A DNA stretch of 64,000 bases from Arcanobacterium ihumii. GTDB lineage: Bacteria; Actinomycetota; Actinomycetes; Actinomycetales; Actinomycetaceae. The stretch covers positions 558,001 through 622,000 of the forward strand of contig NZ_UWOS01000001.1 in assembly GCF_900604515.1 (NCBI RefSeq), in the 5' to 3' direction. Shown here piece by piece: positions 1 to 64,000 of this stretch. The position numbers were made by a program, and so were the translations under genes. Under the pieces are notes generated by a model, which had not been told where the DNA came from, searched no databases, and saw only the letters and a list, made by a program, of their open reading frames with translations. Each line of letters begins with the position of its first letter. The stretch's first letter is position 1.

Positions 1-153
1 GTCAGGGCTTAATTCGCGAACCGCATCATTGGCGTGTCCGACCAAGGTGCGACCACACATCTCAAGAAGAACCTTTGGGGTCTGTGACTTGATACGGGTA
101 CCTTTACCCGCAGCTAGGATAATTGCCGCAACTAATCCTTTACCCTGAGTCAC
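1..153 (-). CDS. glmU: GlmU, bifunctional N-acetylglucosamine-1-phosphate uridyltransferase, N-terminal fragment
   Basis: Only the first 51 residues are inside the window; the gene continues beyond the left edge. It starts with GTG at 153, preceded by a strong GGAGGAAG ribosome-binding site (155-162). The segment carries the nucleotidyltransferase signature [11 protein letters not shown] followed by PKVL, which in the family binds UTP and the sugar phosphate. GlmU makes UDP-GlcNAc for peptidoglycan in the cytoplasm. The acetyltransferase half is not visible, so a stand-alone nucleotidyltransferase cannot be fully excluded. Confidence 0.85.
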
Positions 154-200
154 GCTTCCTCCTGGCTATTGATGCCAAACACCATGAACAGGCATTTTCG

Positions 201-271
201 CTCCGCCACTAGGATTCGAACCTAGACTAAGGGTTCCAAAGACCCGTGTGCTGCCTTTACACCATGGCGGA
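201..271 (-). tRNA. tRNA-Gln (anticodon TTG)
   Basis: Read on the minus strand this 71-nt segment folds as a tRNA. The acceptor arms TCCGCCA and TGGCGGA pair over seven bases, the T arm contains GGTTCGAATCC, and the anticodon loop CTTTGGA gives anticodon TTG for glutamine. CCA is not encoded. It lies just upstream of glmU on the same strand. Confidence 0.95.
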
Positions 272-435
272 TTACGGAATTAATTGTGCCAGTAATCCCT
301 TGCACTTTTCCAATCGGATTGTAAATTGTGGGATGCAAAACGTTCACCTGGTGTTTACGCTTATCCGTTGATATCCGATTTATACGTTAAACTGAGAATT
401 GCTATATCTAAACAGCAACCCTTTGAGGAGCAACG

Positions 436-1404
436 TTGACCCTTTATATCAACGATCTGCACAAAACGTTCGGATCGACGAAAGCACTCAACGGCATGAC
501 GTTCTCAGTAACTCCCGGCGAACTCTTTGGGTTTGTTGGGTCGAACGGTGCCGGAAAAACCACGACTATGCGAATAATCCTCGGCGTTCTGCAGAGTGAT
601 TCGGGCGAGGTTTTGCTCGATGGTAAGCCTCTTACGTTTACTGATCGCCAGAAGTTCGGATACATGCCAGAAGAACGCGGTCTTTATCCACGCATGAAAG
701 TAGGCGAACAACTCGAATACCTCGCGATTTTGCAAGGACTTTCTCCTCAAGATGCCCACAAGGCAATGGAATACTGGACTGATCGGCTTGGAGTTGCCGC
801 TCGGCGAGGCGACCAAGTCCAGGCACTTTCCTTGGGTAATCAGCAACGTGTTCAGCTAGCAGCAGCACTCATCCATAACCCTTCGTTTTTGGTGCTAGAC
901 GAACCTTTTTCAGGACTTGACCCGATCGCCGTCGAAGCAATGAGCAATGTGCTGAAGGAAAAGATCAAAGACGGCGCAACCGTCCTTTTCTCCTCCCATC
1001 AGCTCGACCTTGTTGAGCGTCTCTGTGATCGAGTGGGAATCTGTTCGCAGGGCCGCATCGTTTCTGAGGGAACGATTGATGAGCTTCGCCGGACCGATAC
1101 CCTGCTTTACGATGTTAAGTCCGACGCCGAACCCACGGTTCTCTCTCAAGCATTGCTCCCACTTGGAGTTACAAGCACGCAGGTTGGCGATCACACTTTG
1201 CGCATCACTCTCCCTAACGGAGTTGATGATCAACAGGTTTTGCGTGCTGCGCTCAATGTTGGAGCCGTCCACGAATTTTCAACCTACCGCCCACACTTAA
1301 CCGAGATGTTCTCGAATGTTGTGAGTGTTCCGGCTTCTACCGAAGAAACGATATCTGAACCAAAGAAGAAGTCCGGTCTAGCTGGTCTTTTCGGGAGGAA
1401 GTGA
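436..1404 (+). CDS. ABC transporter ATP-binding protein, NatA-type exporter
   Basis: This 322-residue protein is the ATPase of a two-gene ABC exporter. Walker A is GSNGAGKTTT (about residues 35-44), the ABC signature appears as LSLGNQQ (about 131-137), slightly diverged from LSGGQ, and Walker B is FLVLDEP (about 153-159). A basic C-terminal tail ends the protein. It starts with TTG at 436 behind a GAGGAG ribosome-binding site. The stop overlaps the start region of the permease gene. NatA-like proteins drive efflux of sodium or drugs; the substrate is not readable from sequence. Confidence 0.85.
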   Translation: MTLYINDLHKTFGSTKALNGMTFSVTPGELFGFVGSNGAGKTTTMRIILGVLQSDSGEVLLDGKPLTFTDRQKFGYMPEERGLYPRMKVGEQLEYLAILQGLSPQDAHKAMEYWTDRLGVAARRGDQVQALSLGNQQRVQLAAALIHNPSFLVLDEPFSGLDPIAVEAMSNVLKEKIKDGATVLFSSHQLDLVERLCDRVGICSQGRIVSEGTIDELRRTDTLLYDVKSDAEPTVLSQALLPLGVTSTQVGDHTLRITLPNGVDDQQVLRAALNVGAVHEFSTYRPHLTEMFSNVVSVPASTEETISEPKKKSGLAGLFGRK

Positions 1405-1406
1405 CG

Positions 1407-2621
1407 ATGCTAAAGCACATCATTAAGCGCGAATTCAAGGTACTTGCAGGCGCAAAAGCCCAGCGTATTGGAACGGTTGTTACCGTAATCTTAATTTTGG
1501 CAGGTGGAATTGCCGGAAAATACTTCAGCGAAAAGTATTCAGACGATTCTCCGTCGGATCATTCCACAGGTTTCACAATTGGTGTCACTGAAGACATGAT
1601 GCCCTACGCATCTAGTCTTGGTGCTACCGGAATAATTGAAGTCGAGGGTATCAAGCAAAGTGAAGCGAAAGAGTGGCTGAAGAATCAGAGCAATTCTGCG
1701 AGTGCCAAGCCATCGGCAGTCTTGACTGGAACTCCCGATAAGCCAGAAATTATTCAAAGCGAAGACCAAGGTCAAGACGTAAACAAGGCCATGGTATCGG
1801 TGATCTCCCAAGTTTCTGTGCTCAACACAGCAGATCGGGTTACGGGGCCTCTAACAAATGAAGCAGAGATGGCGATTAAGCAAGCTCTCACCCCCAAAGT
1901 CACTACCATTCCTTCAGAGGGTAAGAACCTTATTGAAACAAACCCCGCAGCATATTTCGCTAGCCTCGCTACACAGATGTTCCTCTTCTTTGCTGTAATA
2001 ACGGGCCTATCCACAATCAGTATCGGTGTGGTTGAAGAGAAGTCATCTCGGGTTGTGGAAATCCTTCTTTCGGCGGTGAAACCAAGAACTTTACTCCTCG
2101 GAAAAATCCTTGGAATTGGTGCATTCATTCTCTTGCAAATGGTTATTTACGTCGCTACCGGAATTGTTGCACTGAAAATCGCTGGGGTCTCGACTTCCTT
2201 TGATCTTGGGTCAACAGTTATCTGGGTTTTCGTGTGGATAATTTTGGGCTTCTTTACATTTACGACGATCGCTGGCGCACTTGCCGCAACCGTCTCACGT
2301 CAAGAGGACCTCGGCGCTATCACGGGACCATTCACAATGTTCATGTTCGTGCCATTCTACCTAGGTCTTTTCCTTGTTCCAGCACAGCCTGATTCATTGC
2401 TTACGAAAATTTTCTCCTTCATCCCTGGCTTCACGCCTTTCATGATGCCAGTACGCCAGGCATATGGAGTGGTAGGAACCAGCGAGATGATTGCCGCTGT
2501 TGCTGTGGGTATCGTTGCTGTTTACTTGCTGTCAATACTGGCAGGGCGAATCTATTCAAACTCAATCCTTCATATGGGTAAGCGTCTAAAGCTTCGCGAA
2601 GCGCTGAGCTCAAAGCACTGA
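1407..2621 (+). CDS. ABC transporter permease, NatB/ABC-2 type
   Basis: This 404-residue membrane protein has one N-terminal membrane segment (about residues 20-40), a long extracytoplasmic region of about 130 residues, and a C-terminal block of about five hydrophobic helices, the layout of NatB-like ABC-2 permeases. The motif VEEKSSRVVEILLSAVKP, typical of this family, opens the C-terminal half. I chose ATG at 1407 because GGAGG at 1394-1398 is well spaced for it; GTG at 1401 is only two bases from the same site. It forms one exporter with the upstream ATPase. Confidence 0.85.
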   Translation: MLKHIIKREFKVLAGAKAQRIGTVVTVILILAGGIAGKYFSEKYSDDSPSDHSTGFTIGVTEDMMPYASSLGATGIIEVEGIKQSEAKEWLKNQSNSASAKPSAVLTGTPDKPEIIQSEDQGQDVNKAMVSVISQVSVLNTADRVTGPLTNEAEMAIKQALTPKVTTIPSEGKNLIETNPAAYFASLATQMFLFFAVITGLSTISIGVVEEKSSRVVEILLSAVKPRTLLLGKILGIGAFILLQMVIYVATGIVALKIAGVSTSFDLGSTVIWVFVWIILGFFTFTTIAGALAATVSRQEDLGAITGPFTMFMFVPFYLGLFLVPAQPDSLLTKIFSFIPGFTPFMMPVRQAYGVVGTSEMIAAVAVGIVAVYLLSILAGRIYSNSILHMGKRLKLREALSSKH

Positions 2622-2639
2622 TTCAAACAACCACTAATC

Positions 2640-2687
2640 AATCTGGGGGGCATCGCGCACTATCTGGCGTGATTCCCCCCCCAGATT
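2640..2687. terminator. Bidirectional terminator hairpin
   Basis: The arms AATCTGGGGGG (2640-2650) and CCCCCCAGATT (2677-2687) form a perfect 11-bp stem. It lies between the convergent natB-like gene and the marR gene, so it can serve both. Confidence 0.75.
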
Positions 2688-2755
2688 ACATTCCATAGAT
2701 CAGAACTATTAATGGGAACTAATCACCATAAAGGCCCTGTCAAGAAGAATTTTCG

Positions 2756-3292
2756 CTACTCGGAATCCATCCGCTCGAGGATCGTCCGAATCACGGTCAC
2801 CGCAGCTTTATTATCACCTGGTTCAATACCGTCGATGAGAGATCTTTCCACCACTAGGAGCGCTTCCATTGCCTTATCCACAGCAGAAATCCCGTTTTCA
2901 GTTGCTACAACATAAACCACGCGCCCGTCGCTCGGCTCAGATACGCGACTAACGAAACCATGCTCAACCATTCGGTCAATGCGATTAGTGATAGTCCCCG
3001 AGGAAACCAAGGTTTCTTGCATGAGTTGCCCAGCAGTTAGCCGAAAAGGCTCACCTTGCCGCCTCAGCGCGGACAGCATTTCAAATTCCCAAGTTTCAAG
3101 CCCAAATTCACCGAACGTTGAACGACGGATCCGATCTAAATGCCTGCCCAATCTTAACAATCGCGAAAACAGCGCGAGCGGGCGTGCATCAAGATCAGGG
3201 CGTTGATCCTCCCAAGCTGCAACGATGTGGTCGACTTCGTCTCCCACCGGCACATTTTCTTGACTACTCACAATCCTGATATTACTTGACAT
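2756..3292 (-). CDS. MarR family transcriptional regulator
   Basis: This 178-residue protein has the winged-helix layout of MarR repressors: a dimerisation helix near the N terminus, then TAGQLMQETLVSSGTITNRI as the recognition helix region, and a basic beta-wing SEPSDGRVVYV. The ATG at 3292 overlaps the stop of the ABC-F gene by one base (TGATG), so it is translationally coupled; a longer frame start at 3325 would overlap ABC-F needlessly. Its position as last gene of the rsmA-ispE-abcF operon suggests control of this operon or of a linked antibiotic response, but that is inference. Confidence 0.85.
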   Translation of the reverse strand: MSSNIRIVSSQENVPVGDEVDHIVAAWEDQRPDLDARPLALFSRLLRLGRHLDRIRRSTFGEFGLETWEFEMLSALRRQGEPFRLTAGQLMQETLVSSGTITNRIDRMVEHGFVSRVSEPSDGRVVYVVATENGISAVDKAMEALLVVERSLIDGIEPGDNKAAVTVIRTILERMDSE

Positions 3293-5151
3293 CAAGATGT
3301 TACGTCTACGGACGCTTCCAACCACTCTTCTTCGAGCTCTTCAATTCGCTGATTAAGCTCCACTATTTCTTTGCCAACCACGGCCAATTCATCATAGTCA
3401 CCGCTCATTGCTAATTCGGTTTGTTTTGCCCCAAGCGCTGCTACTTGCTTATTCAGTTTATCGAGTTGCCTTTCGATGCGGTCCATTGCCTTCTTAGCCA
3501 AGCGTTCTTTCGCTGCGGCACTTATTCCTGACTCGCCGCACGAATCTGATTGGCTTCCAAGCTGTGGCGGCGGCGCTCCCGTATCCGTGTTTGAAACTCC
3601 TGTTTCGGCGTCGGCAGATAACTCTAGGTATTGGTCAACGCCTCCCGGAAGATCACGTACGTGACCGTCCATCACCGCAACCTGGTGATCCGTTATTCGC
3701 TCCAGTAAGTAGCGATCATGTGAAACAACCACCAAGGTACCTGGCCATGAATCAAGCAGATCCTCTATCGCCGCCAAAGTATCGGTATCAAGGTCGTTCG
3801 TCGGCTCGTCAAGAAGTAGCACATTCGGCTCTCCTACCAGCAATCGCAGTAGTTGAAGGCGCCGCCGCTCGCCACCAGAGAGTTCACTCACGCGCGTCCA
3901 AGCACGCTCCCTGGTAAAGCCAAGCTTTTCCACCAGCTGGGAGGCGCTCATTTCTTTTTTACCGACCACAACATGGGTGGCGATGTCGTGTACCGCTTCG
4001 ACGACGCGCCTATCGGCAACTTCATCTAATTCACGAGTCTCCTGCGAAAGCGTAGCTAAAACAACGGTTTTACCGTGTTTTACTCGACCAGCAGTAGGAG
4101 CAAGAGTCTTGTTGATCAGCCCAAGTAACGAAGATTTTCCTGCACCATTTCGCCCCAGGATTCCGATTCTTTCTCCTGGAGCGAGACGCACAGTTACATT
4201 ACTTAACGTTTTTTCGGTAGCGTTCGGCCATGCAAAATCAACGTCGATCAAATCGACTACATCTTTACCTAGGCGGGAGGTAGCCATTTTCGCTAGCTCA
4301 ATCGAGTCGCGTGGGGGCGGTTCATTTGCAATTAGCTCGTTCGCAGCTTCGATCCTGAAACGTGGCTTCGAAGTTCGAGCCGGTGCGCCTCTACGAAGCC
4401 AAGCTAACTCTTTGCGAAGCAAGTTATTCCGTTTCTCCGCAGCCTGCTGAGCTAGTCGTGCCCTCTCGGCACGTTGCAAAATATAAGCAGCGTAGCCACC
4501 TTCATAGATTTCGACGCTACCTGGCTGAGGGTTGCGTCCACCTGCACCGTCGTTACCTGGAATTACTTCCCACATCCGCTCACAGACGGCATCGAGGAAC
4601 CAACGATCGTGGGTGACGACGACGAGCGCCCCACTACAGCGCCCAAAGCGACGATTGAGATAGTCGGCTAGGAACGTCACACCTTCAATATCAAGGTGGT
4701 TAGTCGGTTCGTCCAAGACCACCACGTCCGCGTCTTGGCAAAGCGTCGCAGCCAGAGCAACTCGGCGTCGCTGTCCACCAGAGAGCTCGGTGACGGACCG
4801 ATCGAGGTCTACATCTGGGATCAGACCTGAGTGCAGCTCACGAATATGAGCATCGGATGCCCATTCAAAATCGGAGGCACCGGCGTGGATCGCAGTACGA
4901 ACCGTAGACGATGGATCAAGGGTATCAGCTTGGGTAAGCACAGCCATTCGAGTGCCGTTGACCATCGTAACGCGGCCCGAATCAGGGGAAAGAGCGCGCG
5001 TCATTAACTTTAGCAACGTGGATTTACCGCCACCATTGGGACCAACAATGCCAACGCGTGATCCGTCTTCAAGAGACAGATTCACATCCCCCAAAATTGG
5101 CCGCGACCCAAGGGAAATCGAAACATTTTCGAGGTTAAGAATATGTGCCAC
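3292..5151 (-). CDS. ABC-F family ATPase (Uup/EttA/antibiotic-resistance type)
   Basis: This 619-residue soluble protein has two ABC domains and no membrane segment. The first domain shows GPNGGGKST, ELSGGQRRRVALA and VVVLDEPTNHLD; the second shows GRNGAGKSS, ELSGGERRRLQLL and VLLLDEPTNDLD. A charged coiled-coil of about 80 residues ends the protein. Family members act on the ribosomal E site as translation factors or give ribosome protection against antibiotics. The start is GTG at 5151, overlapping the ispE stop by one base. Downstream coupling to MarR is notable. Confidence 0.9.
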   Translation of the reverse strand: MAHILNLENVSISLGSRPILGDVNLSLEDGSRVGIVGPNGGGKSTLLKLMTRALSPDSGRVTMVNGTRMAVLTQADTLDPSSTVRTAIHAGASDFEWASDAHIRELHSGLIPDVDLDRSVTELSGGQRRRVALAATLCQDADVVVLDEPTNHLDIEGVTFLADYLNRRFGRCSGALVVVTHDRWFLDAVCERMWEVIPGNDGAGGRNPQPGSVEIYEGGYAAYILQRAERARLAQQAAEKRNNLLRKELAWLRRGAPARTSKPRFRIEAANELIANEPPPRDSIELAKMATSRLGKDVVDLIDVDFAWPNATEKTLSNVTVRLAPGERIGILGRNGAGKSSLLGLINKTLAPTAGRVKHGKTVVLATLSQETRELDEVADRRVVEAVHDIATHVVVGKKEMSASQLVEKLGFTRERAWTRVSELSGGERRRLQLLRLLVGEPNVLLLDEPTNDLDTDTLAAIEDLLDSWPGTLVVVSHDRYLLERITDHQVAVMDGHVRDLPGGVDQYLELSADAETGVSNTDTGAPPPQLGSQSDSCGESGISAAAKERLAKKAMDRIERQLDKLNKQVAALGAKQTELAMSGDYDELAVVGKEIVELNQRIEELEEEWLEASVDVTS

Positions 5152-6056
5152 TAGCTTCGCTGCCTTATATGAGCTCCAGCCGCAGGTCCAACCGCGGTCA
5201 CAATCATCAATTCCGGGAATGCGTTTGCGAGCTCTGCCTTAAGCACTTCCAGCTTCTCGATGTCACACAGAACTGCAATCGTAGGGCCAGAACCCGAAAG
5301 CACAACGCCGTATCCAACCGTTTGAAGAGCAATAATGATTTCAGCGAGGTCTGGTCGCAACGCAAAAGCTGGTGCTTCGAGGTCGTTTACGAGCAATGAC
5401 CCAAGGTATGCAATATCGTCACCTTTGACGGCTTCGCATAAATCTTCAGTGCTCGCTGGTTGCCCTGCATCAGGGGAAAGTTCATCAAATTTTCGGAAAA
5501 CCGACGGGGTGGAAAGTCCCACCGGATTAGTCAATAGGATCCAGCCGTGCAAAGCACCCGGTTTCACAGCTTCAAGAGCTTCTCCGCGGGATGTGCCTCG
5601 CGCTACCAATCCAAATAATGCGAATGGAATATCTGATCCGAGCTGCGCGCCGAGTTCGCTGAGCTGTTCTTTCGTAAGGTTAAGCTCCCAGAGTGCGTTT
5701 AACGCGACAAGAGTTGCCGCGGCATCGGCAGAACCACCAGCCATTCCTCCCGCAACTGGAATACGTTTCGTAACCTTCATATGGGCACCAAAATTGGTGC
5801 CGGTAAACTCTTGAAGTAACCTAGCAGCCTTCATAACTAGGTTCGAATCATCGGTTGGAAGATCCGATCCAATTCCCTCGATTTCCATCGAGAGTTCATC
5901 GGCTACCGTGGCTTCGACGTCGTCAAATAAATCTAGGGCTTCAAATACCGTGTCTAACGGGTGAAAACCATCTTCACGTTTGGCTCCCACTCGTAGCGCT
6001 AGGTTTACCTTCGCAGGTGCGGATACAACAACTCTATGCACGCTAACCTCGTTCAT
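5151..6056 (-). CDS. ispE: 4-diphosphocytidyl-2-C-methyl-D-erythritol kinase
   Basis: This 301-residue GHMP kinase phosphorylates 4-diphosphocytidyl-2-C-methylerythritol in the non-mevalonate isoprenoid pathway. The N terminus has APAKVNLALRVG, the middle has the GHMP ATP loop PVAGGMAGGSADAAATL, and the C-terminal motif LSGSGPTIAVL is also family-typical. The ATG at 6056 overlaps the rsmA stop (ATGA). The rsmA-ispE order is conserved in actinobacteria. Confidence 0.95.
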   Translation of the reverse strand: MNEVSVHRVVVSAPAKVNLALRVGAKREDGFHPLDTVFEALDLFDDVEATVADELSMEIEGIGSDLPTDDSNLVMKAARLLQEFTGTNFGAHMKVTKRIPVAGGMAGGSADAAATLVALNALWELNLTKEQLSELGAQLGSDIPFALFGLVARGTSRGEALEAVKPGALHGWILLTNPVGLSTPSVFRKFDELSPDAGQPASTEDLCEAVKGDDIAYLGSLLVNDLEAPAFALRPDLAEIIIALQTVGYGVVLSGSGPTIAVLCDIEKLEVLKAELANAFPELMIVTAVGPAAGAHIRQRS

Positions 6057-7027
6057 TTCCGAACTTTTAGTTCTCTGATTTGTTCGGGAGTTAATCCTGA
6101 TTCAATCGCTTGCGCAACCTGGATGAAGTCCGCAATCGTCAAGCGTTCGCCTCTTAGACGGAAATCTATTCCCGCTTTCGTCAAGATATCTTCGGCAAGC
6201 GTCGGAGTGCCAATCCATGATCCGAGCGCTGCACGCAAAGTCTTGCGTCGTTGCGCAAACGCTGCATCGACGACGTCGAAAACAAGTTCCCGATCAACGT
6301 TCTGTGGGGTGGGATGGGCTTTCATATGAACTAATGCCGAATCGACGTTAGGAACCGGCCAAAATACGTTTCTAGAAATCTTCGCGCCACGCCAGATATC
6401 TGCATACCAGGCTGCTTTGACTGAAGGCACGCCGTAGGTTCGTGAACCTGGTTCAGCCGCCAAACGATCGGCAACTTCAGACTGCACCATTACAGTAACG
6501 GTCTCTAGGCTCGGTAAATTTTCTAGCAAAACGATAAGAATCGGCACAGCCACGTTGTACGGCAGGTTCGCAACTAGGTGTTTTGGTGCAAAGGCAACAC
6601 CAGGGTTCTCAGCACCCCACATAGCGGGAATGGCAAGATCGACGTTCGATCCAATTTTCATTGCGTCGCGATTAAGAACTGCGAAATTCTTAGTTAATTC
6701 GGGCATAAATTCCGCAACCGTATTTGGTAGTTGTTGAGCAAGCGGCGGATCAATTTCTATTGCGGAAACTAAAGCTCCGGTTTCAAGGATTGCCAAAGTG
6801 AGTGAGCCTAAACCGGGGCCAACCTCCACCACGGCATCCCCCGGTTTTACCTGGGCATCACGAACGATACGGCGAACGGTACCTGCGTCGTGCACAAAAT
6901 TTTGGCCAAGCGTCTTAGTGGGTCGAATACCCAGTCGCTTTGCCAGATCACGAATTTGTACCGGCCCCAATAAAGTTCCGGGTAGCGGCGAGTTTTCGCC
7001 ACTACCCGGATAAGTTTCACTCGTCAT
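6053..7027 (-). CDS. rsmA: 16S rRNA (adenine1518/1519-N6)-dimethyltransferase
   Basis: This 324-residue protein is RsmA (KsgA), which dimethylates two adenines near the 3' end of 16S rRNA during small-subunit assembly. It shows KTLGQNFVHD near the N terminus, the SAM-binding VVEVGPGLGSLT, the catalytic NLPYN motif and the C-terminal FWPVPNVDSALV. It is the first gene of an overlapping operon with ispE, abcF and marR. Confidence 0.95.
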   Translation of the reverse strand: MTSETYPGSGENSPLPGTLLGPVQIRDLAKRLGIRPTKTLGQNFVHDAGTVRRIVRDAQVKPGDAVVEVGPGLGSLTLAILETGALVSAIEIDPPLAQQLPNTVAEFMPELTKNFAVLNRDAMKIGSNVDLAIPAMWGAENPGVAFAPKHLVANLPYNVAVPILIVLLENLPSLETVTVMVQSEVADRLAAEPGSRTYGVPSVKAAWYADIWRGAKISRNVFWPVPNVDSALVHMKAHPTPQNVDRELVFDVVDAAFAQRRKTLRAALGSWIGTPTLAEDILTKAGIDFRLRGERLTIADFIQVAQAIESGLTPEQIRELKVRK

Positions 7028-7084
7028 AAATGTTAATACTACCTAGTTTGCCCTTCGATTAATATTTACCCGAGCTAATCGTGA

Positions 7085-8368
7085 CTAGTACCAACCTGTG
7101 CTCTTGGAGTGAGCATAAGCTGCTTGTGGAGAACCATAACGACCCTTGATGTAGCCAAGTCCCCAGCGGATCTGAGTCGCAGGATTGGTCGCCCAATCTG
7201 CACCTGCTGATGCCATCTTACCTCCTGGTAATGCCTGAGGAATTCCGTAAGCACCAGAACTACGGTTTGCGGCATGCTGATTCCATCCGGATTCTTTTTG
7301 CCATAGGTAATCAAGGTATGCGAACTGTTCAGGGCCCCATCCAAAGGATGCCAGCATTGACTGGGCAATCTCTCGATTCGATCCTGGGCTAACTGGACCG
7401 GATGCGGGCGCACCTGGAGCAGCTGTACCAGGAACTGGCGTTGCAGCCTTCTCCGCAGTTCCAACTTTCACTACTTCGTCTACACGAGCTTGGGTGATTG
7501 ATTCAGCAAGCACCTCTCGTTTAACTTCGACGCCATCTTTATAGGTAATGGAGTAGGTTCGCGATCCTTGCCCGTCCACACCCTGAGTGGCAACCTGACG
7601 CTCACCCTTTGGCAAATTCGCGTCCTGTTGCTCAGATGATGAGTGTGGATCCGTGAACTGCTCAGAAATCGTATCTTTGGTGACGCGTACGATCTTGATG
7701 GAATCGCCGTCGTCCACAGTTGAATCAAGAGCTTTAGATACTTCGTCCAACGTTCCAACCGTGATACCAGCATCGTCAAGAACTCGTGCCACAGTTGCTC
7801 CGGTGAGGGCATCCACACTGTGCTTCTTGCCGTCAACCTCAACGGAAAGAGTCAGCTTCTGAACTACTGGAGCCTTGGTTGCCGAAGCGAAAGCAGTTCC
7901 TTGAGCATTAACAACTTGGTGTGCAGAGGTGTACGACGACGCACCAGCAGCAACGCTGAGCGTGGAGCTAGCAGCCACCAACGCCACTACCGCTGCGCGA
8001 GACTTTGTAAAGATTCGCGGAGCACGCTTAGGAGTGCGGATGATAACTTCAGGACGAACCAAGTTATCGTTCATGTACTCAGCATAAGTATTTGTAGCTA
8101 CATGTTCCGTCGTAACATCAGAGCTCTCAACAGCGACCGCTGGTTTTGCTGCTACATACGGGGTGACGAGCATTTGCGGCTGTGCTTTTGGCGCACTTAC
8201 ACCCTCTACAGCCTGCGCAATATGTGCCGCCGTCACAACAGAAGCTTTATTCATAGAGCGCTCCTGTGCCCGTTGTGCTTCACGCAGGGCGCGACGTGAA
8301 CCTGGTTTAGCTGGCGCTAAATGCTCAATATTCAGCGACGTACCCTCAGAGGCAGTATGTCTACCCAA
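7085..8368 (-). CDS. Resuscitation-factor-like cell-wall protein: DUF348, G5 and transglycosylase-like domain
   Basis: This 427-residue protein has a long cytoplasmic lead (1-120), one membrane or signal segment (about 124-146), a DUF348 domain (about 172-212), a G5 domain (about 224-302), a Pro/Ala/Gly linker (310-330) and a C-terminal lysozyme-like domain (332-427). The last has WQKES with likely catalytic Glu359 and the loop SGAYGIPQALPGGKM. It sits in the rpfB position between tatD and rsmA, as in mycobacteria, but the catalytic domain resembles SLT/Apf-type domains rather than classical Rpf. It starts with TTG at 8368 with GGAGAG just upstream. Peptidoglycan cleavage is the likely job. 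Confidence 0.85.
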   Translation of the reverse strand: MGRHTASEGTSLNIEHLAPAKPGSRRALREAQRAQERSMNKASVVTAAHIAQAVEGVSAPKAQPQMLVTPYVAAKPAVAVESSDVTTEHVATNTYAEYMNDNLVRPEVIIRTPKRAPRIFTKSRAAVVALVAASSTLSVAAGASSYTSAHQVVNAQGTAFASATKAPVVQKLTLSVEVDGKKHSVDALTGATVARVLDDAGITVGTLDEVSKALDSTVDDGDSIKIVRVTKDTISEQFTDPHSSSEQQDANLPKGERQVATQGVDGQGSRTYSITYKDGVEVKREVLAESITQARVDEVVKVGTAEKAATPVPGTAAPGAPASGPVSPGSNREIAQSMLASFGWGPEQFAYLDYLWQKESGWNQHAANRSSGAYGIPQALPGGKMASAGADWATNPATQIRWGLGYIKGRYGSPQAAYAHSKSTGWY

Positions 8369-8661
8369 AATCTCTCCAAAGTCGAGCCAACAGCAAGGAA
8401 TTTTGGCAATGAGCTCTCAGCTCGTGTATCCCTCACGAAAAGCTCGTTGTTAACATCTTCCCTACAAGACGTTCATCTAATCTTCAGTGCCGCGTTTCCT
8501 TCATAAACCAAATAGCACTTTCCAATCTTTTGATCGGTGCCACGCTTAGTCGGTTTTCTTTGCGAATTCATCAGACTAAATGTTCGTAACAATTTCTATA
8601 TAGATTGTAACCAAATTGTTACTTCATGCAACTACGGGTGGGGAAAATTACTAAAAGAAAA
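8369..8661 (-). promoter_or_regulatory. Leader and promoter region of the rpf-like gene with GTAAC inverted and direct repeats
   Basis: This 293-bp gap between tatD and the rpf-like gene holds no recognisable gene. A perfect 10-bp inverted repeat GTAACAATTT/AAATTGTTAC lies at 8586-8595 and 8613-8622. A further GTAAC at 8607 sits 21 bp, two helical turns, from the one at 8586. TATATA lies between them. I looked for the c-di-AMP (ydaO) riboswitch that precedes some actinobacterial rpf genes and could not recognise it. Confidence 0.45.
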
Positions 8662-9621
8662 TTAAATCCCGTAAACCATTTTAGTGTTCAAATTAAGCTG
8701 GACGCACCAATCTTCAAGCGAAACCCCACGTAAATCGGCTTGAAAACGAGCAGTATAGGCAGCACCCCACGAAATATTCGGGTGCCCGCGGAACGGTGCA
8801 GGTGTGAGGTACGGTGCATCGGTTTCCACCAAAATTAACTCGCTCGGAAGAACCAAGAAAGCATCTCGTAGAAAGTCGTTAGCAGGATAAGTTATTGGCC
8901 CCGCAAAAGACGCGTACCAACCGTGATCTGCACACACTGCGGCCAACTCTCGATCCCCGGAAAAACAGTGGAAAACGGTTCGCTCTGGCGCACCATCGGC
9001 TCGAAGAATCTCTACCACATCTCCGTGAGCATCACGATCATGTATTTGGAGAGGTTTTCCAAGTTCTTTTGCTAGTGCAATATGAGCACGGAATGAATCT
9101 CTCTGGGCGACTTTCCCTGCTTCACCGGTGCGGAAATAATCCAGGCCCGTTTCACCAACAGCAACGACGGCGTCATCCTTACAAAGCTGAGCAACACGTT
9201 CAATCGCTTCGTCCAAAGAATACTGGAGGTGGTGGACCTCGGGCTCATGCTCGAGACCATCCGGAGCTATCTCACGAACACCCGCATGCATCGCCGCTTC
9301 GTTGGGATGAATCGCCAGCGCAGCCCATATTTCGTCCCATCGGTGGGCCAATGCAAGGGAAGGCTTGAGCTCGGGGATATCACAACCAGAAGTGATAGCT
9401 GCTCGAATCCCTCCCTGGCGCATCCCTTCGATCAACGTTTCTTCGAGAATCGGGAGTTTAAGCTGACCATCATCCGTGTGAGCTTGAATCAGTGCATGAT
9501 CCACACTCTCTCCCACCTGATCTGGCTGGGGATTTGGCGAAATATGGGTGTGGTTATCTACGATCCCTTCGGGAAGAAAATCCGGAATATCGGGAACGTT
9601 ACGCTTCTTCTTTTTGGACAT
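8662..9621 (-). CDS. tatD: TatD family metal-dependent hydrolase
   Basis: This 319-residue protein is a TatD-family deoxyribonuclease of the amidohydrolase fold. It shows the metal ligands in NHTHISPN, the conserved Glu in VGETGLDYF, HCFSGD, and the final Asp in ETDAPYLTP. A basic Lys-rich stretch opens the N terminus. It starts nine bases after the metG stop, so the two are co-transcribed. The metG-tatD-rpf order is a known actinobacterial arrangement. Confidence 0.92.
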   Translation of the reverse strand: MSKKKKRNVPDIPDFLPEGIVDNHTHISPNPQPDQVGESVDHALIQAHTDDGQLKLPILEETLIEGMRQGGIRAAITSGCDIPELKPSLALAHRWDEIWAALAIHPNEAAMHAGVREIAPDGLEHEPEVHHLQYSLDEAIERVAQLCKDDAVVAVGETGLDYFRTGEAGKVAQRDSFRAHIALAKELGKPLQIHDRDAHGDVVEILRADGAPERTVFHCFSGDRELAAVCADHGWYASFAGPITYPANDFLRDAFLVLPSELILVETDAPYLTPAPFRGHPNISWGAAYTARFQADLRGVSLEDWCVQLNLNTKMVYGI

Positions 9622-9630
9622 TCCCTACAC

Positions 9631-11436
9631 TCACGAAAAGTTCAAGCGCTCAAGCTCTTCTTCTACAACCGAATCATCCAGTTTCTGGAAAGCAGGCTTC
9701 GGCTTCGAAATAGGAGTTCCGACGACGACGTCACGCGCAGCCCAAGGTCGAACGTTACTATAGTCACCGGTGATAATCGGGAACGGATGACCGTTATCGA
9801 TATCAACCGTCTCAACCAATTGAGGCATCGGAGCGATAGTTCCTTCTCCACCCAAGATCACGTCAATCGTATTCGAGGAATGCGGAAGAAAAACGCTCAT
9901 CATAGTGTTAAGATCCGAAACCGCTTGGATCAACGTGTTAAGAACGGTTCCAAGACGTTCACGAAGCGATTCGTCCTTCATTTTGAATGGCTCGGTACGC
10001 GACACATATCCGTTTGCTTCGCCAACTAGGCGCATAATTTCACCGAGCGCAGCACGTTGCTGATGGTTTGCAATCAGATTACCCACGGTATCGAAGCCGC
10101 CACGAACTACTTCAAGTAACTCACGATCAATATCTTCAAGCTCACCGGCGGCCGGGATCTCACCAAAATTCTTTGCAATCATTGCAGCGGTACGGTTAAC
10201 CAAGTTACCCCAGCCAGCAACCAATTCTGAGTTATTGCGACGAACGAATTCTTCCCAGGTGAAATCCGAATCCGAAGTCTCTGGACCAGCGATAGAGATA
10301 AAATATCGCAAAGCGTCAGGCTGGTAGCGCGAAAGAATATCACGCACATAGATAACGACTGACTTCGACGATGAGAACTTCTTACCTTCCATCGTTAGGA
10401 ACTCTGATGCAACTACCTGAGTTGGCAAGTTCAGCGTTCCTAGCTCATGCTCTGATCCACCGCGCTGCCCCTTGCCGTTGTAGGCAAGAAGCTCAGCCGG
10501 CCAGATCTGGGAGTGGAAAACGATGTTGTCTTTACCCATGAAGTAGTAGGACAGCGCTTCTGGGTTCGTCCACCATTCCCGCCAATCTTCGGCGGTTCCC
10601 TTGCCATTGGCAGCGCGGCGTCGTGCCCATTCGATCGACGCCGAAAGGTAACCAATCACAGCGTCAAACCATACATAGAGACGCTTGTTGGGCTGATCCT
10701 CCCAACCTGGGATCGGAATACCCCAGGAAATATCGCGACTCATCGCACGTGGGCGAACGTCGTCGAGGAGATGTTTAGAGAAGGAAATAACGTTCGGACG
10801 CCACTTTCCTGTTTCTTCAACTTGATCGAGCCATTCGCCCAACGCACCCGCAAGAGCAGGAAGATCAAGGAAGTAATGCTCGGTGATCTTAAATTCTGGA
10901 GTCAATCCCGAAATCTTCGAAACGGGGTCGATCAAATCCTGTGGATCGAGCTGGTTTCCACAGTTATCGCACTGATCTCCACGAGCCCCTTCAGCACCAC
11001 ACAAAGGACACTTACCTTCAATATAGCGATCGGGCAAAGTATTACCCGTCTTCGGATCAATTGCCACCGCGGACTCTTGAATAACCATGTAGCCGTTGTC
11101 GCGACACCCCTCGAAGAGTTGCTGCACAACTTTTTCGTGATTTCCAGTGGTAGTGCGGGTAAATAGATCATAGGAAAGACCAAGGTTAACAAGGTCCTCC
11201 GCAATAATTCGGTTGTTTTTATCCGCCAGTTCTTGTGGAGTCATCCCTTCCTTATCAGCTGCCACCATGATCGGAGTGCCGTGTTCATCAGTTCCGGACA
11301 CCATCAAGACGTCGTGACCCGCCATTCGCATATAGCGCGAGAAGACGTCCGATGGAACACCGAATCCAGCCACATGGCCGATGTGGCGCGGGCCGTTTGC
11401 ATACGGCCAGGCAACTGCTGAAAGGATTTTTGACAT
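9631..11436 (-). CDS. metG: Methionyl-tRNA synthetase
   Basis: This 601-residue class I synthetase charges tRNA-Met. The HIGH motif is [10 protein letters not shown] (His18-His21), the zinc knuckle has CPLCGAEG and CDNCG (about 141-159), and the KMSKS equivalent is KFSSSKSV (about 352-359). The C-terminal tRNA-binding Trbp111 domain is absent, as usual for the short actinobacterial form. It starts the metG-tatD operon on the minus strand. Confidence 0.97.
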
Positions 11437-11630
11437 ACCTTAAGATTACGGCTAAAAACGTGTGTTCGTAAAACTTGTGGTGAAGCGGAGCCAAGTTCAC
11501 ACCTTGACACCGCTAAAGTTCCGTTCAGTGGCGCTTCACCAGCGATTCATTCGGCTCGCTTCTGATGCCCCATCTCTAATAAAGTCATACACTATAACTT
11601 AAAGGTTTTACTTTTCCACGTGGAGGAACC

Positions 11631-12713
11631 ATGGAAGCCGAAAATCGGGCACTACTTATCGTTGACGTTCAGCCAACTTTCACCGAAGGCGGCGCACTTG
11701 GAGTTGAAGGCGGCAACGCTGTAGCGATGCGAATCGCTGATTTTGTTACTGAGCACGCAGACGAATACTCGCTGATCATCACAACTCAAGACTGGCATGT
11801 TGAACCAGGCGAACATTTTGCTGACGAACCCGATTTCGTTGATACCTGGCCCACGCACGGCGTGGCAGGTACTCCTGAAGCCGAGCTCCACGAAGAAATT
11901 GCTGGTTTACCTTTCCATTATTCCGTTAAGAAGGGCCAGTATGCTCCTGCTTACTCCGGTTTCGAAGGAAAGACCGACGATGGCGAGACCCTTGAAGACG
12001 TATTGCGTTCGCATTCGATCCAAAGCGTAGATGTGGTTGGAATTGCTGAATCACACTGTGTCAAGGACACTGCACTAGACTCCTTGCGTGCAGGGTGGCC
12101 AACTCGCGTGTTCTCTGACCTCACTGTTCCTGTTACCCCAGAGCTGGGAGAACTCGCCCGCCAAGAAATGGACGAAGCAGGTGTGGAGCAAATTTCATCT
12201 TCCGTTGCTTTCGGTTTTTATGAAGAACAAGAAGATACTCCGATCCCAGGAGAGGAGGCAAACGGATCAGCTGGATCAGGCTTTGGTCGTGCTGATTCTT
12301 GGGGCTCCGCAGATGAGTGGAGCTCCGATTCATTTGATTCACCTGACGATGACTACTCAGATAACGAATGGTCCGATACCGATTGGGATCGGGACGAAGC
12401 AGGAGCAGCAGATTTCTTAGCTGATGAATTCCTCACCGCACACGAGCCCGGAGCCGAAGCCGTGAATAATTCCGATAATTATGACGACGACGCCGATCCC
12501 GAGCTTACGTCCGACGGCGAAGATGAAGAGCTTGACGTTGTAAAAAACCTGGCTGAAGTCGAGGATCTTTCCGACCTTGATCTTTCCGACCTTGATCTTT
12601 CCGAATTTGGAATCGACGAGGATGCCTTCGATCTTGACGATGAGAACTTCGATTTTTCGGGCGATGCCGACGACGAAGACTTCGACTTTTCGGATATTGA
12701 CTTTAAGCCGTGA
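11631..12713 (+). CDS. Isochorismatase-family nicotinamidase with long acidic C-terminal extension
   Basis: Residues 1-190 form a nicotinamidase/pyrazinamidase-like isochorismatase domain, with the likely triad Asp12 (IVDVQ), Lys100 or Lys101, and Cys143 (AESHCVKDTA), and probable metal ligands Asp54 and His56 in TQDWH. Such enzymes convert nicotinamide to nicotinate for NAD salvage. Residues 200-360 are an Asp/Glu/Ser-rich, low-complexity tail with tandem LSDLD units, not part of the family. GTGGAGGA precedes the ATG. The tail roughly doubles the usual family length of about 190-210 residues. Confidence 0.85.
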   Translation: MEAENRALLIVDVQPTFTEGGALGVEGGNAVAMRIADFVTEHADEYSLIITTQDWHVEPGEHFADEPDFVDTWPTHGVAGTPEAELHEEIAGLPFHYSVKKGQYAPAYSGFEGKTDDGETLEDVLRSHSIQSVDVVGIAESHCVKDTALDSLRAGWPTRVFSDLTVPVTPELGELARQEMDEAGVEQISSSVAFGFYEEQEDTPIPGEEANGSAGSGFGRADSWGSADEWSSDSFDSPDDDYSDNEWSDTDWDRDEAGAADFLADEFLTAHEPGAEAVNNSDNYDDDADPELTSDGEDEELDVVKNLAEVEDLSDLDLSDLDLSEFGIDEDAFDLDDENFDFSGDADDEDFDFSDIDFKP

Positions 12714-12812
12714 TTTGAAGGTTTCAAAATATTTTTAAGGTCGGTTGTAAGTAATGATTACGACCAACTTTAAATAGTCATCTCTTTCTTCGAATCGCCA
12801 AAGTTTTTCGAA

Positions 12813-15053
12813 TTATTGCAAATTATCGCTTGCTCGTTTATTAAGTGCCGACGGCCACCACACCCGATCGCCAAATTCCAACACCACGCCAGGCACCAGC
12901 AAGGACCGCACAATAAACGTGTCTATCACGATACCCAAAGCCACGATTACGGCCAGCTGCACCATAAAAAGCAAAGGCACTACCGCCAGCGCCGCAAAAG
13001 TAGCAGCCAACACCACACCAGCCGAAGTAATCACTCCACCAGTCACAGCCACACCATGACGCACACCCACTTCAGTGCCGTAATGGCGAGATTCTTCCCG
13101 CACGCGCGACATCAGGAAAATCGTATAGTCGATGCCCAACGCCACAAGGAATACAAAAGCGTAGATTGGCACCGACGCATCCGAACCAGAGAACCCAAAA
13201 ACATGATTGAACAGCAGCGCGCACAGCCCCATAGCGCTTGCAAACGACACGATATTCGCCACGATAATTAAAACTGGCGCAACAACTGAACGCAGTAGCA
13301 AAACCAGCATGAAGAAAATTACGAGCAACACAACTGGAACAATCTTCACAAAATCGACTCGAGCAGTTTCTTGGGTATCGAGATTCTGCGCTGCTGGCCC
13401 ACCCACCAGTGAGCTTTGATCAATTTTGTGAGCCACGGTGCGAATATTACGCACAACCTGTGCTGACTGCGCATCTTCCGCCGGCATCGTCGTAGTTACA
13501 TTGAGAAGCACTTGGTCATCAACAACGGTTGGGCGAGTATTAGCTGGAGCAGACTGACCAGGAATCGATGGAAGATCGGACTGAGGTACAACCGTCGCCA
13601 CTCCGTTGATCTGCGAAATTTCTTTCACCGCATCGCTATACAACTTGTTCGAAATAACGACTGTGGTTGGCTGAGCAGAGCCCGATTGGAACTTATCTCC
13701 AATGACTCTAAACCCCTCAACGGATTCCGTTGGTTTCATAAAGGTGTCTAACGTCGAAACACCGTTAGCTTTAAAAGAAGGGGCAAAGGCAGCGAACGCA
13801 ACTAATACAACCGTCGTCGCCACCCAAACAACTCTGCCTCGTTTCGTAACAAATGTGGAGATTTTATTCCAGAAAGGATGGTTTTTGGAAATACGCTCGT
13901 CGATATAGTCAATCTTGGTTCCCTCAAGAACAGCATCTCCCGAAGACTGTTGAATCTTCGCTGGCCAAAACATGACTCGAGCATGCTTGCCCGGTACCAG
14001 AAGCAACCCCGGAAGCAAAGTAAGTGCAGCGAACATCGCGAAAATGATTCCAATTGACGCAATCGGACCAAGAGATGCCGTAGAAGAAAGATCAGACAGC
14101 AACAGAGTAAGGAGCCCAGCAATCACCGTTCCGCCTGAAGCAAGTATTGGTTCCCAAGTGCCACGGAGCGCCCTACTCATAGCATTACTAGGAACACCAC
14201 CGCTCGAAAGCTCTTCTCGATACCGGGAAATCAGAAGCAAACAATAATCTGTTGTTGCTCCAACCACCAAGATTGCAAGAATCCCCTGAGTTTGCCCGTT
14301 AAGGTCAACCACGCTAGCTTTCGCTAATTGATAAACAACCAATACTGCACCACAAAGGGCAGTAAACGCAGTGAAAAGGACAGCTAATGGCAATAATAAT
14401 GAACGGTACACTACCAAAAGAATGATAAATACAAGTACGAGCGCAACAAGAAGAAGAGTTAGGTCAATTCCAGCGAATGCGCCGCCAAGATCCGCCGCAA
14501 TGCCTGCCGGTCCGGAAACAAAGAACTTTAGCGTTGCATCTTTCTGATTATCTGCAATGTGCTTCCGCACCTCCTCAACCACAGTGCTGAGGCTCTTTTT
14601 CCCATCGGAATCTAATTTGTTTGTTTGATTAGTATCAAGCTGAATCGGGATAAGAATCGCAGACTGATCCTTATTAGGAATTGTCACAATTGGACCAAGA
14701 ATAAAATCTGAAAAGCGAGAGTTGCTTCCGATCTGGATATTTTTCAAATCCCGTGCACTGCTTCGCACTTCATTGATCTTTTCGGGAGCTATACGCCCAC
14801 CATTAGACGTCGAAGCCACAATGAGGAGCGGAAGCGAATGAGTATCGTTAAACTTACGAGCTTCATTGGCAGCTAACGTCGATTCGGCCGATTTTGGCAA
14901 GAAAGTTGCTTGATCATTATTCGAAACAGTGGATATATTTCCCTGTGCCATACCACCTAAAGTAAACATGGTCAGCCAAAATACAAGGAGCGCTAGCCTT
15001 ATCGGTAGCGCTCGTTTCGAAGTAAGATCGTTAATTTTAAACATTGTTTCCAT
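12813..15053 (-). CDS. MMPL/RND family membrane transporter
   Basis: This 746-residue protein has the two-fold layout of MMPL exporters: a membrane helix near the N terminus, a large external loop, a five-helix block, a second external loop and a second five-helix block. Both blocks carry the family signature: [20 protein letters not shown] and [23 protein letters not shown] proteins move lipids, glycolipids or drugs outward using the proton gradient. The 5' end overlaps the rsmI stop by 17 bases if the first ATG is used, so the genes are probably co-transcribed. The substrate is unknown. Confidence 0.9.
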
Positions 15054-15867
15054 TTTCTAAAGCCAATCGATATAGCTCATTCTTTCGCAATTTTTGGCGC
15101 TCCGCTATATGCGCTACTGCGTCTTTAAGTCGTAGTCCGCGCTCCACAAGAGTCAATACTTCAGGAATGAACTTCGCAGGATCAGAATTCTCGTTTTTTT
15201 CGGCTCCTTCAACGACGATCGAAATCTCACCTAATACTCCTTGCGATGCCCACGTAACCAACTCCGCTAATGACCCACGGCAAACCTCCTCATGGGTTTT
15301 TGTTAGTTCTCGACACACGGCAGCTTTACGCTCATCACCGAATACTTCACGCATAACATTTAGCGACTCTTTGAGTCTACGAGGAGATTCAAAGAAGATC
15401 ATCGTGCGCGTTTCAGCCCGGAGTTCATTCAGCACATGCCTTAACTCGCCATCTTTTCGAGGTAAAAATCCTTCGAAACTAAAGCGGTCGGATGCGAGCC
15501 CGGATATAGCGAGGGCAGTGAGCACCGCTGAAGGACCGGGCACAACTGTGACAGGCACTCCCGAATCAGTAGCAAGAGAAACAAGACGATAACCAGGATC
15601 AGAGACCGACGGCATACCCGCGTCCGTCACAACAACGACGGTCTTTCCATTTTGCGCAACTCGGATAAGATCTGGGGCTTTCTGCCTCTCATTATGGTCA
15701 TGATAAGGTACAACCGGCGCATGAATATCGATCCCTAGACGTCCAACCAAATTAAGCAGGCGCCGTGTGTCTTCGGCAGCAATGAGGTCGGCAGATTCTA
15801 GAGATTCACGTAGGCGCGACGAAGCATCACCGTCATTACCAAGAGGCGTTCCTACTAAGATGATCAT
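15037..15867 (-). CDS. rsmI: 16S rRNA (cytidine1402-2'-O)-methyltransferase
   Basis: This 276-residue tetrapyrrole-methylase-fold protein is RsmI, which 2'-O-methylates C1402 of 16S rRNA. It opens with ILVGTPLGN, has AEDTRRLLN and [13 protein letters not shown], and contains [12 protein letters not shown] chose ATG at 15867 because GGAG lies seven bases upstream and homologs begin at this point; an in-frame start at 15906 would add 13 unlikely residues. Confidence 0.93.
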
Positions 15868-15960
15868 TGTGTTTCTCCAACCGCACGAGCGCACACCGAG
15901 TTGCACTGTTTAATTATGACGACGCCGTCTAGCTTACGTGAAGATGGAGCACGCTCCGAA

Positions 15961-16809
15961 CTAGGCGGGTCGTGGCTTCTTTCCCTTGAATTCGTCCATA
16001 GTGGAGTTGATTCCGAAGAACTGCAGAACTTCATCTACAAACGGAACAGGGAATGGCTGCATCAATTGAACAAGACGAACGATTGGTGGTGCCACCTTCA
16101 TCTGTATACCGGCTTCAATGGCATCGAGAATCTGCTTTGCAATCTTCTGCGGCGAAAGAATCGGGAGCAGAAGAGGAAACTTCGTCTTTACTCCGTCGAA
16201 CATTCCTGTAGAAATATAGTAGGGGCAGTAGAGCAAAGTATGAACCTTCGACCCTTTATGACGCAATTCAGCGCGTAGTGACTGCGCAAATCCAACCGCA
16301 CCAAACTTCGAGGCATTGTAATCAGATTGTTTTGCCACACCAACTAATCCGGCAGCCGATGCAACAGTCACAATCGAACCACGATCACGCTCAAGCATTC
16401 CCGGAAGGAACTCACGCGTGGTTTTGAAGTGTGAAATCGTATTGACCGCAAGGGTTCGCTGTACTTCATCGTCGGTTATGTCCAAAAAGTCCTTCCCCGT
16501 CACGATTCCTGCGTTATTAATCAAAATATCAACTCGGCCTTGCTCAGCGAGCACAACGGTGGCAACCTCTTTTACCCGCTCAGAGTCCGTTACATCAACC
16601 GCATATCCACTTACTTTCACGCGAGGATGGAGATCTTTGATCTCAGTTGCAACAGATTTCGCATCACGTTCTTTGTGTGCCCATACCACCACGCCTTTGG
16701 CACCGCGTTCCGCGGCCCCCAGCGCCATCAATCTACCGATTCCTGATCCCGCGCCGGTGATTAGAACTACAGCACCACGGATTGGAACTTTGGTTGGCTT
16801 GCTAAACAT
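15961..16809 (-). CDS. Short-chain dehydrogenase/reductase
   Basis: This 282-residue enzyme has the classical SDR cofactor motif TGAGSGIG (residues 18-25), NNAG in the middle and the active-site YNASK. It is an NAD(P)-dependent oxidoreductase of unknown substrate. It begins nine bases after the upstream aldehyde dehydrogenase gene behind AAGGAGACAAA, so the two are one operon. The tail of about 60 residues resembles lipid- or steroid-related SDRs, which fits a role in lipid or aldehyde metabolism, but this is inference. Confidence 0.88.
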   Translation of the reverse strand: MFSKPTKVPIRGAVVLITGAGSGIGRLMALGAAERGAKGVVVWAHKERDAKSVATEIKDLHPRVKVSGYAVDVTDSERVKEVATVVLAEQGRVDILINNAGIVTGKDFLDITDDEVQRTLAVNTISHFKTTREFLPGMLERDRGSIVTVASAAGLVGVAKQSDYNASKFGAVGFAQSLRAELRHKGSKVHTLLYCPYYISTGMFDGVKTKFPLLLPILSPQKIAKQILDAIEAGIQMKVAPPIVRLVQLMQPFPVPFVDEVLQFFGINSTMDEFKGKKPRPA

Positions 16810-16818
16810 TTTGTCTCC

Positions 16819-18429
16819 TTAGAGATCGAATCTTCGCTGAGCCCTGAGGTAAGTATGGAGCACCTTTGCCCACGCCTTTTCCCCAAGCCATTTTGGTGCA
16901 CCGATGTGCATCAATCGCTGGGTGGCAACAGTTTGTACATCGGTGTACTTGACTAAGCCTTCTACCCCGTGGCGATGGCTCAATCCCGAGTCCTTGAATC
17001 CTCCACTAGGCGCATGGATTGATCCCCACGCTGCGGCGTACCCATCATTAATATTAACGGTACCAGCTTCTACACGTATCGCCATTGACTGAGCAATCTT
17101 CAGATCATCAGACCAAATCGCCGAATTTAAACCGTAATTTGTAGCATTAACAAGACTTAAGGCCTGTTCGTCGCTATCTACTTTGTATAGGGAGACGAGC
17201 GGACCGAAAGTTTCTTCTCCAAAAACCTTCATATCCGGAGTAACATCCGTCAAAACCGTTGGCAAGAACGCACGGTTCGAAACCTCAGGAACCAAATGAC
17301 CACCCGCAAGTACCTTCGCACCTTTGGCAACGGCGTCGTTAATATGTTCGGCAACCTTCTCAACCTGGGCATCGTTGATCAACGGACCAATATCAGCCTT
17401 CCAGTCCATTGACGCTTCGAGTTTCATTTCTTTCACGCGCTTAAGGAATGCTGGAACGAAACGATCCCAAATATCTTTATGAATATAGATGCGTTCCATT
17501 GAGATACAGAGCTGACCAGAAGATGAGAAGCAGGCCTTAACTGCACCAGCCGCAGCTCGCTCAACAGGCGCATCCGCACGAATAATCATTGCATTCTTTC
17601 CACCAAGTTCCGCCGAGAAACCAATCAGCTTTTCACCGGATTGCCTAGCGATCGTACGTCCAGTCTGAGAAGAACCCGTGAACATAATATAGTTGGCATT
17701 CTCAATCATCGGACCGCCAAGTTCGCGGCCCGATCCAATAACAACCTGAAAAAGATTGCGCGGCAAGCCCGCTCGCTCCATCAATGCCTTAATCGCCAAA
17801 GCTGAGAACGGCGTTTGAGAATCTGGCTTCAAAACAATCGAATTACCTGCCATGATCGCTGCGATAGCATCCGAAGCAGCCAACGTTAACGGGTAGTTCC
17901 ATGGTGAGATAATGCCAACTACACCCTTTGGGACGAAGTTAATCTGTGTCTTAGTCAGCACCGGAACCGCTCCAGCCACAGACTTCGAACGAAGAATTCT
18001 TTCTGCATGCAAAGCGTAGTAGCGAGAGTTCATTGCTACGTCATATACCTCTTCATAAGCAGATCCACGGTTCTTTCCGTTCTCCCACTGAATAATGTCA
18101 AGAACCGCTTCATACTCTTTAAGCAAGGTATCAACAAACGAGAGAACAAGACGCTTGCGCTCGCGAATATCCGTTGCAGCCCACGCCTTTCCAATTTCAC
18201 GGGCACGATCAAAAACAACAGCAACATCACTGCCCTTGATCGTGGGAAGTTCTGCAATAACCGAATCAGTCAACGCAGAAGTCTTTGATTCCATAACAGG
18301 TTCAGATTGCGGATTTGTAGAGCATAGATCCTGCGGACGAGGAGCTAAAGAATCTAAGGCGCGACGACCACGCTTATCCAATTGCGCAAATTTAAACGCT
18401 AAGTTTTTAGAACTTAAGGTATCAGTCAT
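16819..18429 (-). CDS. Aldehyde dehydrogenase, succinate-semialdehyde dehydrogenase-like
   Basis: This 536-residue NAD(P)-dependent enzyme belongs to the aldehyde dehydrogenase family. It shows SPWNYPLTLA, FTGSSQTGR, the general base in AELGGKNAMII and the nucleophile Cys in SSGQLCISMER, followed by FGEETFGP. The closest type by feel is the actinobacterial GabD2-like succinate-semialdehyde dehydrogenase, but substrate choice cannot be proven by eye. An N-terminal extension of about 50 residues precedes the family start. It is co-transcribed with the SDR gene. Confidence 0.85.
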   Translation of the reverse strand: MTDTLSSKNLAFKFAQLDKRGRRALDSLAPRPQDLCSTNPQSEPVMESKTSALTDSVIAELPTIKGSDVAVVFDRAREIGKAWAATDIRERKRLVLSFVDTLLKEYEAVLDIIQWENGKNRGSAYEEVYDVAMNSRYYALHAERILRSKSVAGAVPVLTKTQINFVPKGVVGIISPWNYPLTLAASDAIAAIMAGNSIVLKPDSQTPFSALAIKALMERAGLPRNLFQVVIGSGRELGGPMIENANYIMFTGSSQTGRTIARQSGEKLIGFSAELGGKNAMIIRADAPVERAAAGAVKACFSSSGQLCISMERIYIHKDIWDRFVPAFLKRVKEMKLEASMDWKADIGPLINDAQVEKVAEHINDAVAKGAKVLAGGHLVPEVSNRAFLPTVLTDVTPDMKVFGEETFGPLVSLYKVDSDEQALSLVNATNYGLNSAIWSDDLKIAQSMAIRVEAGTVNINDGYAAAWGSIHAPSGGFKDSGLSHRHGVEGLVKYTDVQTVATQRLMHIGAPKWLGEKAWAKVLHTYLRAQRRFDL

Positions 18430-18630
18430 AAGTCCTATTTTGCACTGTTTTTCAATTCACCGGGAAGCGTTTGGGATAATTCTTTTCGTAGAGCGTACTT
18501 TTCGAGTTATTAGTGACCAAGGTCCCGAAAAGTAGTAATCTGAGATTCAGCGCAATGTCGCCTTGGTTCGCGCTCCGAGCTCAGCAAAGAAGTTCGAGCT
18601 CAACGCCCCACCCGAAACAGAGGAGTACTC

Positions 18631-18975
18631 ATGTCTGACTTGAAAATCGTGTTCCACGTCAATGAAAACGATCGCTGGCCGTTCACAATTCGATCAGTTC
18701 GAAACTTGGTGCGCTCCGCACAAGGTGGCACCGCCGTCGTCGTCGCTAATGGTGGAGCTATCCGCTCATTTTCACAACTGGACTCTGACCCGATGCGTTT
18801 TGCAAAGATCAAAGAACTCCACGATGAGGGCGTACGTTTCGTCATTTGTGAAATTGCGATGAATGAGCGCCAAGTCAAAGCTGAACTAATTCCTGATTAT
18901 GTTGAGATCGTTCCAGCAGGAATCGTTGAGATCGCTCGTCTTCAACATGAAGGATACGGCTACATTAAGGCCTGA
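18631..18975 (+). CDS. DsrE/DsrF-like small protein
   Basis: This 114-residue protein has the alternating strand-helix pattern of the DsrE/F family (KIVFHVNEND, AVVVANGGAI, VRFVICEIAM, and VEIVPAGIVEIARLQHEGYG at the end). DsrE-like proteins are sulfur-relay or small oligomeric proteins; the conserved sulfur-carrying Cys is not clear here, although one Cys is present in VICEIAM. GAGGAG lies upstream of the ATG. It stands alone between a divergent dehydrogenase gene and an SNF2 helicase gene. Confidence 0.65.
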   Translation: MSDLKIVFHVNENDRWPFTIRSVRNLVRSAQGGTAVVVANGGAIRSFSQLDSDPMRFAKIKELHDEGVRFVICEIAMNERQVKAELIPDYVEIVPAGIVEIARLQHEGYGYIKA

Positions 18976-19073
18976 GCGCCATCCTTGTATACACCAAGCT
19001 TACGTTTCAGCAAGCTCATATGCCTTCAAGCTCGGTTCCACTTCTTTCGCCGTATGCGTCTAAACTGGATTAG

Positions 19074-21767
19074 ATGGCAAGTTTTGATTTAGATACGTTT
19101 CGGCAGGCTCGATCTCAGATCGGCGCTTGGATTTCCACGTTGCAACAACAGCGCAATGTGCTCGCTCAAATCCTCAGAGAACACCGGATCGCTGGACGCA
19201 AACTGTTGGGCACGGCGATCAACATCCCCTACGCAGAGCCACGTTGGACGCTTCTGCCCTTGCCTGATTCAGTGAGCCCACTATTGCAAGCGCGTGAGCG
19301 TTACGCCTCGACGGAATTTCCAAGCCTCGCACATCACAATTTCGGAAAATTAGTTTTAGATTCAGGCGTGCGTGCTCATCGCGATGCTGCTCCCTTAGAT
19401 TCGGACGCACCTGCAATTCTCAATCCTCGCGTCCGTGCCCAGGCGGAAAAAGCGGCAGAGTTCCTTATTGCTCTTTATGAAAAAGGAAAAGAGATCGGCT
19501 TCGCATCTTCTTTCCTTGACACACAGTCTCTTCGAACGACTGCACCAACCGCGACTCTTTCGCAGGCGCTTGATGCAAAATATGCGCTTACTGAACTCTT
19601 GACGCTGGAAGAGGAAGACGTAATCGATCTCGATATAATCAACCTTCCCGCGAACGAATTCTCTGACCTAGCAACAATCGTTAATAAGCTCGATATTCTT
19701 GCCCACGACCTTAATCAACTTCGCTTAGCGAGCATCAAACTATCTCAAGTCCTACGTGAACGAGCTGCCGTTCACCACGTCCGCTCCTTTAATATCGACC
19801 AGCTTAAAGAGGTAAGTCGCGAGCGCCTCAAGCTCTCAGTTCTTCGCGAGAACTCAATTGAGCAGGTAGGTGCTGTGATGGATCTAGGTTGGAAAGTTGG
19901 CGACCTTCCAGGAATAGGCGAGGCTACAGCGTCGAACATCGTGGGTGCAACTCGCGCGCTCAATTCTGCAACCTTGGAAGAAACACCAGTTCGTCTTGAT
20001 GTGTCTAATCGTAGCGAAGAACAAACGGAGCTCCTTCGTTCAATTTACACTTGGCAATACGCTCACGAATCGATTGGTCACAAACAAGCTTTGAGCTTTG
20101 CGGCAGCGGTCAAGGCACGTGCCTACCATGTATCGAGCAATGCCTCTCACCTACTTGTTGTTGGGCGCGGTCGACCATCTGCCGATTTCATCGGTTTGGT
20201 TCAAGAATGCCGTGAACTTGCCGAACGCTACGACGGTCTAGGCAATTTACCAGAATTTAGCGAGGAAGAGGTCTGGACACAATTCCATCGTCAGCCCGCC
20301 GAAACCTATGCACTTATGGCTGAACTGGGAATTCTAACCTCGGACTCAAAAAAGATCCGTGGCGAGCTTCCTGAAGAAATCGTCACAAAGGTACACGCCA
20401 CATCGATCGACACCGACCTTTTAACTGCTAACCTGCGTGGATATCAGAATTTTGGCGCGCGCTTTGCGCTATCCCAAGGCAAAGTTGTACTCGGCGATGA
20501 AATGGGCCTAGGAAAAACTCTCGAAGCGCTCGCCGTCCTAGCTCACCTTTATGCACAGGGAAAACGCCACTCAATCGTCGTCTGCCCGGCAGCGGTTGTT
20601 ACTAACTGGCTACGTGAAATCGAGGCGAAAACAGAGCTCGTCGGCTATCGCATTCACGGCGCGAATAAAAACGCCGAAGCTCATCAATGGCACAGGAACG
20701 GCGGAGTTGCCGTTACCACCTTCGAAACTCTGTCATGGTTCGAAGGATTTTTGAATGATTACTATTCCGACGTCGTGTGCACCGTCGTTGACGAAGCTCA
20801 CTATATTAAGAACCCTGACGCGAAGCGATCACAGCGAACAGCTAAGCTCATCGCCGAAGCAAAGTACGCCGTGCTCCTAACGGGAACTCCGATGGAAAAC
20901 CGCATCGATGAATTCCGCACCTTGATCCGGTACATCCGCCCTGATCTAGCAATTTATTCTTCGGTATTGCCACAGCGATTCCGTAAACAAGTTGCTCCTG
21001 CCTACCTGCGCAGAAACCAAGAAGATGTACTTACCGAGCTCCCCGAATTGGTAGAGATCGAAGATTGGCTACCTTTAAGCAAGGGCGATCGCGAGATATA
21101 CGAAAACGCAGTTCGTGACGGTAATTTCATGGCAATGCGTCAGGCTGCAATGCTCAGCCCCGACTCCGCTAAGGTTGAGCGTCTGCGCCAGATCATCGAC
21201 GAAGCCAGAGAAAACGGACGTCGAGTTATCGTCTACTCCTACTTCCTTAGCACGATGAACCGACTACGCGAGGAAATTCCGGGTGCGTTTGGCCCACTTA
21301 CAGGCTCAGTTGCGGCCTCCAAACGCCAGCAACTGGTTGATGACTTTTCCAAGTCCGATGCCGGATCTGTTCTTCTCGCCCAGATCATGGCAGGTGGCGT
21401 TGGACTCAACATCCAAAGTGCGAGCGTCGTGATTATCTGCGAACCACAGCTGAAACCGACCACGGAGTGGCAGGCAATTGCCCGAGCTCACCGTATGGGA
21501 CAACTTGAATCTGTACAGGTCCACCGCTTGATTACCGAAGAAGGTGTAGACGATCGCCTCTTTGCTATGCTCCATCGGAAATCTGAACTTTTCGAGAATT
21601 TCGCGCGAGTCTCGCTACTTGCTCAAGCCTCTCCCGAAGCTCTCGAGGTAGACCAAGAAACTGCTGAAGATCAGCTATTTGCCCAGGCACTGGCTGAGTT
21701 GCCGAATGAATCTCAGTTGGCACAAACAATCATCGATGCCGAACAGCAGCGCATTTTTGGTTCTTGA
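19074..21767 (+). CDS. SNF2-family DNA helicase with helix-hairpin-helix motif
   Basis: This 897-residue protein has a 440-residue N-terminal region and a C-terminal SNF2 ATPase. A helix-hairpin-helix motif, DLPGIGEATASNIVGA, lies at about 275-295. Walker A is LGDEMGLGKT (about 473-482), the DEAH box is VVDEAH (about 570-575), and the C-terminal motif VI is AIARAHRMGQ (about 800-808). HhH plus SNF2 suggests binding to DNA or structured DNA during repair or recombination. No methyltransferase or nuclease gene is adjacent, so it looks like a lone chromosomal helicase rather than a defence operon. Confidence 0.85.
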   Translation: MASFDLDTFRQARSQIGAWISTLQQQRNVLAQILREHRIAGRKLLGTAINIPYAEPRWTLLPLPDSVSPLLQARERYASTEFPSLAHHNFGKLVLDSGVRAHRDAAPLDSDAPAILNPRVRAQAEKAAEFLIALYEKGKEIGFASSFLDTQSLRTTAPTATLSQALDAKYALTELLTLEEEDVIDLDIINLPANEFSDLATIVNKLDILAHDLNQLRLASIKLSQVLRERAAVHHVRSFNIDQLKEVSRERLKLSVLRENSIEQVGAVMDLGWKVGDLPGIGEATASNIVGATRALNSATLEETPVRLDVSNRSEEQTELLRSIYTWQYAHESIGHKQALSFAAAVKARAYHVSSNASHLLVVGRGRPSADFIGLVQECRELAERYDGLGNLPEFSEEEVWTQFHRQPAETYALMAELGILTSDSKKIRGELPEEIVTKVHATSIDTDLLTANLRGYQNFGARFALSQGKVVLGDEMGLGKTLEALAVLAHLYAQGKRHSIVVCPAAVVTNWLREIEAKTELVGYRIHGANKNAEAHQWHRNGGVAVTTFETLSWFEGFLNDYYSDVVCTVVDEAHYIKNPDAKRSQRTAKLIAEAKYAVLLTGTPMENRIDEFRTLIRYIRPDLAIYSSVLPQRFRKQVAPAYLRRNQEDVLTELPELVEIEDWLPLSKGDREIYENAVRDGNFMAMRQAAMLSPDSAKVERLRQIIDEARENGRRVIVYSYFLSTMNRLREEIPGAFGPLTGSVAASKRQQLVDDFSKSDAGSVLLAQIMAGGVGLNIQSASVVIICEPQLKPTTEWQAIARAHRMGQLESVQVHRLITEEGVDDRLFAMLHRKSELFENFARVSLLAQASPEALEVDQETAEDQLFAQALAELPNESQLAQTIIDAEQQRIFGS

Positions 21768-21935
21768 TTTTATGCCAAGCCTCCCACTCTGCCCAGCCCT
21801 AAGTTTTCCGCACCACGGCACTAGAATGTGTAGTTCACCCCATTCGCCAAAACAACCACCTTTAAACAGCTAAATTTCATTTTTGGGTTTAAGATTCAAC
21901 ACGATAGTCATTGTTTTGAGAATGGACTCTTTGTA

Positions 21936-23345
21936 ATGTCAAAGAAGCGAATTGCTATTTGGAGCGCGATCGGCATTGTTGCCGTAGCCATTGTTGCCCT
22001 AGGCGTATATATTGCATATTTTGCACTTGGGCAGCGCGCACTTCCCGGCACCAAAGTTGGAGACGTCTCCGTCGCTGGGATGACTTCTGAAGAAATCCAG
22101 TCCCAGCTTGACTACGCCGTCAAGAATGAATCTCTACACCTCACCGGCGCCGATATTCATCCACAGAAGGCAACACTTGCCCAGCTAGGTATGACCGTTG
22201 ACTCTAAGGTAACTGCCGATGCAGCGGTAGCTGGAAAATCTTCGTGGACGAAGTACTTCACCGCACTTTTCCGGACAACCACTGTAGAACCCACGATTCA
22301 CACCAACGAATCAACTTTGACGAAATTTGCGCAGTCTTTGACTGAAGGTAAAGAGAACGCCAAGTCCCCAGTTGAGCCAAGTATCGTAGCAGCCGGGGAT
22401 CACTTCGAAATCAAAGCAGGAATGCCTGGTAGAAGCGTCAAGACACAAGATTTGATTGATGCGGGCACTCTCTTGGCTCATACCCAACAAGGCTTCCAAG
22501 TATCACTTAAACTCGCAGAACTTTCTCCGAAGACTACCGAGGAGTCCTTGAAGCCTATTCTTGCAGATGCACAAGCTCTAGCAGGACTAGACGTTGCTGT
22601 TAACACCGGCAAGAACGTTGTTTCTGCACCTGCTGAGGTTAAAGTCCAGTGGATTGACCTCACCTCAGGGAAACCAGTGATCAATGCCGATGCAGTTCGT
22701 GCATGGGTTGCTCAAACTGCAGAGCCTGTGACGAATGATAGTGTTACAGGGCAGCGTCTCCTCAATACTCGTGGCGAAGTAACGATCGTTCGCCGCCAAG
22801 CGACTGCAGCGACGACGGTCAGTAACCTTGACGCCGTCGTAAATTCAATCGTTGAAAACATGGGCAACAAGACGGCAACGAATGAAACTTTCCAAATCGC
22901 AACAGCTGAGCTCAAGTGGGACGACAAGATTGTGGACGCCTCTGGCACCCCGCTTGCCTACACCCCTACCGGCAACGAAAAGTGGATCGACGTTAATCTG
23001 TCTAATCACACTATGACTGCTTATGAAGGAACCACCGTTGTTCGCGGACCAATCCCCGTGGTTAATGGTGCGTCTGAGACTCCAACCGTTATTGGTACTT
23101 TTGCAATTGACCGCAAGTATCCAAGCAAGACCATGCGTGGCGAAAACACGGACGGCTCCAAGTACGAAACTCCCGACGTTCAGTGGGTTATGTTCTTTAA
23201 GGGCCCATACGCTATTCACGCCGCTTACTGGCGTTCACGCTTTGGTTTCGCCGATTCCCACGGTTGTGTTAACACTCCTACTACCCATGCAAAGTGGCTC
23301 TACGATTGGGCACCTATGGGAACCGTGGTAGTCACGCATCGCTGA
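21936..23345 (+). CDS. L,D-transpeptidase with YoaR-like peptidoglycan-binding repeats
   Basis: This 469-residue protein has an N-terminal membrane anchor (about 7-32), two peptidoglycan-binding_4-like domains (about 55-320) and a C-terminal YkuD catalytic domain. The catalytic motif HGCVNTP, with an upstream His in YAIHAAYW, marks the Cys nucleophile. It cross-links peptidoglycan at 3-3 bonds outside the cell or attaches other molecules there. It stands between the helicase gene and a lipase gene, apparently on its own. Confidence 0.92.
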   Translation: MSKKRIAIWSAIGIVAVAIVALGVYIAYFALGQRALPGTKVGDVSVAGMTSEEIQSQLDYAVKNESLHLTGADIHPQKATLAQLGMTVDSKVTADAAVAGKSSWTKYFTALFRTTTVEPTIHTNESTLTKFAQSLTEGKENAKSPVEPSIVAAGDHFEIKAGMPGRSVKTQDLIDAGTLLAHTQQGFQVSLKLAELSPKTTEESLKPILADAQALAGLDVAVNTGKNVVSAPAEVKVQWIDLTSGKPVINADAVRAWVAQTAEPVTNDSVTGQRLLNTRGEVTIVRRQATAATTVSNLDAVVNSIVENMGNKTATNETFQIATAELKWDDKIVDASGTPLAYTPTGNEKWIDVNLSNHTMTAYEGTTVVRGPIPVVNGASETPTVIGTFAIDRKYPSKTMRGENTDGSKYETPDVQWVMFFKGPYAIHAAYWRSRFGFADSHGCVNTPTTHAKWLYDWAPMGTVVVTHR

Positions 23346-23430
23346 CCGAATAATGAGTTGTTAGGTACCGCTATCCGGGTATCATATTGGGAATAGGAAA
23401 TTATTAATCCTGATATACAAAGGAGTAGCC

Positions 23431-24327
23431 ATGCCAACATCGCTTCAGTCCAACGGCGCCACCCTCGGTTTCTATCACTGGCCGGTTTCTGATGCACGCG
23501 CAGTCGTTCAGATTTCACATGGCATGGCAGAGCACTTACAACGCTACGATTCCCTTGCAAAGCACCTTAATTCCTTAGGTATCGCAGTTGTGGGCGCCGA
23601 TCATCGTGGGCACGGTCAATCTCACGTAGTTTCTGAACCACTGGGGTACTTTGGTGATAACGCTACGTGGGCCACAATCGTTGATGATCTTCACGCCGTA
23701 CGTCATCACGCAGAGTCCCTCTACCCTGAGTTACCGTACTTCTTTGTTGGACACTCAATGGGGTCTCTCCTTCTACGCGCTTACCTGAAGAAATACTCAA
23801 AAGGGCTGGCAGGAGCTGCAATTATTGGAACCGGATTGTGGCCGAGCGTGATCGGTGAGGGAGGACTTGCCCTAGCCAAGGTCCTTACTCGAGTGGCTCC
23901 GTTAAAAGAAGGAAAACTATTAAGCAGCCTTTCCTTCGGTTCTTACAACAAGAAATTTGGCAATCGCACTAAATTTGAATGGCTCAGTCGCAACTCTCAA
24001 GAGGTAGATGCCTACGTCGCAGATCCCCTTTGCGGCTATAACCCACCGAACGCCTTCTTCGTTGAAATTTTGGGTGGGCTCAAGAGCGTCAATACGGATG
24101 ACAATTACGAACTACGCACCGCTGTTCCGCTCTTCATTGCTTCTGGTGAAGTCGATCCGTTTGGCGGCGCAACGGCCGTCCACAAGATCGCACGCAACTA
24201 CGCTGTTCACGGTCAACGTGACATCGAGACCCACGTCTATCCGCAGGCCCGTCACGAGATTTTCAACGAAATCAACCACGAGGAAGTGTTCTCTGACTTG
24301 GGCGAGTGGCTAACCCACCACATTTAG
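23431..24327 (+). CDS. Alpha/beta hydrolase, monoacylglycerol lipase-like
   Basis: This 298-residue protein belongs to the serine-hydrolase/lysophospholipase group. It has the oxyanion motif HGMAEH, HRGHGQS and the nucleophile elbow VGHSMGSLL. The C-terminal region holds a likely Asp (GEVDPFGG) and the catalytic His in ARHEIFNE. It acts on lipid esters such as monoacylglycerol. AAAGGAG precedes the ATG. No signal peptide is seen, so it is probably cytoplasmic. Confidence 0.88.
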   Translation: MPTSLQSNGATLGFYHWPVSDARAVVQISHGMAEHLQRYDSLAKHLNSLGIAVVGADHRGHGQSHVVSEPLGYFGDNATWATIVDDLHAVRHHAESLYPELPYFFVGHSMGSLLLRAYLKKYSKGLAGAAIIGTGLWPSVIGEGGLALAKVLTRVAPLKEGKLLSSLSFGSYNKKFGNRTKFEWLSRNSQEVDAYVADPLCGYNPPNAFFVEILGGLKSVNTDDNYELRTAVPLFIASGEVDPFGGATAVHKIARNYAVHGQRDIETHVYPQARHEIFNEINHEEVFSDLGEWLTHHI

Positions 24328-24373
24328 GATTGATCTTTCCCCGGATTCTACTGCGCCCCGATACGATTAGGGT

Positions 24374-25336
24374 GTGGCAAATATTCAAGGATACCAACAC
24401 GAAGCTGGAACGCGCGTAGGAACTGCGCAAGCGTGGGCAAGCGGTGTAGGAGCTTACTTCCTTTGGGGGCTCTTTCCGCTGTATTTCAGTTTGCTTGAGC
24501 CCGCTAATTCGCTTGAGGTGATCGTCCATCGGGCTGTTTGGGGAATGCTTTCCTGCTTAATAGCCATCTCAATCGTCCGGCAGTGGAAAAATCTTCGAGA
24601 GGTTATCGCTAACCGTGCGGTTCTTGGTCGCCTTTGCCTCGCTGGGTTCTTAATCGTCATTAACTGGACTACCTACATCTTCGCAGTGCAGTCTGGGCAC
24701 ACGGTCGATGCGGCGCTCGGTTACTTCATCAACCCACTGATCACAGTCGCACTCGGAGTGGTAGTTCTCAAAGAAACTCTGACTCGAATGCAAAAGATCG
24801 CAGTGGCTTTGGGGGCAACTGCGGTTATTTATATGTTGATTTCGATGGGGAGCTTACCTTGGCTAGCACTGGGGATGGCAACGAGCTTCGGACTTTACTC
24901 GCTCGTGAAGAAACGGGTTGCCCACCAGGTTAATCCGTTGGTTGGAATGGCGGTAGAAACATCCGCCGTGGTGCCTTTGCTCTTGATTTACTATGGCTAC
25001 CTCGTTGCTAACAACCAAACGTCTTTTCACACACTTTCCAATAACAATCTTCCTTGGATGGGCCACCTCCTCCTTCTTATAGGTGCCGGAGTGCTCACGA
25101 TAATTCCACTGATCCTCTTTGCTCAAGCATCCCGAGGACTTTCGCTGGGAGTCATTGGGCTTTTGCAGTACCTGAGCCCGATCGGTCAGCTCCTCATTGC
25201 GGTATTCGTATTCCACGAAACTATGCCAACTGAGCGATGGATCGGCACCGCAATTGTTTGGTTTGCATTGGTATTTTTATCGATCGATGGTGTCCGTGCA
25301 GTATCCCGCTACCGTGGTAAACCAATTAGCGCCTGA
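24374..25336 (+). CDS. RarD-type EamA family transporter
   Basis: This 320-residue membrane protein has about ten hydrophobic helices in two EamA halves. Motifs seen are YFLWGLFPLYF at the first helix, AVWGMLSC, ALGYFINPL and LGVIGLLQYLSPIGQLLIAV, all typical of RarD (chloramphenicol-sensitive protein family). The substrate is unknown. The GTG start at 24374 has only a weak purine stretch upstream. It lies 46 bases after the lipase gene and may be co-transcribed with it. Confidence 0.88.
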   Translation: MANIQGYQHEAGTRVGTAQAWASGVGAYFLWGLFPLYFSLLEPANSLEVIVHRAVWGMLSCLIAISIVRQWKNLREVIANRAVLGRLCLAGFLIVINWTTYIFAVQSGHTVDAALGYFINPLITVALGVVVLKETLTRMQKIAVALGATAVIYMLISMGSLPWLALGMATSFGLYSLVKKRVAHQVNPLVGMAVETSAVVPLLLIYYGYLVANNQTSFHTLSNNNLPWMGHLLLLIGAGVLTIIPLILFAQASRGLSLGVIGLLQYLSPIGQLLIAVFVFHETMPTERWIGTAIVWFALVFLSIDGVRAVSRYRGKPISA

Positions 25337-25443
25337 CCATTTTAATCCTAGTTCAAACTTCTTATCCGCTTTAGTCCTTCACGATACCCTTATTGGAACG
25401 TCCTCAGGTAGAATCTAAGCGTTCCACGATTGAAGGAAAATCA

Positions 25444-26352
25444 ATGACGATTAAAGTTGGACTGGTTGGTGCCGGATGGTGGGCGCATGACGTTCATGCT
25501 CCGATGCACGTCTACGGCGAAAAAACCGAACTCATTGGGGTTTGGGCACGCGACCCTGAAAAAGCCCGGGCTTTTGCCACCGAATTTGGGATCAAAGTTT
25601 TCACAAATTTCACTGAGCTCTTAGATCAGTGCGATGCCGTTGACTTCGCAGTTCCCCCAGATATCCAAGCACCCCTTGCTATCGAAGCTGCACGTGCTGG
25701 GAAAGCGCTGATTCTTGAAAAACCAATCGCAGCCGACCTCGCAACAGCTCGAGAACTTGCCTCAGTTATTTCTGAATATAACACCCCGCACATCGTTTGC
25801 TTCACTCGGCGTTACAACCATCAAACTGTAGATTTTTTGGACGACGTCGCTGCGCTTGCTATCAACGGAAACATCCTTGGACTTCAGGGGCACTACGTCC
25901 ACGGAGGACTGCTCGAAGGAGGAATCCTCCCTCCATCGGGAACGTGGCGCCATGATTTCCACGGTATCTTGATGGACCTTGGACCTCATGCAATGAACCT
26001 AGCGGTAGCGGCGCTTGGCCGAGTCGTTAAAGTTCAAGCACACTCGGGTGCGTTCGTAACGATCACCGCCGAACACAAGTCAGGGCTGATTAGCCAGATG
26101 GTGTTATCTGGAAGTGTAGATGTACCTGCTGACGATTTCCAAGAAACAGTTTATGGAGATACTGGTATCGCTAACTTTGACGTCAGCACCCAAGACCACA
26201 GCGAATGCTGGGAAAACATTTACAACGAATTTGTTGCCACTGTGCAAGACGGCGCACCGGTTACGGTTGACGCCGAAGAAGCTGTGCACACTCAGGAAAT
26301 CCTTGAAGCTGCCCGAGATTCTCATGAATCTGGCACCCCGATACTTCTCTAA
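25444..26352 (+). CDS. Gfo/Idh/MocA family oxidoreductase
   Basis: This 302-residue protein has the N-terminal Rossmann motif KVGLVGAGWWAHD, the conserved EKP (LILEKPIAADLA, which carries the family Lys) and the C-terminal alpha/beta domain. These enzymes oxidise or reduce sugars or related compounds with NAD(P). I chose ATG at 25444, behind AAGGAAAA, because the family starts at this glycine-rich loop; an in-frame start at 25393 adds 17 unlikely residues. The next gene, an AGE epimerase, makes a sugar-metabolism pair. Confidence 0.9.
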   Translation: MTIKVGLVGAGWWAHDVHAPMHVYGEKTELIGVWARDPEKARAFATEFGIKVFTNFTELLDQCDAVDFAVPPDIQAPLAIEAARAGKALILEKPIAADLATARELASVISEYNTPHIVCFTRRYNHQTVDFLDDVAALAINGNILGLQGHYVHGGLLEGGILPPSGTWRHDFHGILMDLGPHAMNLAVAALGRVVKVQAHSGAFVTITAEHKSGLISQMVLSGSVDVPADDFQETVYGDTGIANFDVSTQDHSECWENIYNEFVATVQDGAPVTVDAEEAVHTQEILEAARDSHESGTPILL

Positions 26353-26395
26353 AATCAATCTCATCTCAAACAATCAATATTTTAGGAACACAACA

Positions 26396-27664
26396 ATGTA
26401 CGTAACAGAAGAAACCCGCCAATGGCTCGTCTCAGAAACTGAAGCCCTAGTGGAATTTGCACAGAAATCCCGCGTTGATGCTGGTTTTGGGACTATGGAT
26501 GCCGTTGGAGGAATCGACGTAGATGCCGGTGCGCAGCTTTGGATCAACTGCCGTATGACTCACGTATTCTGTTTGGCCTACATGCGCGGAAACGAAGCGG
26601 CAAAAGAATATGCCGAACATGGCATCCGCAGCCTGCTCAATAATTTCTATGACGAAGAATTCGGCGGTTTCTTCTCAACGATTTCACTCGATTCACACGA
26701 ACCACTCAATGAGCGCGCAAGCCGTAAGGAAGCTTATGCGCATGCCTTCGTGCTCTTGGCTTCGTCGTCGGGAATTCAGGCGGGAATTGACGGCGCCGAA
26801 GAGCTCTTCGCACTTGCTAAGCAAGCACACGAAGACCACTTCTGGGAGAGCACCGGATTGGTATGCGAATCGTGGGACCGTACCTTTACAGAGAACGAAC
26901 CCTACCGTGGTGTTAATGCCAATATGCACACCGTTGAGGGCTCGCTCGCCGCATGGGACGCTACTCACGATATAACCTGGTTATCTAAAGCCGGCTCAAT
27001 CTTGCACTTCGTGCTGGGAAGCGCTCAGAAGCTCGGCTGGAGAATCCCGGAACATTTTGATGTCAATTGGAATCTCCTACCAAACTTCAACGAAGACTGT
27101 CCAGCCGATCCATTCCGTCCTTTCGGAGTTACCCCTGGTCACGGAATTGAGTGGGCCCGGCTCGCGCTTCAGTTCTGGGTTGCTGCTGGCACTGTAGAAG
27201 ATTCTGAGCGAGCTTCGATTAATGCCGACGACGCTTGGCTCGCTTCCATTCCAGAAGCTGCGATTTCCCTTTATGACCAAGCTTTAGCGGACGGCTGGAA
27301 TGTTGATGGAGCTCCTGGAATCGTTTACACCACGTCGTACGACGGTGAGCCGGTTGTGCACGAGCGTATGCACTGGACAGTTTGTGAAGGCATCGCAGCA
27401 GCAGCAGCACTGGCTACCTACGGTGAAGATGTTAATGATCAAACTCTCGTTAACCGTATGAATGACCATTTTGATGAACTATGTGATTTCGCGATTGCTA
27501 AAATTATTGAAAAGCCCGGACGATGGACTCATGAACTTGATCGTAATAATGAGCCTTCGGGAATCACTTGGCCTGGTAAACCTGACGTTTATCATGCTTA
27601 CCAGTGCCTGCTGATGCCGATTATTCCTCTAACTGCAAGCTTCGCGAGTGCAGTCAAGAATTGA
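26396..27664 (+). CDS. AGE family epimerase/isomerase
   Basis: This 422-residue protein is an (alpha/alpha)6-barrel enzyme of the N-acylglucosamine 2-epimerase type, which interconverts sugars such as mannose/fructose or GlcNAc/ManNAc. Family-typical stretches include QLWINCRMTHVF, RKEAYAHAFVLLA, NANMHTVEGSLAAWD and HWTVCEGIAAAA, with His residues as the likely catalytic acids and bases. The ATG at 26396 follows TTAGGAACAC. A long open frame runs upstream in this phase, but it is only a shadow of the Gfo/Idh gene. Pairing with an oxidoreductase points to sugar catabolism. Confidence 0.88.
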   Translation: MYVTEETRQWLVSETEALVEFAQKSRVDAGFGTMDAVGGIDVDAGAQLWINCRMTHVFCLAYMRGNEAAKEYAEHGIRSLLNNFYDEEFGGFFSTISLDSHEPLNERASRKEAYAHAFVLLASSSGIQAGIDGAEELFALAKQAHEDHFWESTGLVCESWDRTFTENEPYRGVNANMHTVEGSLAAWDATHDITWLSKAGSILHFVLGSAQKLGWRIPEHFDVNWNLLPNFNEDCPADPFRPFGVTPGHGIEWARLALQFWVAAGTVEDSERASINADDAWLASIPEAAISLYDQALADGWNVDGAPGIVYTTSYDGEPVVHERMHWTVCEGIAAAAALATYGEDVNDQTLVNRMNDHFDELCDFAIAKIIEKPGRWTHELDRNNEPSGITWPGKPDVYHAYQCLLMPIIPLTASFASAVKN

Positions 27665-27709
27665 TCGACGATCACCGGCTCACAGAACCTTTTAATGGAA
27701 GGAAATTCA

Positions 27710-29200
27710 TTGGTCGCTATCGGTTTTGATAGAGAAAAGTACATTGCTTTGCAGTCGGCACATATTGCCAAGCGTCGTGAGCAACTCGGTGGAAAGCTCT
27801 ACCTCGAAATGGGCGGCAAGCTCTTTGACGATATGCACGCTTCACGCGTTTTGCCAGGTTTCACACCGGATAACAAGATTGTGATGCTTGAACAGCTTAA
27901 AGACGAACTTGAGATCATCATTGTTGTCAACGCAATGGATCTAGAGCGTCAAAAGATTCGTGCCGATCTGGGTATCTCTTATGAAGATGATGTACTTCGC
28001 CTAGTTGATGTGTTCCGTGAGCGTGGCTTCTTGGTCAACAACATCGTTCTTACTCGAGCTGATGAGGAAGGGAAGATCGCACAGGAGTTCACCCGACGTC
28101 TTGAACACTTGGGACTCACAGTTTCTCAGCATTACACAATTCCTGGATATCCCACGGAATCAACTCGAGTCGTTTCCGATGAAGGATTCGGTAAGAATGA
28201 CTACGTTGAAACCAGTCGGGATCTGATCGTCGTGACTGCTCCCGGTCCCGGATCGGGCAAACTCGCCACGTGCCTTTCGCAGGTCTATCACGACTATAAG
28301 CGAGGTATTAAAGCCGGCTATGCGAAGTTTGAGACTTTTCCGATTTGGAATATACCGCTCGATCATCCAGTGAATGTTGCTTACGAAGCCGCAACCGCCG
28401 ATCTCGACGACGTTAACCTTATCGATCCTTTCCACCTCGCTGCCTATGGAAAGCAGGTTGTGAGCTACAATCGCGACGTCGAAGTATTTCCACTACTAGC
28501 AACCTTGCTCATTGAGATGTCCGGTTCATCGCCTTATAAATCACCAACGGATATGGGCGTCAATATGGCAGGTATGTGTATTTCGGACGACGACGTTACC
28601 CGCGAAGCATCGAAACAAGAGATTATTCGTCGATACTTCAAAGCTGTAGTTGATGAAAAGCTCAACGACCAAAAACCTGTTATCTCCGGTCGCATCAGCT
28701 TGATCATGAGCAAGCTTGGTTTGAGCACTGGTAATCGTCCGGTAGTTAAGCCAGCATTGGACCTCGCTAAAGAAACCAGCGCACCGGCGTCGGCAATTCA
28801 ATTGCCTGACGGTCGAATCGTAACCGGAAAGACGTCCGCGCTACTCGGATGTTCAGCAGCGATGTTACTCAATGCGCTTAAAGTACTTGCAGGAATCAAT
28901 GATTCGGTGAAGTTACTATCACCTGAATCAATCACCCCGATCCAGACGCTCAAGACGGAACACCTTGGCTCACGCAATCCACGACTTCATACCGACGAAG
29001 TTCTGATTGCTTTATCCGTTTCTGCAGGTACCTCGAACGACGCTCGACGTGCTCTATCTGAGCTGGAAAAGTTGCGTGGTTGCGATGTTCATACTACGAC
29101 GATTCTAGGATCGGTTGACGAAGGTATTTTCCGAAACCTTGGAGTCTTGGTTACATCTGAGCCGCAGTACCTGCGTAAAGGGTTGTACTGGAAACGCTGA
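27710..29200 (+). CDS. DUF1846 domain-containing protein
   Basis: This protein of about 496 residues matches the DUF1846 family (structurally known but of unclear function): it opens with [16 protein letters not shown], then [10 protein letters not shown]-like sequence, [20 protein letters not shown], and [10 protein letters not shown]. The phosphate-loop-like GPGSGK suggests nucleotide binding. The likely start is TTG at 27710, since GGAAGGAAA ends five bases upstream and homologs start here; ATG at 27695 has no ribosome-binding site. It follows the AGE epimerase closely, perhaps in the same transcript. Confidence 0.8.
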
Positions 29201-29229
29201 TTTTCCAGGCAAGATACTTACCTAGAAAA
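29201..29229. terminator. Bidirectional intrinsic terminator
   Basis: TTTTCCAGGCAAG and CTTACCTAGAAAA form a 13-bp hairpin with T-rich tails on both sides. On the minus strand the two mismatches become G-U pairs. It separates the convergent DUF1846 and methyltransferase genes. Confidence 0.65.
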
Positions 29230-29248
29230 CTCCTCACGGACGAACGCG

Positions 29249-30415
29249 TTATTTCCGAGCTTGGAGAACCGTGAATTTGGAGTTTCGATCGAGTTCTCGG
29301 ACTCGATCGAAACTCTTTTCAATTTCTGGGCGGTAGCGAAGATGTGAATTATGGACTAGGTAGAGGTCACCACCTGGGCAAAGAATACGGTGTGCAGCAA
29401 CAAGCAGGTTCTTAATCATTGTTGCATCGATACGTGTTCCTTCGTGGAACGGAGGATTGAGCAATACGAAGTCCGCCCAATTACTCGGAATATCTTGAGC
29501 AGCATCCGCCCAACTAACTTGTACTTTTCCGGCTTTAATTTCTGGGGCAAGCGTGATCGCTGCTGAGGCGCATGCATCGGCACTGATATCTGTGGCAAAG
29601 ATAGTTGCGTCCTCAAGCTCCGCAAAGAGTTGGCGCGATACTGCACCGTTTCCACAACCTAGATCAACAATACGTGGAGCGTCGTCAAATCCGCGGCGAT
29701 AATCGGAAACGATTCGGTAAATATCTGCAGAGGCTACTTCCCCTAAGAACTCTCCACCGTGATCGATTTTGGCTCCGCCAAATACTCCTCCAATTCCCGC
29801 GATCTTTCCATACTTCGAGTTTTGGATGGTCGGAGCATAAGAGGAAACTTCGATGAGGGTTGATTCACTCACAATCTGATCCATGACCTCCTGCTTCCCG
29901 ACTAGGCAACGATATTTACCAACTCCTCGGGTAGCTTGGCACTGCCCTAGCGCCTGTTCCAAAATGACGTTTTGGTTTCGGCTCATATGCTTGGTATTGG
30001 CACCGCCAACGAAGGTTACATTAGGTCCAAACGGAGCCAGAGAGGACACTAGATATTCCAGTTCACCAAGGGACTTCGGAAGGTGGCTAAGAACAAGGAC
30101 TTTCTTGGCAAAATTAGGATTCTGACCAGCATTAACAACCGTTAAGAAAAATTCATCGAGGCGAAGACTTCCATCTAAGCCACCGATGTGAACACGCGAA
30201 CGCATTAGGAAATCATCAGCCAATTTTGCACTGTTACGCGCCTGAGTAGCAGTTCTAGAGCCAATGTAAATTTGGCACCCACGATCTCGAGCACTGGCTT
30301 CAAGCGCAGCACGGAAGAGGTCTGCGTGGGGATCATCAAAAATAACGATCGATTGTGCGTCTTTTAAGCCCTCTGCCTTCGCGGTACTAATAATCAGCTC
30401 ATCAATTTTATTCAT
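29249..30415 (-). CDS. RsmC/RlmG-like class I rRNA methyltransferase
   Basis: This 388-residue protein has a degenerate N-terminal methyltransferase-like half and a catalytic C-terminal half. The SAM-binding motif is VDLGCGNGAVSRQL, and the catalytic NPPF is in VLLNPPFHEGTRI. This arrangement is that of RsmC/RlmG, which methylate guanines in rRNA. The start is ATG at 30415 behind AAGGTGG; a GTG at 30424 is less likely. Which rRNA base it modifies cannot be told. Confidence 0.82.
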   Translation of the reverse strand: MNKIDELIISTAKAEGLKDAQSIVIFDDPHADLFRAALEASARDRGCQIYIGSRTATQARNSAKLADDFLMRSRVHIGGLDGSLRLDEFFLTVVNAGQNPNFAKKVLVLSHLPKSLGELEYLVSSLAPFGPNVTFVGGANTKHMSRNQNVILEQALGQCQATRGVGKYRCLVGKQEVMDQIVSESTLIEVSSYAPTIQNSKYGKIAGIGGVFGGAKIDHGGEFLGEVASADIYRIVSDYRRGFDDAPRIVDLGCGNGAVSRQLFAELEDATIFATDISADACASAAITLAPEIKAGKVQVSWADAAQDIPSNWADFVLLNPPFHEGTRIDATMIKNLLVAAHRILCPGGDLYLVHNSHLRYRPEIEKSFDRVRELDRNSKFTVLQARK

Positions 30416-30534
30416 GCCTACCACCTTGCCTATTGCCAGCTGATTCCTCGAAGAATCGCTTAATGAAAAGAAAATCTTTGGTCGGGCTTGGGGTAATTCT
30501 ACAATTCCCGCAAACTACTCAGTCCATCATATAG

Positions 30535-30579
30535 GTGGCGGTGGTTTCGAGGACCGTTTCGCCTCGAAACCACCGCCAC
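30535..30579 (-). terminator. Long perfect hairpin after the aldo/keto reductase gene
   Basis: GTGGCGGTGGTTTCGAGG and CCTCGAAACCACCGCCAC form an 18-bp perfect stem with a nine-base loop. It lies just past the minus-strand AKR gene. No clear T run follows on the minus strand. Confidence 0.5.
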
Positions 30580-30620
30580 AATTAAGCGTTTTCACACATT
30601 ATGATTCTGAATCAGTCCCG

Positions 30621-31697
30621 CTATACACGCGATTGAGTGGCATCCCACCACAGGTTGACCCCTGATTCAACTGCATGATGATCGATCAATTTAAGCTCAT
30701 CATCGGTGAATTCAAGGTTATTGAGAGCACCCGCTGAGTCCTCCAATTGTGCTACCGAAGAAGCACCCACCAAGGCCGTTGTAACTGTGCGATCACCTTG
30801 GTCGCGTAAAATCCAAGCAATTGCCATCTGTGCAAGAGTTTGGCCTCGCTGTTGCGCAATTCGATTAAGCTCACGAACATGGTCAAGGATAGAATCGTTG
30901 AAGAAGTCTCTATCCATCTTGCCGGCTCCGATTCGAGAATCTGCGGGAATTCCGTTGAGATAACGATTTGTGAGGAGTCCCTGTGCAAGAGGCGTAAACG
31001 CAATCGTTCCCATGTTTTGTTCTGCAACTACATCGAGTAATGAAGGCTCACCTTCTTCAATCCAACGATTGAGCATCGAATAGGAAGGCTGATGAATAAC
31101 CAGCGGAGTTCCTAATTCTCGCATAATATCCGCAGCCTCCTTAGTAGCTGCAGCTGAGTAACTTGAGATTCCAGCATAAAGCGCTTTTCCTGACTTCACG
31201 GCATCGTGAAGCGCCATCATTGATTCTTCGATATTGGTATCTGCATCCGGGCGATGGTGGTAGAAAATATCTACATAATCCAGCCCCATGCGCTGGAGAG
31301 ATTCATCGAGAGAGCTCAAAAGATACTTACGGGAACCACCGAAACCGTTCGGTCCGTCCCACATATCCCATCCTGCTTTACTGGAGATAATGAGCTCATG
31401 GCGATGGGAAGCCAAGTCCTTAGCAAGCGCCCTGCCAAAGTTCTCCTCTGCAGAACCGTAGGGTGGCCCATAGTTATTCGCCAGATCAAAATGAAAGATC
31501 CCGAGATCAAATGCCTTGCGAATAATCTCACGTTGAATTTGAAATGGACGGTCATCACCGAAGTTATGCCACAGCCCAAGCGCTATTCGAGGAAGTTGTA
31601 AACCTGTATTTCCACAGCGTGCAAGCACCGTATGACTGTATCGCTGCGGATCTGCATGGTATTGATCGCCAGTTGGAAGATAGTTTAATTTGCTCAC
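30621..31697 (-). CDS. Aldo/keto reductase, YghZ-like
   Basis: This 358-residue protein is a NADPH-dependent aldo/keto reductase close to YghZ (L-glyceraldehyde 3-phosphate reductase). The catalytic tetrad is visible: Asp and Tyr in FDLANNYGPPYG, Lys in SSKAGWDMWDG, and His in IFYHHRPD. The signature LGLWHNFGD after the N terminus is specific to this subgroup. Such enzymes detoxify methylglyoxal and related aldehydes. I chose GTG at 31697 because homologs begin just before LNYLP; a start at 31733 would add 12 residues. Confidence 0.88.
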   Translation of the reverse strand: MSKLNYLPTGDQYHADPQRYSHTVLARCGNTGLQLPRIALGLWHNFGDDRPFQIQREIIRKAFDLGIFHFDLANNYGPPYGSAEENFGRALAKDLASHRHELIISSKAGWDMWDGPNGFGGSRKYLLSSLDESLQRMGLDYVDIFYHHRPDADTNIEESMMALHDAVKSGKALYAGISSYSAAATKEAADIMRELGTPLVIHQPSYSMLNRWIEEGEPSLLDVVAEQNMGTIAFTPLAQGLLTNRYLNGIPADSRIGAGKMDRDFFNDSILDHVRELNRIAQQRGQTLAQMAIAWILRDQGDRTVTTALVGASSVAQLEDSAGALNNLEFTDDELKLIDHHAVESGVNLWWDATQSRV

Positions 31698-31763
31698 ATT
31701 CCTATTCTGCCAACTGTTCACGATGCATACCACCCAAACAGAAGATCGCGTGGATAGCTTAAT

Positions 31764-33155
31764 ATGCTGAATATGAACTCCGTTTTAATCTCCGTTATCG
31801 TCATGCTCGTACTAGCCGTCCTGCGGGTCCATGTGGTGCTTTCGCTTTTTATTGGCGCACTAGTAGGCGGAACTATTGGCGGACTCGGATTTGACGGAAC
31901 AATGCTGGCATTCCAAGACGGTCTTTCAGGCGGCGCAAAAATTGCCCTTAGCTACGCTTTGCTCGGCGCATTCGCGATGGCGGTTGCCAGCTCTGGACTC
32001 CCCGAGATGCTTGCCCAGTGGCTGATTGGAAAGATTAACCACGAAACAGATGAAGCCAGCGACTCAGCCTACCAACTTCGACTCCATCGTCGTGCCACAC
32101 TGATCGCTAAATGGGGAATGATTGCAGGAATCTTGGCAATGGCGATTATGAGCCAGAATCTTATTCCGGTTCATATCGCCTTTATCCCTCTCCTTATTCC
32201 GCCGTTGCTACCAATCTTCAATAAACTCAACATTGACCGCCGTCTCATCGCGTGTGTCATCACATTTGGACTGGTCACAACCTACATGTTCCTACCGGTT
32301 GGCTTCGGTGCAATCTTCCTTAACGGAATTCTTCTTAAGAACATTAATACCGCGGGTTTAAACACCGACGGCATCAACGTTATGGTTGCCATGGCAATTC
32401 CTGCGCTCGGCATGCTCGTGGGACTCCTTATCGCAATCTTCTTCAGCTACCGCAAACCACGCTCTTACACCGAAACCGCTCCTGCAGTTCAAGAATCGTC
32501 AACATTTACCGAGCCATCTCGGTATCGCGTAACCGTTGCACTCGTAGCAATCATCGCAACCTTTGGAATTCAGCTCTTCATGATGAGCGCAGGTTTTAAA
32601 TCCGACTCACTTCTAGTCGGCGCACTAGTGGGGCTATCGATCTTCATGGTCACCGGAGCCGTAAAATGGAACGAGGCAGACGACGTCTTCACCCAAGGTA
32701 TGAAGATGATGGCGATGATCGGCTTCATTATGATTTCCGCCCAGGGCTTTGCAGCCGTTATGAACGCCACCGGCGACGTAACTTCTCTGGTAGATGGGGC
32801 GTCAAACCTATTTTCCGGGAATAAACCCGCCGCTGCTTTCGCAATGCTTATCGTTGGTCTGATCGTCACGATGGGAATCGGATCCTCGTTCTCCACCTTG
32901 CCGATCATCACCACGATTTATGTGCCTCTATGCCTCAGCCTAGGGTTCTCCCCACTCGCTACCGTTTCGATTATCGGTACCGCTGGCGCCTTGGGCGATG
33001 CGGGCTCACCGGCGTCAGATTCCACTTTGGGTCCCACATCGGGACTGAACGTAGATGGTCAACACGACCACATTCGAGACTCGGTTATCCCAACATTCTT
33101 GCACTTCAACATCCCACTACTGGTTGCGGGCTGGATTGCCGCCATGGTCCTATGA
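31764..33155 (+). CDS. Na+/H+ antiporter family protein (NhaC-like superfamily)
   Basis: This 463-residue membrane protein has about ten to eleven hydrophobic helices in two similar halves, with the paired stretches VVLSLFIGALVGG and DSLLVGALVGLSIF. The late motif LGDAGSPASDSTLGPTSGLN, with charged residues inside a membrane region, is typical of this antiporter group. It probably exchanges sodium for protons or carries a small organic anion. It is divergently transcribed from the AKR gene. Confidence 0.82.
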   Translation: MLNMNSVLISVIVMLVLAVLRVHVVLSLFIGALVGGTIGGLGFDGTMLAFQDGLSGGAKIALSYALLGAFAMAVASSGLPEMLAQWLIGKINHETDEASDSAYQLRLHRRATLIAKWGMIAGILAMAIMSQNLIPVHIAFIPLLIPPLLPIFNKLNIDRRLIACVITFGLVTTYMFLPVGFGAIFLNGILLKNINTAGLNTDGINVMVAMAIPALGMLVGLLIAIFFSYRKPRSYTETAPAVQESSTFTEPSRYRVTVALVAIIATFGIQLFMMSAGFKSDSLLVGALVGLSIFMVTGAVKWNEADDVFTQGMKMMAMIGFIMISAQGFAAVMNATGDVTSLVDGASNLFSGNKPAAAFAMLIVGLIVTMGIGSSFSTLPIITTIYVPLCLSLGFSPLATVSIIGTAGALGDAGSPASDSTLGPTSGLNVDGQHDHIRDSVIPTFLHFNIPLLVAGWIAAMVL

Positions 33156-33157
33156 TT

Positions 33158-33180
33158 AGGCTCGATAGCCTTTGATTTTT
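33158..33180 (+). terminator. Small intrinsic terminator after the antiporter gene
   Basis: AGGCT/AGCCT (33158-33162, 33167-33171) with loop CGAT is followed by TTGATTTTT. It is short but has a T-rich tail. Confidence 0.45.
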
Positions 33181-33208
33181 CATTCCTCTACACGATTCCT
33201 CAAGGCCA

Positions 33209-33643
33209 TTAAGCAGTTATCACTTCCCAAGGCTCAACCTCACCCTCGACTTTCTTAAAACAGGGATGAATCGGCGGATTGGCTTGTGGGACTATGCTTA
33301 ATAAGTGTGGGTTCCGCGCATGTAGCTTATTTCGCAGATGCTCCAATTCATACTCAAGTTGACCGTCGGTAACGTTGATCTGCGATTCTAAACGTTCGAC
33401 GTGATCTATCCGATTTGGATCAAATTTATATCCGCGTGCGACCGCTTCCACATAAACCGCATCCAAATAGGCAGCAATCGCGCCAAGGGGATCAGTGGAT
33501 TGCCGAAACCGTATTAACTGTGGATGCCTGGTATAGCCCTGCGTGCGACCTGCAAGAACAGCTTGTGCAAGGAGCGCTTCGCGCCATAGTGCCACGAGTC
33601 CCTGCCTGTCCAACAATGATGGGTGAATTGACCATAATCGCAT
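33209..33643 (-). CDS. Pyrimidine-dimer DNA glycosylase/endonuclease V-like
   Basis: This 144-residue protein matches the Pyr_excise family: it opens with MRLWSIHPSLLDRQGLVALW, continues with REALLAQAVLAG and GYTRHPQLIRF, all family-typical. The phage T4 enzyme of this group cuts DNA at UV dimers through a N-terminal amine after Met removal. Many bacterial members are longer or shorter; activity here is inferred. It faces the SRAP gene across about 100 bases. Confidence 0.8.
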   Translation of the reverse strand: MRLWSIHPSLLDRQGLVALWREALLAQAVLAGRTQGYTRHPQLIRFRQSTDPLGAIAAYLDAVYVEAVARGYKFDPNRIDHVERLESQINVTDGQLEYELEHLRNKLHARNPHLLSIVPQANPPIHPCFKKVEGEVEPWEVITA

Positions 33644-33706
33644 GTTTGCCTCTTTATTTTCCGCAAATTAATCGAGTCCCTCAAGAATACATAGATCGCT
33701 GTAGCA

Positions 33707-33736
33707 TTCACACACTCGGTGGAAAACACCTACAAT
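33707..33736 (+). promoter_or_regulatory. Leaderless promoter of the SRAP gene
   Basis: A -35 element TTCACA (33707-33712) and a -10 element TACAAT (33731-33736) are separated by 18 bases. The ATG at 33743 starts exactly seven bases beyond the -10 end, where transcription should begin, and no ribosome-binding site exists. The gene is therefore probably translated from a leaderless mRNA. Confidence 0.65.
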
Positions 33737-33742
33737 TCACGT

Positions 33743-34429
33743 ATGTGCGGAAGATTTACATTATATGTGGAGCCTGAAAGGCAACTTTCCCTATTCAAGC
33801 TCACGTCGATTGCCGACGCCGTATTCAAACTTCCGCCTTCATGGAACGTTGCACCATCGAATGACGTGCGCATTATCGTTGAACGTTACGACGACGCCGT
33901 ATCCGCCGTCGTCCGAGAAGCTCACGTTGCACGCTGGGGTTTAATACCTTCGTGGGCAAAAGATGCGCGAATTGGTGTGAAGATGATTAATGCACGAAGT
34001 GAGACATTAACCGAGAAGCCTTCATTTGCGACTTCCTTTAACTCACGCAGATGTCTTGTACCAGCCGATGGCTACTTCGAGTGGAAGAATGATGCTGGAA
34101 AGAAATGTCCTTTCTATATCACTCGCGACGATGGCTTACCACTCGCCTTTGCAGGGCTATATTCGTGGTGGAAAGATGGAGAAGAGTGGATTCTGTCTAC
34201 AACCATTATTACGAAAGCAGCAAATCAACTGAAGGATATCCATCATCGTGAACCCATCGTCGTTGATGAAAAAGATTTTGATGTATGGCTAAACCCAGGC
34301 AATTCCGATAACGAAGTCCTTACCGAAGTACTAAAGAAGTCTAACCCTTTCTTTAAAACTGCTCGTGTTGACGCTGCCGTGGGGAAAGTTAGCAACAATT
34401 CCCCGGCTAATATTCATGCATTGCCATGA
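33743..34429 (+). CDS. SRAP (HMCES/YedK) abasic-site processing protein
   Basis: This 228-residue protein carries the SRAP domain, which forms a covalent adduct with abasic sites in single-stranded DNA through Cys2. It starts MCGRFTLY with Cys2 in place, has the conserved WNVAPS, ARWGLIPSWA, the Glu in DGYFEWK and the His in IHHREPIV. The start is fixed by Cys2; the upstream in-frame extension to 33719 would destroy the active site. It is probably leaderless (see promoter entry). Confidence 0.95.
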   Translation: MCGRFTLYVEPERQLSLFKLTSIADAVFKLPPSWNVAPSNDVRIIVERYDDAVSAVVREAHVARWGLIPSWAKDARIGVKMINARSETLTEKPSFATSFNSRRCLVPADGYFEWKNDAGKKCPFYITRDDGLPLAFAGLYSWWKDGEEWILSTTIITKAANQLKDIHHREPIVVDEKDFDVWLNPGNSDNEVLTEVLKKSNPFFKTARVDAAVGKVSNNSPANIHALP

Positions 34430-34589
34430 GTAAGAATCGTAGTGGTATTTACAACTCTCTTTATTGATTTATCGCACATTTCTGCAAAAAAGTAATAAAA
34501 TTTTGATGTATATATCTTTCCTAGATACGTGCATAAAATAATTTGGCGCTGCACTTTCGTATGCGCTGCACACCGAGAAAGGATTTGCT

Positions 34590-36599
34590 GTGTCATCCAC
34601 TAATAGACCAGCCACTGCCGCGGCTAAAACGCGTCCATCTGCAGTTCGTGAGCTTACAATCCGTGCGATCATCATCGGCGGTCTCATCACGCTCGTATTC
34701 ACAGCCGCAAATGTTTACCTTGGCCTTAAAGTTGGCCTTACCTTTGCGACCTCCATCCCAGCTGCCGTCATCTCGATGGCAATTCTTCGCAAGTTCTCGG
34801 GTCACACGATCCAAGAGAACAACATCGTTCAGACCATCGCTTCAGCAGCTGGGACGCTTTCCGCAATCATCTTCGTGCTCCCTGGTTTGGTAATGATCGG
34901 CTGGTGGAGTGGATTCCCTTACTGGACCACCGCAGCGATCTGCGCATTCGGTGGAATCTTGGGCGTCATGTACTCGATTCCATTGCGTCGAGCACTCGTC
35001 ACTGGTTCAGATCTTCCCTACCCCGAAGGCGTTGCCGCCGCAGAAGTTCTCAAAGTTGGCTCCGATAGCGAAAACATCGAAAATGCCGAAGAAAACAAGA
35101 AGGGTCTTGCCGTTATAATCTGGGGATCAATCGCATCCGCTGGATATGCACTGCTCGCCGCAATGAAGGGCGTAGCAGGATCTATCTCCACCACCTTCCG
35201 TGTGGGCGCCGGTGGAACAATGTTAGGTTCCAGCCTCTCCCTCGCGCTCATCGGCGTCGGACACCTAGTCGGAATTGCTGTAGGTATCGCGATGATCGTA
35301 GGTCTATTGATTTCCTACGGCGCACTTCTCCCATATTTCTCAGCAGAAGCCCTCACCCACGGCGGCGAATTTGCTGATGTTGTTGCCGCAACCTTTAAGT
35401 CAGACGTTCGCTTCGTAGGCGCTGGCGCAATGGCCGTTGCAGCTGTTTGGACTCTCATCAAGATCATTGGTCCGATTGCCCGTGGTATCAAGGAATCACT
35501 AGCATCGTCACGCACCCGCAAGAGCGGTCACGATGTTCCAATTACCGAACGCGATATTCCATTCAATATTGTTTTGGGAACCATCCTTGCATCGATGCTT
35601 CCAATCGGCGCTCTCCTTTACCTATTCATACATGTTTCGGAGATCTCTAACCACACAGTAACTCTTGTTATCCTTTCGATCCTCTTCGTTCTCCTTATTG
35701 GTCTAATCGTTGCATCAGTTTGTGGCTACATGGCCGGACTCATCGGCGCTTCGAACTCGCCAATCTCTGGTGTTGGAATCATTGTGGTTCTTACCTCAGC
35801 TCTCTTGATTAAGGTAGTAACCGGAAACGAATCCGCATCGAACGCCCCTGCTCTAGTTGCATACACACTATTCACATCGGCTGTTGTGTTCGGAATCGCC
35901 ACGATTTCAAACGATAACCTTCAGGACCTCAAGACTGGACAGCTCGTTGAAGCAACTCCTTGGAAGCAGCAGGTAGCACTCGTAATTGGTGTTATCTTTG
36001 GATCGCTCATCATTCCACCAGTTCTTCAGCTAATGCTTGATGGATTCGGATTTGTTGGCGCGCCAGGTGCGGGAGAAAACGCTCTGGCCGCTCCACAGGC
36101 AGCACTCCTCTCCTCCGTTGCAGACGGCATCTTCGGCAACTCACTCGACTGGAGCCGAATTGGACTCGGTGCCCTAATCGGCGTCGTTATCATCGTCATC
36201 GATGAAGTTCTCAACAAGGTGAAGGGATGGAGCCTTCCTCCACTCGCCGTCGGAATGGGCATGTACCTTCCGGTTTCACTTACTCTCATGATCCCACTCG
36301 GCGCATTCATTGGTCGCGCATACGATCGATGGGCAGAGCGCAAGGCGAATCCAGAACCAATCAAGCGACTCGGCATTCTCCTTGCCACCGGCCTTATTGT
36401 GGGTGAATCGCTTTTCGGCGTCATCCTTGCTGGGATTATTGGTGCAACATCGAATGAAGAAGCACTTGCCGTATTCAACTTTGGAGATATACCAACTCAG
36501 ATTCTAGGAGTCATCGTCTTTGCAGGAGTGATCTACGCACTCTACCGCTGGGTACAGAAACTTTCCTTAGCTCCAGCAAAGGACTCCACAAAGGCCTGA
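34590..36599 (+). CDS. OPT family oligopeptide transporter
   Basis: This 669-residue membrane protein has about fifteen hydrophobic helices and the OPT signature stretch with ANVYLGLKVGLTFATSIPAAV near the N terminus (split here for length). Later motifs DLPYPEGVAAAEVLKVG and AGLIGASNSPISG are typical of the peptide-type YSL/OPT branch. It imports peptides or metal chelates. The GTG start at 34590 follows AAAGGA at a good distance. The gene ends in a strong terminator before cstA. Confidence 0.92.
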   Translation: MSSTNRPATAAAKTRPSAVRELTIRAIIIGGLITLVFTAANVYLGLKVGLTFATSIPAAVISMAILRKFSGHTIQENNIVQTIASAAGTLSAIIFVLPGLVMIGWWSGFPYWTTAAICAFGGILGVMYSIPLRRALVTGSDLPYPEGVAAAEVLKVGSDSENIENAEENKKGLAVIIWGSIASAGYALLAAMKGVAGSISTTFRVGAGGTMLGSSLSLALIGVGHLVGIAVGIAMIVGLLISYGALLPYFSAEALTHGGEFADVVAATFKSDVRFVGAGAMAVAAVWTLIKIIGPIARGIKESLASSRTRKSGHDVPITERDIPFNIVLGTILASMLPIGALLYLFIHVSEISNHTVTLVILSILFVLLIGLIVASVCGYMAGLIGASNSPISGVGIIVVLTSALLIKVVTGNESASNAPALVAYTLFTSAVVFGIATISNDNLQDLKTGQLVEATPWKQQVALVIGVIFGSLIIPPVLQLMLDGFGFVGAPGAGENALAAPQAALLSSVADGIFGNSLDWSRIGLGALIGVVIIVIDEVLNKVKGWSLPPLAVGMGMYLPVSLTLMIPLGAFIGRAYDRWAERKANPEPIKRLGILLATGLIVGESLFGVILAGIIGATSNEEALAVFNFGDIPTQILGVIVFAGVIYALYRWVQKLSLAPAKDSTKA

Positions 36600-36640
36600 T
36601 CTCCAGCTCAAGTCCTAATATTTCGGACTTAAGTACCAAT

Positions 36641-36692
36641 AGCTCTGGGTGAGTAATTGTGATTATTCGCGATTGCCCACCCAGAGCTTTTT
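36641..36692 (+). terminator. Intrinsic terminator of the OPT gene
   Basis: AGCTCTGGGT (36641-36650) pairs with ACCCAGAGCT (36679-36688) and is followed by TTTT. It separates the OPT gene from cstA. Confidence 0.8.
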
Positions 36693-36741
36693 ACTTTTGC
36701 ATACCGCCAATATTTATGTTCAAATCTATCGGGATCAGTTT

Positions 36742-36797
36742 TATACTATTTGTACTATCTGGTTCTCACAGTTTTTGTACATGCAGTACAAAAACTG
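36742..36797 (+). promoter_or_regulatory. cstA promoter with 12-bp palindrome in the leader
   Basis: TATACT at 36742-36747 is a plausible -10. Downstream, CAGTTTTTGTAC (36769-36780) and GTACAAAAACTG (36786-36797) form a perfect inverted repeat around ATGCA. It lies about 30 bases before the cstA start, a place for a repressor operator or an mRNA hairpin. The regulator is unknown. Confidence 0.5.
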
Positions 36798-36826
36798 GCA
36801 TTCAATTACGAGCAACGGAGATCGTT

Positions 36827-39190
36827 ATGGCAAAACACGCTGCCACCGACCTTCCCACTTACACTCCAGAAGAAGAAAAGTGGGTCATAAGAAATAAAGA
36901 TGGTATTCCAGTTGGTACCAAGCCTCACACCAAATGGACTTGGTGGAGAATTGCCCTTTGGATAGGAATTGCACTACTCGGAGCACTTGGATGGACAATG
37001 CTTGCCATTATTCGTGGTGAGGATGTCAATGCTATTTGGTTTGTGGTATCCGCAGTTTGTACCTACGCAATTGGATACCGCTTCTATGCACTATACATTC
37101 AGAAGAAGATCATGCGTCCCGATGATCGCAATGCAACCCCAGCAGAGCGCATCAACAATGGAAAAGATTTTGATCCAACCAACCGAGTGGTTCTCTATGG
37201 CCACCATTTCGCAGCTATCGCTGGTGCAGGACCACTAGTTGGCCCAGTTTTAGCAGCTCAGATGGGCTACCTCCCAAGCACCCTCTGGATCATTTTTGGT
37301 GTACTGTTTGCAGGTGCTGTTCAAGACATGCTCGTTCTTTTCTTCTCAATGCGCCGCGGTGGCCGCTCACTCGGTCAGATGGCTCGCGATGAAATCGGTA
37401 GATTTGGCGGAACCCTTGCTACAATCATCGTCTTCATCATGCTCATGATCGTTCTTGCTGTTCTTGCAATGGTTTGCGTCAATGCTCTTGCCGAAAGCGC
37501 CTGGGGCGTATTCGCAGTTGGTTGCACTCTTCCAATCGCAATCGGTATGGGACTCTGGTTGCGCTTTGTTCAGCCTGGAAAGGTTACACAAGTTTCCATT
37601 GTTGGATTCGCCCTCCTAGTCCTCGCAATTATCGGCGGACGCTGGGTTGCTGAAAGCTCCTTCGGTGAATACCTCCACCTCTCCCCAACCACATTGGTGT
37701 GGGCAATGGTTATCTACGGTTTCTTCGCCGCAGTTCTTCCAGTCTGGCTGCTCCTCACACCACGCGATTATCTCTCTACCTTCATGAAGGTTGGAACGAT
37801 CGTTCTCCTTGCCCTTGGAATCGTCTTTGTTCGCCCAGTACTCGAGATGCCTGCAGTTACTGAATTTGCAAGCAACACTGCTGGTCCAGTATTCGCCGGA
37901 ACACTCTTCCCATTCCTTTTCATTACCGTTGCTTGTGGTGCTCTTTCGGGAATGCACGCAATGGTTGCTTCGGGAACCACACCTAAGATGATTCAAAAAG
38001 AATCTCAGGTCCGCATGATTGGCTACGCCGGCATGCTTATGGAATCCTTCGTGGCAATCATGGCCCTTGCTGCCGCTACCAGTCTTTCGCAAGGAATCTA
38101 CTTCTCGATGAATACCTCCGCAGCTTCACTTCAGAAGATCGCAGGTCCAGAAGTTGTTGCAGCTTCACAAACTCCAGAAGCTTTGGCAGCAAGCGCAATC
38201 AAGAAGATGGGCGTCACCGATGTATCGGGAAACAAGATTGAAGCTCACTGGACCACTGAAGACGAAAATGGCAAGACCGTAACTTACTATGGCCAAGAAG
38301 CGCTGAAGAAGGTTGCAGAAGACGTAGGCGAAAAGTCAATCGTTTCCCGTACCGGCGGTGCACCAACTTTGGCAGTTTCGATGTCCAACATTATGCGTCA
38401 GTGGATCGGCGGAAACTCGATGGCAGGATTCTGGTACCACTTCGCAATCATGTTCGAAGCGCTCTTCATCCTCTCTGCGGTTGACGCCGTCACTCGTGTT
38501 GCCCGTTTCCAGCTCTCTGATGCCTTAGGCAACTGGATTCCAAAGTTCAAAGATCCTTCATGGAAGGTCGGCGGATGGATCGCAACCGGAGTTGTTGTAG
38601 CTTCGTGGGGATCTTTGCTACTCATGGGTGTCACTGATCCACGTGGCGGAATCCAGACTTTGTTCCCACTCTTCGGTATTGCTAACCAGCTCATTGCAGC
38701 TGTGGCACTGATGGTTGTTACGGTCATGGTGGCACGTAAGGGTTACAAGAAGTACATCTGGATCCCAGCACTACCACTAGTCTTCGACACTGCGACGACG
38801 TTTACGGCGTCTTATCAGAAGATCTTCTCGCCTGATCCAGCTCTTGGTTATTGGACTCAGCACGCAAAAGCTAAGGAGCTCCTCGCTTCTGGAAAGCTAG
38901 ATGCCGCAAATACGGAGATCCAAGAAGCAGTTGCTCGTAACACCTTTATCCAAGGAACTCTTTCGATCCTCTTCGTTGTGGTTGTAGCACTTGTTTTCAT
39001 CGCCGCGGTTATCGAGATCGTTAAGGCATTCAAGCGCGTGGAGCCAATTACTTCCGAAGACCCATTCGAAGAGTCGAAGTACTACGCACCTACCCACATG
39101 TTCCCAACCTCGCTTGAGCACAAACTCGAACAGGAGTTTGAAGTTGTTGGAGAACCTGCGCTAGTCCCTTCGAAGCATTCCGGACACTGA
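36827..39190 (+). CDS. cstA: Carbon starvation protein CstA-family transporter
   Basis: This 787-residue membrane protein is a CstA/BtsT-type transporter of peptides or pyruvate. It shows NGKDFDPTNRVVLYGHHFAA, GPVLAAQMGY and QDMLVLFFSMRRGGRSLGQ, and IAGAGPLVGP, all family hallmarks. The start is ATG at 36827 behind ACGGAG; a longer frame runs upstream through the terminator of the OPT gene and is unlikely. It is followed by the small YbdD-like protein, a common partner. Its expression probably responds to nutrient state. Confidence 0.95.
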   Translation: MAKHAATDLPTYTPEEEKWVIRNKDGIPVGTKPHTKWTWWRIALWIGIALLGALGWTMLAIIRGEDVNAIWFVVSAVCTYAIGYRFYALYIQKKIMRPDDRNATPAERINNGKDFDPTNRVVLYGHHFAAIAGAGPLVGPVLAAQMGYLPSTLWIIFGVLFAGAVQDMLVLFFSMRRGGRSLGQMARDEIGRFGGTLATIIVFIMLMIVLAVLAMVCVNALAESAWGVFAVGCTLPIAIGMGLWLRFVQPGKVTQVSIVGFALLVLAIIGGRWVAESSFGEYLHLSPTTLVWAMVIYGFFAAVLPVWLLLTPRDYLSTFMKVGTIVLLALGIVFVRPVLEMPAVTEFASNTAGPVFAGTLFPFLFITVACGALSGMHAMVASGTTPKMIQKESQVRMIGYAGMLMESFVAIMALAAATSLSQGIYFSMNTSAASLQKIAGPEVVAASQTPEALAASAIKKMGVTDVSGNKIEAHWTTEDENGKTVTYYGQEALKKVAEDVGEKSIVSRTGGAPTLAVSMSNIMRQWIGGNSMAGFWYHFAIMFEALFILSAVDAVTRVARFQLSDALGNWIPKFKDPSWKVGGWIATGVVVASWGSLLLMGVTDPRGGIQTLFPLFGIANQLIAAVALMVVTVMVARKGYKKYIWIPALPLVFDTATTFTASYQKIFSPDPALGYWTQHAKAKELLASGKLDAANTEIQEAVARNTFIQGTLSILFVVVVALVFIAAVIEIVKAFKRVEPITSEDPFEESKYYAPTHMFPTSLEHKLEQEFEVVGEPALVPSKHSGH

Positions 39191-39201
39191 AAGTAACAAC
39201 A

Positions 39202-39408
39202 ATGATGACTAAGGTTTTTTCGGCTCTTGCTCGCGGATTGAGCGAAATACGCTGGTATGTTCATGAATTCTTTGGCGACAACGCTTACGAACGATACGTA
39301 GCACGCCACAGAATCGAACATCCCGACCATCCGCCAATGTGTGAACGCGACTTCTGGCGCAAGCGTGATCGCGACGCCGAGGACCTCGTCCAAACCGGTT
39401 GTTGCTAA
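39202..39408 (+). CDS. YbdD/YjiX family small protein
   Basis: This 68-residue protein matches the YbdD/YjiX family (DUF466), which in most genomes follows cstA-type genes. It contains WYVHEFFGDNAYERYVAR, the conserved HPDHPPMCERDFWRKR and a C-terminal double Cys. It starts 11 bases after the cstA stop, so it is co-transcribed. The function is not established; a helper of the transporter is likely. Confidence 0.9.
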   Translation: MMTKVFSALARGLSEIRWYVHEFFGDNAYERYVARHRIEHPDHPPMCERDFWRKRDRDAEDLVQTGCC

Positions 39409-39430
39409 TTTCAGAATTGAATAGCAATAG

Positions 39431-39496
39431 AGTTCAGGCGATCTCTGATCAGCAGTTTTACTGCTTTAATGAATCAGAGATCGCCTGAACTTTTAT
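39431..39496 (+). terminator. Strong terminator after cstA-ybdD
   Basis: AGTTCAGGCGATCTCTGA (39431-39448) and its exact complement (39474-39491) form an 18-bp stem with a small nested AGCAG/CTGCT hairpin in the loop, followed by TTT. Confidence 0.85.
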
Positions 39497-39511
39497 ATGA
39501 AGAGAATTTCA

Positions 39512-39616
39512 ATGACGAATCTGCAAGAAGTTAGTAATCCTGCGCAGTTCGAGAGCAAAGCAGTCGCACTTCACATTCATTCAAAGTTAGAAGCGCTCTT
39601 TCTCAGCTATAGTTAA
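39512..39616 (+). CDS. Possible 34-residue small protein
   Basis: An ATG at 39512 behind GAAGAGA opens a 34-codon frame beginning MTNLQEVSNPAQF and ending at a TAA at 39614. It lies between the cstA-ybdD terminator and the SemiSWEET-like gene, on the same strand. No family is recognised and the ribosome-binding site is moderate, so it may be chance. Confidence 0.25.
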   Translation: MTNLQEVSNPAQFESKAVALHIHSKLEALFLSYS

Positions 39617-39661
39617 AACAGTTGATTTATTAATTACATCTCTAATACCTTGGGAGCCAAC

Positions 39662-40000
39662 ATGATCACTGCCCTTTCAATCGTCACCACAATCTGGGGC
39701 GTTATCATGTCTATCGCACCTATCTTTCAGATTCGCGTGATTCTGAAACGTAAAGATTCTTCAGGCATTTCAGAAGCTTGGGTAACGGTCCTCTTCATCG
39801 GCTACCTTTTATGGTTCAGCCTCGGTGCCGCAACCGCATCATGGCCACTCATGATCGCTAATGGCGTGGCGATCGCAACCGGCGTAGTCTTACTCTGGGC
39901 AGTATTCAAGTATCGAAACGGTGCTCAGCTCGATTTTTCCGCTACTCCTTTCGATCCGAACGAGGCTCTCGCCCACTCCACTTCCTCTGAAATGGATTAA
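39662..40000 (+). CDS. SemiSWEET/PQ-loop-like small membrane protein
   Basis: This 112-residue protein has three hydrophobic helices and a Pro-rich first helix turn (SIAPIFQI), consistent with a SemiSWEET half-transporter that dimerises to move small sugars. RKDSSGISEAW, a family-typical loop, follows the first helix. I chose ATG at 39662 behind GGGAG. It lies two bases before an ABC transporter gene, so the genes are co-transcribed. Confidence 0.7.
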   Translation: MITALSIVTTIWGVIMSIAPIFQIRVILKRKDSSGISEAWVTVLFIGYLLWFSLGAATASWPLMIANGVAIATGVVLLWAVFKYRNGAQLDFSATPFDPNEALAHSTSSEMD

Positions 40001-40002
40001 CG

Positions 40003-40944
40003 ATGAATTCTCCAGTTATCACAATTGAGGGATTAATTAAAAAGTTCGGCAATTTTACTGCATTGCAAGGTGTGGATCTAAAAGTTGAAGCTGGAGAGGT
40101 TCATGGATTCTTAGGTCCCAACGGCGCTGGAAAATCCACCACTATTAGAGTTCTGCTGGGATTGTTGAAGGCAGACGCAGGAAGCGTCACCATGCTCGGG
40201 AAAGACCCGTGGCACGACGTCGTCGACCTCCATCAACACCTCGCCTATGTACCGGGTGACGTCTCCTTATGGCCGAATCTTTCGGGTGGCGAGGCAATTG
40301 ACTTGCTTGGCAACCTGCGTGGCGGACTCAACCGAACAAAACGCGACGCGCTTATAGAACGATTTGAATTGGATCCAACAAAGCGTGGTCGCCAGTATTC
40401 GAAGGGAAACAGGCAAAAGGTTGCCATTGTGGCAGCACTTGCTTCCGATGCAGAAATCCTCATTTTGGACGAGCCAACTTCTGGGTTGGACCCACTGATG
40501 GAAGCAGTTTTTCAAGACGAAATCCTTAAAGAAAAAGAAGCTGGAAAAACAGTTCTTCTTTCTAGCCATATTCTTAGCGAAGTCGAGGCACTGGCAGATT
40601 GTGTAAGCATCATTCGTAAGGGCAAAATTATTCAAAGCGCCACACTTGATGAGATGCGCGGTCAAACCCGTGTTAATATTTCGGCGCATCTTTCGCGAAT
40701 TCCTAGAACTCTGGAGAAGTCACCAATCTTCCATCGAGTGCACATCGATTCAAAAAACCATTTTTCAGCACAGGTTAATCCTTTGAAAGTTGACCAGGCT
40801 TTACAAGAACTTCTCCACTTTGGAATCACCAACCTGGTTGTTTCTCCAGCCACTTTAGAAGAACTGTTCTTAACTCAGTACGAAGATTCATCTACTGCAT
40901 CGCTTGGAGATGCCGGTTCGGAACCCACGCCTCGAGGCGCCTAA
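40003..40944 (+). CDS. ABC transporter ATP-binding protein
   Basis: This 313-residue ATPase has Walker A GPNGAGKSTT, a signature stretch in YSKGNRQKV and Walker B LILDEPTSGLDP. It lies one base overlapped (TAATG) with its permease gene, forming a drug-exporter pair. The C-terminal region of about 90 residues matches the accessory domain of the antibiotic-exporter branch. Substrate unknown. Confidence 0.88.
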   Translation: MNSPVITIEGLIKKFGNFTALQGVDLKVEAGEVHGFLGPNGAGKSTTIRVLLGLLKADAGSVTMLGKDPWHDVVDLHQHLAYVPGDVSLWPNLSGGEAIDLLGNLRGGLNRTKRDALIERFELDPTKRGRQYSKGNRQKVAIVAALASDAEILILDEPTSGLDPLMEAVFQDEILKEKEAGKTVLLSSHILSEVEALADCVSIIRKGKIIQSATLDEMRGQTRVNISAHLSRIPRTLEKSPIFHRVHIDSKNHFSAQVNPLKVDQALQELLHFGITNLVVSPATLEELFLTQYEDSSTASLGDAGSEPTPRGA

Positions 40945-42530
40945 TGAATGCCCTTACCGGAACTGGGAAACTGCTTCGCGCCATTATTCGATATGACTGG
41001 AAGAAAACTGTGGTGTGGATTGTGCTTATTTCAGCACTATCTGCTTCGTCAGTTCTTGCCTATGACGTCGCTTTCCCCGATATTGCCGAACGGCGTGAAC
41101 TCTCGATCGCGATGCAATCAAATCCGTCAATGTCGATTATTTTCGGACCCGCCCGTGATTTGCTGACCTCTGATGGATTCAACGCTTGGCGAGCAGGTCA
41201 GCTCGGTGCACTTTTCGCAGCAATTATGGCAACCTTGCTCGTTACAAGGAACACGCGAGCACAGGAAGACTCAGGCCAGGGCGAACTCGTGGCATCCGGC
41301 GTCGTCACTCGTCAAGCGCGACTAATCGCTCCGGTGCTGGCGGGACTACTCACAGCTACTGTACTTGGGGTTTCCTGCTTTGGGTTAACCTGGCTATCAG
41401 GAGGTGAAGTTCTTCCCTCTGCGATTATCTCCGCAGGTTATTGCGCTTCGGCAGCTATGTTTACCAGTGTTAGCGCGGTGGCATGCCAACTGGGTTCGCA
41501 AGCGCGTATAGCAAACACTCTTTCGCTGAGCATGATGGGAATTTTTTATGTCATTCGAGGCTACATCGACTCCACATCACCTGACAACTGGACGCTTTGG
41601 CTCACTCCGTTCGGCTGGATAGAGAAAACGGCACCCGCAACCGATCACTTAATATGGCCCTTTATTCCGTGTGCTATTTTTTCCATTGTTTTGCTTGCAG
41701 TTGCGCTTATTTTGCATACCCAGCGCGATTTCGGATTTGGTTTCATCAGGCCAAGGCTCGGAAATCCTGCCGCTCCTAAGATCGGCATCCTCGCACTATC
41801 ATGGCGAATCCACCGCGGTAGCTTGATTTCATGGTGGATCATATTCGGCATCTTTGGGTTTATTTTTGGCAACCTCTCTACTTCAATCACCTCGATTTTT
41901 AAAGATAACCCTGCTTTGGCACAGATGATGACAGCGGGTACAACCTCAGAAACAGATTTGATAAACACTTTCATTTATTCGATTTTCCAGAGCCTTGGAA
42001 TCATGGCGGCAATACTTGGTGCTCAAATTGCCACGAAGTTTTATTCCGAAGAGCTTGCTTTGCGCGCTGAACCATTGCTGGCAACAACGCTGTCTCGCGG
42101 TAAATATCTAGCTAGTAATATCCTCTTCGTTTATGTGGGTACTGGAATCGCTATGGCTATTTCGGGCATTACCTTTGGTTTAATTATCCACAAAAACAAC
42201 GATTTGATTTCGATTCTTCATGTATGCGAGCAAGCTCTAGTAACTACCTCGGCAGTATGGGTTCTCAACGCGATTGCGGTAGCTGCAGTGGCAATTTGGC
42301 CACGTGTTCGTTCACTATCGTGGTTATCAATCGTGGTTGCATTCGCCATTTCGATCTTAGGCCCGTCATTCAAACTCCCGAACAAAGTGCTTGGAGTTAG
42401 CCCTTTCTACCACGTAACCAGCCTCTCTACTGTTGCGCCGCAATGGGAGGGAACGTTTGTGCTCCTAGCCATAGTGATGGCTCTGACTTTACTTTCTTTT
42501 ATTGGGTACCGACGACGGGCGATCATTTAG
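40944..42530 (+). CDS. ABC transporter permease, polyketide-antibiotic exporter type
   Basis: This 528-residue membrane protein has about twelve hydrophobic helices in two similar halves, as in the TnrB/tetronasin-type exporters of actinobacteria. Each half starts with a cytoplasmic basic stretch and a first helix (VVWIVLISALSAS, and LISWWIIFGIFGFIFG). The ATG overlaps the ATPase stop by one base. It probably exports an antibiotic or lipid; resistance is a guess. Confidence 0.82.
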   Translation: MNALTGTGKLLRAIIRYDWKKTVVWIVLISALSASSVLAYDVAFPDIAERRELSIAMQSNPSMSIIFGPARDLLTSDGFNAWRAGQLGALFAAIMATLLVTRNTRAQEDSGQGELVASGVVTRQARLIAPVLAGLLTATVLGVSCFGLTWLSGGEVLPSAIISAGYCASAAMFTSVSAVACQLGSQARIANTLSLSMMGIFYVIRGYIDSTSPDNWTLWLTPFGWIEKTAPATDHLIWPFIPCAIFSIVLLAVALILHTQRDFGFGFIRPRLGNPAAPKIGILALSWRIHRGSLISWWIIFGIFGFIFGNLSTSITSIFKDNPALAQMMTAGTTSETDLINTFIYSIFQSLGIMAAILGAQIATKFYSEELALRAEPLLATTLSRGKYLASNILFVYVGTGIAMAISGITFGLIIHKNNDLISILHVCEQALVTTSAVWVLNAIAVAAVAIWPRVRSLSWLSIVVAFAISILGPSFKLPNKVLGVSPFYHVTSLSTVAPQWEGTFVLLAIVMALTLLSFIGYRRRAII

Positions 42531-42733
42531 TTTGTTTGCGTGTAATTGTCCACACCAAGAGTTGCGGCACAAGTTTTCAACAAGAAGACATTCCCTTCTG
42601 CCTTCGCAATACTTTTTCGCATAGGGTTATCTACTAAGTGAAGCGCACAGCCTTGATTTACTTACTACTGCAGGTATTTGGTCTAAAAATAGGCGTACAC
42701 CATATCAACTCAATCATTTAGCAGAGGAAGCTC

Positions 42734-43198
42734 ATGGTACTTTTTAATGATTCCGAATCAACCGGAACTCTCCCTCCGATTAACCGAGACCGAATTAAAC
42801 AAGCTCTAGACAAACTCGGCTGCACCTATCAAGTTGACGACGACGGAGATATCTTAGGCGGTTGGGAACACGGTTTCTTCTTTTTCGGAATCACCGGCAA
42901 TAAAGCTGAAATCCTCATGGTGCGCGGAACTTGGTACGGAACGCTGGAGAACTCCAAACTGCCTGAAGCAAACGATCTGGTCATGACGTGGAATCGTGAA
43001 ACTATCTGGCCAAAGGTATATACAGTTATCGATCCAGACGATAACCTTGTGCGAGTAAGTTGTGAGCATTCGGTCGACTACGAATTTGGGCTAACGGACG
43101 AACAGCTACGTCAGCACATTCTCTGTATGGTCACAACTGGTTCTTCACTCTTCGAAAAATTGAGCATGACTTTCCCTGAAGGTTTACCACACGAATAA
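42734..43198 (+). CDS. YbjN domain protein
   Basis: This 154-residue protein resembles actinobacterial YbjN-domain proteins, small cytoplasmic folds linked to type III-secretion chaperone structure but of unknown role. It shows IKQALDKLGCTYQVDDDGDI, VRGTWYGTL and a conserved WNRETIWPKVYT. GAGGAAG precedes the ATG. The 203-bp gap upstream (42531-42733) holds no other recognisable feature. Confidence 0.72.
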   Translation: MVLFNDSESTGTLPPINRDRIKQALDKLGCTYQVDDDGDILGGWEHGFFFFGITGNKAEILMVRGTWYGTLENSKLPEANDLVMTWNRETIWPKVYTVIDPDDNLVRVSCEHSVDYEFGLTDEQLRQHILCMVTTGSSLFEKLSMTFPEGLPHE

Positions 43199-43290
43199 GT
43201 ACATAACTGAGTCGTAAAGTCCGTATCTTTTCATCATCACTATTCTTTCTTTTTGAATTCTCCCGGCTCAAAGTAATGCTGACTTTGTTC

Positions 43291-43324
43291 GGTTGTGGGC
43301 ATGACATCTGTCATGCCCACAACC
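43291..43324. terminator. 34-bp perfect palindromic hairpin
   Basis: GGTTGTGGGCATGACA and its exact complement surround a two-base centre (TC). It lies between the YbjN gene and the next ABC gene. No clear T run follows, so it may be a terminator, an operator or both. Confidence 0.5.
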
Positions 43325-43372
43325 TTACAGGTAGTACTTCCGCAAGTGACCTAGATCGGGGAATATAAAAGC

Positions 43373-44206
43373 ATGAGCATAAAAATCACCGATGTAGTGA
43401 AAACATTCGGACTGACGGATAAAGTAACCGCGGTCGATCACATCAACCTCACCATCAAAGAAGGCGAAGTCGTCGCTTTCCTCGGACCTAATGGTGCAGG
43501 CAAAACCACCACGATTGACATGATCTTAGGATTAACTGAACCAACTGCTGGCAAAATCACAGTTTTCGGTGGAAGCCCTCGCGAAGCAATATCGCAAGGA
43601 CGTATCAGTGCAGTACTCCAAACAGGTGGCCTATTGCGCGATATGTATGTGGGAGAAGCCGTTGATTACATCGCAGCAACCTACCCTAATAAGACTCTTG
43701 GTCGTTCTGCTCTGAAGCGTGCGGGAATCGAAAACATTGCTGATCGCAAGATTTCTAAGTGCTCCGGAGGCGAACAACAACGCCTGAAGTTCGCCCTTGC
43801 CCTGCTCCCAAACCCAGATCTCCTTATCCTTGATGAACCCACCACCGGAATGGACGTCAATGGGCGTCGCTCCTTTTGGACGACGATGCGTGAAGAGGCA
43901 ACCGCGGGACGTACCGTCGTCTTCGCAACCCACTACCTAGAAGAAGCTCAGGACTTTGCAGACCGAATCGTCTTAATGAATCACGGAAAGATTGTGGCAG
44001 ATGGATCAGTCAAGGAGATCCGAAATATCACTGGTCAGCGCCGCATTACTTGGATTGAAGACGGCGTTACGCACGTTCAACTCAGCACCAATTCAGATGA
44101 ATTCGCTCGTCATTTACTTGCCCGTCCAAATGTCCACAGCCTCGAAATCGCAGCACCATCGCTTGACGACGCATTCGTATCTCTAACTTCGGAGGATGCA
44201 CAATGA
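43373..44206 (+). CDS. ABC transporter ATP-binding protein, two-component-linked
   Basis: This 277-residue ATPase has GPNGAGKTTT, a signature CSGGEQQRL and Walker B LLILDEPTTGMD. It starts the operon ABC ATPase, permease, histidine kinase, response regulator. The permease ATG overlaps its stop (ATGA). Such operons in Gram-positive bacteria sense and export cell-envelope drugs or bacteriocins. Confidence 0.88.
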   Translation: MSIKITDVVKTFGLTDKVTAVDHINLTIKEGEVVAFLGPNGAGKTTTIDMILGLTEPTAGKITVFGGSPREAISQGRISAVLQTGGLLRDMYVGEAVDYIAATYPNKTLGRSALKRAGIENIADRKISKCSGGEQQRLKFALALLPNPDLLILDEPTTGMDVNGRRSFWTTMREEATAGRTVVFATHYLEEAQDFADRIVLMNHGKIVADGSVKEIRNITGQRRITWIEDGVTHVQLSTNSDEFARHLLARPNVHSLEIAAPSLDDAFVSLTSEDAQ

Positions 44207-44958
44207 AATTCGGAAAAATGCTTAGCATCGATACAAAACGTACCTTGCGTGACCCGTCGTCAATCTTCGTACTTGGTATCCCACTTTTGATGTTTATCAT
44301 CTTCGGATCCACCACCGATTACGCCGAATATCCCTTCGGCAACGGGAACGTCGCGATGATTACCATGATCAATATGGCACTCTACGGCGCCGTTTCGGTG
44401 ACCGTCGCTCTTGCTTCGAATGCCGCCGTGGAACGCATGCAAGGTTGGGGAAGGCAGCTTTCACTTACTCCACTGAGAGATGGACAATTCGTACTTCTCA
44501 AAGTGCTGGTAGCAACCATTGTTGCGCTATTACCGATGCTCCTCGTATACGGAACTGGATTCTTCACCACCTCCGAAGCTCCCTTACAAGCATGGATTCT
44601 CAGCTTCTTTATCATTGTTCCAGGCGCACTAGTCATGGCACTCTACGGACTTTTCTTCGGACTAGCCCTTAAATCAGATCACGGAACCACAATCGCAACT
44701 GGAACACTGGTACTTCTTTCCTTCTTAGGCAATATCTTCATGCCGCTTTCTGGCTTTATGCTCGATCTCTCCAAGTTCACACCGCTCTACGGACTCGGGG
44801 TCATCGCACGCTGGCCTGTAGCAGAAGGCAAAAACATCGCGATGGATGGCAGCCCCGTCACTGAGTCCTTCGCCCTTGCACTCGGAAACATCTCGACCTG
44901 GGCGCTGATCTTGGCACTAGCTTCAGTGTGGGCATTCAAACGCTCACGTTCTCGCTGA
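44203..44958 (+). CDS. ABC-2 type transporter permease
   Basis: This 251-residue protein has six hydrophobic helices of the ABC-2 fold, with the basic RTLRDPSSIF at the N terminus and ERMQGWGRQLSLTP between helices 2 and 3, typical of drug-exporter permeases of the DrrB/YadH branch. It overlaps the ATPase gene by four bases. Confidence 0.85.
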   Translation: MKFGKMLSIDTKRTLRDPSSIFVLGIPLLMFIIFGSTTDYAEYPFGNGNVAMITMINMALYGAVSVTVALASNAAVERMQGWGRQLSLTPLRDGQFVLLKVLVATIVALLPMLLVYGTGFFTTSEAPLQAWILSFFIIVPGALVMALYGLFFGLALKSDHGTTIATGTLVLLSFLGNIFMPLSGFMLDLSKFTPLYGLGVIARWPVAEGKNIAMDGSPVTESFALALGNISTWALILALASVWAFKRSRSR

Positions 44959-44959
44959 G

Positions 44960-45007
44960 CTACCTTGCTTCGTGAGACTACCTCGCCATCAAGCAAGGTA
45001 GTCTCAC
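44960..45007 (+). terminator. Two overlapping alternative hairpins
   Basis: CTACCTTGCTT (44960-44970) can pair with AAGCAAGGTAG (44991-45001), while GTGAGACTACCT (44972-44983) can pair with AGGTAGTCTCAC (44996-45007). The right arms share 44996-45001, so the two cannot form together. It lies between the permease and the kinase gene; no T run follows. Confidence 0.5.
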
Positions 45008-45082
45008 CAAAATAGGCAATATCGCAAAACGAAGCAATCGCGCTAAATCAAGTAGCCCAGGCAGAAACGGTACTCTAGAATT

Positions 45083-46207
45083 ATGAAACCTAAGACTCCG
45101 ACTTCGGTATCCACGCGTCGCACACACTCACCTCAAACGGAACATACCATCGACAAACGAGGTACTGTCGTCGGATTTCTTATTGGCATCACCTGGATAT
45201 TTTTTCTGTGGTATCCGTTAGCGGCGGCACTCGAATCGGAAGACTCGATCAAGATTCCGTCAATCTCTTTAACCGCTATCTTCCTTTTGCTTTATATCGC
45301 TTCGTTGGCAGTCTCGTTCAAAAACAACCTCCATATTAAAAAGTCGGTATCAATTGGCGCGGTTGTACTCCTAGTTTCTGGAGTTGCTATCACCCTCGTC
45401 CAGTTCTACCTACTTGGGGCTATCTCGGTGACGTTCATCGTTTACCTTGTTCCAATGAGCGTCTTTTCACTCCCCCAGCCTTGGAACTTTTATGTAGGGA
45501 TGCTCGCAACCATTACCACCTGGATTCCTGCATTCATCACCGATATTGGACTAATCTCGGTAGGGTTTTCCGCTCTCGGCACCTACGTATTCGTTTCTGC
45601 CTCCATATTTTTCGAAAATACTCGATTAAAGAAGCAAGAGATCGTGGCAGAGTCGGCAACACTCAAGGAACGTGAACGAGTCGCTCGCGACGTCCACGAT
45701 GTACTCGGGCACACCCTCACCGCTATTGCTCTGAAATCCGAGTTAGCCGGAGAGCTGATCGAAAAAGATCCCGCCCGAGCAAAGAATGAAATCGACGCGA
45801 TCTACGAGCTATCACGCCAAGCTATTGCCGAGGTTCGTGCCACCGTTTCTGGCTTACGTGTGCGCCAGCTTGTCCATGAGCTGGATTCTATCAATACCAT
45901 TGCGGCAGATGCCGGTATTGCTCTAGCCGTTGAAGGATCACCGGACGAGGTTGAACCCAGCGCACGAATTCTTTTTGCTTGGGCACTACGCGAAGCAGCT
46001 ACAAATACCATCCGGCACGCAAGCGCCACGCGTATTACCGTAGAACTCACCAACGATTCTATTGTGATTCGTGACGACGGCATCGGGATCGGTTCGCGTC
46101 GCTTCGGAAACGGCCTGACTGGCCTACGCCAGCGGGTAGAAGACGCCGGAGCCAGCATTTCGGTAACTGATTCTCACCCCGGAACCGAGGTTAGGATTAA
46201 CCTATGA
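45083..46207 (+). CDS. Sensor histidine kinase, NarL-type (HisKA_3)
   Basis: This 374-residue kinase has about five membrane helices in residues 25-175 with very short loops (an intramembrane-sensing layout), a HisKA_3 domain with His205 in RDVHDVLGHTL, and an ATPase domain with EAATNTIRHA and DDGIGI. It overlaps the response regulator start by four bases. Intramembrane-sensing kinases of this kind respond to cell-envelope stress or to the adjacent transporter. No ribosome-binding site is evident at the ATG, so it may be leaderless. Confidence 0.9.
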   Translation: MKPKTPTSVSTRRTHSPQTEHTIDKRGTVVGFLIGITWIFFLWYPLAAALESEDSIKIPSISLTAIFLLLYIASLAVSFKNNLHIKKSVSIGAVVLLVSGVAITLVQFYLLGAISVTFIVYLVPMSVFSLPQPWNFYVGMLATITTWIPAFITDIGLISVGFSALGTYVFVSASIFFENTRLKKQEIVAESATLKERERVARDVHDVLGHTLTAIALKSELAGELIEKDPARAKNEIDAIYELSRQAIAEVRATVSGLRVRQLVHELDSINTIAADAGIALAVEGSPDEVEPSARILFAWALREAATNTIRHASATRITVELTNDSIVIRDDGIGIGSRRFGNGLTGLRQRVEDAGASISVTDSHPGTEVRINL

Positions 46208-46824
46208 TTCGAGTACTTCTTGCAGATGATCAGGCGATGATCCGTGGCGCACTTTCCGCCCTGCTCTCACTTGAAGACGACATCACTGTTGTGTGTGAAG
46301 TTGGCAGAGGCACCGACGTCGTCCCCAGTATTCATAGATGCCAAGAGGAAGGAATCCCGATCGACGTTGCTATCCTAGACATCGAAATGCCTGGAGGCAC
46401 GGGGATCGAAGCGACGACGGCGATTCGATCCGAGTTCCCCTCGGTCAAGTGCCTAATTCTCACAACGTTCGGACGCCCTGGGTATTTGCAGAGAGCTTTA
46501 AGTGCGGGTGCTCTGGGGTTTATGGTGAAAGAAACCCCGGCGCGCGAGCTTGCGAAAGCAATTCGTCGTCTTCATGAAGGGGAACGGGTAATCGATTCAA
46601 ACTTGGCAACTGCGGCACTCATTGAGGGATCAAATCCTTTGAGTGAACGCGAGCGCGAACTTTTGACACTAACCTTAAGTGGCGACCCAATTGCTGAAAT
46701 TGCGCGTCGCGTCTTCCTTTCGGAAGGAACAGTTCGCAATCATTTGAGTTCAGCGATGGCGAAAACCCACACCGCTACGCGTATGCAGGCAGCGCTTTTA
46801 GCACAGGACAACGGCTGGCTCTAA
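46204..46824 (+). CDS. Response regulator, NarL/LuxR family
   Basis: This 206-residue protein has a receiver domain with phospho-acceptor Asp59 (VAILDIEMPGG) and a C-terminal LuxR helix-turn-helix (LSERERELLTLTLSG, IAEIARRVFLSEGTVRNHLS). It is the partner of the kinase upstream and probably controls the ABC operon. Confidence 0.92.
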   Translation: MIRVLLADDQAMIRGALSALLSLEDDITVVCEVGRGTDVVPSIHRCQEEGIPIDVAILDIEMPGGTGIEATTAIRSEFPSVKCLILTTFGRPGYLQRALSAGALGFMVKETPARELAKAIRRLHEGERVIDSNLATAALIEGSNPLSERERELLTLTLSGDPIAEIARRVFLSEGTVRNHLSSAMAKTHTATRMQAALLAQDNGWL

Positions 46825-46878
46825 TTTTTTCATAAAACTTGATAGGTTCTTATTGAGAACAAAACCCAAAACATTAAC

Positions 46879-46890
46879 ATATTGCAATAT
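46879..46890. promoter_or_regulatory. Candidate ArsR/SmtB operator
   Basis: ATATTGCAATAT is a perfect 12-bp palindrome 27 bases before the arsR start. SmtB/CzrA-type regulators bind AT-rich 12-2-12-like palindromes near their own start, so autoregulation is likely. Confidence 0.55.
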
Positions 46891-46916
46891 CCTTATATGT
46901 ATGATTGGATAGAACT

Positions 46917-47216
46917 ATGAGAACACTTGACGGTCAAACTCAGGTCGCAAAGATCTTCAAAGCCCTCGGAAACGAAGGACGTTTGATCGTGCTGTGGGCT
47001 CTTAGTCAGAAAGACTGCACCGTGAGCGAACTGGCGGCAACCACCGATCTATCACAACCCCTTGTTTCCCAACACTTACGATCTTTAAAGCAGGTTAATT
47101 TAGTGAGCGGAAACCGCCAAGGAAAAGAAGTTGTGTACTCTTTGGCCGACCACCACGTAGCACACATTGTTGAGGATGCCTTTATCCACGTCACCGAAGG
47201 AGAACACAATGACTAA
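46917..47216 (+). CDS. ArsR/SmtB-family metal-sensing repressor, zinc type
   Basis: This 99-residue winged-helix repressor has the recognition region TVSELAATTDLSQPLVSQHL. Its last helix carries the alpha-5 metal site as D78-x-H80-(x10)-H91-x2-E94, the exact spacing used by zinc sensors SmtB and CzrA; both subunits would share it. I chose ATG at 46917; TTG at 46905 would add four residues. The stop overlaps the start of the His-rich protein by eight bases, so translation is coupled. Metal binding would release the operator. Confidence 0.9.
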   Translation: MRTLDGQTQVAKIFKALGNEGRLIVLWALSQKDCTVSELAATTDLSQPLVSQHLRSLKQVNLVSGNRQGKEVVYSLADHHVAHIVEDAFIHVTEGEHND

Positions 47217-47505
47217 CAAGGACATTCACGCAGAGCATACCGTTGCTGAGCACACACACGGGGAGAACTGCGGACACGAAGCGATCCAGCACGGAGACCA
47301 CATCGACTACGTCCACGGAACCCATCATCACGCACTCCATGGCGATCATTACGACGAGCACGAAGCAGTTGCTGAGCATACCGTTGCTGAGCACACACAC
47401 GGGGAGAACTGCGGACACGAAGCAGTTCAGCATGATGATCACGTCGATTACATCCACGACGGGCACCGCCACGCAGCTCACGGCGAACACTACGACGAGC
47501 ACTGA
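47209..47505 (+). CDS. His-rich metal-binding protein with two 47-residue repeats
   Basis: This 98-residue protein has 26 His and 2 Cys and consists of two nearly identical units: the first starts near residue 9 and the second 47 residues later. Each has AEHTVAEHTHGENCGHEA, then HxDH, VDY, and ends HYDEH. It resembles small histidine-rich zinc or nickel buffers seen with ArsR regulators in actinobacteria. The start, behind AAGGAGAACACA, overlaps arsR by eight bases. It is probably a cytoplasmic metal store or chaperone. Confidence 0.85.
   Translation: MTNKDIHAEHTVAEHTHGENCGHEAIQHGDHIDYVHGTHHHALHGDHYDEHEAVAEHTVAEHTHGENCGHEAVQHDDHVDYIHDGHRHAAHGEHYDEH
47233..47423 (+). repeat. 50-bp direct repeat inside the His-rich gene
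   Basis: Bases 47233-47282 and 47374-47423 are identical over 50 bases, offset 141 bases (47 codons). It shows a recent in-frame duplication. Confidence 0.95.
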
Positions 47506-47540
47506 GTTCGTCAAGCAACCAAGCTAATACTTGATCAAAT

Positions 47541-47608
47541 AAAGCTCGGGCAGCTTCTGTGGGGGTAGCGTTCTAAACGCGCAGCTTCCCTAGTTGCCCG
47601 AGCTTTTT
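47541..47608. terminator. Bidirectional terminator between the His-rich gene and hipA
   Basis: AAAGCTCGGGCA (47541-47552) and TGCCCGAGCTTT (47595-47606) form a 12-bp stem with T runs on the plus strand and A-rich left flank for the minus strand. Confidence 0.8.
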
Positions 47609-47624
47609 GAATCTATTGAGCTAC

Positions 47625-48794
47625 TTAACCATCAGAACCATCAGATTCCGCCGGCTCAGTCACCCACCTAAGGATAGTTTTGACTGTAGATAAACTTTGT
47701 TCGGAGATTTCTTTAAAGGCTTTCTTTTCCTCTTCATTCAAGGGATTCTCTCCTCGAACAGGCGCCAACTCGGTGCAAATATCCCCCTGAGCTTCAAGTA
47801 AGGCTGGCAATAACCTCCCCGCGAGAGAAACCAATTCATTAATCACAAACTCTCGACTTAGCCCCAGATCATCGGCGCATTTTAACCAGTGCCGAAGCTC
47901 TATCCCTCGAAAACGGTTCTCTCCACCAATTTTCATCGCAAGGCACTTTTTCGCGCGCGGACTATCGTAAGGATAAGCTGAAGCGACGTCGTAAAGTGGC
48001 GCAAATCGAGGCTATGTTCCTTTTTCCCAGTAAACGGCATAATTCTTCGCATGTGCGTCCGTCGCACAAAGCAGGTAATTCACAATCAAGGCACGTGCAA
48101 ATTGTTTAACATCTTCAGTTCCAAAGCCATTATGAGTTAACCAAACAGCTATATCTCTAACAGACGGCCCACCTACGGATTCATATTTATCACTAGGCAA
48201 ATACCCCATGGCTTGGCAAAGATCTTCTTGAAGAATTCGATGCACAACACCAGACTTAACCTTACGATCCCAGCGCTCACTAACTAGTGCAACTTCACCA
48301 TCAAAAGACTCATACCATGTAGTTGCTGCTTCAATCCCGAGTTTTTGAATTGTTTTCATGGAAAGCACTTCTACGAAGGCTTGAGCTTTCAGATTCAGAA
48401 TTCCCGGTTTTAAAATATGGGTTGAAGGGACCGATCCTGTAACTTGATACCATTGCCCGCCGAACTGCGAGCGATGCAAAGCAAATTTTTCTTGCGCGCC
48501 CGCTAAAGACCAGTGTTCATTTTTTGAGATCCATGATGGTTCATTCCCATCATGAAGTTCTTTGAGGCGTTGTGCAATGTCAGAAGTAAGCAGTGGAACC
48601 ATTTGCGCGCCTTTGCGATTCACTATCGGGCAAAAACCAGCCAGGAACGGTTCAACAACTGCATTTTCATAGCCACCTACTTTCACCGGCATATTTAAAG
48701 AAATAGAAAACACTTGTCCTTCACCCGATAGATCGTAGTGAAAGAAGTAGCCTTTTCCGTCACCCCATGCACTGCTTAGGATCAAGCCCCTCAA
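47625..48794 (-). pseudogene. hipA: HipA-like kinase toxin, interrupted by an in-frame TAG
   Basis: The minus-strand frame reads as HipA: WSLAGAQEKFAL is the autophosphorylation/ATP loop, PSTHILKPG follows, and ATDAHAKNYAVYW holds the catalytic Asp. A TAG at 48014-48012 then stops translation, and in the same frame PRFAPLYDVASAYPYD and MKIGGENRFRG, which hold the Mg-binding Asp and the C-terminal lobe, continue to 47625. The stop therefore splits catalytic from metal-binding residues. The N terminus is also short: the frame opens only at about 48812 and the likely start is TTG at 48794. It is probably a dead toxin. Confidence 0.85.
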
Positions 48795-49190
48795 ACATCT
48801 TCGAATACCTTGCTATTGATTCCTGTAGTTTTTCAACTCTCTGAACGGAAGGGCGCTGAGCCGAAAACAGTCTGTCAGTAGCAAATTGCAACAATTGGGT
48901 TTTCTCCACACGATCATGTTCCTGAATCGATGCATTTGTTGATGAGCGGTTAGGCATTTCACAAAACTGGTAACTTACCTCAGCCTCAACTCCTAACGCG
49001 TTGAGCATTTGAAATACTCGACCCAGGCTAGCACTGAGCGTTTTTCCGTTTTCGAATTGACTAACCCACGACCGTGGGCCCCAATGCGCTCTGCCAGATC
49101 GCTTTGACTTATTCCCTGCTGCTCGCGAGCGTCACGGATAGCAACCGCTAAATCAGGGGCAGATCGAGGTCGGCTACGGAACTTTCCCAT
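48760..49190 (-). pseudogene. hipB: HipB-like antitoxin, frameshifted
   Basis: Translation from ATG at 49190 gives DLAVAIRDAREQQGISQSD and LAERIGAHG, a HipB helix-turn-helix. At the GGGGCCC run near 49078 the frame changes: the continuing homology (SWVSQFENGKTLSASLGRV, MLNALGVEAEVSYQF) is in another frame, so one base appears lost. The distal frame runs 48 more codons to 48760, overlapping the hipA 5' end. The broken protein ends after 65 residues without the rest of the domain. Confidence 0.8.
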
Positions 49191-49201
49191 TATTAACCCT
49201 T

Positions 49202-49244
49202 GTTAGATTTTTCAAACAACGTCAATATGTTTGATTTTTCTAAC
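49202..49244. promoter_or_regulatory. Pair of HipB-type operators
   Basis: Two 16-bp sites of form GTTWGA-N4-TCWAAC lie at 49202-49217 and 49229-49244, 27 bases centre to centre, just upstream of hipB. HipB binds short palindromes in pairs, so these are the expected autoregulatory sites. Confidence 0.55.
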
Positions 49245-49738
49245 AACTCCGCCCCACTACACACTACAAACCCATCCCAGCCAGAACATATCGCCCAATT
49301 CACACATCGGTTTGAAAGCACACATTCAAGCCTAAAACACGAAAACTATGCGCCTAGAGAAAAATAAAACATTTAACACATCTTAAAAACTCGTTAGCGA
49401 TAGCATTTCTACATAACCAAATAGTGCAACACGTCTCAATTGAGTTTGCCAAACACTTACAAATTGGCACGATCATGCGAAATAAGTAGAGGCTACACAC
49501 ATAGCCACTCTTGGCAATCTACCAACTCCTCGGTAGAGTACAAGTGTTATTATTTGGAATAGTTCCAGATAACAACACTGACGACTGCGGAGGGATCACA
49601 GACTACTCACACAACGTTCCCACTTAGCACAGAAATGCATAACTGGTGGTTACGCACTTAATTCAACCGCCGTCGTCTCCCCTCTTGGGGAACAACTGCA
49701 GCACAAAAGAAAAATGACTGAATACTCTAGGAGAAAAA
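49245..49738 (+). promoter_or_regulatory. AT-rich intergenic region and ahpC leader
   Basis: This 494-bp stretch holds no gene I can support. One structure is clear: AGTGTTATTATTTGGAA (49543-49559) and TTCCAGATAACAACACT (49563-49579) form a 17-bp inverted repeat with two mismatches, about 160 bases before ahpC. It may be an operator for a peroxide-responsive regulator or an mRNA hairpin. A gagaaaa stretch just before ATG serves as the ribosome-binding site. Confidence 0.4.
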
Positions 49739-50302
49739 ATGTCACTGATTAACACGAAGGCAGCCGAATGGTCAGGCACCGCATATCACAACGGTGATTT
49801 CGTCGATGTTTCTAGCGAAGACTACAAGGGATCGTGGGCGATTCTTTTCTTCTACCCAGCAGATTTCACCTTCGTTTGTCCAACCGAGCTTGAAGACATG
49901 GCTGAGCATAACGCCGAGTTCGAGAAGATGGGCGTAAAGGTCTATTCCTTCTCCACCGACAAGCACTTCTCACACAAGGCTTGGCACGATTCGTCCGAGC
50001 GCATCGGAAAGATCACCTTCCCAATGGTTGGCGATCCAACCTGCGAAATCGCAGAGGCGTTTGAAACCCTTCGCCCAGGCGAAGGCGCTGCAGACCGCTC
50101 CACGATCGTCATCGATCCAAACGGCATCATCCAGTACGTTGAAACCACCTCCGAAGGTGTTGGCCGTAATGCCGCAGAACTACTACGCAAGGTTAAGGCA
50201 GCTCAGTACATTTACAACCACCCAGGCGAAGTTTGCCCAGCTAAGTGGGAAGAAGGCGAAGAAACCCTTGCTCCTTCATTCGACCTTTCTGGAAAGCTCT
50301 GA
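49739..50302 (+). CDS. ahpC: Alkyl hydroperoxide reductase subunit C (peroxiredoxin)
   Basis: This 187-residue typical 2-Cys peroxiredoxin reduces hydrogen peroxide and organic peroxides. The peroxidatic Cys47 is in FTFVCPTE and the resolving Cys166 in EVCPAKW. Its stop overlaps the ahpF start by one base, so the two enzymes are made together. A long gap upstream suggests separate regulation from hipBA. Confidence 0.97.
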   Translation: MSLINTKAAEWSGTAYHNGDFVDVSSEDYKGSWAILFFYPADFTFVCPTELEDMAEHNAEFEKMGVKVYSFSTDKHFSHKAWHDSSERIGKITFPMVGDPTCEIAEAFETLRPGEGAADRSTIVIDPNGIIQYVETTSEGVGRNAAELLRKVKAAQYIYNHPGEVCPAKWEEGEETLAPSFDLSGKL

Positions 50303-51846
50303 TGTTCCTCGACGAAAGTACAATTAAGCAACTTCAGGGATTGGTTACCAACGTCAAGGTACCAATCCGCTTCGAGGCTTCGCTTGATGATTCAAAGCGT
50401 TCTCAGCAGATGCGCGAGATGCTCACCCAGGTAGCAGAGCTATCCGAACTCATTGAGTTTACCGAGGTTTCGCACGAACGCACGCCGTCGTTTGCCATTT
50501 CGCGGGTTGATTCCGATGTGTCGGTTCGGATTGCCGGACTACCCATGGGTGAAGAGTTCTCCAGCTTCGTGCTAGCAATGGTTCAAGTTGGCGGGCATCC
50601 AGTGCGCGCGGACGAAGATGTAATCGAAGCAATTAAAGCGATTGACGAACCACACGAGTTCGTCACATACATGTCGCTTACCTGCCAGAACTGCCCGACC
50701 GTAGTTCAGTCGCTTAACTCGATTTCCATCATCAATCCGCTGATCAAGCACACTGCTGCTGAAGGTGGCGCTTACCAAGAAGAAGTAAACGCGCGTGGCA
50801 TAAAAGCTGTGCCCGCCGTCTTCATGGACGGTGAACCATTCGGCCAAGGACGCATGGGATTCCAAGAGATCCTTAGCAAGCTCGACACTGGATCAAACGC
50901 GAAACGCGCAGAAAAGCTCAATGCCTCCGAACCGTTTGACGTGCTGATCGTTGGTGGCGGACCTGCTGGAGCTACAGCAGCCGTCTATTCAGCCCGCAAG
51001 GGATTGCGAGTCGGTGTGGCCACGGAAAATGTTGGTGGCCAGGTGCTAGATACCGCTTCAATCGAGAACCTTACTGTCATCGATAAGATCGGTGGAACCG
51101 CACTCGGTGGCGAGCTTGAGCAGTCGATGCGCAGCTATGGTGTGGAAATCATGACTGGTCTGCACGCCCAGAAGCTGCACGACAAGGACGAATCCGGACT
51201 CTTCGCGGTGGACTTCGAAGGCGGAATCACCTTACGTGGTAAGAGCACGATTATTACGACCGGCGCTCGTTTCCGTACCACTGGTGTTCCCGGCGAAAAC
51301 GAATTCCGAAATAACGGCGTAAGCTTCTGCCCACACTGCGATGGCCCACTCTTTAAGGGCAAACCACTTGCGGTGATCGGTGGAGGAAACTCTGCTATCG
51401 AGGCAGCAATCGATCTTGCAGGTATTGCAGAGCATGTAACTGTTATTGAGTTGATGCCAGAGCTGAAGGCGGACGACGTTCTACTCAAGAAGCTCGATTC
51501 ACTCAAGAACACCAGTGTTATCACGTCTGCCGCTTTGCAGAGCGTGGAAGGCGATGATTCTGGAGTTACTGGAATCACCTACAAGGATGCCAACGAAGAA
51601 CTTCACAGCGTAGCTGTGAATGGCATTTTCGTTCAGATTGGGCTTATCCCGAACGCCGAGTGGCTGGATGGAACACTCGAAACAATGCGCGGAGCCATTG
51701 TTGTGGATGATCACAATGCAACGTCAATGCCAGGAGTATTTGCCGCGGGAGACGTAACAGATATTCCATACAAGCAGGTTGTTATCTCACTCGGCGCCGG
51801 CGCCAATGCTTCACTTGGAGCATTCGATTACTTGATTAGGCAGTAA
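50302..51846 (+). CDS. ahpF: Alkyl hydroperoxide reductase subunit F
   Basis: This 514-residue flavoprotein transfers electrons from NADH to AhpC. It has an N-terminal double-thioredoxin domain with redox CQNC (family usually CHNC), an FAD motif in VGGGPAGATAA, and the redox CPHC in the thioredoxin-reductase-like part (FCPHCDGP). The start is ATG at 50302; a longer frame from 50245 is a shadow of ahpC. Confidence 0.95.
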   Translation: MFLDESTIKQLQGLVTNVKVPIRFEASLDDSKRSQQMREMLTQVAELSELIEFTEVSHERTPSFAISRVDSDVSVRIAGLPMGEEFSSFVLAMVQVGGHPVRADEDVIEAIKAIDEPHEFVTYMSLTCQNCPTVVQSLNSISIINPLIKHTAAEGGAYQEEVNARGIKAVPAVFMDGEPFGQGRMGFQEILSKLDTGSNAKRAEKLNASEPFDVLIVGGGPAGATAAVYSARKGLRVGVATENVGGQVLDTASIENLTVIDKIGGTALGGELEQSMRSYGVEIMTGLHAQKLHDKDESGLFAVDFEGGITLRGKSTIITTGARFRTTGVPGENEFRNNGVSFCPHCDGPLFKGKPLAVIGGGNSAIEAAIDLAGIAEHVTVIELMPELKADDVLLKKLDSLKNTSVITSAALQSVEGDDSGVTGITYKDANEELHSVAVNGIFVQIGLIPNAEWLDGTLETMRGAIVVDDHNATSMPGVFAAGDVTDIPYKQVVISLGAGANASLGAFDYLIRQ

Positions 51847-51911
51847 CCAAATCAAAATCGGTTGGTACTAGATTATGTGATAGCCAAGATCTAGTGAGTG
51901 ATAACCTCAGC

Positions 51912-51950
51912 TGGGGTGGTTTCGGTAAACAGCACACCGAAACCACCCCA
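51912..51950. terminator. Hairpin after ahpF
   Basis: TGGGGTGGTTTCGGT (51912-51926) and ACCGAAACCACCCCA (51936-51950) form a perfect 15-bp stem with a nine-base loop. It marks the end of ahpF, though no long T run follows. Confidence 0.6.
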
Positions 51951-51978
51951 ATTCACGTAAATAAGCGATAATAATGCT

Positions 51979-52581
51979 ATGGCTATTGATCAGAATCCCG
52001 TACCTGCGTCGTTACTGGATAACACCACTTTCATCATGCAACAGGTCAACTCTGTTACTCGAAACGATTTCGAGATCCTTGACGGCTCCGGAAATCCTAT
52101 TGGATCAGTCCAGACCATGGGCGGTGTTGGTTCGCGTCTCCTTTTAGGTGCTAGGTCATTCAACCTATGCGAGCTAGACGGTACCATCGCGTGCCACATC
52201 GAAGACACAGTTAACTTTGGCCGAGACCGCTATGAAATAACTGATCATGCAGGGAATCCACTGGCAAGCCTAATCAAGAAAATTACATTCTTGCGCACCA
52301 AAGTTGAAATAACTCTCGCGAATGGACAAGCAATGGAGTTGGTTGGAAATCCCATGGGCATGGAATACCAGTTTGTTTTAAACGGTCAAGTAGTGGGAGC
52401 TGTTGCGCGCCAATGGGCTGGTTTGGCAAAGGGATTACTCGGGCATAGCCGCTACGCACTCACAATGCATCCCGAGGCTCCAACGGCACATAAACTTGCA
52501 ATGCTCGGCTCCGCAGTTGCTCTTGACTGCATTCGAAATAAAAACGATGGCTCCACTGGCGCGTTAAACAATTGGAACTAA
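51979..52581 (+). CDS. LURP-one/scramblase-like protein
   Basis: This 200-residue protein has the beta-barrel pattern of LURP-one-related/phospholipid-scramblase-like proteins: FIMQQVNSVTRNDFEILDGS, GNPIGSVQ, RYEITDHAGNPLASLIKK and a C-terminal hydrophobic stretch with KLAMLGSAVALDCIRNK. These proteins may bind lipids; the role in bacteria is unknown. It stands alone before the TetR operon. Confidence 0.7.
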   Translation: MAIDQNPVPASLLDNTTFIMQQVNSVTRNDFEILDGSGNPIGSVQTMGGVGSRLLLGARSFNLCELDGTIACHIEDTVNFGRDRYEITDHAGNPLASLIKKITFLRTKVEITLANGQAMELVGNPMGMEYQFVLNGQVVGAVARQWAGLAKGLLGHSRYALTMHPEAPTAHKLAMLGSAVALDCIRNKNDGSTGALNNWN

Positions 52582-52606
52582 ACCTCTAATCATTTTAGAA
52601 CGACTA

Positions 52607-52641
52607 TTCTTGACTAAACGTTCTTGAATGGGTATTCTTAA
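52607..52641 (+). promoter_or_regulatory. tetR promoter with three 14-bp-spaced TTCTTRA repeats
   Basis: A -35 TTGACT (52610-52615) and -10 TATTCT (52633-52638) are 17 bases apart, and the ATG at 52645 lies seven bases after the -10, which suggests leaderless translation. TTCTTGA, TTCTTGA and TTCTTAA start at 52607, 52621 and 52635, exactly 14 bases apart, overlapping the promoter. They are candidate operator units for TetR autorepression. Confidence 0.6.
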
Positions 52642-52644
52642 ATT

Positions 52645-53118
52645 ATGGGAAGAAATCGATCCTTTAATTTAACTGAAGTCCTTCACTCAAGTGCAGCTTT
52701 GTTTCGCTCAAAAGGCTACGAAGCGTCATCTATTGACGACGTCGTCAAGGTAACTGGCGTCCACCGTGGCAGCTTGTATAACACTTTCGGCAGCAAGTAC
52801 GGGCTCTTTCTTAAGGTGCTTGATAACGCTCTTGAGTCACTCGACCAGCCCGAAAATATCGAATTACTTTTGGTGGCACTTTTTGATGCTGCGCCGAATG
52901 ACCCAACAGTTCAAAACCTCATTGAACCTGCAATCAAAACCCACACCTCAATTGCAACTACGCTCGGTCTAGCTCTGCTTTCACGTGCAGGTCTAGATCA
53001 AACAGAACCACAAGCCAACAGTTCTTCGCCACGGGAAACAGAAACAAGTAGCATCGATAAAGCCAGCGACGGCGTTCACAGCGATACATTCACACAAACA
53101 GGAGTTGAAGAGAAATGA
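52645..53118 (+). CDS. TetR family transcriptional regulator
   Basis: This 157-residue protein has a TetR DNA-binding domain (EVLHSSAALFRSKGYEASSI, VTGVHRGSLYNTFGSKYGLF) but a short, Ser/Thr/Glu-rich C-terminal end instead of a full ligand-binding domain of about 120 residues. It may sense little or be a shortened form. It overlaps the next gene by four bases. Confidence 0.85.
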   Translation: MGRNRSFNLTEVLHSSAALFRSKGYEASSIDDVVKVTGVHRGSLYNTFGSKYGLFLKVLDNALESLDQPENIELLLVALFDAAPNDPTVQNLIEPAIKTHTSIATTLGLALLSRAGLDQTEPQANSSSPRETETSSIDKASDGVHSDTFTQTGVEEK

Positions 53119-53483
53119 CTACCACCAAAGTTTTCATTACACCCAGTGAACTGGTTGTACGCCCATGTGGCATGAATAAGGTATGGAGTTTACGCCAGGA
53201 GATTCGGGTACCCTTGGCGAATGTGCGCGGAGCAACCCACGATCCGGGTGTGAAACATGAACCGAAGGGAGTGCGAGCACCTGGGTTACGAATGGGCAAT
53301 AAGCTGGCTGGCACATTTCACGTAGATAACCAGCGGAATTTCTGGAACGTAAGCGGATACGAAAATTCGATTGTTATCCAGCTAGCGCCTGGCGAACACT
53401 TTAACCAGATTGTTGTTAGCGTGGATAATCCGCGCGAAACAGTGGACTTGATCAATCGGGCGACGGCTAGGGAAGAGCGCTAG
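53115..53483 (+). CDS. Small PH-like protein of unknown function
   Basis: This 122-residue protein has a beta-rich pattern (VFITPSELVVRPCG, VPLANVRGATHD, FWNVSGYENSIVIQLAPG) and ends in a helical stretch TVDLINRATAREER; this resembles small bacterial PH-like domains. It is translationally coupled to tetR by ATGA overlap, so it is probably controlled by it. No membrane helix is seen. Confidence 0.5.
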   Translation: MTTTKVFITPSELVVRPCGMNKVWSLRQEIRVPLANVRGATHDPGVKHEPKGVRAPGLRMGNKLAGTFHVDNQRNFWNVSGYENSIVIQLAPGEHFNQIVVSVDNPRETVDLINRATAREER

Positions 53484-53572
53484 AGCCCTCTCCCTCACGA
53501 CAGCGAGATTAAACGGTGTGTTTTTACACAAACCAAGAACGAAATATAGGCCAAAAGAATTTGAGCGAACCT

Positions 53573-53623
53573 AATAAGCTGGGGGTGTGGTGCATAATAA
53601 TTGCACCACACCCCCAGCTTATT
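53573..53623. terminator. Bidirectional terminator, 22-bp perfect stem
   Basis: AATAAGCTGGGGGTGTGGTG plus CA (53573-53594) pairs exactly with 53602-53623 across a seven-base loop. It lies between the tetR operon and the convergent small gene. Confidence 0.8.
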
Positions 53624-53647
53624 CAGAACATCGCAACGCGATAAGCG

Positions 53648-53833
53648 TTACTCCGAACCTAGTTTTTCGTCGGCAGTATCACGTACCGAATCGAGCTTAT
53701 CGGCATATTTTCCACCAGTGAGCTTATCCGCGGCGTCACGAATCACGTCAAGCGCCTGGTCAGTTTTCTCTTCATCATTCTTGATGCCGTCAAGAGCCTC
53801 AACGGCTTTATTTTTGAGATCGTCAAAATTCAT
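53648..53833 (-). CDS. MT0933-like small protein (putative antitoxin family)
   Basis: This 61-residue charged helical protein matches the pattern of MT0933/Rv0909-type antitoxins: LKNKAVEALDGIKN, DEEKTDQALDVIRDAADKLTGGKYADKLD. In mycobacteria the partner toxin lies next door; no toxin frame is evident here. The ATG at 53833, behind GGGGAG, is preferred over an in-frame start at 53857. Confidence 0.65.
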   Translation of the reverse strand: MNFDDLKNKAVEALDGIKNDEEKTDQALDVIRDAADKLTGGKYADKLDSVRDTADEKLGSE

Positions 53834-54107
53834 GGTCTCCCCTTCTATGTTGATCATTGAAGAACCTCCTTACCTGCCTCAATATTCATTTATCGTGAAG
53901 AACTTTTATGGGCAAGTCAGGTGATATTCGCTTAGTGGGCATCGCAGTTAAACGTGCAGGCTTATCACACACACTTCAACAATCAGTACACACATTTATT
54001 CTATATTTTTCTTTTGCGAAAATCCGCGCAAAATTCGATTCAAAGCACTTCACATCAAGTCTTTGCCCTTCGTAAATATGCGTGTTACTCTTGTTTCACG
54101 AGTTTCA
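53834..54107 (+). promoter_or_regulatory. Promoter side of the PTS operon leader
   Basis: This stretch lies between the divergent MT0933-like gene and the RAT element. It is AT-rich from 53990 to 54060 and must hold the promoter of the PTS operon, but I could not settle on one -35/-10 pair. No gene or other clear element is visible. Confidence 0.4.
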
Positions 54108-54130
54108 GGATTGTGACGCAAGGCAAGACC
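54108..54130 (+). promoter_or_regulatory. Short RAT antiterminator (LicT/GlcT type)
   Basis: GGATTGTGACGCAAGGCAAG plus ACC matches the conserved ends of the ribonucleic antiterminator of the BglG/LicT family. It folds as GG-CC, then UUG-CAA, with internal loops A/GA and UGA/G as in known RATs, but the top stem is cut to one C-G pair closed by a GCAA tetraloop. It lies 243 bases before the EIICB start; the LicT-like gene is in the same operon. No clean overlapping terminator is seen. Confidence 0.7.
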
Positions 54131-54374
54131 TGATCGCCTAGGATTCTCGCGTGAATTCTACATTATGTCCTTTGTATGGACGTTTTGCGCCTTTACCTCC
54201 GGTATTCTGCTCGTTTTTCACTTCTATTGCTCTCATGAGCGTTGCTTGTGCTGGATTGAAACATGTTCCAACCATCGTAGGTTTGATGAACGTTACGAAC
54301 GGCGATAGCGCCAAACGTTTCCATGCACTCATCTGCGCGTCACATCGTCGCGACGCTAAGTGAAAAGCGGAAAT
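54131..54374 (+). promoter_or_regulatory. Untranslated leader of the PTS operon
   Basis: This 244-base leader between the RAT and the EIICB start holds a weak hairpin ATGTCC/GGACGT followed by TTTT (about 54165-54187), the only terminator-like feature. A GTG-started 70-codon frame (54151-54363) crosses it and its stop touches an alternative EIICB start, but its composition looks noncoding. AGGC at 54121-54124 can pair with GCCT at 54136-54139 and would compete with the RAT. Confidence 0.4.
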
Positions 54375-55931
54375 ATGTTTAAAACTCTTCAAAAACTTGG
54401 CAAGTCTTTCATGTTGCCGATTGCTATTCTTCCCGCAGCGGGCTTGTTGCTCGGTATCGGTGGAGCACTGTCTAATGCCAACACCGTCAAGGCATACCCG
54501 ATTCTCGACAACGCATTTTTGCAGGCGATTTTCTCAGTCATGAGCGCCGCCGGTAACACGATCTTCGCAAACCTCGCACTGCTGCTCTCGATTGGTCTTT
54601 GTATCGGTCTAGCGAAACGAGACAAGGGCACTGCCGCACTAGCTGGTATCGCCGGATATTTGGTGATGGTAAGCACTATGAACGCACTCATGACGTTGCG
54701 TGATCCAGAAGGAAAAATCGACACTGGCGTGGTAGGTTCGCTGGTCATTGGCGCTATCGCCGTCTGGCTTCACAACCGTTACCACAACATTCAGCTTCCA
54801 CCGTTCCTCGGATTCTTCGGCGGCTCACGCTTCGTGCCAATCGCCGCAACCTTGGCAGGTATGCTCGTGGGCTGCATGTTCTTCCTGATCTGGCCACCAA
54901 TCCAAAGCGCTATGGTTTCCGCTGGTGAAGCAATTGCTGGTTGGGGCGCAATCGGAACTTTCTTCTACGGCTTCCTCATGCGTCTATCTGGTGCGGTTGG
55001 CTTGCACCACATGATTTATCCGATGTTCTGGTACACGCCACTCGGCGGAACTGAAGTTGTTGCTGGTCACACCATTGAGGGTGCTCAGAAGATCTTCTTT
55101 GCTCAGCTCGCAGACCCTGGTCACGTGGGTCTGTTCACCGAAGGAACGCGCTTCTTCGCAGGTCGTTTCGCTACCATGATGTTCGGTCTCCCCGGCGCCT
55201 GCTTGGCTATGTGGCACGTGCTCCCTAAGGATCGCCGCGCAAAGTACACCGGTCTGTTCGCTTCGGTGGCGCTCACCTCTTTCATCACCGGCATCACCGA
55301 ACCAATTGAGTTCATGTTCCTGTTCGTGGCACCGTGGCTCTACGTTATTCACGCTTTCCTCGACGGCGTATCGTTCTTTATCGCTGATATCTTGAACATT
55401 TCGATCGGCAACACTTTCTCGGGCGGCGTGATCGACTTCCTCCTGTTCGGTGTGCTTCAAGGTGAGTCTAAGACCCACTGGCTCTACGTGATTCCAGTCG
55501 GTTTGCTGTGGTTTGGCCTGTACTACGTGGTTTTCCGATTCCTGATCACCCGTTTCAACGTGCCAACTCCTGGCCGTTTCGACGACGCTGAGGCACCGGC
55601 GTCGTCGGCACAAAACGACACAACGGACGCAAGCTCGAACGCAACGTCGGGCGTAGCTTCGGGCGCAACCGACAAGAACGCCCAGCTCAAAGCCGAATCC
55701 GAACTGATCGTGAAAGCCCTTGGCGGCCCGGAAAACCTCGAGGACGTGGACGCTTGTATCACTCGCCTGCGCGTAGCCGTCAAAGATGGCTCGAAGGTGG
55801 ACAAAACCGAGCTCAAACGACTTGGTGCAGCGGACGTGTTTGAAGTCCGTGGCGGCGTACAAGCGGTGTATGGTGCAAAGGCGATATTGTACAAGAACGT
55901 GATTAACGAATCGCTCGGTATCGACGACTGA
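54375..55931 (+). CDS. PTS glucose/GlcNAc-type EIICB component
   Basis: This 518-residue membrane protein has an EIIC domain with about ten helices (LPIAILPAAGLLLGIGG at the start; the ITEPIEFMFLFVAPWLY loop is glucose-family typical), a Ser/Thr/Ala linker (about 400-430), and an EIIB domain with phospho-Cys461 in DACITRLRV. It imports and phosphorylates glucose or a related sugar. I chose ATG at 54375. It heads the operon EIICB, EIIA, LicT-like. Confidence 0.92.
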   Translation: MFKTLQKLGKSFMLPIAILPAAGLLLGIGGALSNANTVKAYPILDNAFLQAIFSVMSAAGNTIFANLALLLSIGLCIGLAKRDKGTAALAGIAGYLVMVSTMNALMTLRDPEGKIDTGVVGSLVIGAIAVWLHNRYHNIQLPPFLGFFGGSRFVPIAATLAGMLVGCMFFLIWPPIQSAMVSAGEAIAGWGAIGTFFYGFLMRLSGAVGLHHMIYPMFWYTPLGGTEVVAGHTIEGAQKIFFAQLADPGHVGLFTEGTRFFAGRFATMMFGLPGACLAMWHVLPKDRRAKYTGLFASVALTSFITGITEPIEFMFLFVAPWLYVIHAFLDGVSFFIADILNISIGNTFSGGVIDFLLFGVLQGESKTHWLYVIPVGLLWFGLYYVVFRFLITRFNVPTPGRFDDAEAPASSAQNDTTDASSNATSGVASGATDKNAQLKAESELIVKALGGPENLEDVDACITRLRVAVKDGSKVDKTELKRLGAADVFEVRGGVQAVYGAKAILYKNVINESLGIDD

Positions 55932-55942
55932 AAGGCTAGAAC

Positions 55943-56428
55943 GTGGGACTGTTTGATTGGATGAAAAAGACGGCAGAGGTCAAGGTTTTCGCGCCCGTAC
56001 CTGGGAATTTACTTGAGCTTGCTGAGGTTCCCGATCCGGTGTTCGCTGGCGAGATCCTGGGTAAGGGCTTCGCTGTGGCGCCCACAGGATGCGTCTTTGC
56101 TTCACCAATCGCGGGCGAAATAACGATGCTCGCACCGACCCTGCACGCATTCGGAGTGCGTTCCCCCGAGGGAGCCGAAATTTTGGTTCATATCGGTATC
56201 GACACCGTTGCGCTCAAAGGCGAAGGTTTCGAAGCCTTGGCACAGGTAGGCGACGCAGTGAAGGCTGGTGATCCAGTGGTATGCGTGGCGGAGGACGTCG
56301 CCGGAAAAGTACCGTCAATGATATCGCCTGTTGTGAACACGTCGAAGGCAAAATTTGAAATCGCAGAACTCAACCTGGCCGCCAAGCCGGGTGAGCCTGT
56401 GGCAATTTTGCACGCATTGGAGGCGTGA
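55943..56428 (+). CDS. PTS EIIA component, glucose family
   Basis: This 161-residue soluble protein receives phosphate on His83 (ILVHIGIDTV) and passes it to EIIB. It has the family PVPGNLLELAEVPDPVF and FASPIAGEI stretches. It starts with GTG, 11 bases after EIICB, and its stop overlaps the antiterminator's possible GTG start. In many Gram-positive bacteria this protein also controls sugar uptake. Confidence 0.93.
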   Translation: MGLFDWMKKTAEVKVFAPVPGNLLELAEVPDPVFAGEILGKGFAVAPTGCVFASPIAGEITMLAPTLHAFGVRSPEGAEILVHIGIDTVALKGEGFEALAQVGDAVKAGDPVVCVAEDVAGKVPSMISPVVNTSKAKFEIAELNLAAKPGEPVAILHALEA

Positions 56429-56433
56429 GTTCC

Positions 56434-57357
56434 ATGTACGTTCGGATTGTGCGCATCTATAACAACAATGTTGTGCTAGCCGAACGTGAAGGAGATCAAG
56501 TTGTGCTCCTCGGGAGGGGAATCGGTTTTCAGCGCAAGGCTGGGGATTTGATCGACTCCCGAGGAGCGCGCACTTTTGTGCCCGACTCGCTTCACAAAGC
56601 CGCGCAGGTGGCGGGCTTGCTGAGTGAGGCCACGCTCGAGCAGGTTGAAGTCACGCGTCGGATGGTGGAGTTGGCGACGCCGGAGGGCGTGGCTGGTGCT
56701 GTGGCTGTAGGCGAGGCTGGCGCCGCTGGAGCTACGGCGGCATCGTCGGGGAATACTGGCGCGGACGCATCCCGCCCAGGCAAACAAATATTGTTTATGG
56801 CGCTCTTGGACCACTTGGCGGCCGCCGTGCGGCGAGCAGAGCTGGGCATAACCGTAGACTTCGCTCTGAAATGGGAGGTCATGGCGCTGTTTCCGAGTGA
56901 AGCGGGCTTAGGAAAAGAAGCGCAGAGGCTGGCCGAAACTGAACTGGGTGTGCGGTTTCAAGAAGACGAGTGGGTGGCGTTTGCTCTGCATTATGTGAAT
57001 TTCCGGTGGGCGAACGGGAATTTGCTGAAAACAGTTGCGATGACCAGCGTCATCAAGGACGTGTTTGCTCTGCTTGAAGGGAAATGGGACGTGGAGATTG
57101 ATCAGGAGTCGGTGAATGCTTCGCGTTTTGTGACGCATTTGCGGTATTTGATTGTGCGGACGGTGCGGCACAGTCGCACCCCGCATGGCGTGGATGTTTA
57201 CGACGCCGTGCTGCGCTCCACGCCCGGTGCGGCCACTACCGCGCAGCAGGTGGCCGAGCTTATTGGGAAAGCCCTGGGTAATGAGCTATCTCGCGAAGAA
57301 GTGGGATATTTGGGGCTACATTTGGCACGGCTCTATGAGTCGGAGTTGGGGGCGTAG
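56434..57357 (+). CDS. BglG/LicT family transcriptional antiterminator
   Basis: This 307-residue protein has an RNA-binding CAT domain (YVRIVRIYNNNVVLAERE, GRGIGFQRKAGD), then an Ala/Gly-rich linker of about 35 residues (about 85-118), PRD1 with His127 and His186, and PRD2 with His235 and His296. These four His are the phosphorylation sites by which PTS proteins switch such regulators. The RAT upstream of EIICB is its likely target. The ATG at 56434 has GGAGG ten bases upstream; GTG at 56425 is too close. The GC content rises here. Confidence 0.9.
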   Translation: MYVRIVRIYNNNVVLAEREGDQVVLLGRGIGFQRKAGDLIDSRGARTFVPDSLHKAAQVAGLLSEATLEQVEVTRRMVELATPEGVAGAVAVGEAGAAGATAASSGNTGADASRPGKQILFMALLDHLAAAVRRAELGITVDFALKWEVMALFPSEAGLGKEAQRLAETELGVRFQEDEWVAFALHYVNFRWANGNLLKTVAMTSVIKDVFALLEGKWDVEIDQESVNASRFVTHLRYLIVRTVRHSRTPHGVDVYDAVLRSTPGAATTAQQVAELIGKALGNELSREEVGYLGLHLARLYESELGA

Positions 57358-57384
57358 GTTGAGTTGGTGTGTGGGTACAGATTG

Positions 57385-57439
57385 GCCCTCCGCATTTTAG
57401 GAAGACCGAAATATTTCTGGTCAGTAACCTTGGGAGGGC
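57385..57439. terminator. Nested hairpins between convergent genes
   Basis: GCCCTCC (57385-57391) pairs with GGAGGGC (57433-57439); inside lies GACC-GAAATATTTC-GGTC (57404-57422). It separates the LicT-like gene and the ADP-ribosylglycohydrolase gene. Confidence 0.45.
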
Positions 57440-57497
57440 GCTGATAGATTCAGTGTATATACTTTTCTGGACAAGGTGGCCATTCAGCAACACGAAT

Positions 57498-58661
57498 TCA
57501 CAAACCTGGACTATGCACACCGGCAAAGCGTTTCGATAGGTCTTCTAGGTAGTCACGGCGTTTAACGACGTCAAGCCATTTGTGTGGGATCGATTCGGCG
57601 CCATACGCAATGCCCGCTGCTGCGCCCACGATCGCCGCGTAAGTATCGGTGTCGCCACCGAAGCGGACGGCGGTGCGGATAGCTTCGGGGTACGACGTCG
57701 TATGCAACAGCGAGTATAACGCGATTTCGAGGGTATCGACCACGTACGCCGACGCCGTGAAGTCCGCAGGAGTGATCGACACAAACTCAGGACTGAAGAT
57801 TTTTGAATGCGCCGCGAGTGCCTCCTGCCATTGTGGATCGTCTGGGCGCCAGTCGCTGTATGGGAGGGCGACGGCGCGCTGGTACGCCCGCGTGACGTCA
57901 TGACCAGCGTGTATCCCCCAGAGAAATTCGCAGAAAATAATGCACGAGAGCTGGGAGATCGCGTGTCCGTGCGTAATTTGCGAAGCTTGGGAGACGACGT
58001 TCCATCTGTGGTCGCGGGAAGGCGGCGGTTCATGGGAAAGGATTTGTTCGCGAGAGGGGTTGGGTGCGGTGGCTTCGGCACGCTCGCTCGTTGGCACATG
58101 TTCACCTGTTGCTGTGTGTCCACAGCTTGCCCCGTAGCCACCGGCAGATGCATGCCCACCGGCTGCCAAGTGAAGAGCGATCGGGAAAATGCGCATGAGG
58201 GCGCCGTTGCCGTTGTCGCGCACACGTGTTGCACCGGATTCAAGGGCGGGCGCGCCTCCTTGGAAGCGACCGAGCGCCATCATCACCGTCATTCCCAATC
58301 CGAATGGACGCTCGATGGAGCAGTATTTTCTTTCCTCCCACCAGGCTAAGAATTGGCGCATGATATCGGTGAGGTCGAGGCGGCCCTGGTGGGAAATAAT
58401 CGATTCCATTGTGGCTACAGCCATGGAGGTGTCGTCACTCCAAGCGCCAGCAGGTACCGCTCGGCGCGGCCGAGAATTGGCTGAATCAACCTCACTCGCA
58501 GCATACATGGCGTCGAGCGGGTGTTTGGCGACTTGGTCCGCGTCCAGAAACTCGAATGGCACGCCAAAGGCATCGCCTATTGCTGCACCGAGCAGGGCAG
58601 ACGTTATCTGGGAAGCAGTGAGTGACCCGATGCCGGACGCGCTGGTTGTGTGTATACCCAT
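57498..58661 (-). CDS. ADP-ribosylglycohydrolase family protein
   Basis: This 387-residue protein has the family metal-binding motifs: GDAFGVPFEF near the N terminus, WSDDTSMAVATM in the first third and GGDTDTYAAIVGAAAGIAYG at the C-terminal end. It removes ADP-ribose from proteins or small molecules. Residues about 165-215 are an inserted His/Gly/Ser/Pro-rich low-complexity segment not typical of the family. The gene is GC-richer than its neighbours. The ATG has only a weak ribosome-binding site. Confidence 0.88.
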   Translation of the reverse strand: MGIHTTSASGIGSLTASQITSALLGAAIGDAFGVPFEFLDADQVAKHPLDAMYAASEVDSANSRPRRAVPAGAWSDDTSMAVATMESIISHQGRLDLTDIMRQFLAWWEERKYCSIERPFGLGMTVMMALGRFQGGAPALESGATRVRDNGNGALMRIFPIALHLAAGGHASAGGYGASCGHTATGEHVPTSERAEATAPNPSREQILSHEPPPSRDHRWNVVSQASQITHGHAISQLSCIIFCEFLWGIHAGHDVTRAYQRAVALPYSDWRPDDPQWQEALAAHSKIFSPEFVSITPADFTASAYVVDTLEIALYSLLHTTSYPEAIRTAVRFGGDTDTYAAIVGAAAGIAYGAESIPHKWLDVVKRRDYLEDLSKRFAGVHSPGL

Positions 58662-58900
58662 AAGAACCTGCTTTCAGTGGACTAGTTGCGCCAGAACGAT
58701 GGCCCGACGCTGCCAAGTCCAGTATATTCGCGAGTGCTCATAAGCTGGGGAATATGTTTTGCGGTTTATGACCCGGCGAAGGAGCCTTTCGCCAGGAAAC
58801 GTTAGCCAATTTCTGATGCTACCGCGCAAGAAGACGAATCCTCTATATTGAGGAAAAATCCTAATTTTAGTTAGCCCCACTCAAGCTATGCAAGCCTAAA
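58662..58900. other. Intergenic region with no gene seen
   Basis: This 239-bp gap between two minus-strand genes holds neither an evident tRNA nor a clear hairpin. It must contain the promoter of the ADP-ribosylglycohydrolase gene. Confidence 0.4.
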
Positions 58901-59638
58901 TCAATTGGTAGCATCTCCCTCAACTTGACGCTCTGCTAATTTGAGATCACAGCCCAAGGTTTTTGCACGATCTCCCAATACTCCTTGTTTTGCCGCAACT
59001 GCAATCAACTCGCGCCAAGTCTCCAAACTTTCAGCTATTTTGGCGGTCAGAGTTTGGATATACTCCTCACGACGGCACTCACGCGAGATGTACCGATGTA
59101 AGTGATCCTGCAAACTTGGATCCATTTCTATCACCTTATTCTCAACCTTCTCCCAATAGTCTTTCGGACTTTCCTGTGTTTGAGGGTTGTCACCAAGCGC
59201 ATCAAGATAATAAAAACGTCCAGATTTCCCATAACGGTCAAGCGTGTCGAGAATCAAGGGCCACAAAGGATCCCTTTCGAGCTCGTGTAAGGCATCTTTA
59301 ACGTACTGAGGATGCGTTGCTTTGTTTATCCCTTCCTCAATTACTCGTCGTAGTGCGGCATCCATCTTTTTTAGATCATGACCATAATCTTTTTTGAGAA
59401 TTTTGGCAGGTATCCATTCACGATTCTTATCCAGATAGACATAACCAAGCGCCAACTTCAATAATTTTTCAACACCTATCGAGAGCAACGTCAGTACAGG
59501 CTCACGCGTAGTGTCAATAAAATCAGCCGATCTGAGCGTATGCATACCGTACTGCAATAAGCGTTTCGCAGAATCCAGTTCTTCAATCAGATAAAACGCC
59601 TGCTGCCTTGTCAATCTGTCGTTGTATAGATTGTTCAT
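58901..59638 (-). CDS. HEPN-like protein of unknown function next to helicase/methyltransferase genes
   Basis: This 245-residue, helix-rich protein is not recognised outright. The stretch PVLTLLSIGVEKLLKLALGY, then DYGHDLKKMDAALR, resembles HEPN proteins, where a helical bundle has a Glu-Lys-Leu pattern followed by GHDLK. The usual HEPN RNase motif R-x4-6-H is not clear. The ATG at 59638 follows AGGTGG. It is divergent from the SNF2 helicase gene, 317 bases apart, and may be part of the same defence island. Confidence 0.5.
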   Translation of the reverse strand: MNNLYNDRLTRQQAFYLIEELDSAKRLLQYGMHTLRSADFIDTTREPVLTLLSIGVEKLLKLALGYVYLDKNREWIPAKILKKDYGHDLKKMDAALRRVIEEGINKATHPQYVKDALHELERDPLWPLILDTLDRYGKSGRFYYLDALGDNPQTQESPKDYWEKVENKVIEMDPSLQDHLHRYISRECRREEYIQTLTAKIAESLETWRELIAVAAKQGVLGDRAKTLGCDLKLAERQVEGDATN

Positions 59639-59955
59639 AGATACACCACCTACCATCACTGATGTCTTTAAATCCGAAACTTTAGCCTAGATCATTAATA
59701 AATCTTGCGTTTATTTCTTGATCTCATCCTACTTATCGACTACGGAATATCGAACCACGTATTACTTTCGCTTTCCTTCACCTGCGAGTCTTCGAGGAAC
59801 TCTTCAAAAACCGAGATCCGTCAGTGACCTCAACATTCGCATACACTTAATCCAACAAATATTAATGATTACGTTTTCTTTTCGATCAAGAAAGAAATGT
59901 ACGTGCTCGAATATGTATAATTTTCAGTACGCCTTAGCACAACGAAGGAGCATCT
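59639..59955 (+). promoter_or_regulatory. Divergent promoter region of the helicase operon
   Basis: This 317-bp gap holds no gene. TATAAT at 59916-59921 is a strong -10, 35 bases before the GTG start of the helicase; a good -35 is not evident. AAGGAG at 59945-59950 is the ribosome-binding site. The rest shows no repeats that I can see. Confidence 0.5.
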
Positions 59956-62841
59956 GTGGGCAATGAGGCCAGCACCATTTCCCTGAATGATTATCAGGCA
60001 AAATATTTCGCTCACCAACTGGAACGTTCATATTCCAATGAACATGTTGGAAAACTTGCCGGCTTGCTTTTTGATGCACAAGTAGAACCAAAACCGCACC
60101 AAATCGACGCTGCTCTTTTCGCTCTGCAAACGCCATACATGAAGGGAATTATCCTAGCTGACGAAGTTGGCCTTGGTAAGACCATCGAAGCAGGAATCGT
60201 TATCAGCCAATTCTGGGCTGAACGTAAACGTCAAATATTGATTATTGCCCCCGCCAGCCTCCGCCAACAGTGGAAGCAGGAGCTGTGGGAAAAATTCATG
60301 CTCCCTGCGGAACTAATCGATCGTAAAACGAAAGATAAGCTTCGCAAACACGACCCTTCAGCTGATCCCACAGTATTTATCGTTTCGTACGAGTTCGCAA
60401 AATCAAACCAAGAAGCATTATTGCGTCACTGGGATATTATCGTCGCAGACGAAGCACACCGTCTGCGTAACTATTGGTCCGGTAACGCGAAGACGGCGAG
60501 CGCAATCTCTCAGGTTTTCCGTCAAGCTAGCAAAGTTGTATTACTTACCGCTACACCTCTCCAGAATCGCCTTGAGGAGCTTTACGGATTAGTTTCGACG
60601 TTCGATACCGAATTTTTCCATTCGCTTGACGCTTTTCGCGAGCGGTATATCAAAAACCGCTCACTAGTGGGCGGCGACGATCTCGCCGAACGAGTGCGCA
60701 CCATCGCGAAACGAACACTTCGCCGTGACGCTGAAAAGTATATCCGTTTCACTCAGCGCATTCCTATAACAGTGGAGTTTGAGCCATCAAACGATGAAAA
60801 ACGCCTCTATGAGCTCGTAGACTCCTACCTCCAGCGCGACGATCTATATGCATTCGCGAGTTCTCAACGATTCCTTTCTGCGACGATTATTCGCAAACGC
60901 CTCGGATCGTCAACCTACGCAGTTGCCCACACCCTGGAGAATATTGCGAACCGTTTACAATCGGAACTAGATGCTGGGCAGCTTCGCAACCGGCGTGGCA
61001 ACTTATTTGAAGATGAACAGTTCGATTTAACAAGTGACGAACTCGAAGAACTGGAAAACATCAACGCGCAACAAAACCCGTTTTCTGATCGTAACGTTCA
61101 GGAAGAAATCGAAGCAGAAATCAATGAGCTCCATAGCTACGCAGCACTGGCTCGATCCATAACCGTCAACCAAAAAGCAGTTCATGTACGCGACGCCCTA
61201 GAACAGGGTTTCGCCAAACTTCGTGAAATTGGCGCTCCAGAAAAAGCAATTATCTTTACCGATTCAACGGTGACTCAGGCCTATTTGGAACGGCATCTCA
61301 CTGAGATTGGCTATGGAGATGGCCTCGTGCTTTTCAACGGTACGAATAACTCTCCGCGAGCTAACCAGATTTACCGTGACTGGCTTGAAGAGAATGCTGA
61401 TACCGATCTCATTACTGGAAATCCTTCAGCTGATCGGCGTAAAGCTCTCGTGGATTACTTCCGTGATCATGGAAAAATTATGATCGCTACCGAGGCAGCG
61501 TCCGAAGGCGTAAACCTGCAGTTCGCCTCAATGCTCATCAACTACGATTTGCCGTGGAATCCTCAACGAGTTGAGCAACGCATTGGTCGCATCCACCGAT
61601 TCGGCCAGAAGTTCAATGTGGTGATTGCAAACTTCCTTAACAAGGGGAATGTCGCAGAGCAGCGAATTCTTGAGCTTCTTACTGAAAAGTTTCAACTGTT
61701 CAGCTCGGTATTCGGAGCTTCCGATGAGATCCTCGGCAGTATTGAAGACGGCTTAGATATGGAACGAAAAGTCGCCGCTATTCTTGCCGAATTTAAGACG
61801 GCGGAAGAGATCAGTGCAGCGTTCGACCAGCTAGAAGCACAATATGCAAGCGAAATTGACGCAGAGATGAAGAAGGCGAAGACGAAAGTCTTCGATCACC
61901 TCGATCCACACGTGCAAGATCGTTTGAAGAATTACGACAAGCAGTCGGACCAAGTGCTCAATCAATTCGAGCGCTTACTGATGAGTCTCACACGCTACGA
62001 ACTCGCCGATTACGCGACTTTTGATTCTGATACACACAATTTCTCCCTAAACCGAGCACCCGTTGAGGGAGTAAAAGTTGGCAAATATTTCTTCAAATCC
62101 AGCCCTCTTCCCCAGGCTCACCAGTATCGTTACGCAAGCCCGCTCGCTCGATACGTCATTGACGCAGCTTTGCAGAGCCATACCCCAGAGGCGGAAATTG
62201 AGTTCAGTATTAGCAAGTCTCCTCGCGCTACCAAGTCCGTGCGCGAGCTTGCTGGTCAATCGGGAATCTTGACGGTTCGGAAGCTAACCTTTTCGATATT
62301 CGCCCAAGGTCAAGATCTATCTGAGTCGTACCTTATTTCCGCTGGCCGAACTACCCACGGGAAGAAACTCGACAGTGAATACGTGGATGACATCTTAAAT
62401 TTGACAGCAGTTCAGACGGTAGCCATCAGTAACGTCGATATAGCCTCTTTAAGCAAAGCACTAGAAAAACAGGCCGAATCCCTCTATAAAGAAGTCAAGC
62501 ATCGCAATTCGCGTTATTACTCTGAGCAAGAAGACGTCACCTATCGCAATCTACAAGACCGCAAAGCTGAGCATGAGAAGCTCATGCGAGAGCTCGAAGC
62601 CAAAATCAAGCAGCTACGTAAGGACGCAAAAAATACCGACGACGCACTAGAGAGCTTGAAGCTCAAACGAAAAGCAGATCGTCTCGAGGATCAGATCGAC
62701 GACGCCGAAGATTCTTTCCGCGAGCAAAAACGTCAACTCCGCAAAGAGTCGAGAAACTACCTCGATTCTGTGGAAGACTCTTTGAAGGGTACCGAAACAC
62801 AGGAAGAACTGTTTACGATTCGTTGGCGAATCGTAAAGTAA
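59956..62841 (+). CDS. SNF2/RapA-type helicase of a type III R-M-like module
   Basis: This 961-residue protein has an SNF2 ATPase close to RapA/HepA. Walker A is LADEVGLGKT (about 67-76), the DEAH box is VADEAHRLRN (about 162-171), and motif VI is QRIGRIHRFGQ (about 535-548). Residues about 850-940 form a charged coiled coil. The GTG start follows AAGGAG. Forty-one bases after its stop a Mod-type methyltransferase begins. Similar RapA-like helicases lie beside type III Mod and Res genes in other bacteria and are thought to serve defence; the exact system type cannot be named here. Confidence 0.88.
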   Translation: MGNEASTISLNDYQAKYFAHQLERSYSNEHVGKLAGLLFDAQVEPKPHQIDAALFALQTPYMKGIILADEVGLGKTIEAGIVISQFWAERKRQILIIAPASLRQQWKQELWEKFMLPAELIDRKTKDKLRKHDPSADPTVFIVSYEFAKSNQEALLRHWDIIVADEAHRLRNYWSGNAKTASAISQVFRQASKVVLLTATPLQNRLEELYGLVSTFDTEFFHSLDAFRERYIKNRSLVGGDDLAERVRTIAKRTLRRDAEKYIRFTQRIPITVEFEPSNDEKRLYELVDSYLQRDDLYAFASSQRFLSATIIRKRLGSSTYAVAHTLENIANRLQSELDAGQLRNRRGNLFEDEQFDLTSDELEELENINAQQNPFSDRNVQEEIEAEINELHSYAALARSITVNQKAVHVRDALEQGFAKLREIGAPEKAIIFTDSTVTQAYLERHLTEIGYGDGLVLFNGTNNSPRANQIYRDWLEENADTDLITGNPSADRRKALVDYFRDHGKIMIATEAASEGVNLQFASMLINYDLPWNPQRVEQRIGRIHRFGQKFNVVIANFLNKGNVAEQRILELLTEKFQLFSSVFGASDEILGSIEDGLDMERKVAAILAEFKTAEEISAAFDQLEAQYASEIDAEMKKAKTKVFDHLDPHVQDRLKNYDKQSDQVLNQFERLLMSLTRYELADYATFDSDTHNFSLNRAPVEGVKVGKYFFKSSPLPQAHQYRYASPLARYVIDAALQSHTPEAEIEFSISKSPRATKSVRELAGQSGILTVRKLTFSIFAQGQDLSESYLISAGRTTHGKKLDSEYVDDILNLTAVQTVAISNVDIASLSKALEKQAESLYKEVKHRNSRYYSEQEDVTYRNLQDRKAEHEKLMRELEAKIKQLRKDAKNTDDALESLKLKRKADRLEDQIDDAEDSFREQKRQLRKESRNYLDSVEDSLKGTETQEELFTIRWRIVK

Positions 62842-62882
62842 ATTTCATTTAGAACTTAAATATTGGTAACAGGAGATTAACT

Positions 62883-64000
62883 ATGACAGACGATTTTGAC
62901 GTTTACGAAGAAACGGACGACATTAACGAGATTTCACCCGCTTCGCCAGATTTTCGCACCGAACTTGCAGAGCAAATTGCCGATCTCGCTCCCGAAGCAG
63001 TAGCGGACGGAAAAATCGACTTCGAAAAGTTAAAAGAACTTCTTAGCGACGACGTATCTAGTTCCCCTGAGCGCTTTGGTCTATTCTGGCCAGGGAAGAA
63101 GCAAGCGATTCGCACAGCTCAGACTCCCACTACTGCCACACTTCAGCCCGACTTCGAGAACTCCAAGAATTGGGATACCACTCAGAACGTGTTTATCGAG
63201 GGCGACAACCTCGAAGTACTCAAAGTTCTTCAGAACCACTACTACGGCAAAATCAAAATGATTTACATTGATCCGCCGTATAACACGGGCGAAGATTTCG
63301 TTTACAAAGATGATTTCCGTGACGGCATGAAGAATTATCTTGAGTGGACTGAACAGGTAAACGGCGAAGGCAAGAAAGTATCCAGCAACTCAGAAGCTGA
63401 AGGACGATATCACTCCAATTGGCTCAATATGATGTATCCGCGCCTCAAGCTTGCGCGAAATTTACTCACCGATGATGGAGTCATTTTTATCTCCATTGAC
63501 GATCACGAACAAGCTCAGCTAAGAAAGCTATGCGACGAAATATTCGGTGAAAACTGTTATGTTGCAACGTTTCCTTGGAGAAAGCGTACGGCAAAATCTG
63601 ACGTTCCTTTCGGAATCTCTCAAGACTTTGAATACATTCTCTGCTATGCGAAACAAAACTATTTAGCCGGAGTGGAATCTGACCAAGGAAAGTATTATGA
63701 AACTGAGGATTTCCCAGGAAGACCTTGGCGCTATCACGATTTAACCAAGCAAACCTCTGCCGAAGAACGTCCGAAAAGCTTCTTCACGATAGTGAATCCT
63801 AAAAATGGAGAAGAATTTCCAGCAAATCCAAATCGCACGTGGGCAATCACCCATGAAACGCTCGAACATTACCTTTTGAATCACCGAATAATCTTCCCCA
63901 ACGACTACGACTTTTTAAAAATAACCAGACCAGTGCTTAGGTATTGGAAAGAAGACGATATCAAAAAACGAGGAGATTCATTTGGCTACAAGCCTGTGAG
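62883..64000 (+). CDS. Type III Mod-like site-specific DNA adenine methyltransferase, N-terminal part
   Basis: The frame from ATG at 62883 (behind AGGAG) stays open to the window edge, giving 372 residues of a longer protein. It has the beta-class order of type III Mod enzymes: motif I-like FIEGDNLEVLKVLQ (about 104-117), then IYIDPPYNTGEDFVY with catalytic DPPY at 130-133, and a following target-recognition region. It methylates N6 of adenine in a specific site. A Res helicase-nuclease gene should follow outside the window. Confidence 0.9.
   Translation, partial: MTDDFDVYEETDDINEISPASPDFRTELAEQIADLAPEAVADGKIDFEKLKELLSDDVSSSPERFGLFWPGKKQAIRTAQTPTTATLQPDFENSKNWDTTQNVFIEGDNLEVLKVLQNHYYGKIKMIYIDPPYNTGEDFVYKDDFRDGMKNYLEWTEQVNGEGKKVSSNSEAEGRYHSNWLNMMYPRLKLARNLLTDDGVIFISIDDHEQAQLRKLCDEIFGENCYVATFPWRKRTAKSDVPFGISQDFEYILCYAKQNYLAGVESDQGKYYETEDFPGRPWRYHDLTKQTSAEERPKSFFTIVNPKNGEEFPANPNRTWAITHETLEHYLLNHRIIFPNDYDFLKITRPVLRYWKEDDIKKRGDSFGYKPV

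What the first reader, a model, noticed from the sequence alone, without database searches (positions are those of the whole stretch)
58901..64000. Probable defence module: HEPN-like protein, RapA-type helicase and type III Mod
A divergently placed helical protein with HEPN-like features, a 961-residue SNF2/RapA helicase with coiled-coil tail, and a Mod methyltransferase with DPPYNTG lie together at the window edge. Type III systems usually have only mod and res; a RapA-like helicase added in front is known as a recurrent neighbour (sometimes with a DUF4391 gene between), but no DUF4391-like gene lies between helicase and mod here, and the HEPN-like gene in its place has no settled role. This may be a variant anti-phage system.
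Basis: partly seen in the sequence, partly recalled or inferred. Interest (0 to 1): 0.75.

Follow-up and report, generated by a model that had tools for sequence, protein, structure and literature searches.

The report
Three-gene restriction system with swappable slot
The window ends in a bacterial DNA-restriction system that seems to carry a motor protein as a regular third partner and, right behind its cutting gene, a spot where quite different anti-virus genes are swapped in and out; the supposed RNA-cutting gene in front of it is probably not part of it.

Summary
The genes are real, but the module is drawn wrongly. Past the window edge mod is followed by res, a RloC-like gene and abiH. The RapA-like SNF2 gene is a regular third gene of this type III clade: in 297 genomes of the order, the 10 with close Res are exactly the 10 with close SNF2; 15 with distant Res have none at E 1e-60. 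Of 61 named SNF2 loci, 49 hold Mod and Res. The HEPN-like gene looks separate: 1 of 80 SNF2 loci has it, a sister species has it without the trio, and Rx4-6H is not conserved. Behind res lies a swap slot: in 21 of 38 loci an ORF starts at the res stop, and 20 of these 21 match PADLOC defence models of about ten kinds; SNF2-less type III loci give 2 of 15. Against Arcanobacterium bovis, homology ends within 2 bases of the res stop. Mod's frame is broken at a C8 tract; phase variation is plausible, not shown. New variant of a known kind; all activities are inferred.

The parts
59956..62841 (+). RapA-like SNF2 translocase, regular third gene of this type III clade
62883..64000 (+). mod, first piece; continues past the window to L002:5535 and, in another frame, L002:5445-6329; frame break at a C8 tract L002:5512-5519
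   Evidence: N6_N4_Mtase 74 and 32 bits in the two pieces; MTase_III model; sequence
   Evidence: The other members lie outside the window: res L002:6326-9307, RloC-like L002:9307-11745, abiH L002:11845-12957

Best explanation
[quoted passage not shown] Mod would recognise and methylate host sites; Res, which keeps its own helicase and endonuclease domains, would cut unmethylated DNA. The SNF2 protein most likely moves along DNA beside the complex, clearing bound proteins or helping sites communicate, as is proposed for BrxHII-, DrmD- and ArmA-type helicases next to other methyltransferases (role inferred). The gene behind res varies between species; here it is a RloC-like anticodon nuclease followed by AbiH, which would act as a second line when restriction is blocked or DNA is broken (inferred from PrrC and RloC). 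Shown: linkage, co-occurrence, boundaries of the unit, kinds of cargo, motifs. Inferred: every activity, and that SNF2 is a subunit.
For: Same 10 of 297 genomes hold close Res (59% or more) and close SNF2 (58% or more); 15 with Res at 35-44% lack SNF2 at E 1e-60. 49 of 61 named loci hold Mod and Res in the fetched stretch, 42 as SNF2-Mod-Res and 7 as Mod-Res-SNF2. In 19 more distant loci 17 have a Mod-like and 16 a Res-like gene. Slot: 21 of 38 loci have an ORF of 200 aa or more starting at -20..+60 of the res stop, 20 of the 21 match PADLOC. Of 11 pairs of loci with res ends 93% or more identical, 10 lose homology within 17 nt of the stop. RloC features met in P0004.
Against: No experiment; linkage could be joint travel in defence islands. 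L087 has SNF2 without Mod or Res, L039 likewise for a distant SNF2. 17 of the 38 loci have no ORF at the res stop. The control for the slot is small, with short flanks, and relatedness is not corrected. Several PADLOC hits of AAA_15 cargo are generic ATPase hits. RloC at type I or III loci was already reported (8 of 72).
Confidence: 0.7

Rival explanations
1. An ordinary two-gene type III system; SNF2 is an independent anti-phage gene that merely travels with it, and the genes behind res are ordinary defence-island neighbours without functional coupling.
For: Res keeps its own helicase and nuclease domains. Defence genes cluster anyway. The unit is bounded and shared between genera, so joint transfer alone could keep the genes together.
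Against: Co-occurrence is 10 of 10 against 0 of 15, across many genera and two gene orders; SNF2 also accompanies a different Mod/Res lineage. 13 of the 21 ORFs at the slot have a start codon overlapping the res stop.
Confidence: 0.25
2. A member of DISARM or a BREX-related system that has lost parts, its SNF2 gene being DrmD or BrxHII.
For: DrmD models are the best PADLOC and NCBIfam hits of the helicase (584.7 and 578 bits).
Against: 578 bits against a DrmD cut-off of 950; none of the other six cluster proteins matches a DISARM core model; Mod and Res are type III.
Confidence: 0.05
3. For the broken mod only: a sequencing error in the C8 run, or plain decay, rather than phase variation.
For: Homopolymers are error-prone; the tract is absent from A. 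bovis Mod; codon shuffles predict as many such runs in mod as are seen; no second isolate of the species is held.
Against: C/G runs of 7 or more: 6 in mod (111.6 kb) and 0 in SNF2 plus res (360 kb) over 67 loci; those of 8 or more are in Arcanobacterium, two Corynebacterium and Schaalia loci; L097 is also frame-broken at its C8. A C9 lies in an HsdS-like gene of this genome.
Confidence: 0.45

Closest known systems
Type III restriction-modification (EcoP15I kind, Mod2Res1; PMC4490356, abstract seen in search listing)
   Same: Mod with DPPYNTG and type III model matches; Res with SF2 helicase and endonuclease domain; adjacent genes
   Different: A SNF2 gene in front (or behind) as regular partner, and an exchangeable gene behind res
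RapA-like helicase plus methyltransferase systems: DISARM class I, ARMADA, BREX type 3 and BREX-related (PMC12458937, PMC9142583, PMC12839542; passages read)
   Same: A RapA/Snf2-family helicase beside an N6-adenine methyltransferase; PMC12839542 describes BrxHII as RapA-like in domain order
   Different: Type III Mod and Res here; the helicase fails the DrmD cut-off; no DISARM or BREX core gene in the cluster
RloC and PrrC anticodon nucleases (PMC2610378, PMC3710099; passages read)
   Same: ABC ATPase motifs, CxxC zinc-hook motif, C-terminal R-X3-E-X50/52-H; position at a restriction locus
   Different: Encoded right behind a SNF2-type III trio; function untested
Phase-variable type III mod genes (phasevarions; e.g. 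PMC8125046, PMC2667262; abstracts in search listing only)
   Same: A simple repeat in the mod frame, with a frame break at it
   Different: Actinomycete host, SNF2-containing system; neither tract variation nor methylation was tested

Membership tests
Type III restriction-modification | Mod: type III N6-adenine methyltransferase | tested here: met
   Best models MTase_III PDLC03634, 412.7 and 219.8 bits in the two pieces; DPPYNTG. The reading frame is broken in this assembly.
Type III restriction-modification | Res: SF2 helicase plus endonuclease domain, next to mod | tested here: met
   REase_III 901.5 bits; ResIII and RE_endonuc; position
DISARM | DrmD equivalog score | tested here: not met
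   578 bits, cut-off 950
DISARM | Separate drmA, drmB core genes in the locus | tested here: not met
   None among the other six cluster proteins scanned; the wider window was not scanned by family
RapA (RNA polymerase recycling) | NCBIfam RapA equivalog score | tested here: not met
   165 bits, cut-off 576
RapA (RNA polymerase recycling) | RapA-like fold along the protein | tested here: met
RloC (P0004) | 658-897 aa with ABC ATPase motifs and CxxC zinc hook | tested here: met
   812 aa; GLNGSGKS 47, LSTGE 539, IVLDDP 572, ILTH 612, CPHC 302; definition from PMC2610378
RloC (P0004) | C-terminal R-X3-E-X36-52-H, often S before H | tested here: met
   R685, E689, H740 or H742 (X50 or X52), S before each
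RloC (P0004) | Anticodon nuclease activity | not testable with these tools
   -
HEPN superfamily (P0001) | Conserved Rx4-6H active-site motif | tested here: not met
   Present in the 3 Arcanobacterium sequences at one place, not at that place in the 4 others. Some HEPN families lack it.
HEPN superfamily (P0001) | HEPN family profile or fold | tested here: inconclusive
   No family match; model unusable
AbiH (P0005) | Pfam AbiH above curated cut-off | tested here: met
   73.4 bits, cut-off 30.9
Phase-variable mod | Simple repeat in the frame with a frame break at it | tested here: met
   C8 at L002:5512-5519
Phase-variable mod | Tract length varies among cells or isolates | not tested
   Collections used hold one genome per species

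The most novel reading that the evidence does not exclude
The SNF2-Mod-Res trio is a mobile sensing chassis: the SNF2 protein, or the whole complex, senses blocked or failed restriction and licenses whatever effector is coupled behind res (RloC, CBASS, DRT4, Hachiman, Dodola and others), so that one restriction system serves as a common trigger for interchangeable second-line defences, and a contingency tract in mod switches the assembly on and off.
Probability: 0.15. Interest if true: 0.85.

Novelty: new variant of a known kind. Interest (0 to 1): 0.6.

Why it matters
If SNF2 is a true subunit, type III restriction has a three-component branch that links it to the helicase-methyltransferase systems DISARM, ARMADA and BREX. 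The slot is a natural experiment: res genes up to 95% identical over their last 1.5 kb between different named genera (Agrococcus and Tessaracoccus) carry different defence genes behind them, so one can ask directly whether the cargo depends on the restriction system. It also gives a search rule: read the gene that starts at the res stop codon to find defence genes.

Tried and rejected
HEPN gene as a module member: rejected by distribution; HEPN label unconfirmed. DISARM and housekeeping RapA: rejected on scores and context. DUF4391 between helicase and mod: none here; one paper in the library holds that term, in a gene-enrichment table of an Actinomyces study. Sequence relatives of P0004 in the PDB: none at E 0.01. 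No fold search was made with the poor P0001 model.

Own errors mended on the way. A first reading that genes behind res start at -13 was an artefact: the conserved Trp codon near the Res end makes a GTG; starts were recomputed. My ORF picking hid Mod or Res behind antisense ORFs and gave 46 of 61; tblastn gave 49. One search read only part of the loci and was redone.

Rows outside the counts. Of the 61 named loci with SNF2 at 54% or more, 12 lack Mod and/or Res of this clade: L095, L096, L098, L108, L112, L117, L118 are cut by contig ends; L094, L101, L109 have another Mod and a ResIII-like gene (profile-checked in L109 only); L062 has an interrupted mod; L087 has neither. L105, in the tract count, has an odd Mod ORF. 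One search shows 7 runs in Mod ORFs, not 6, because the C8 here lies in both overlapping frames. One search kept the best 80 of 141 relatives. Three distant SNF2 hits of the order sample (39-41%) are not among the 10; two lie beside weak Mod and Res matches and one does not.

Literature. Ten searches: among the papers listed (10-20 per call, of up to 5,381 found) I saw no title or abstract start that describes a SNF2 helicase as a component of type III restriction. Only open-licence papers are held. In a 2025 restriction review (PMC12707154, passages seen) 'SNF2' occurs 0 times.

Full report
What is there. The window is G000:C4:558001-622000 of a 2.0-Mb genome. Beyond the edge come the rest of mod in another frame, res, an AAA_13 ATPase gene whose ATG overlaps the res stop by one base, and abiH.

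The unit moves and is bounded. Over 43 loci, 214 pairs are at least 78% identical in a stretch that covers most of the last 1.5 kb of res. Homology ends within 30 nt of the stop codon in 169, 31-46 nt before it in 40, and runs on in 5, which share cargo. Of the 11 pairs at 93% or more, 10 end within 17 nt of the stop and one, with the same cargo, runs on; they include Agrococcus-Tessaracoccus (95.3%) and Rothia-Kocuria (93.4%). On the other side, over 57 segments and 175 pairs, 143 end between -30 and +60 of the SNF2 start, 4 between -150 and -31, and 28 further upstream. Between this genome and A. bovis homology (94%) ends 2 bases before the end of the res stop codon and resumes 5.6 kb later here and 4.3 kb later there, so the cargo between was exchanged.

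The slot holds defence genes. Of 38 named loci with at least 400 nt behind res, 21 have an ORF of 200 aa or more that starts between -20 and +60 of the stop. 20 of the 21 match a PADLOC model at 1e-5 or better: Drt4 (L059), CBASS cyclases of two model families (L069, L119), Dodola DolA (L071, L079, L114), HamA (L077), QatA (L100), Old (L073), AAA_15 proteins with AriA/Old/GajA-type hits (L060, L074, L075; generic ATPase hits), Ppl-like (L064, L080, L107), AAA_13 PDC-S06 (L067, L081, L116), GmrSD/HEC-06 (L093), Tmn (L061). L063 matches none. Of seven searched genes that start 75 nt or more behind res (L035, L070, L072, L086, L089, L090, L092), two match. As a control, 15 type III loci of SNF2-less genomes have 6 such ORFs, 2 of which match. 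20 of 38 against 2 of 15 gives Fisher p 0.013; the two sets were sampled differently, three control loci have under 600 nt behind res, and relatedness is not corrected.

The cargo here. P0004 has the features by which RloC was defined (PMC2610378, passages): 812 aa, ABC ATPase motifs, CPHC, and R685-X3-E689-X50/52-H with serine before histidine. [quoted passage not shown] So a HEPN-type RNase is probably present, but as cargo behind res, not as P0001. RloC at type I or III loci was already noted for 8 of 72 cases, so the pairing alone is not new. In the genus, SNF2 is in 2, P0001 in 3 and P0004 in 1 of 10 genomes.

P0001. Relatives are in 7 of 297 genomes of the order and 8 of 396 of the phylum, own genome counted in both, and on one viral contig. 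In G109 it lies beside the same flank gene, with phage-like genes (my reading) on its other side and without SNF2 or Res. Of 80 SNF2 loci only A. bovis has it.

Mod tract. Over 67 actinomycete loci, C/G runs of 7 or more number 6 in mod, 0 in SNF2 and 0 in res. If they fell by length, six of six in mod has chance 1.7e-4, and four of four for runs of 8 or more 3e-3. Against my reading: codon shuffles expect about 5 runs of 7 or more in each of the three genes, so SNF2 and res look purged while mod is not enriched. L097 also breaks frame at a C8. In this genome I merge the 23 matches into 14 tracts of 8 or more: besides mod, one lies in an HsdS-like frame, one at a split permease-like gene and one at a gene start; the other ten have no listed ORF over them. 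Mod of A. bovis is alike at both ends and unlike in the middle, as expected of an exchanged recognition domain.

Verdict. This is a type III restriction variant with a regular RapA-like helicase and an exchangeable defence slot. Subunit status, activities and phase switching remain to be shown.

Noticed in passing
L049:670-1848 (-), tract 1258-1266: A C9 tract lies inside a gene that reads like a type I specificity subunit HsdS (name from my reading, no family search); possibly a second phase-variable restriction gene of this genome.
   Followed up: no
L053:1274-1281 and L055:1237-1246: A C8 tract at a split permease-like gene and a C10 tract at the start of a gene; further candidate contingency tracts.
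   Followed up: no
L024:5131-15121: In sister species G109 the P0001 gene lies between phage-like genes and the flank gene seen here at window 57498-58661, with Abi_2-like frames nearby: a variable spot of the genus (names from reading).
   Followed up: partly
L173:3654-4478: A relative of P0001 on a viral contig among phage-like genes; the family may be phage- or element-borne.
   Followed up: no
L070:9134-10666: A gene that reads like a large serine recombinase starts 97 nt behind res in Kocuria rhizophila; could bear on how cargo enters the slot (name recalled).
   Followed up: no
L109:5274-12874 (also L094, L101): A third lineage: another type III Mod model (PDLC03645), a ResIII-like gene with weak REase_III hits, then a close SNF2.
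   Followed up: partly
   Followed up: partly
L175:6232-16247: SNF2, IS256 transposase, Abi-family, methyltransferase and helicase genes in a row on a conjugative Salmonella plasmid.
   Followed up: no
L002:13213-14628 (-): A PIN-like toxin frame and a partner frame of 304 aa without a Pfam match behind abiH (PIN name from reading).
   Followed up: no
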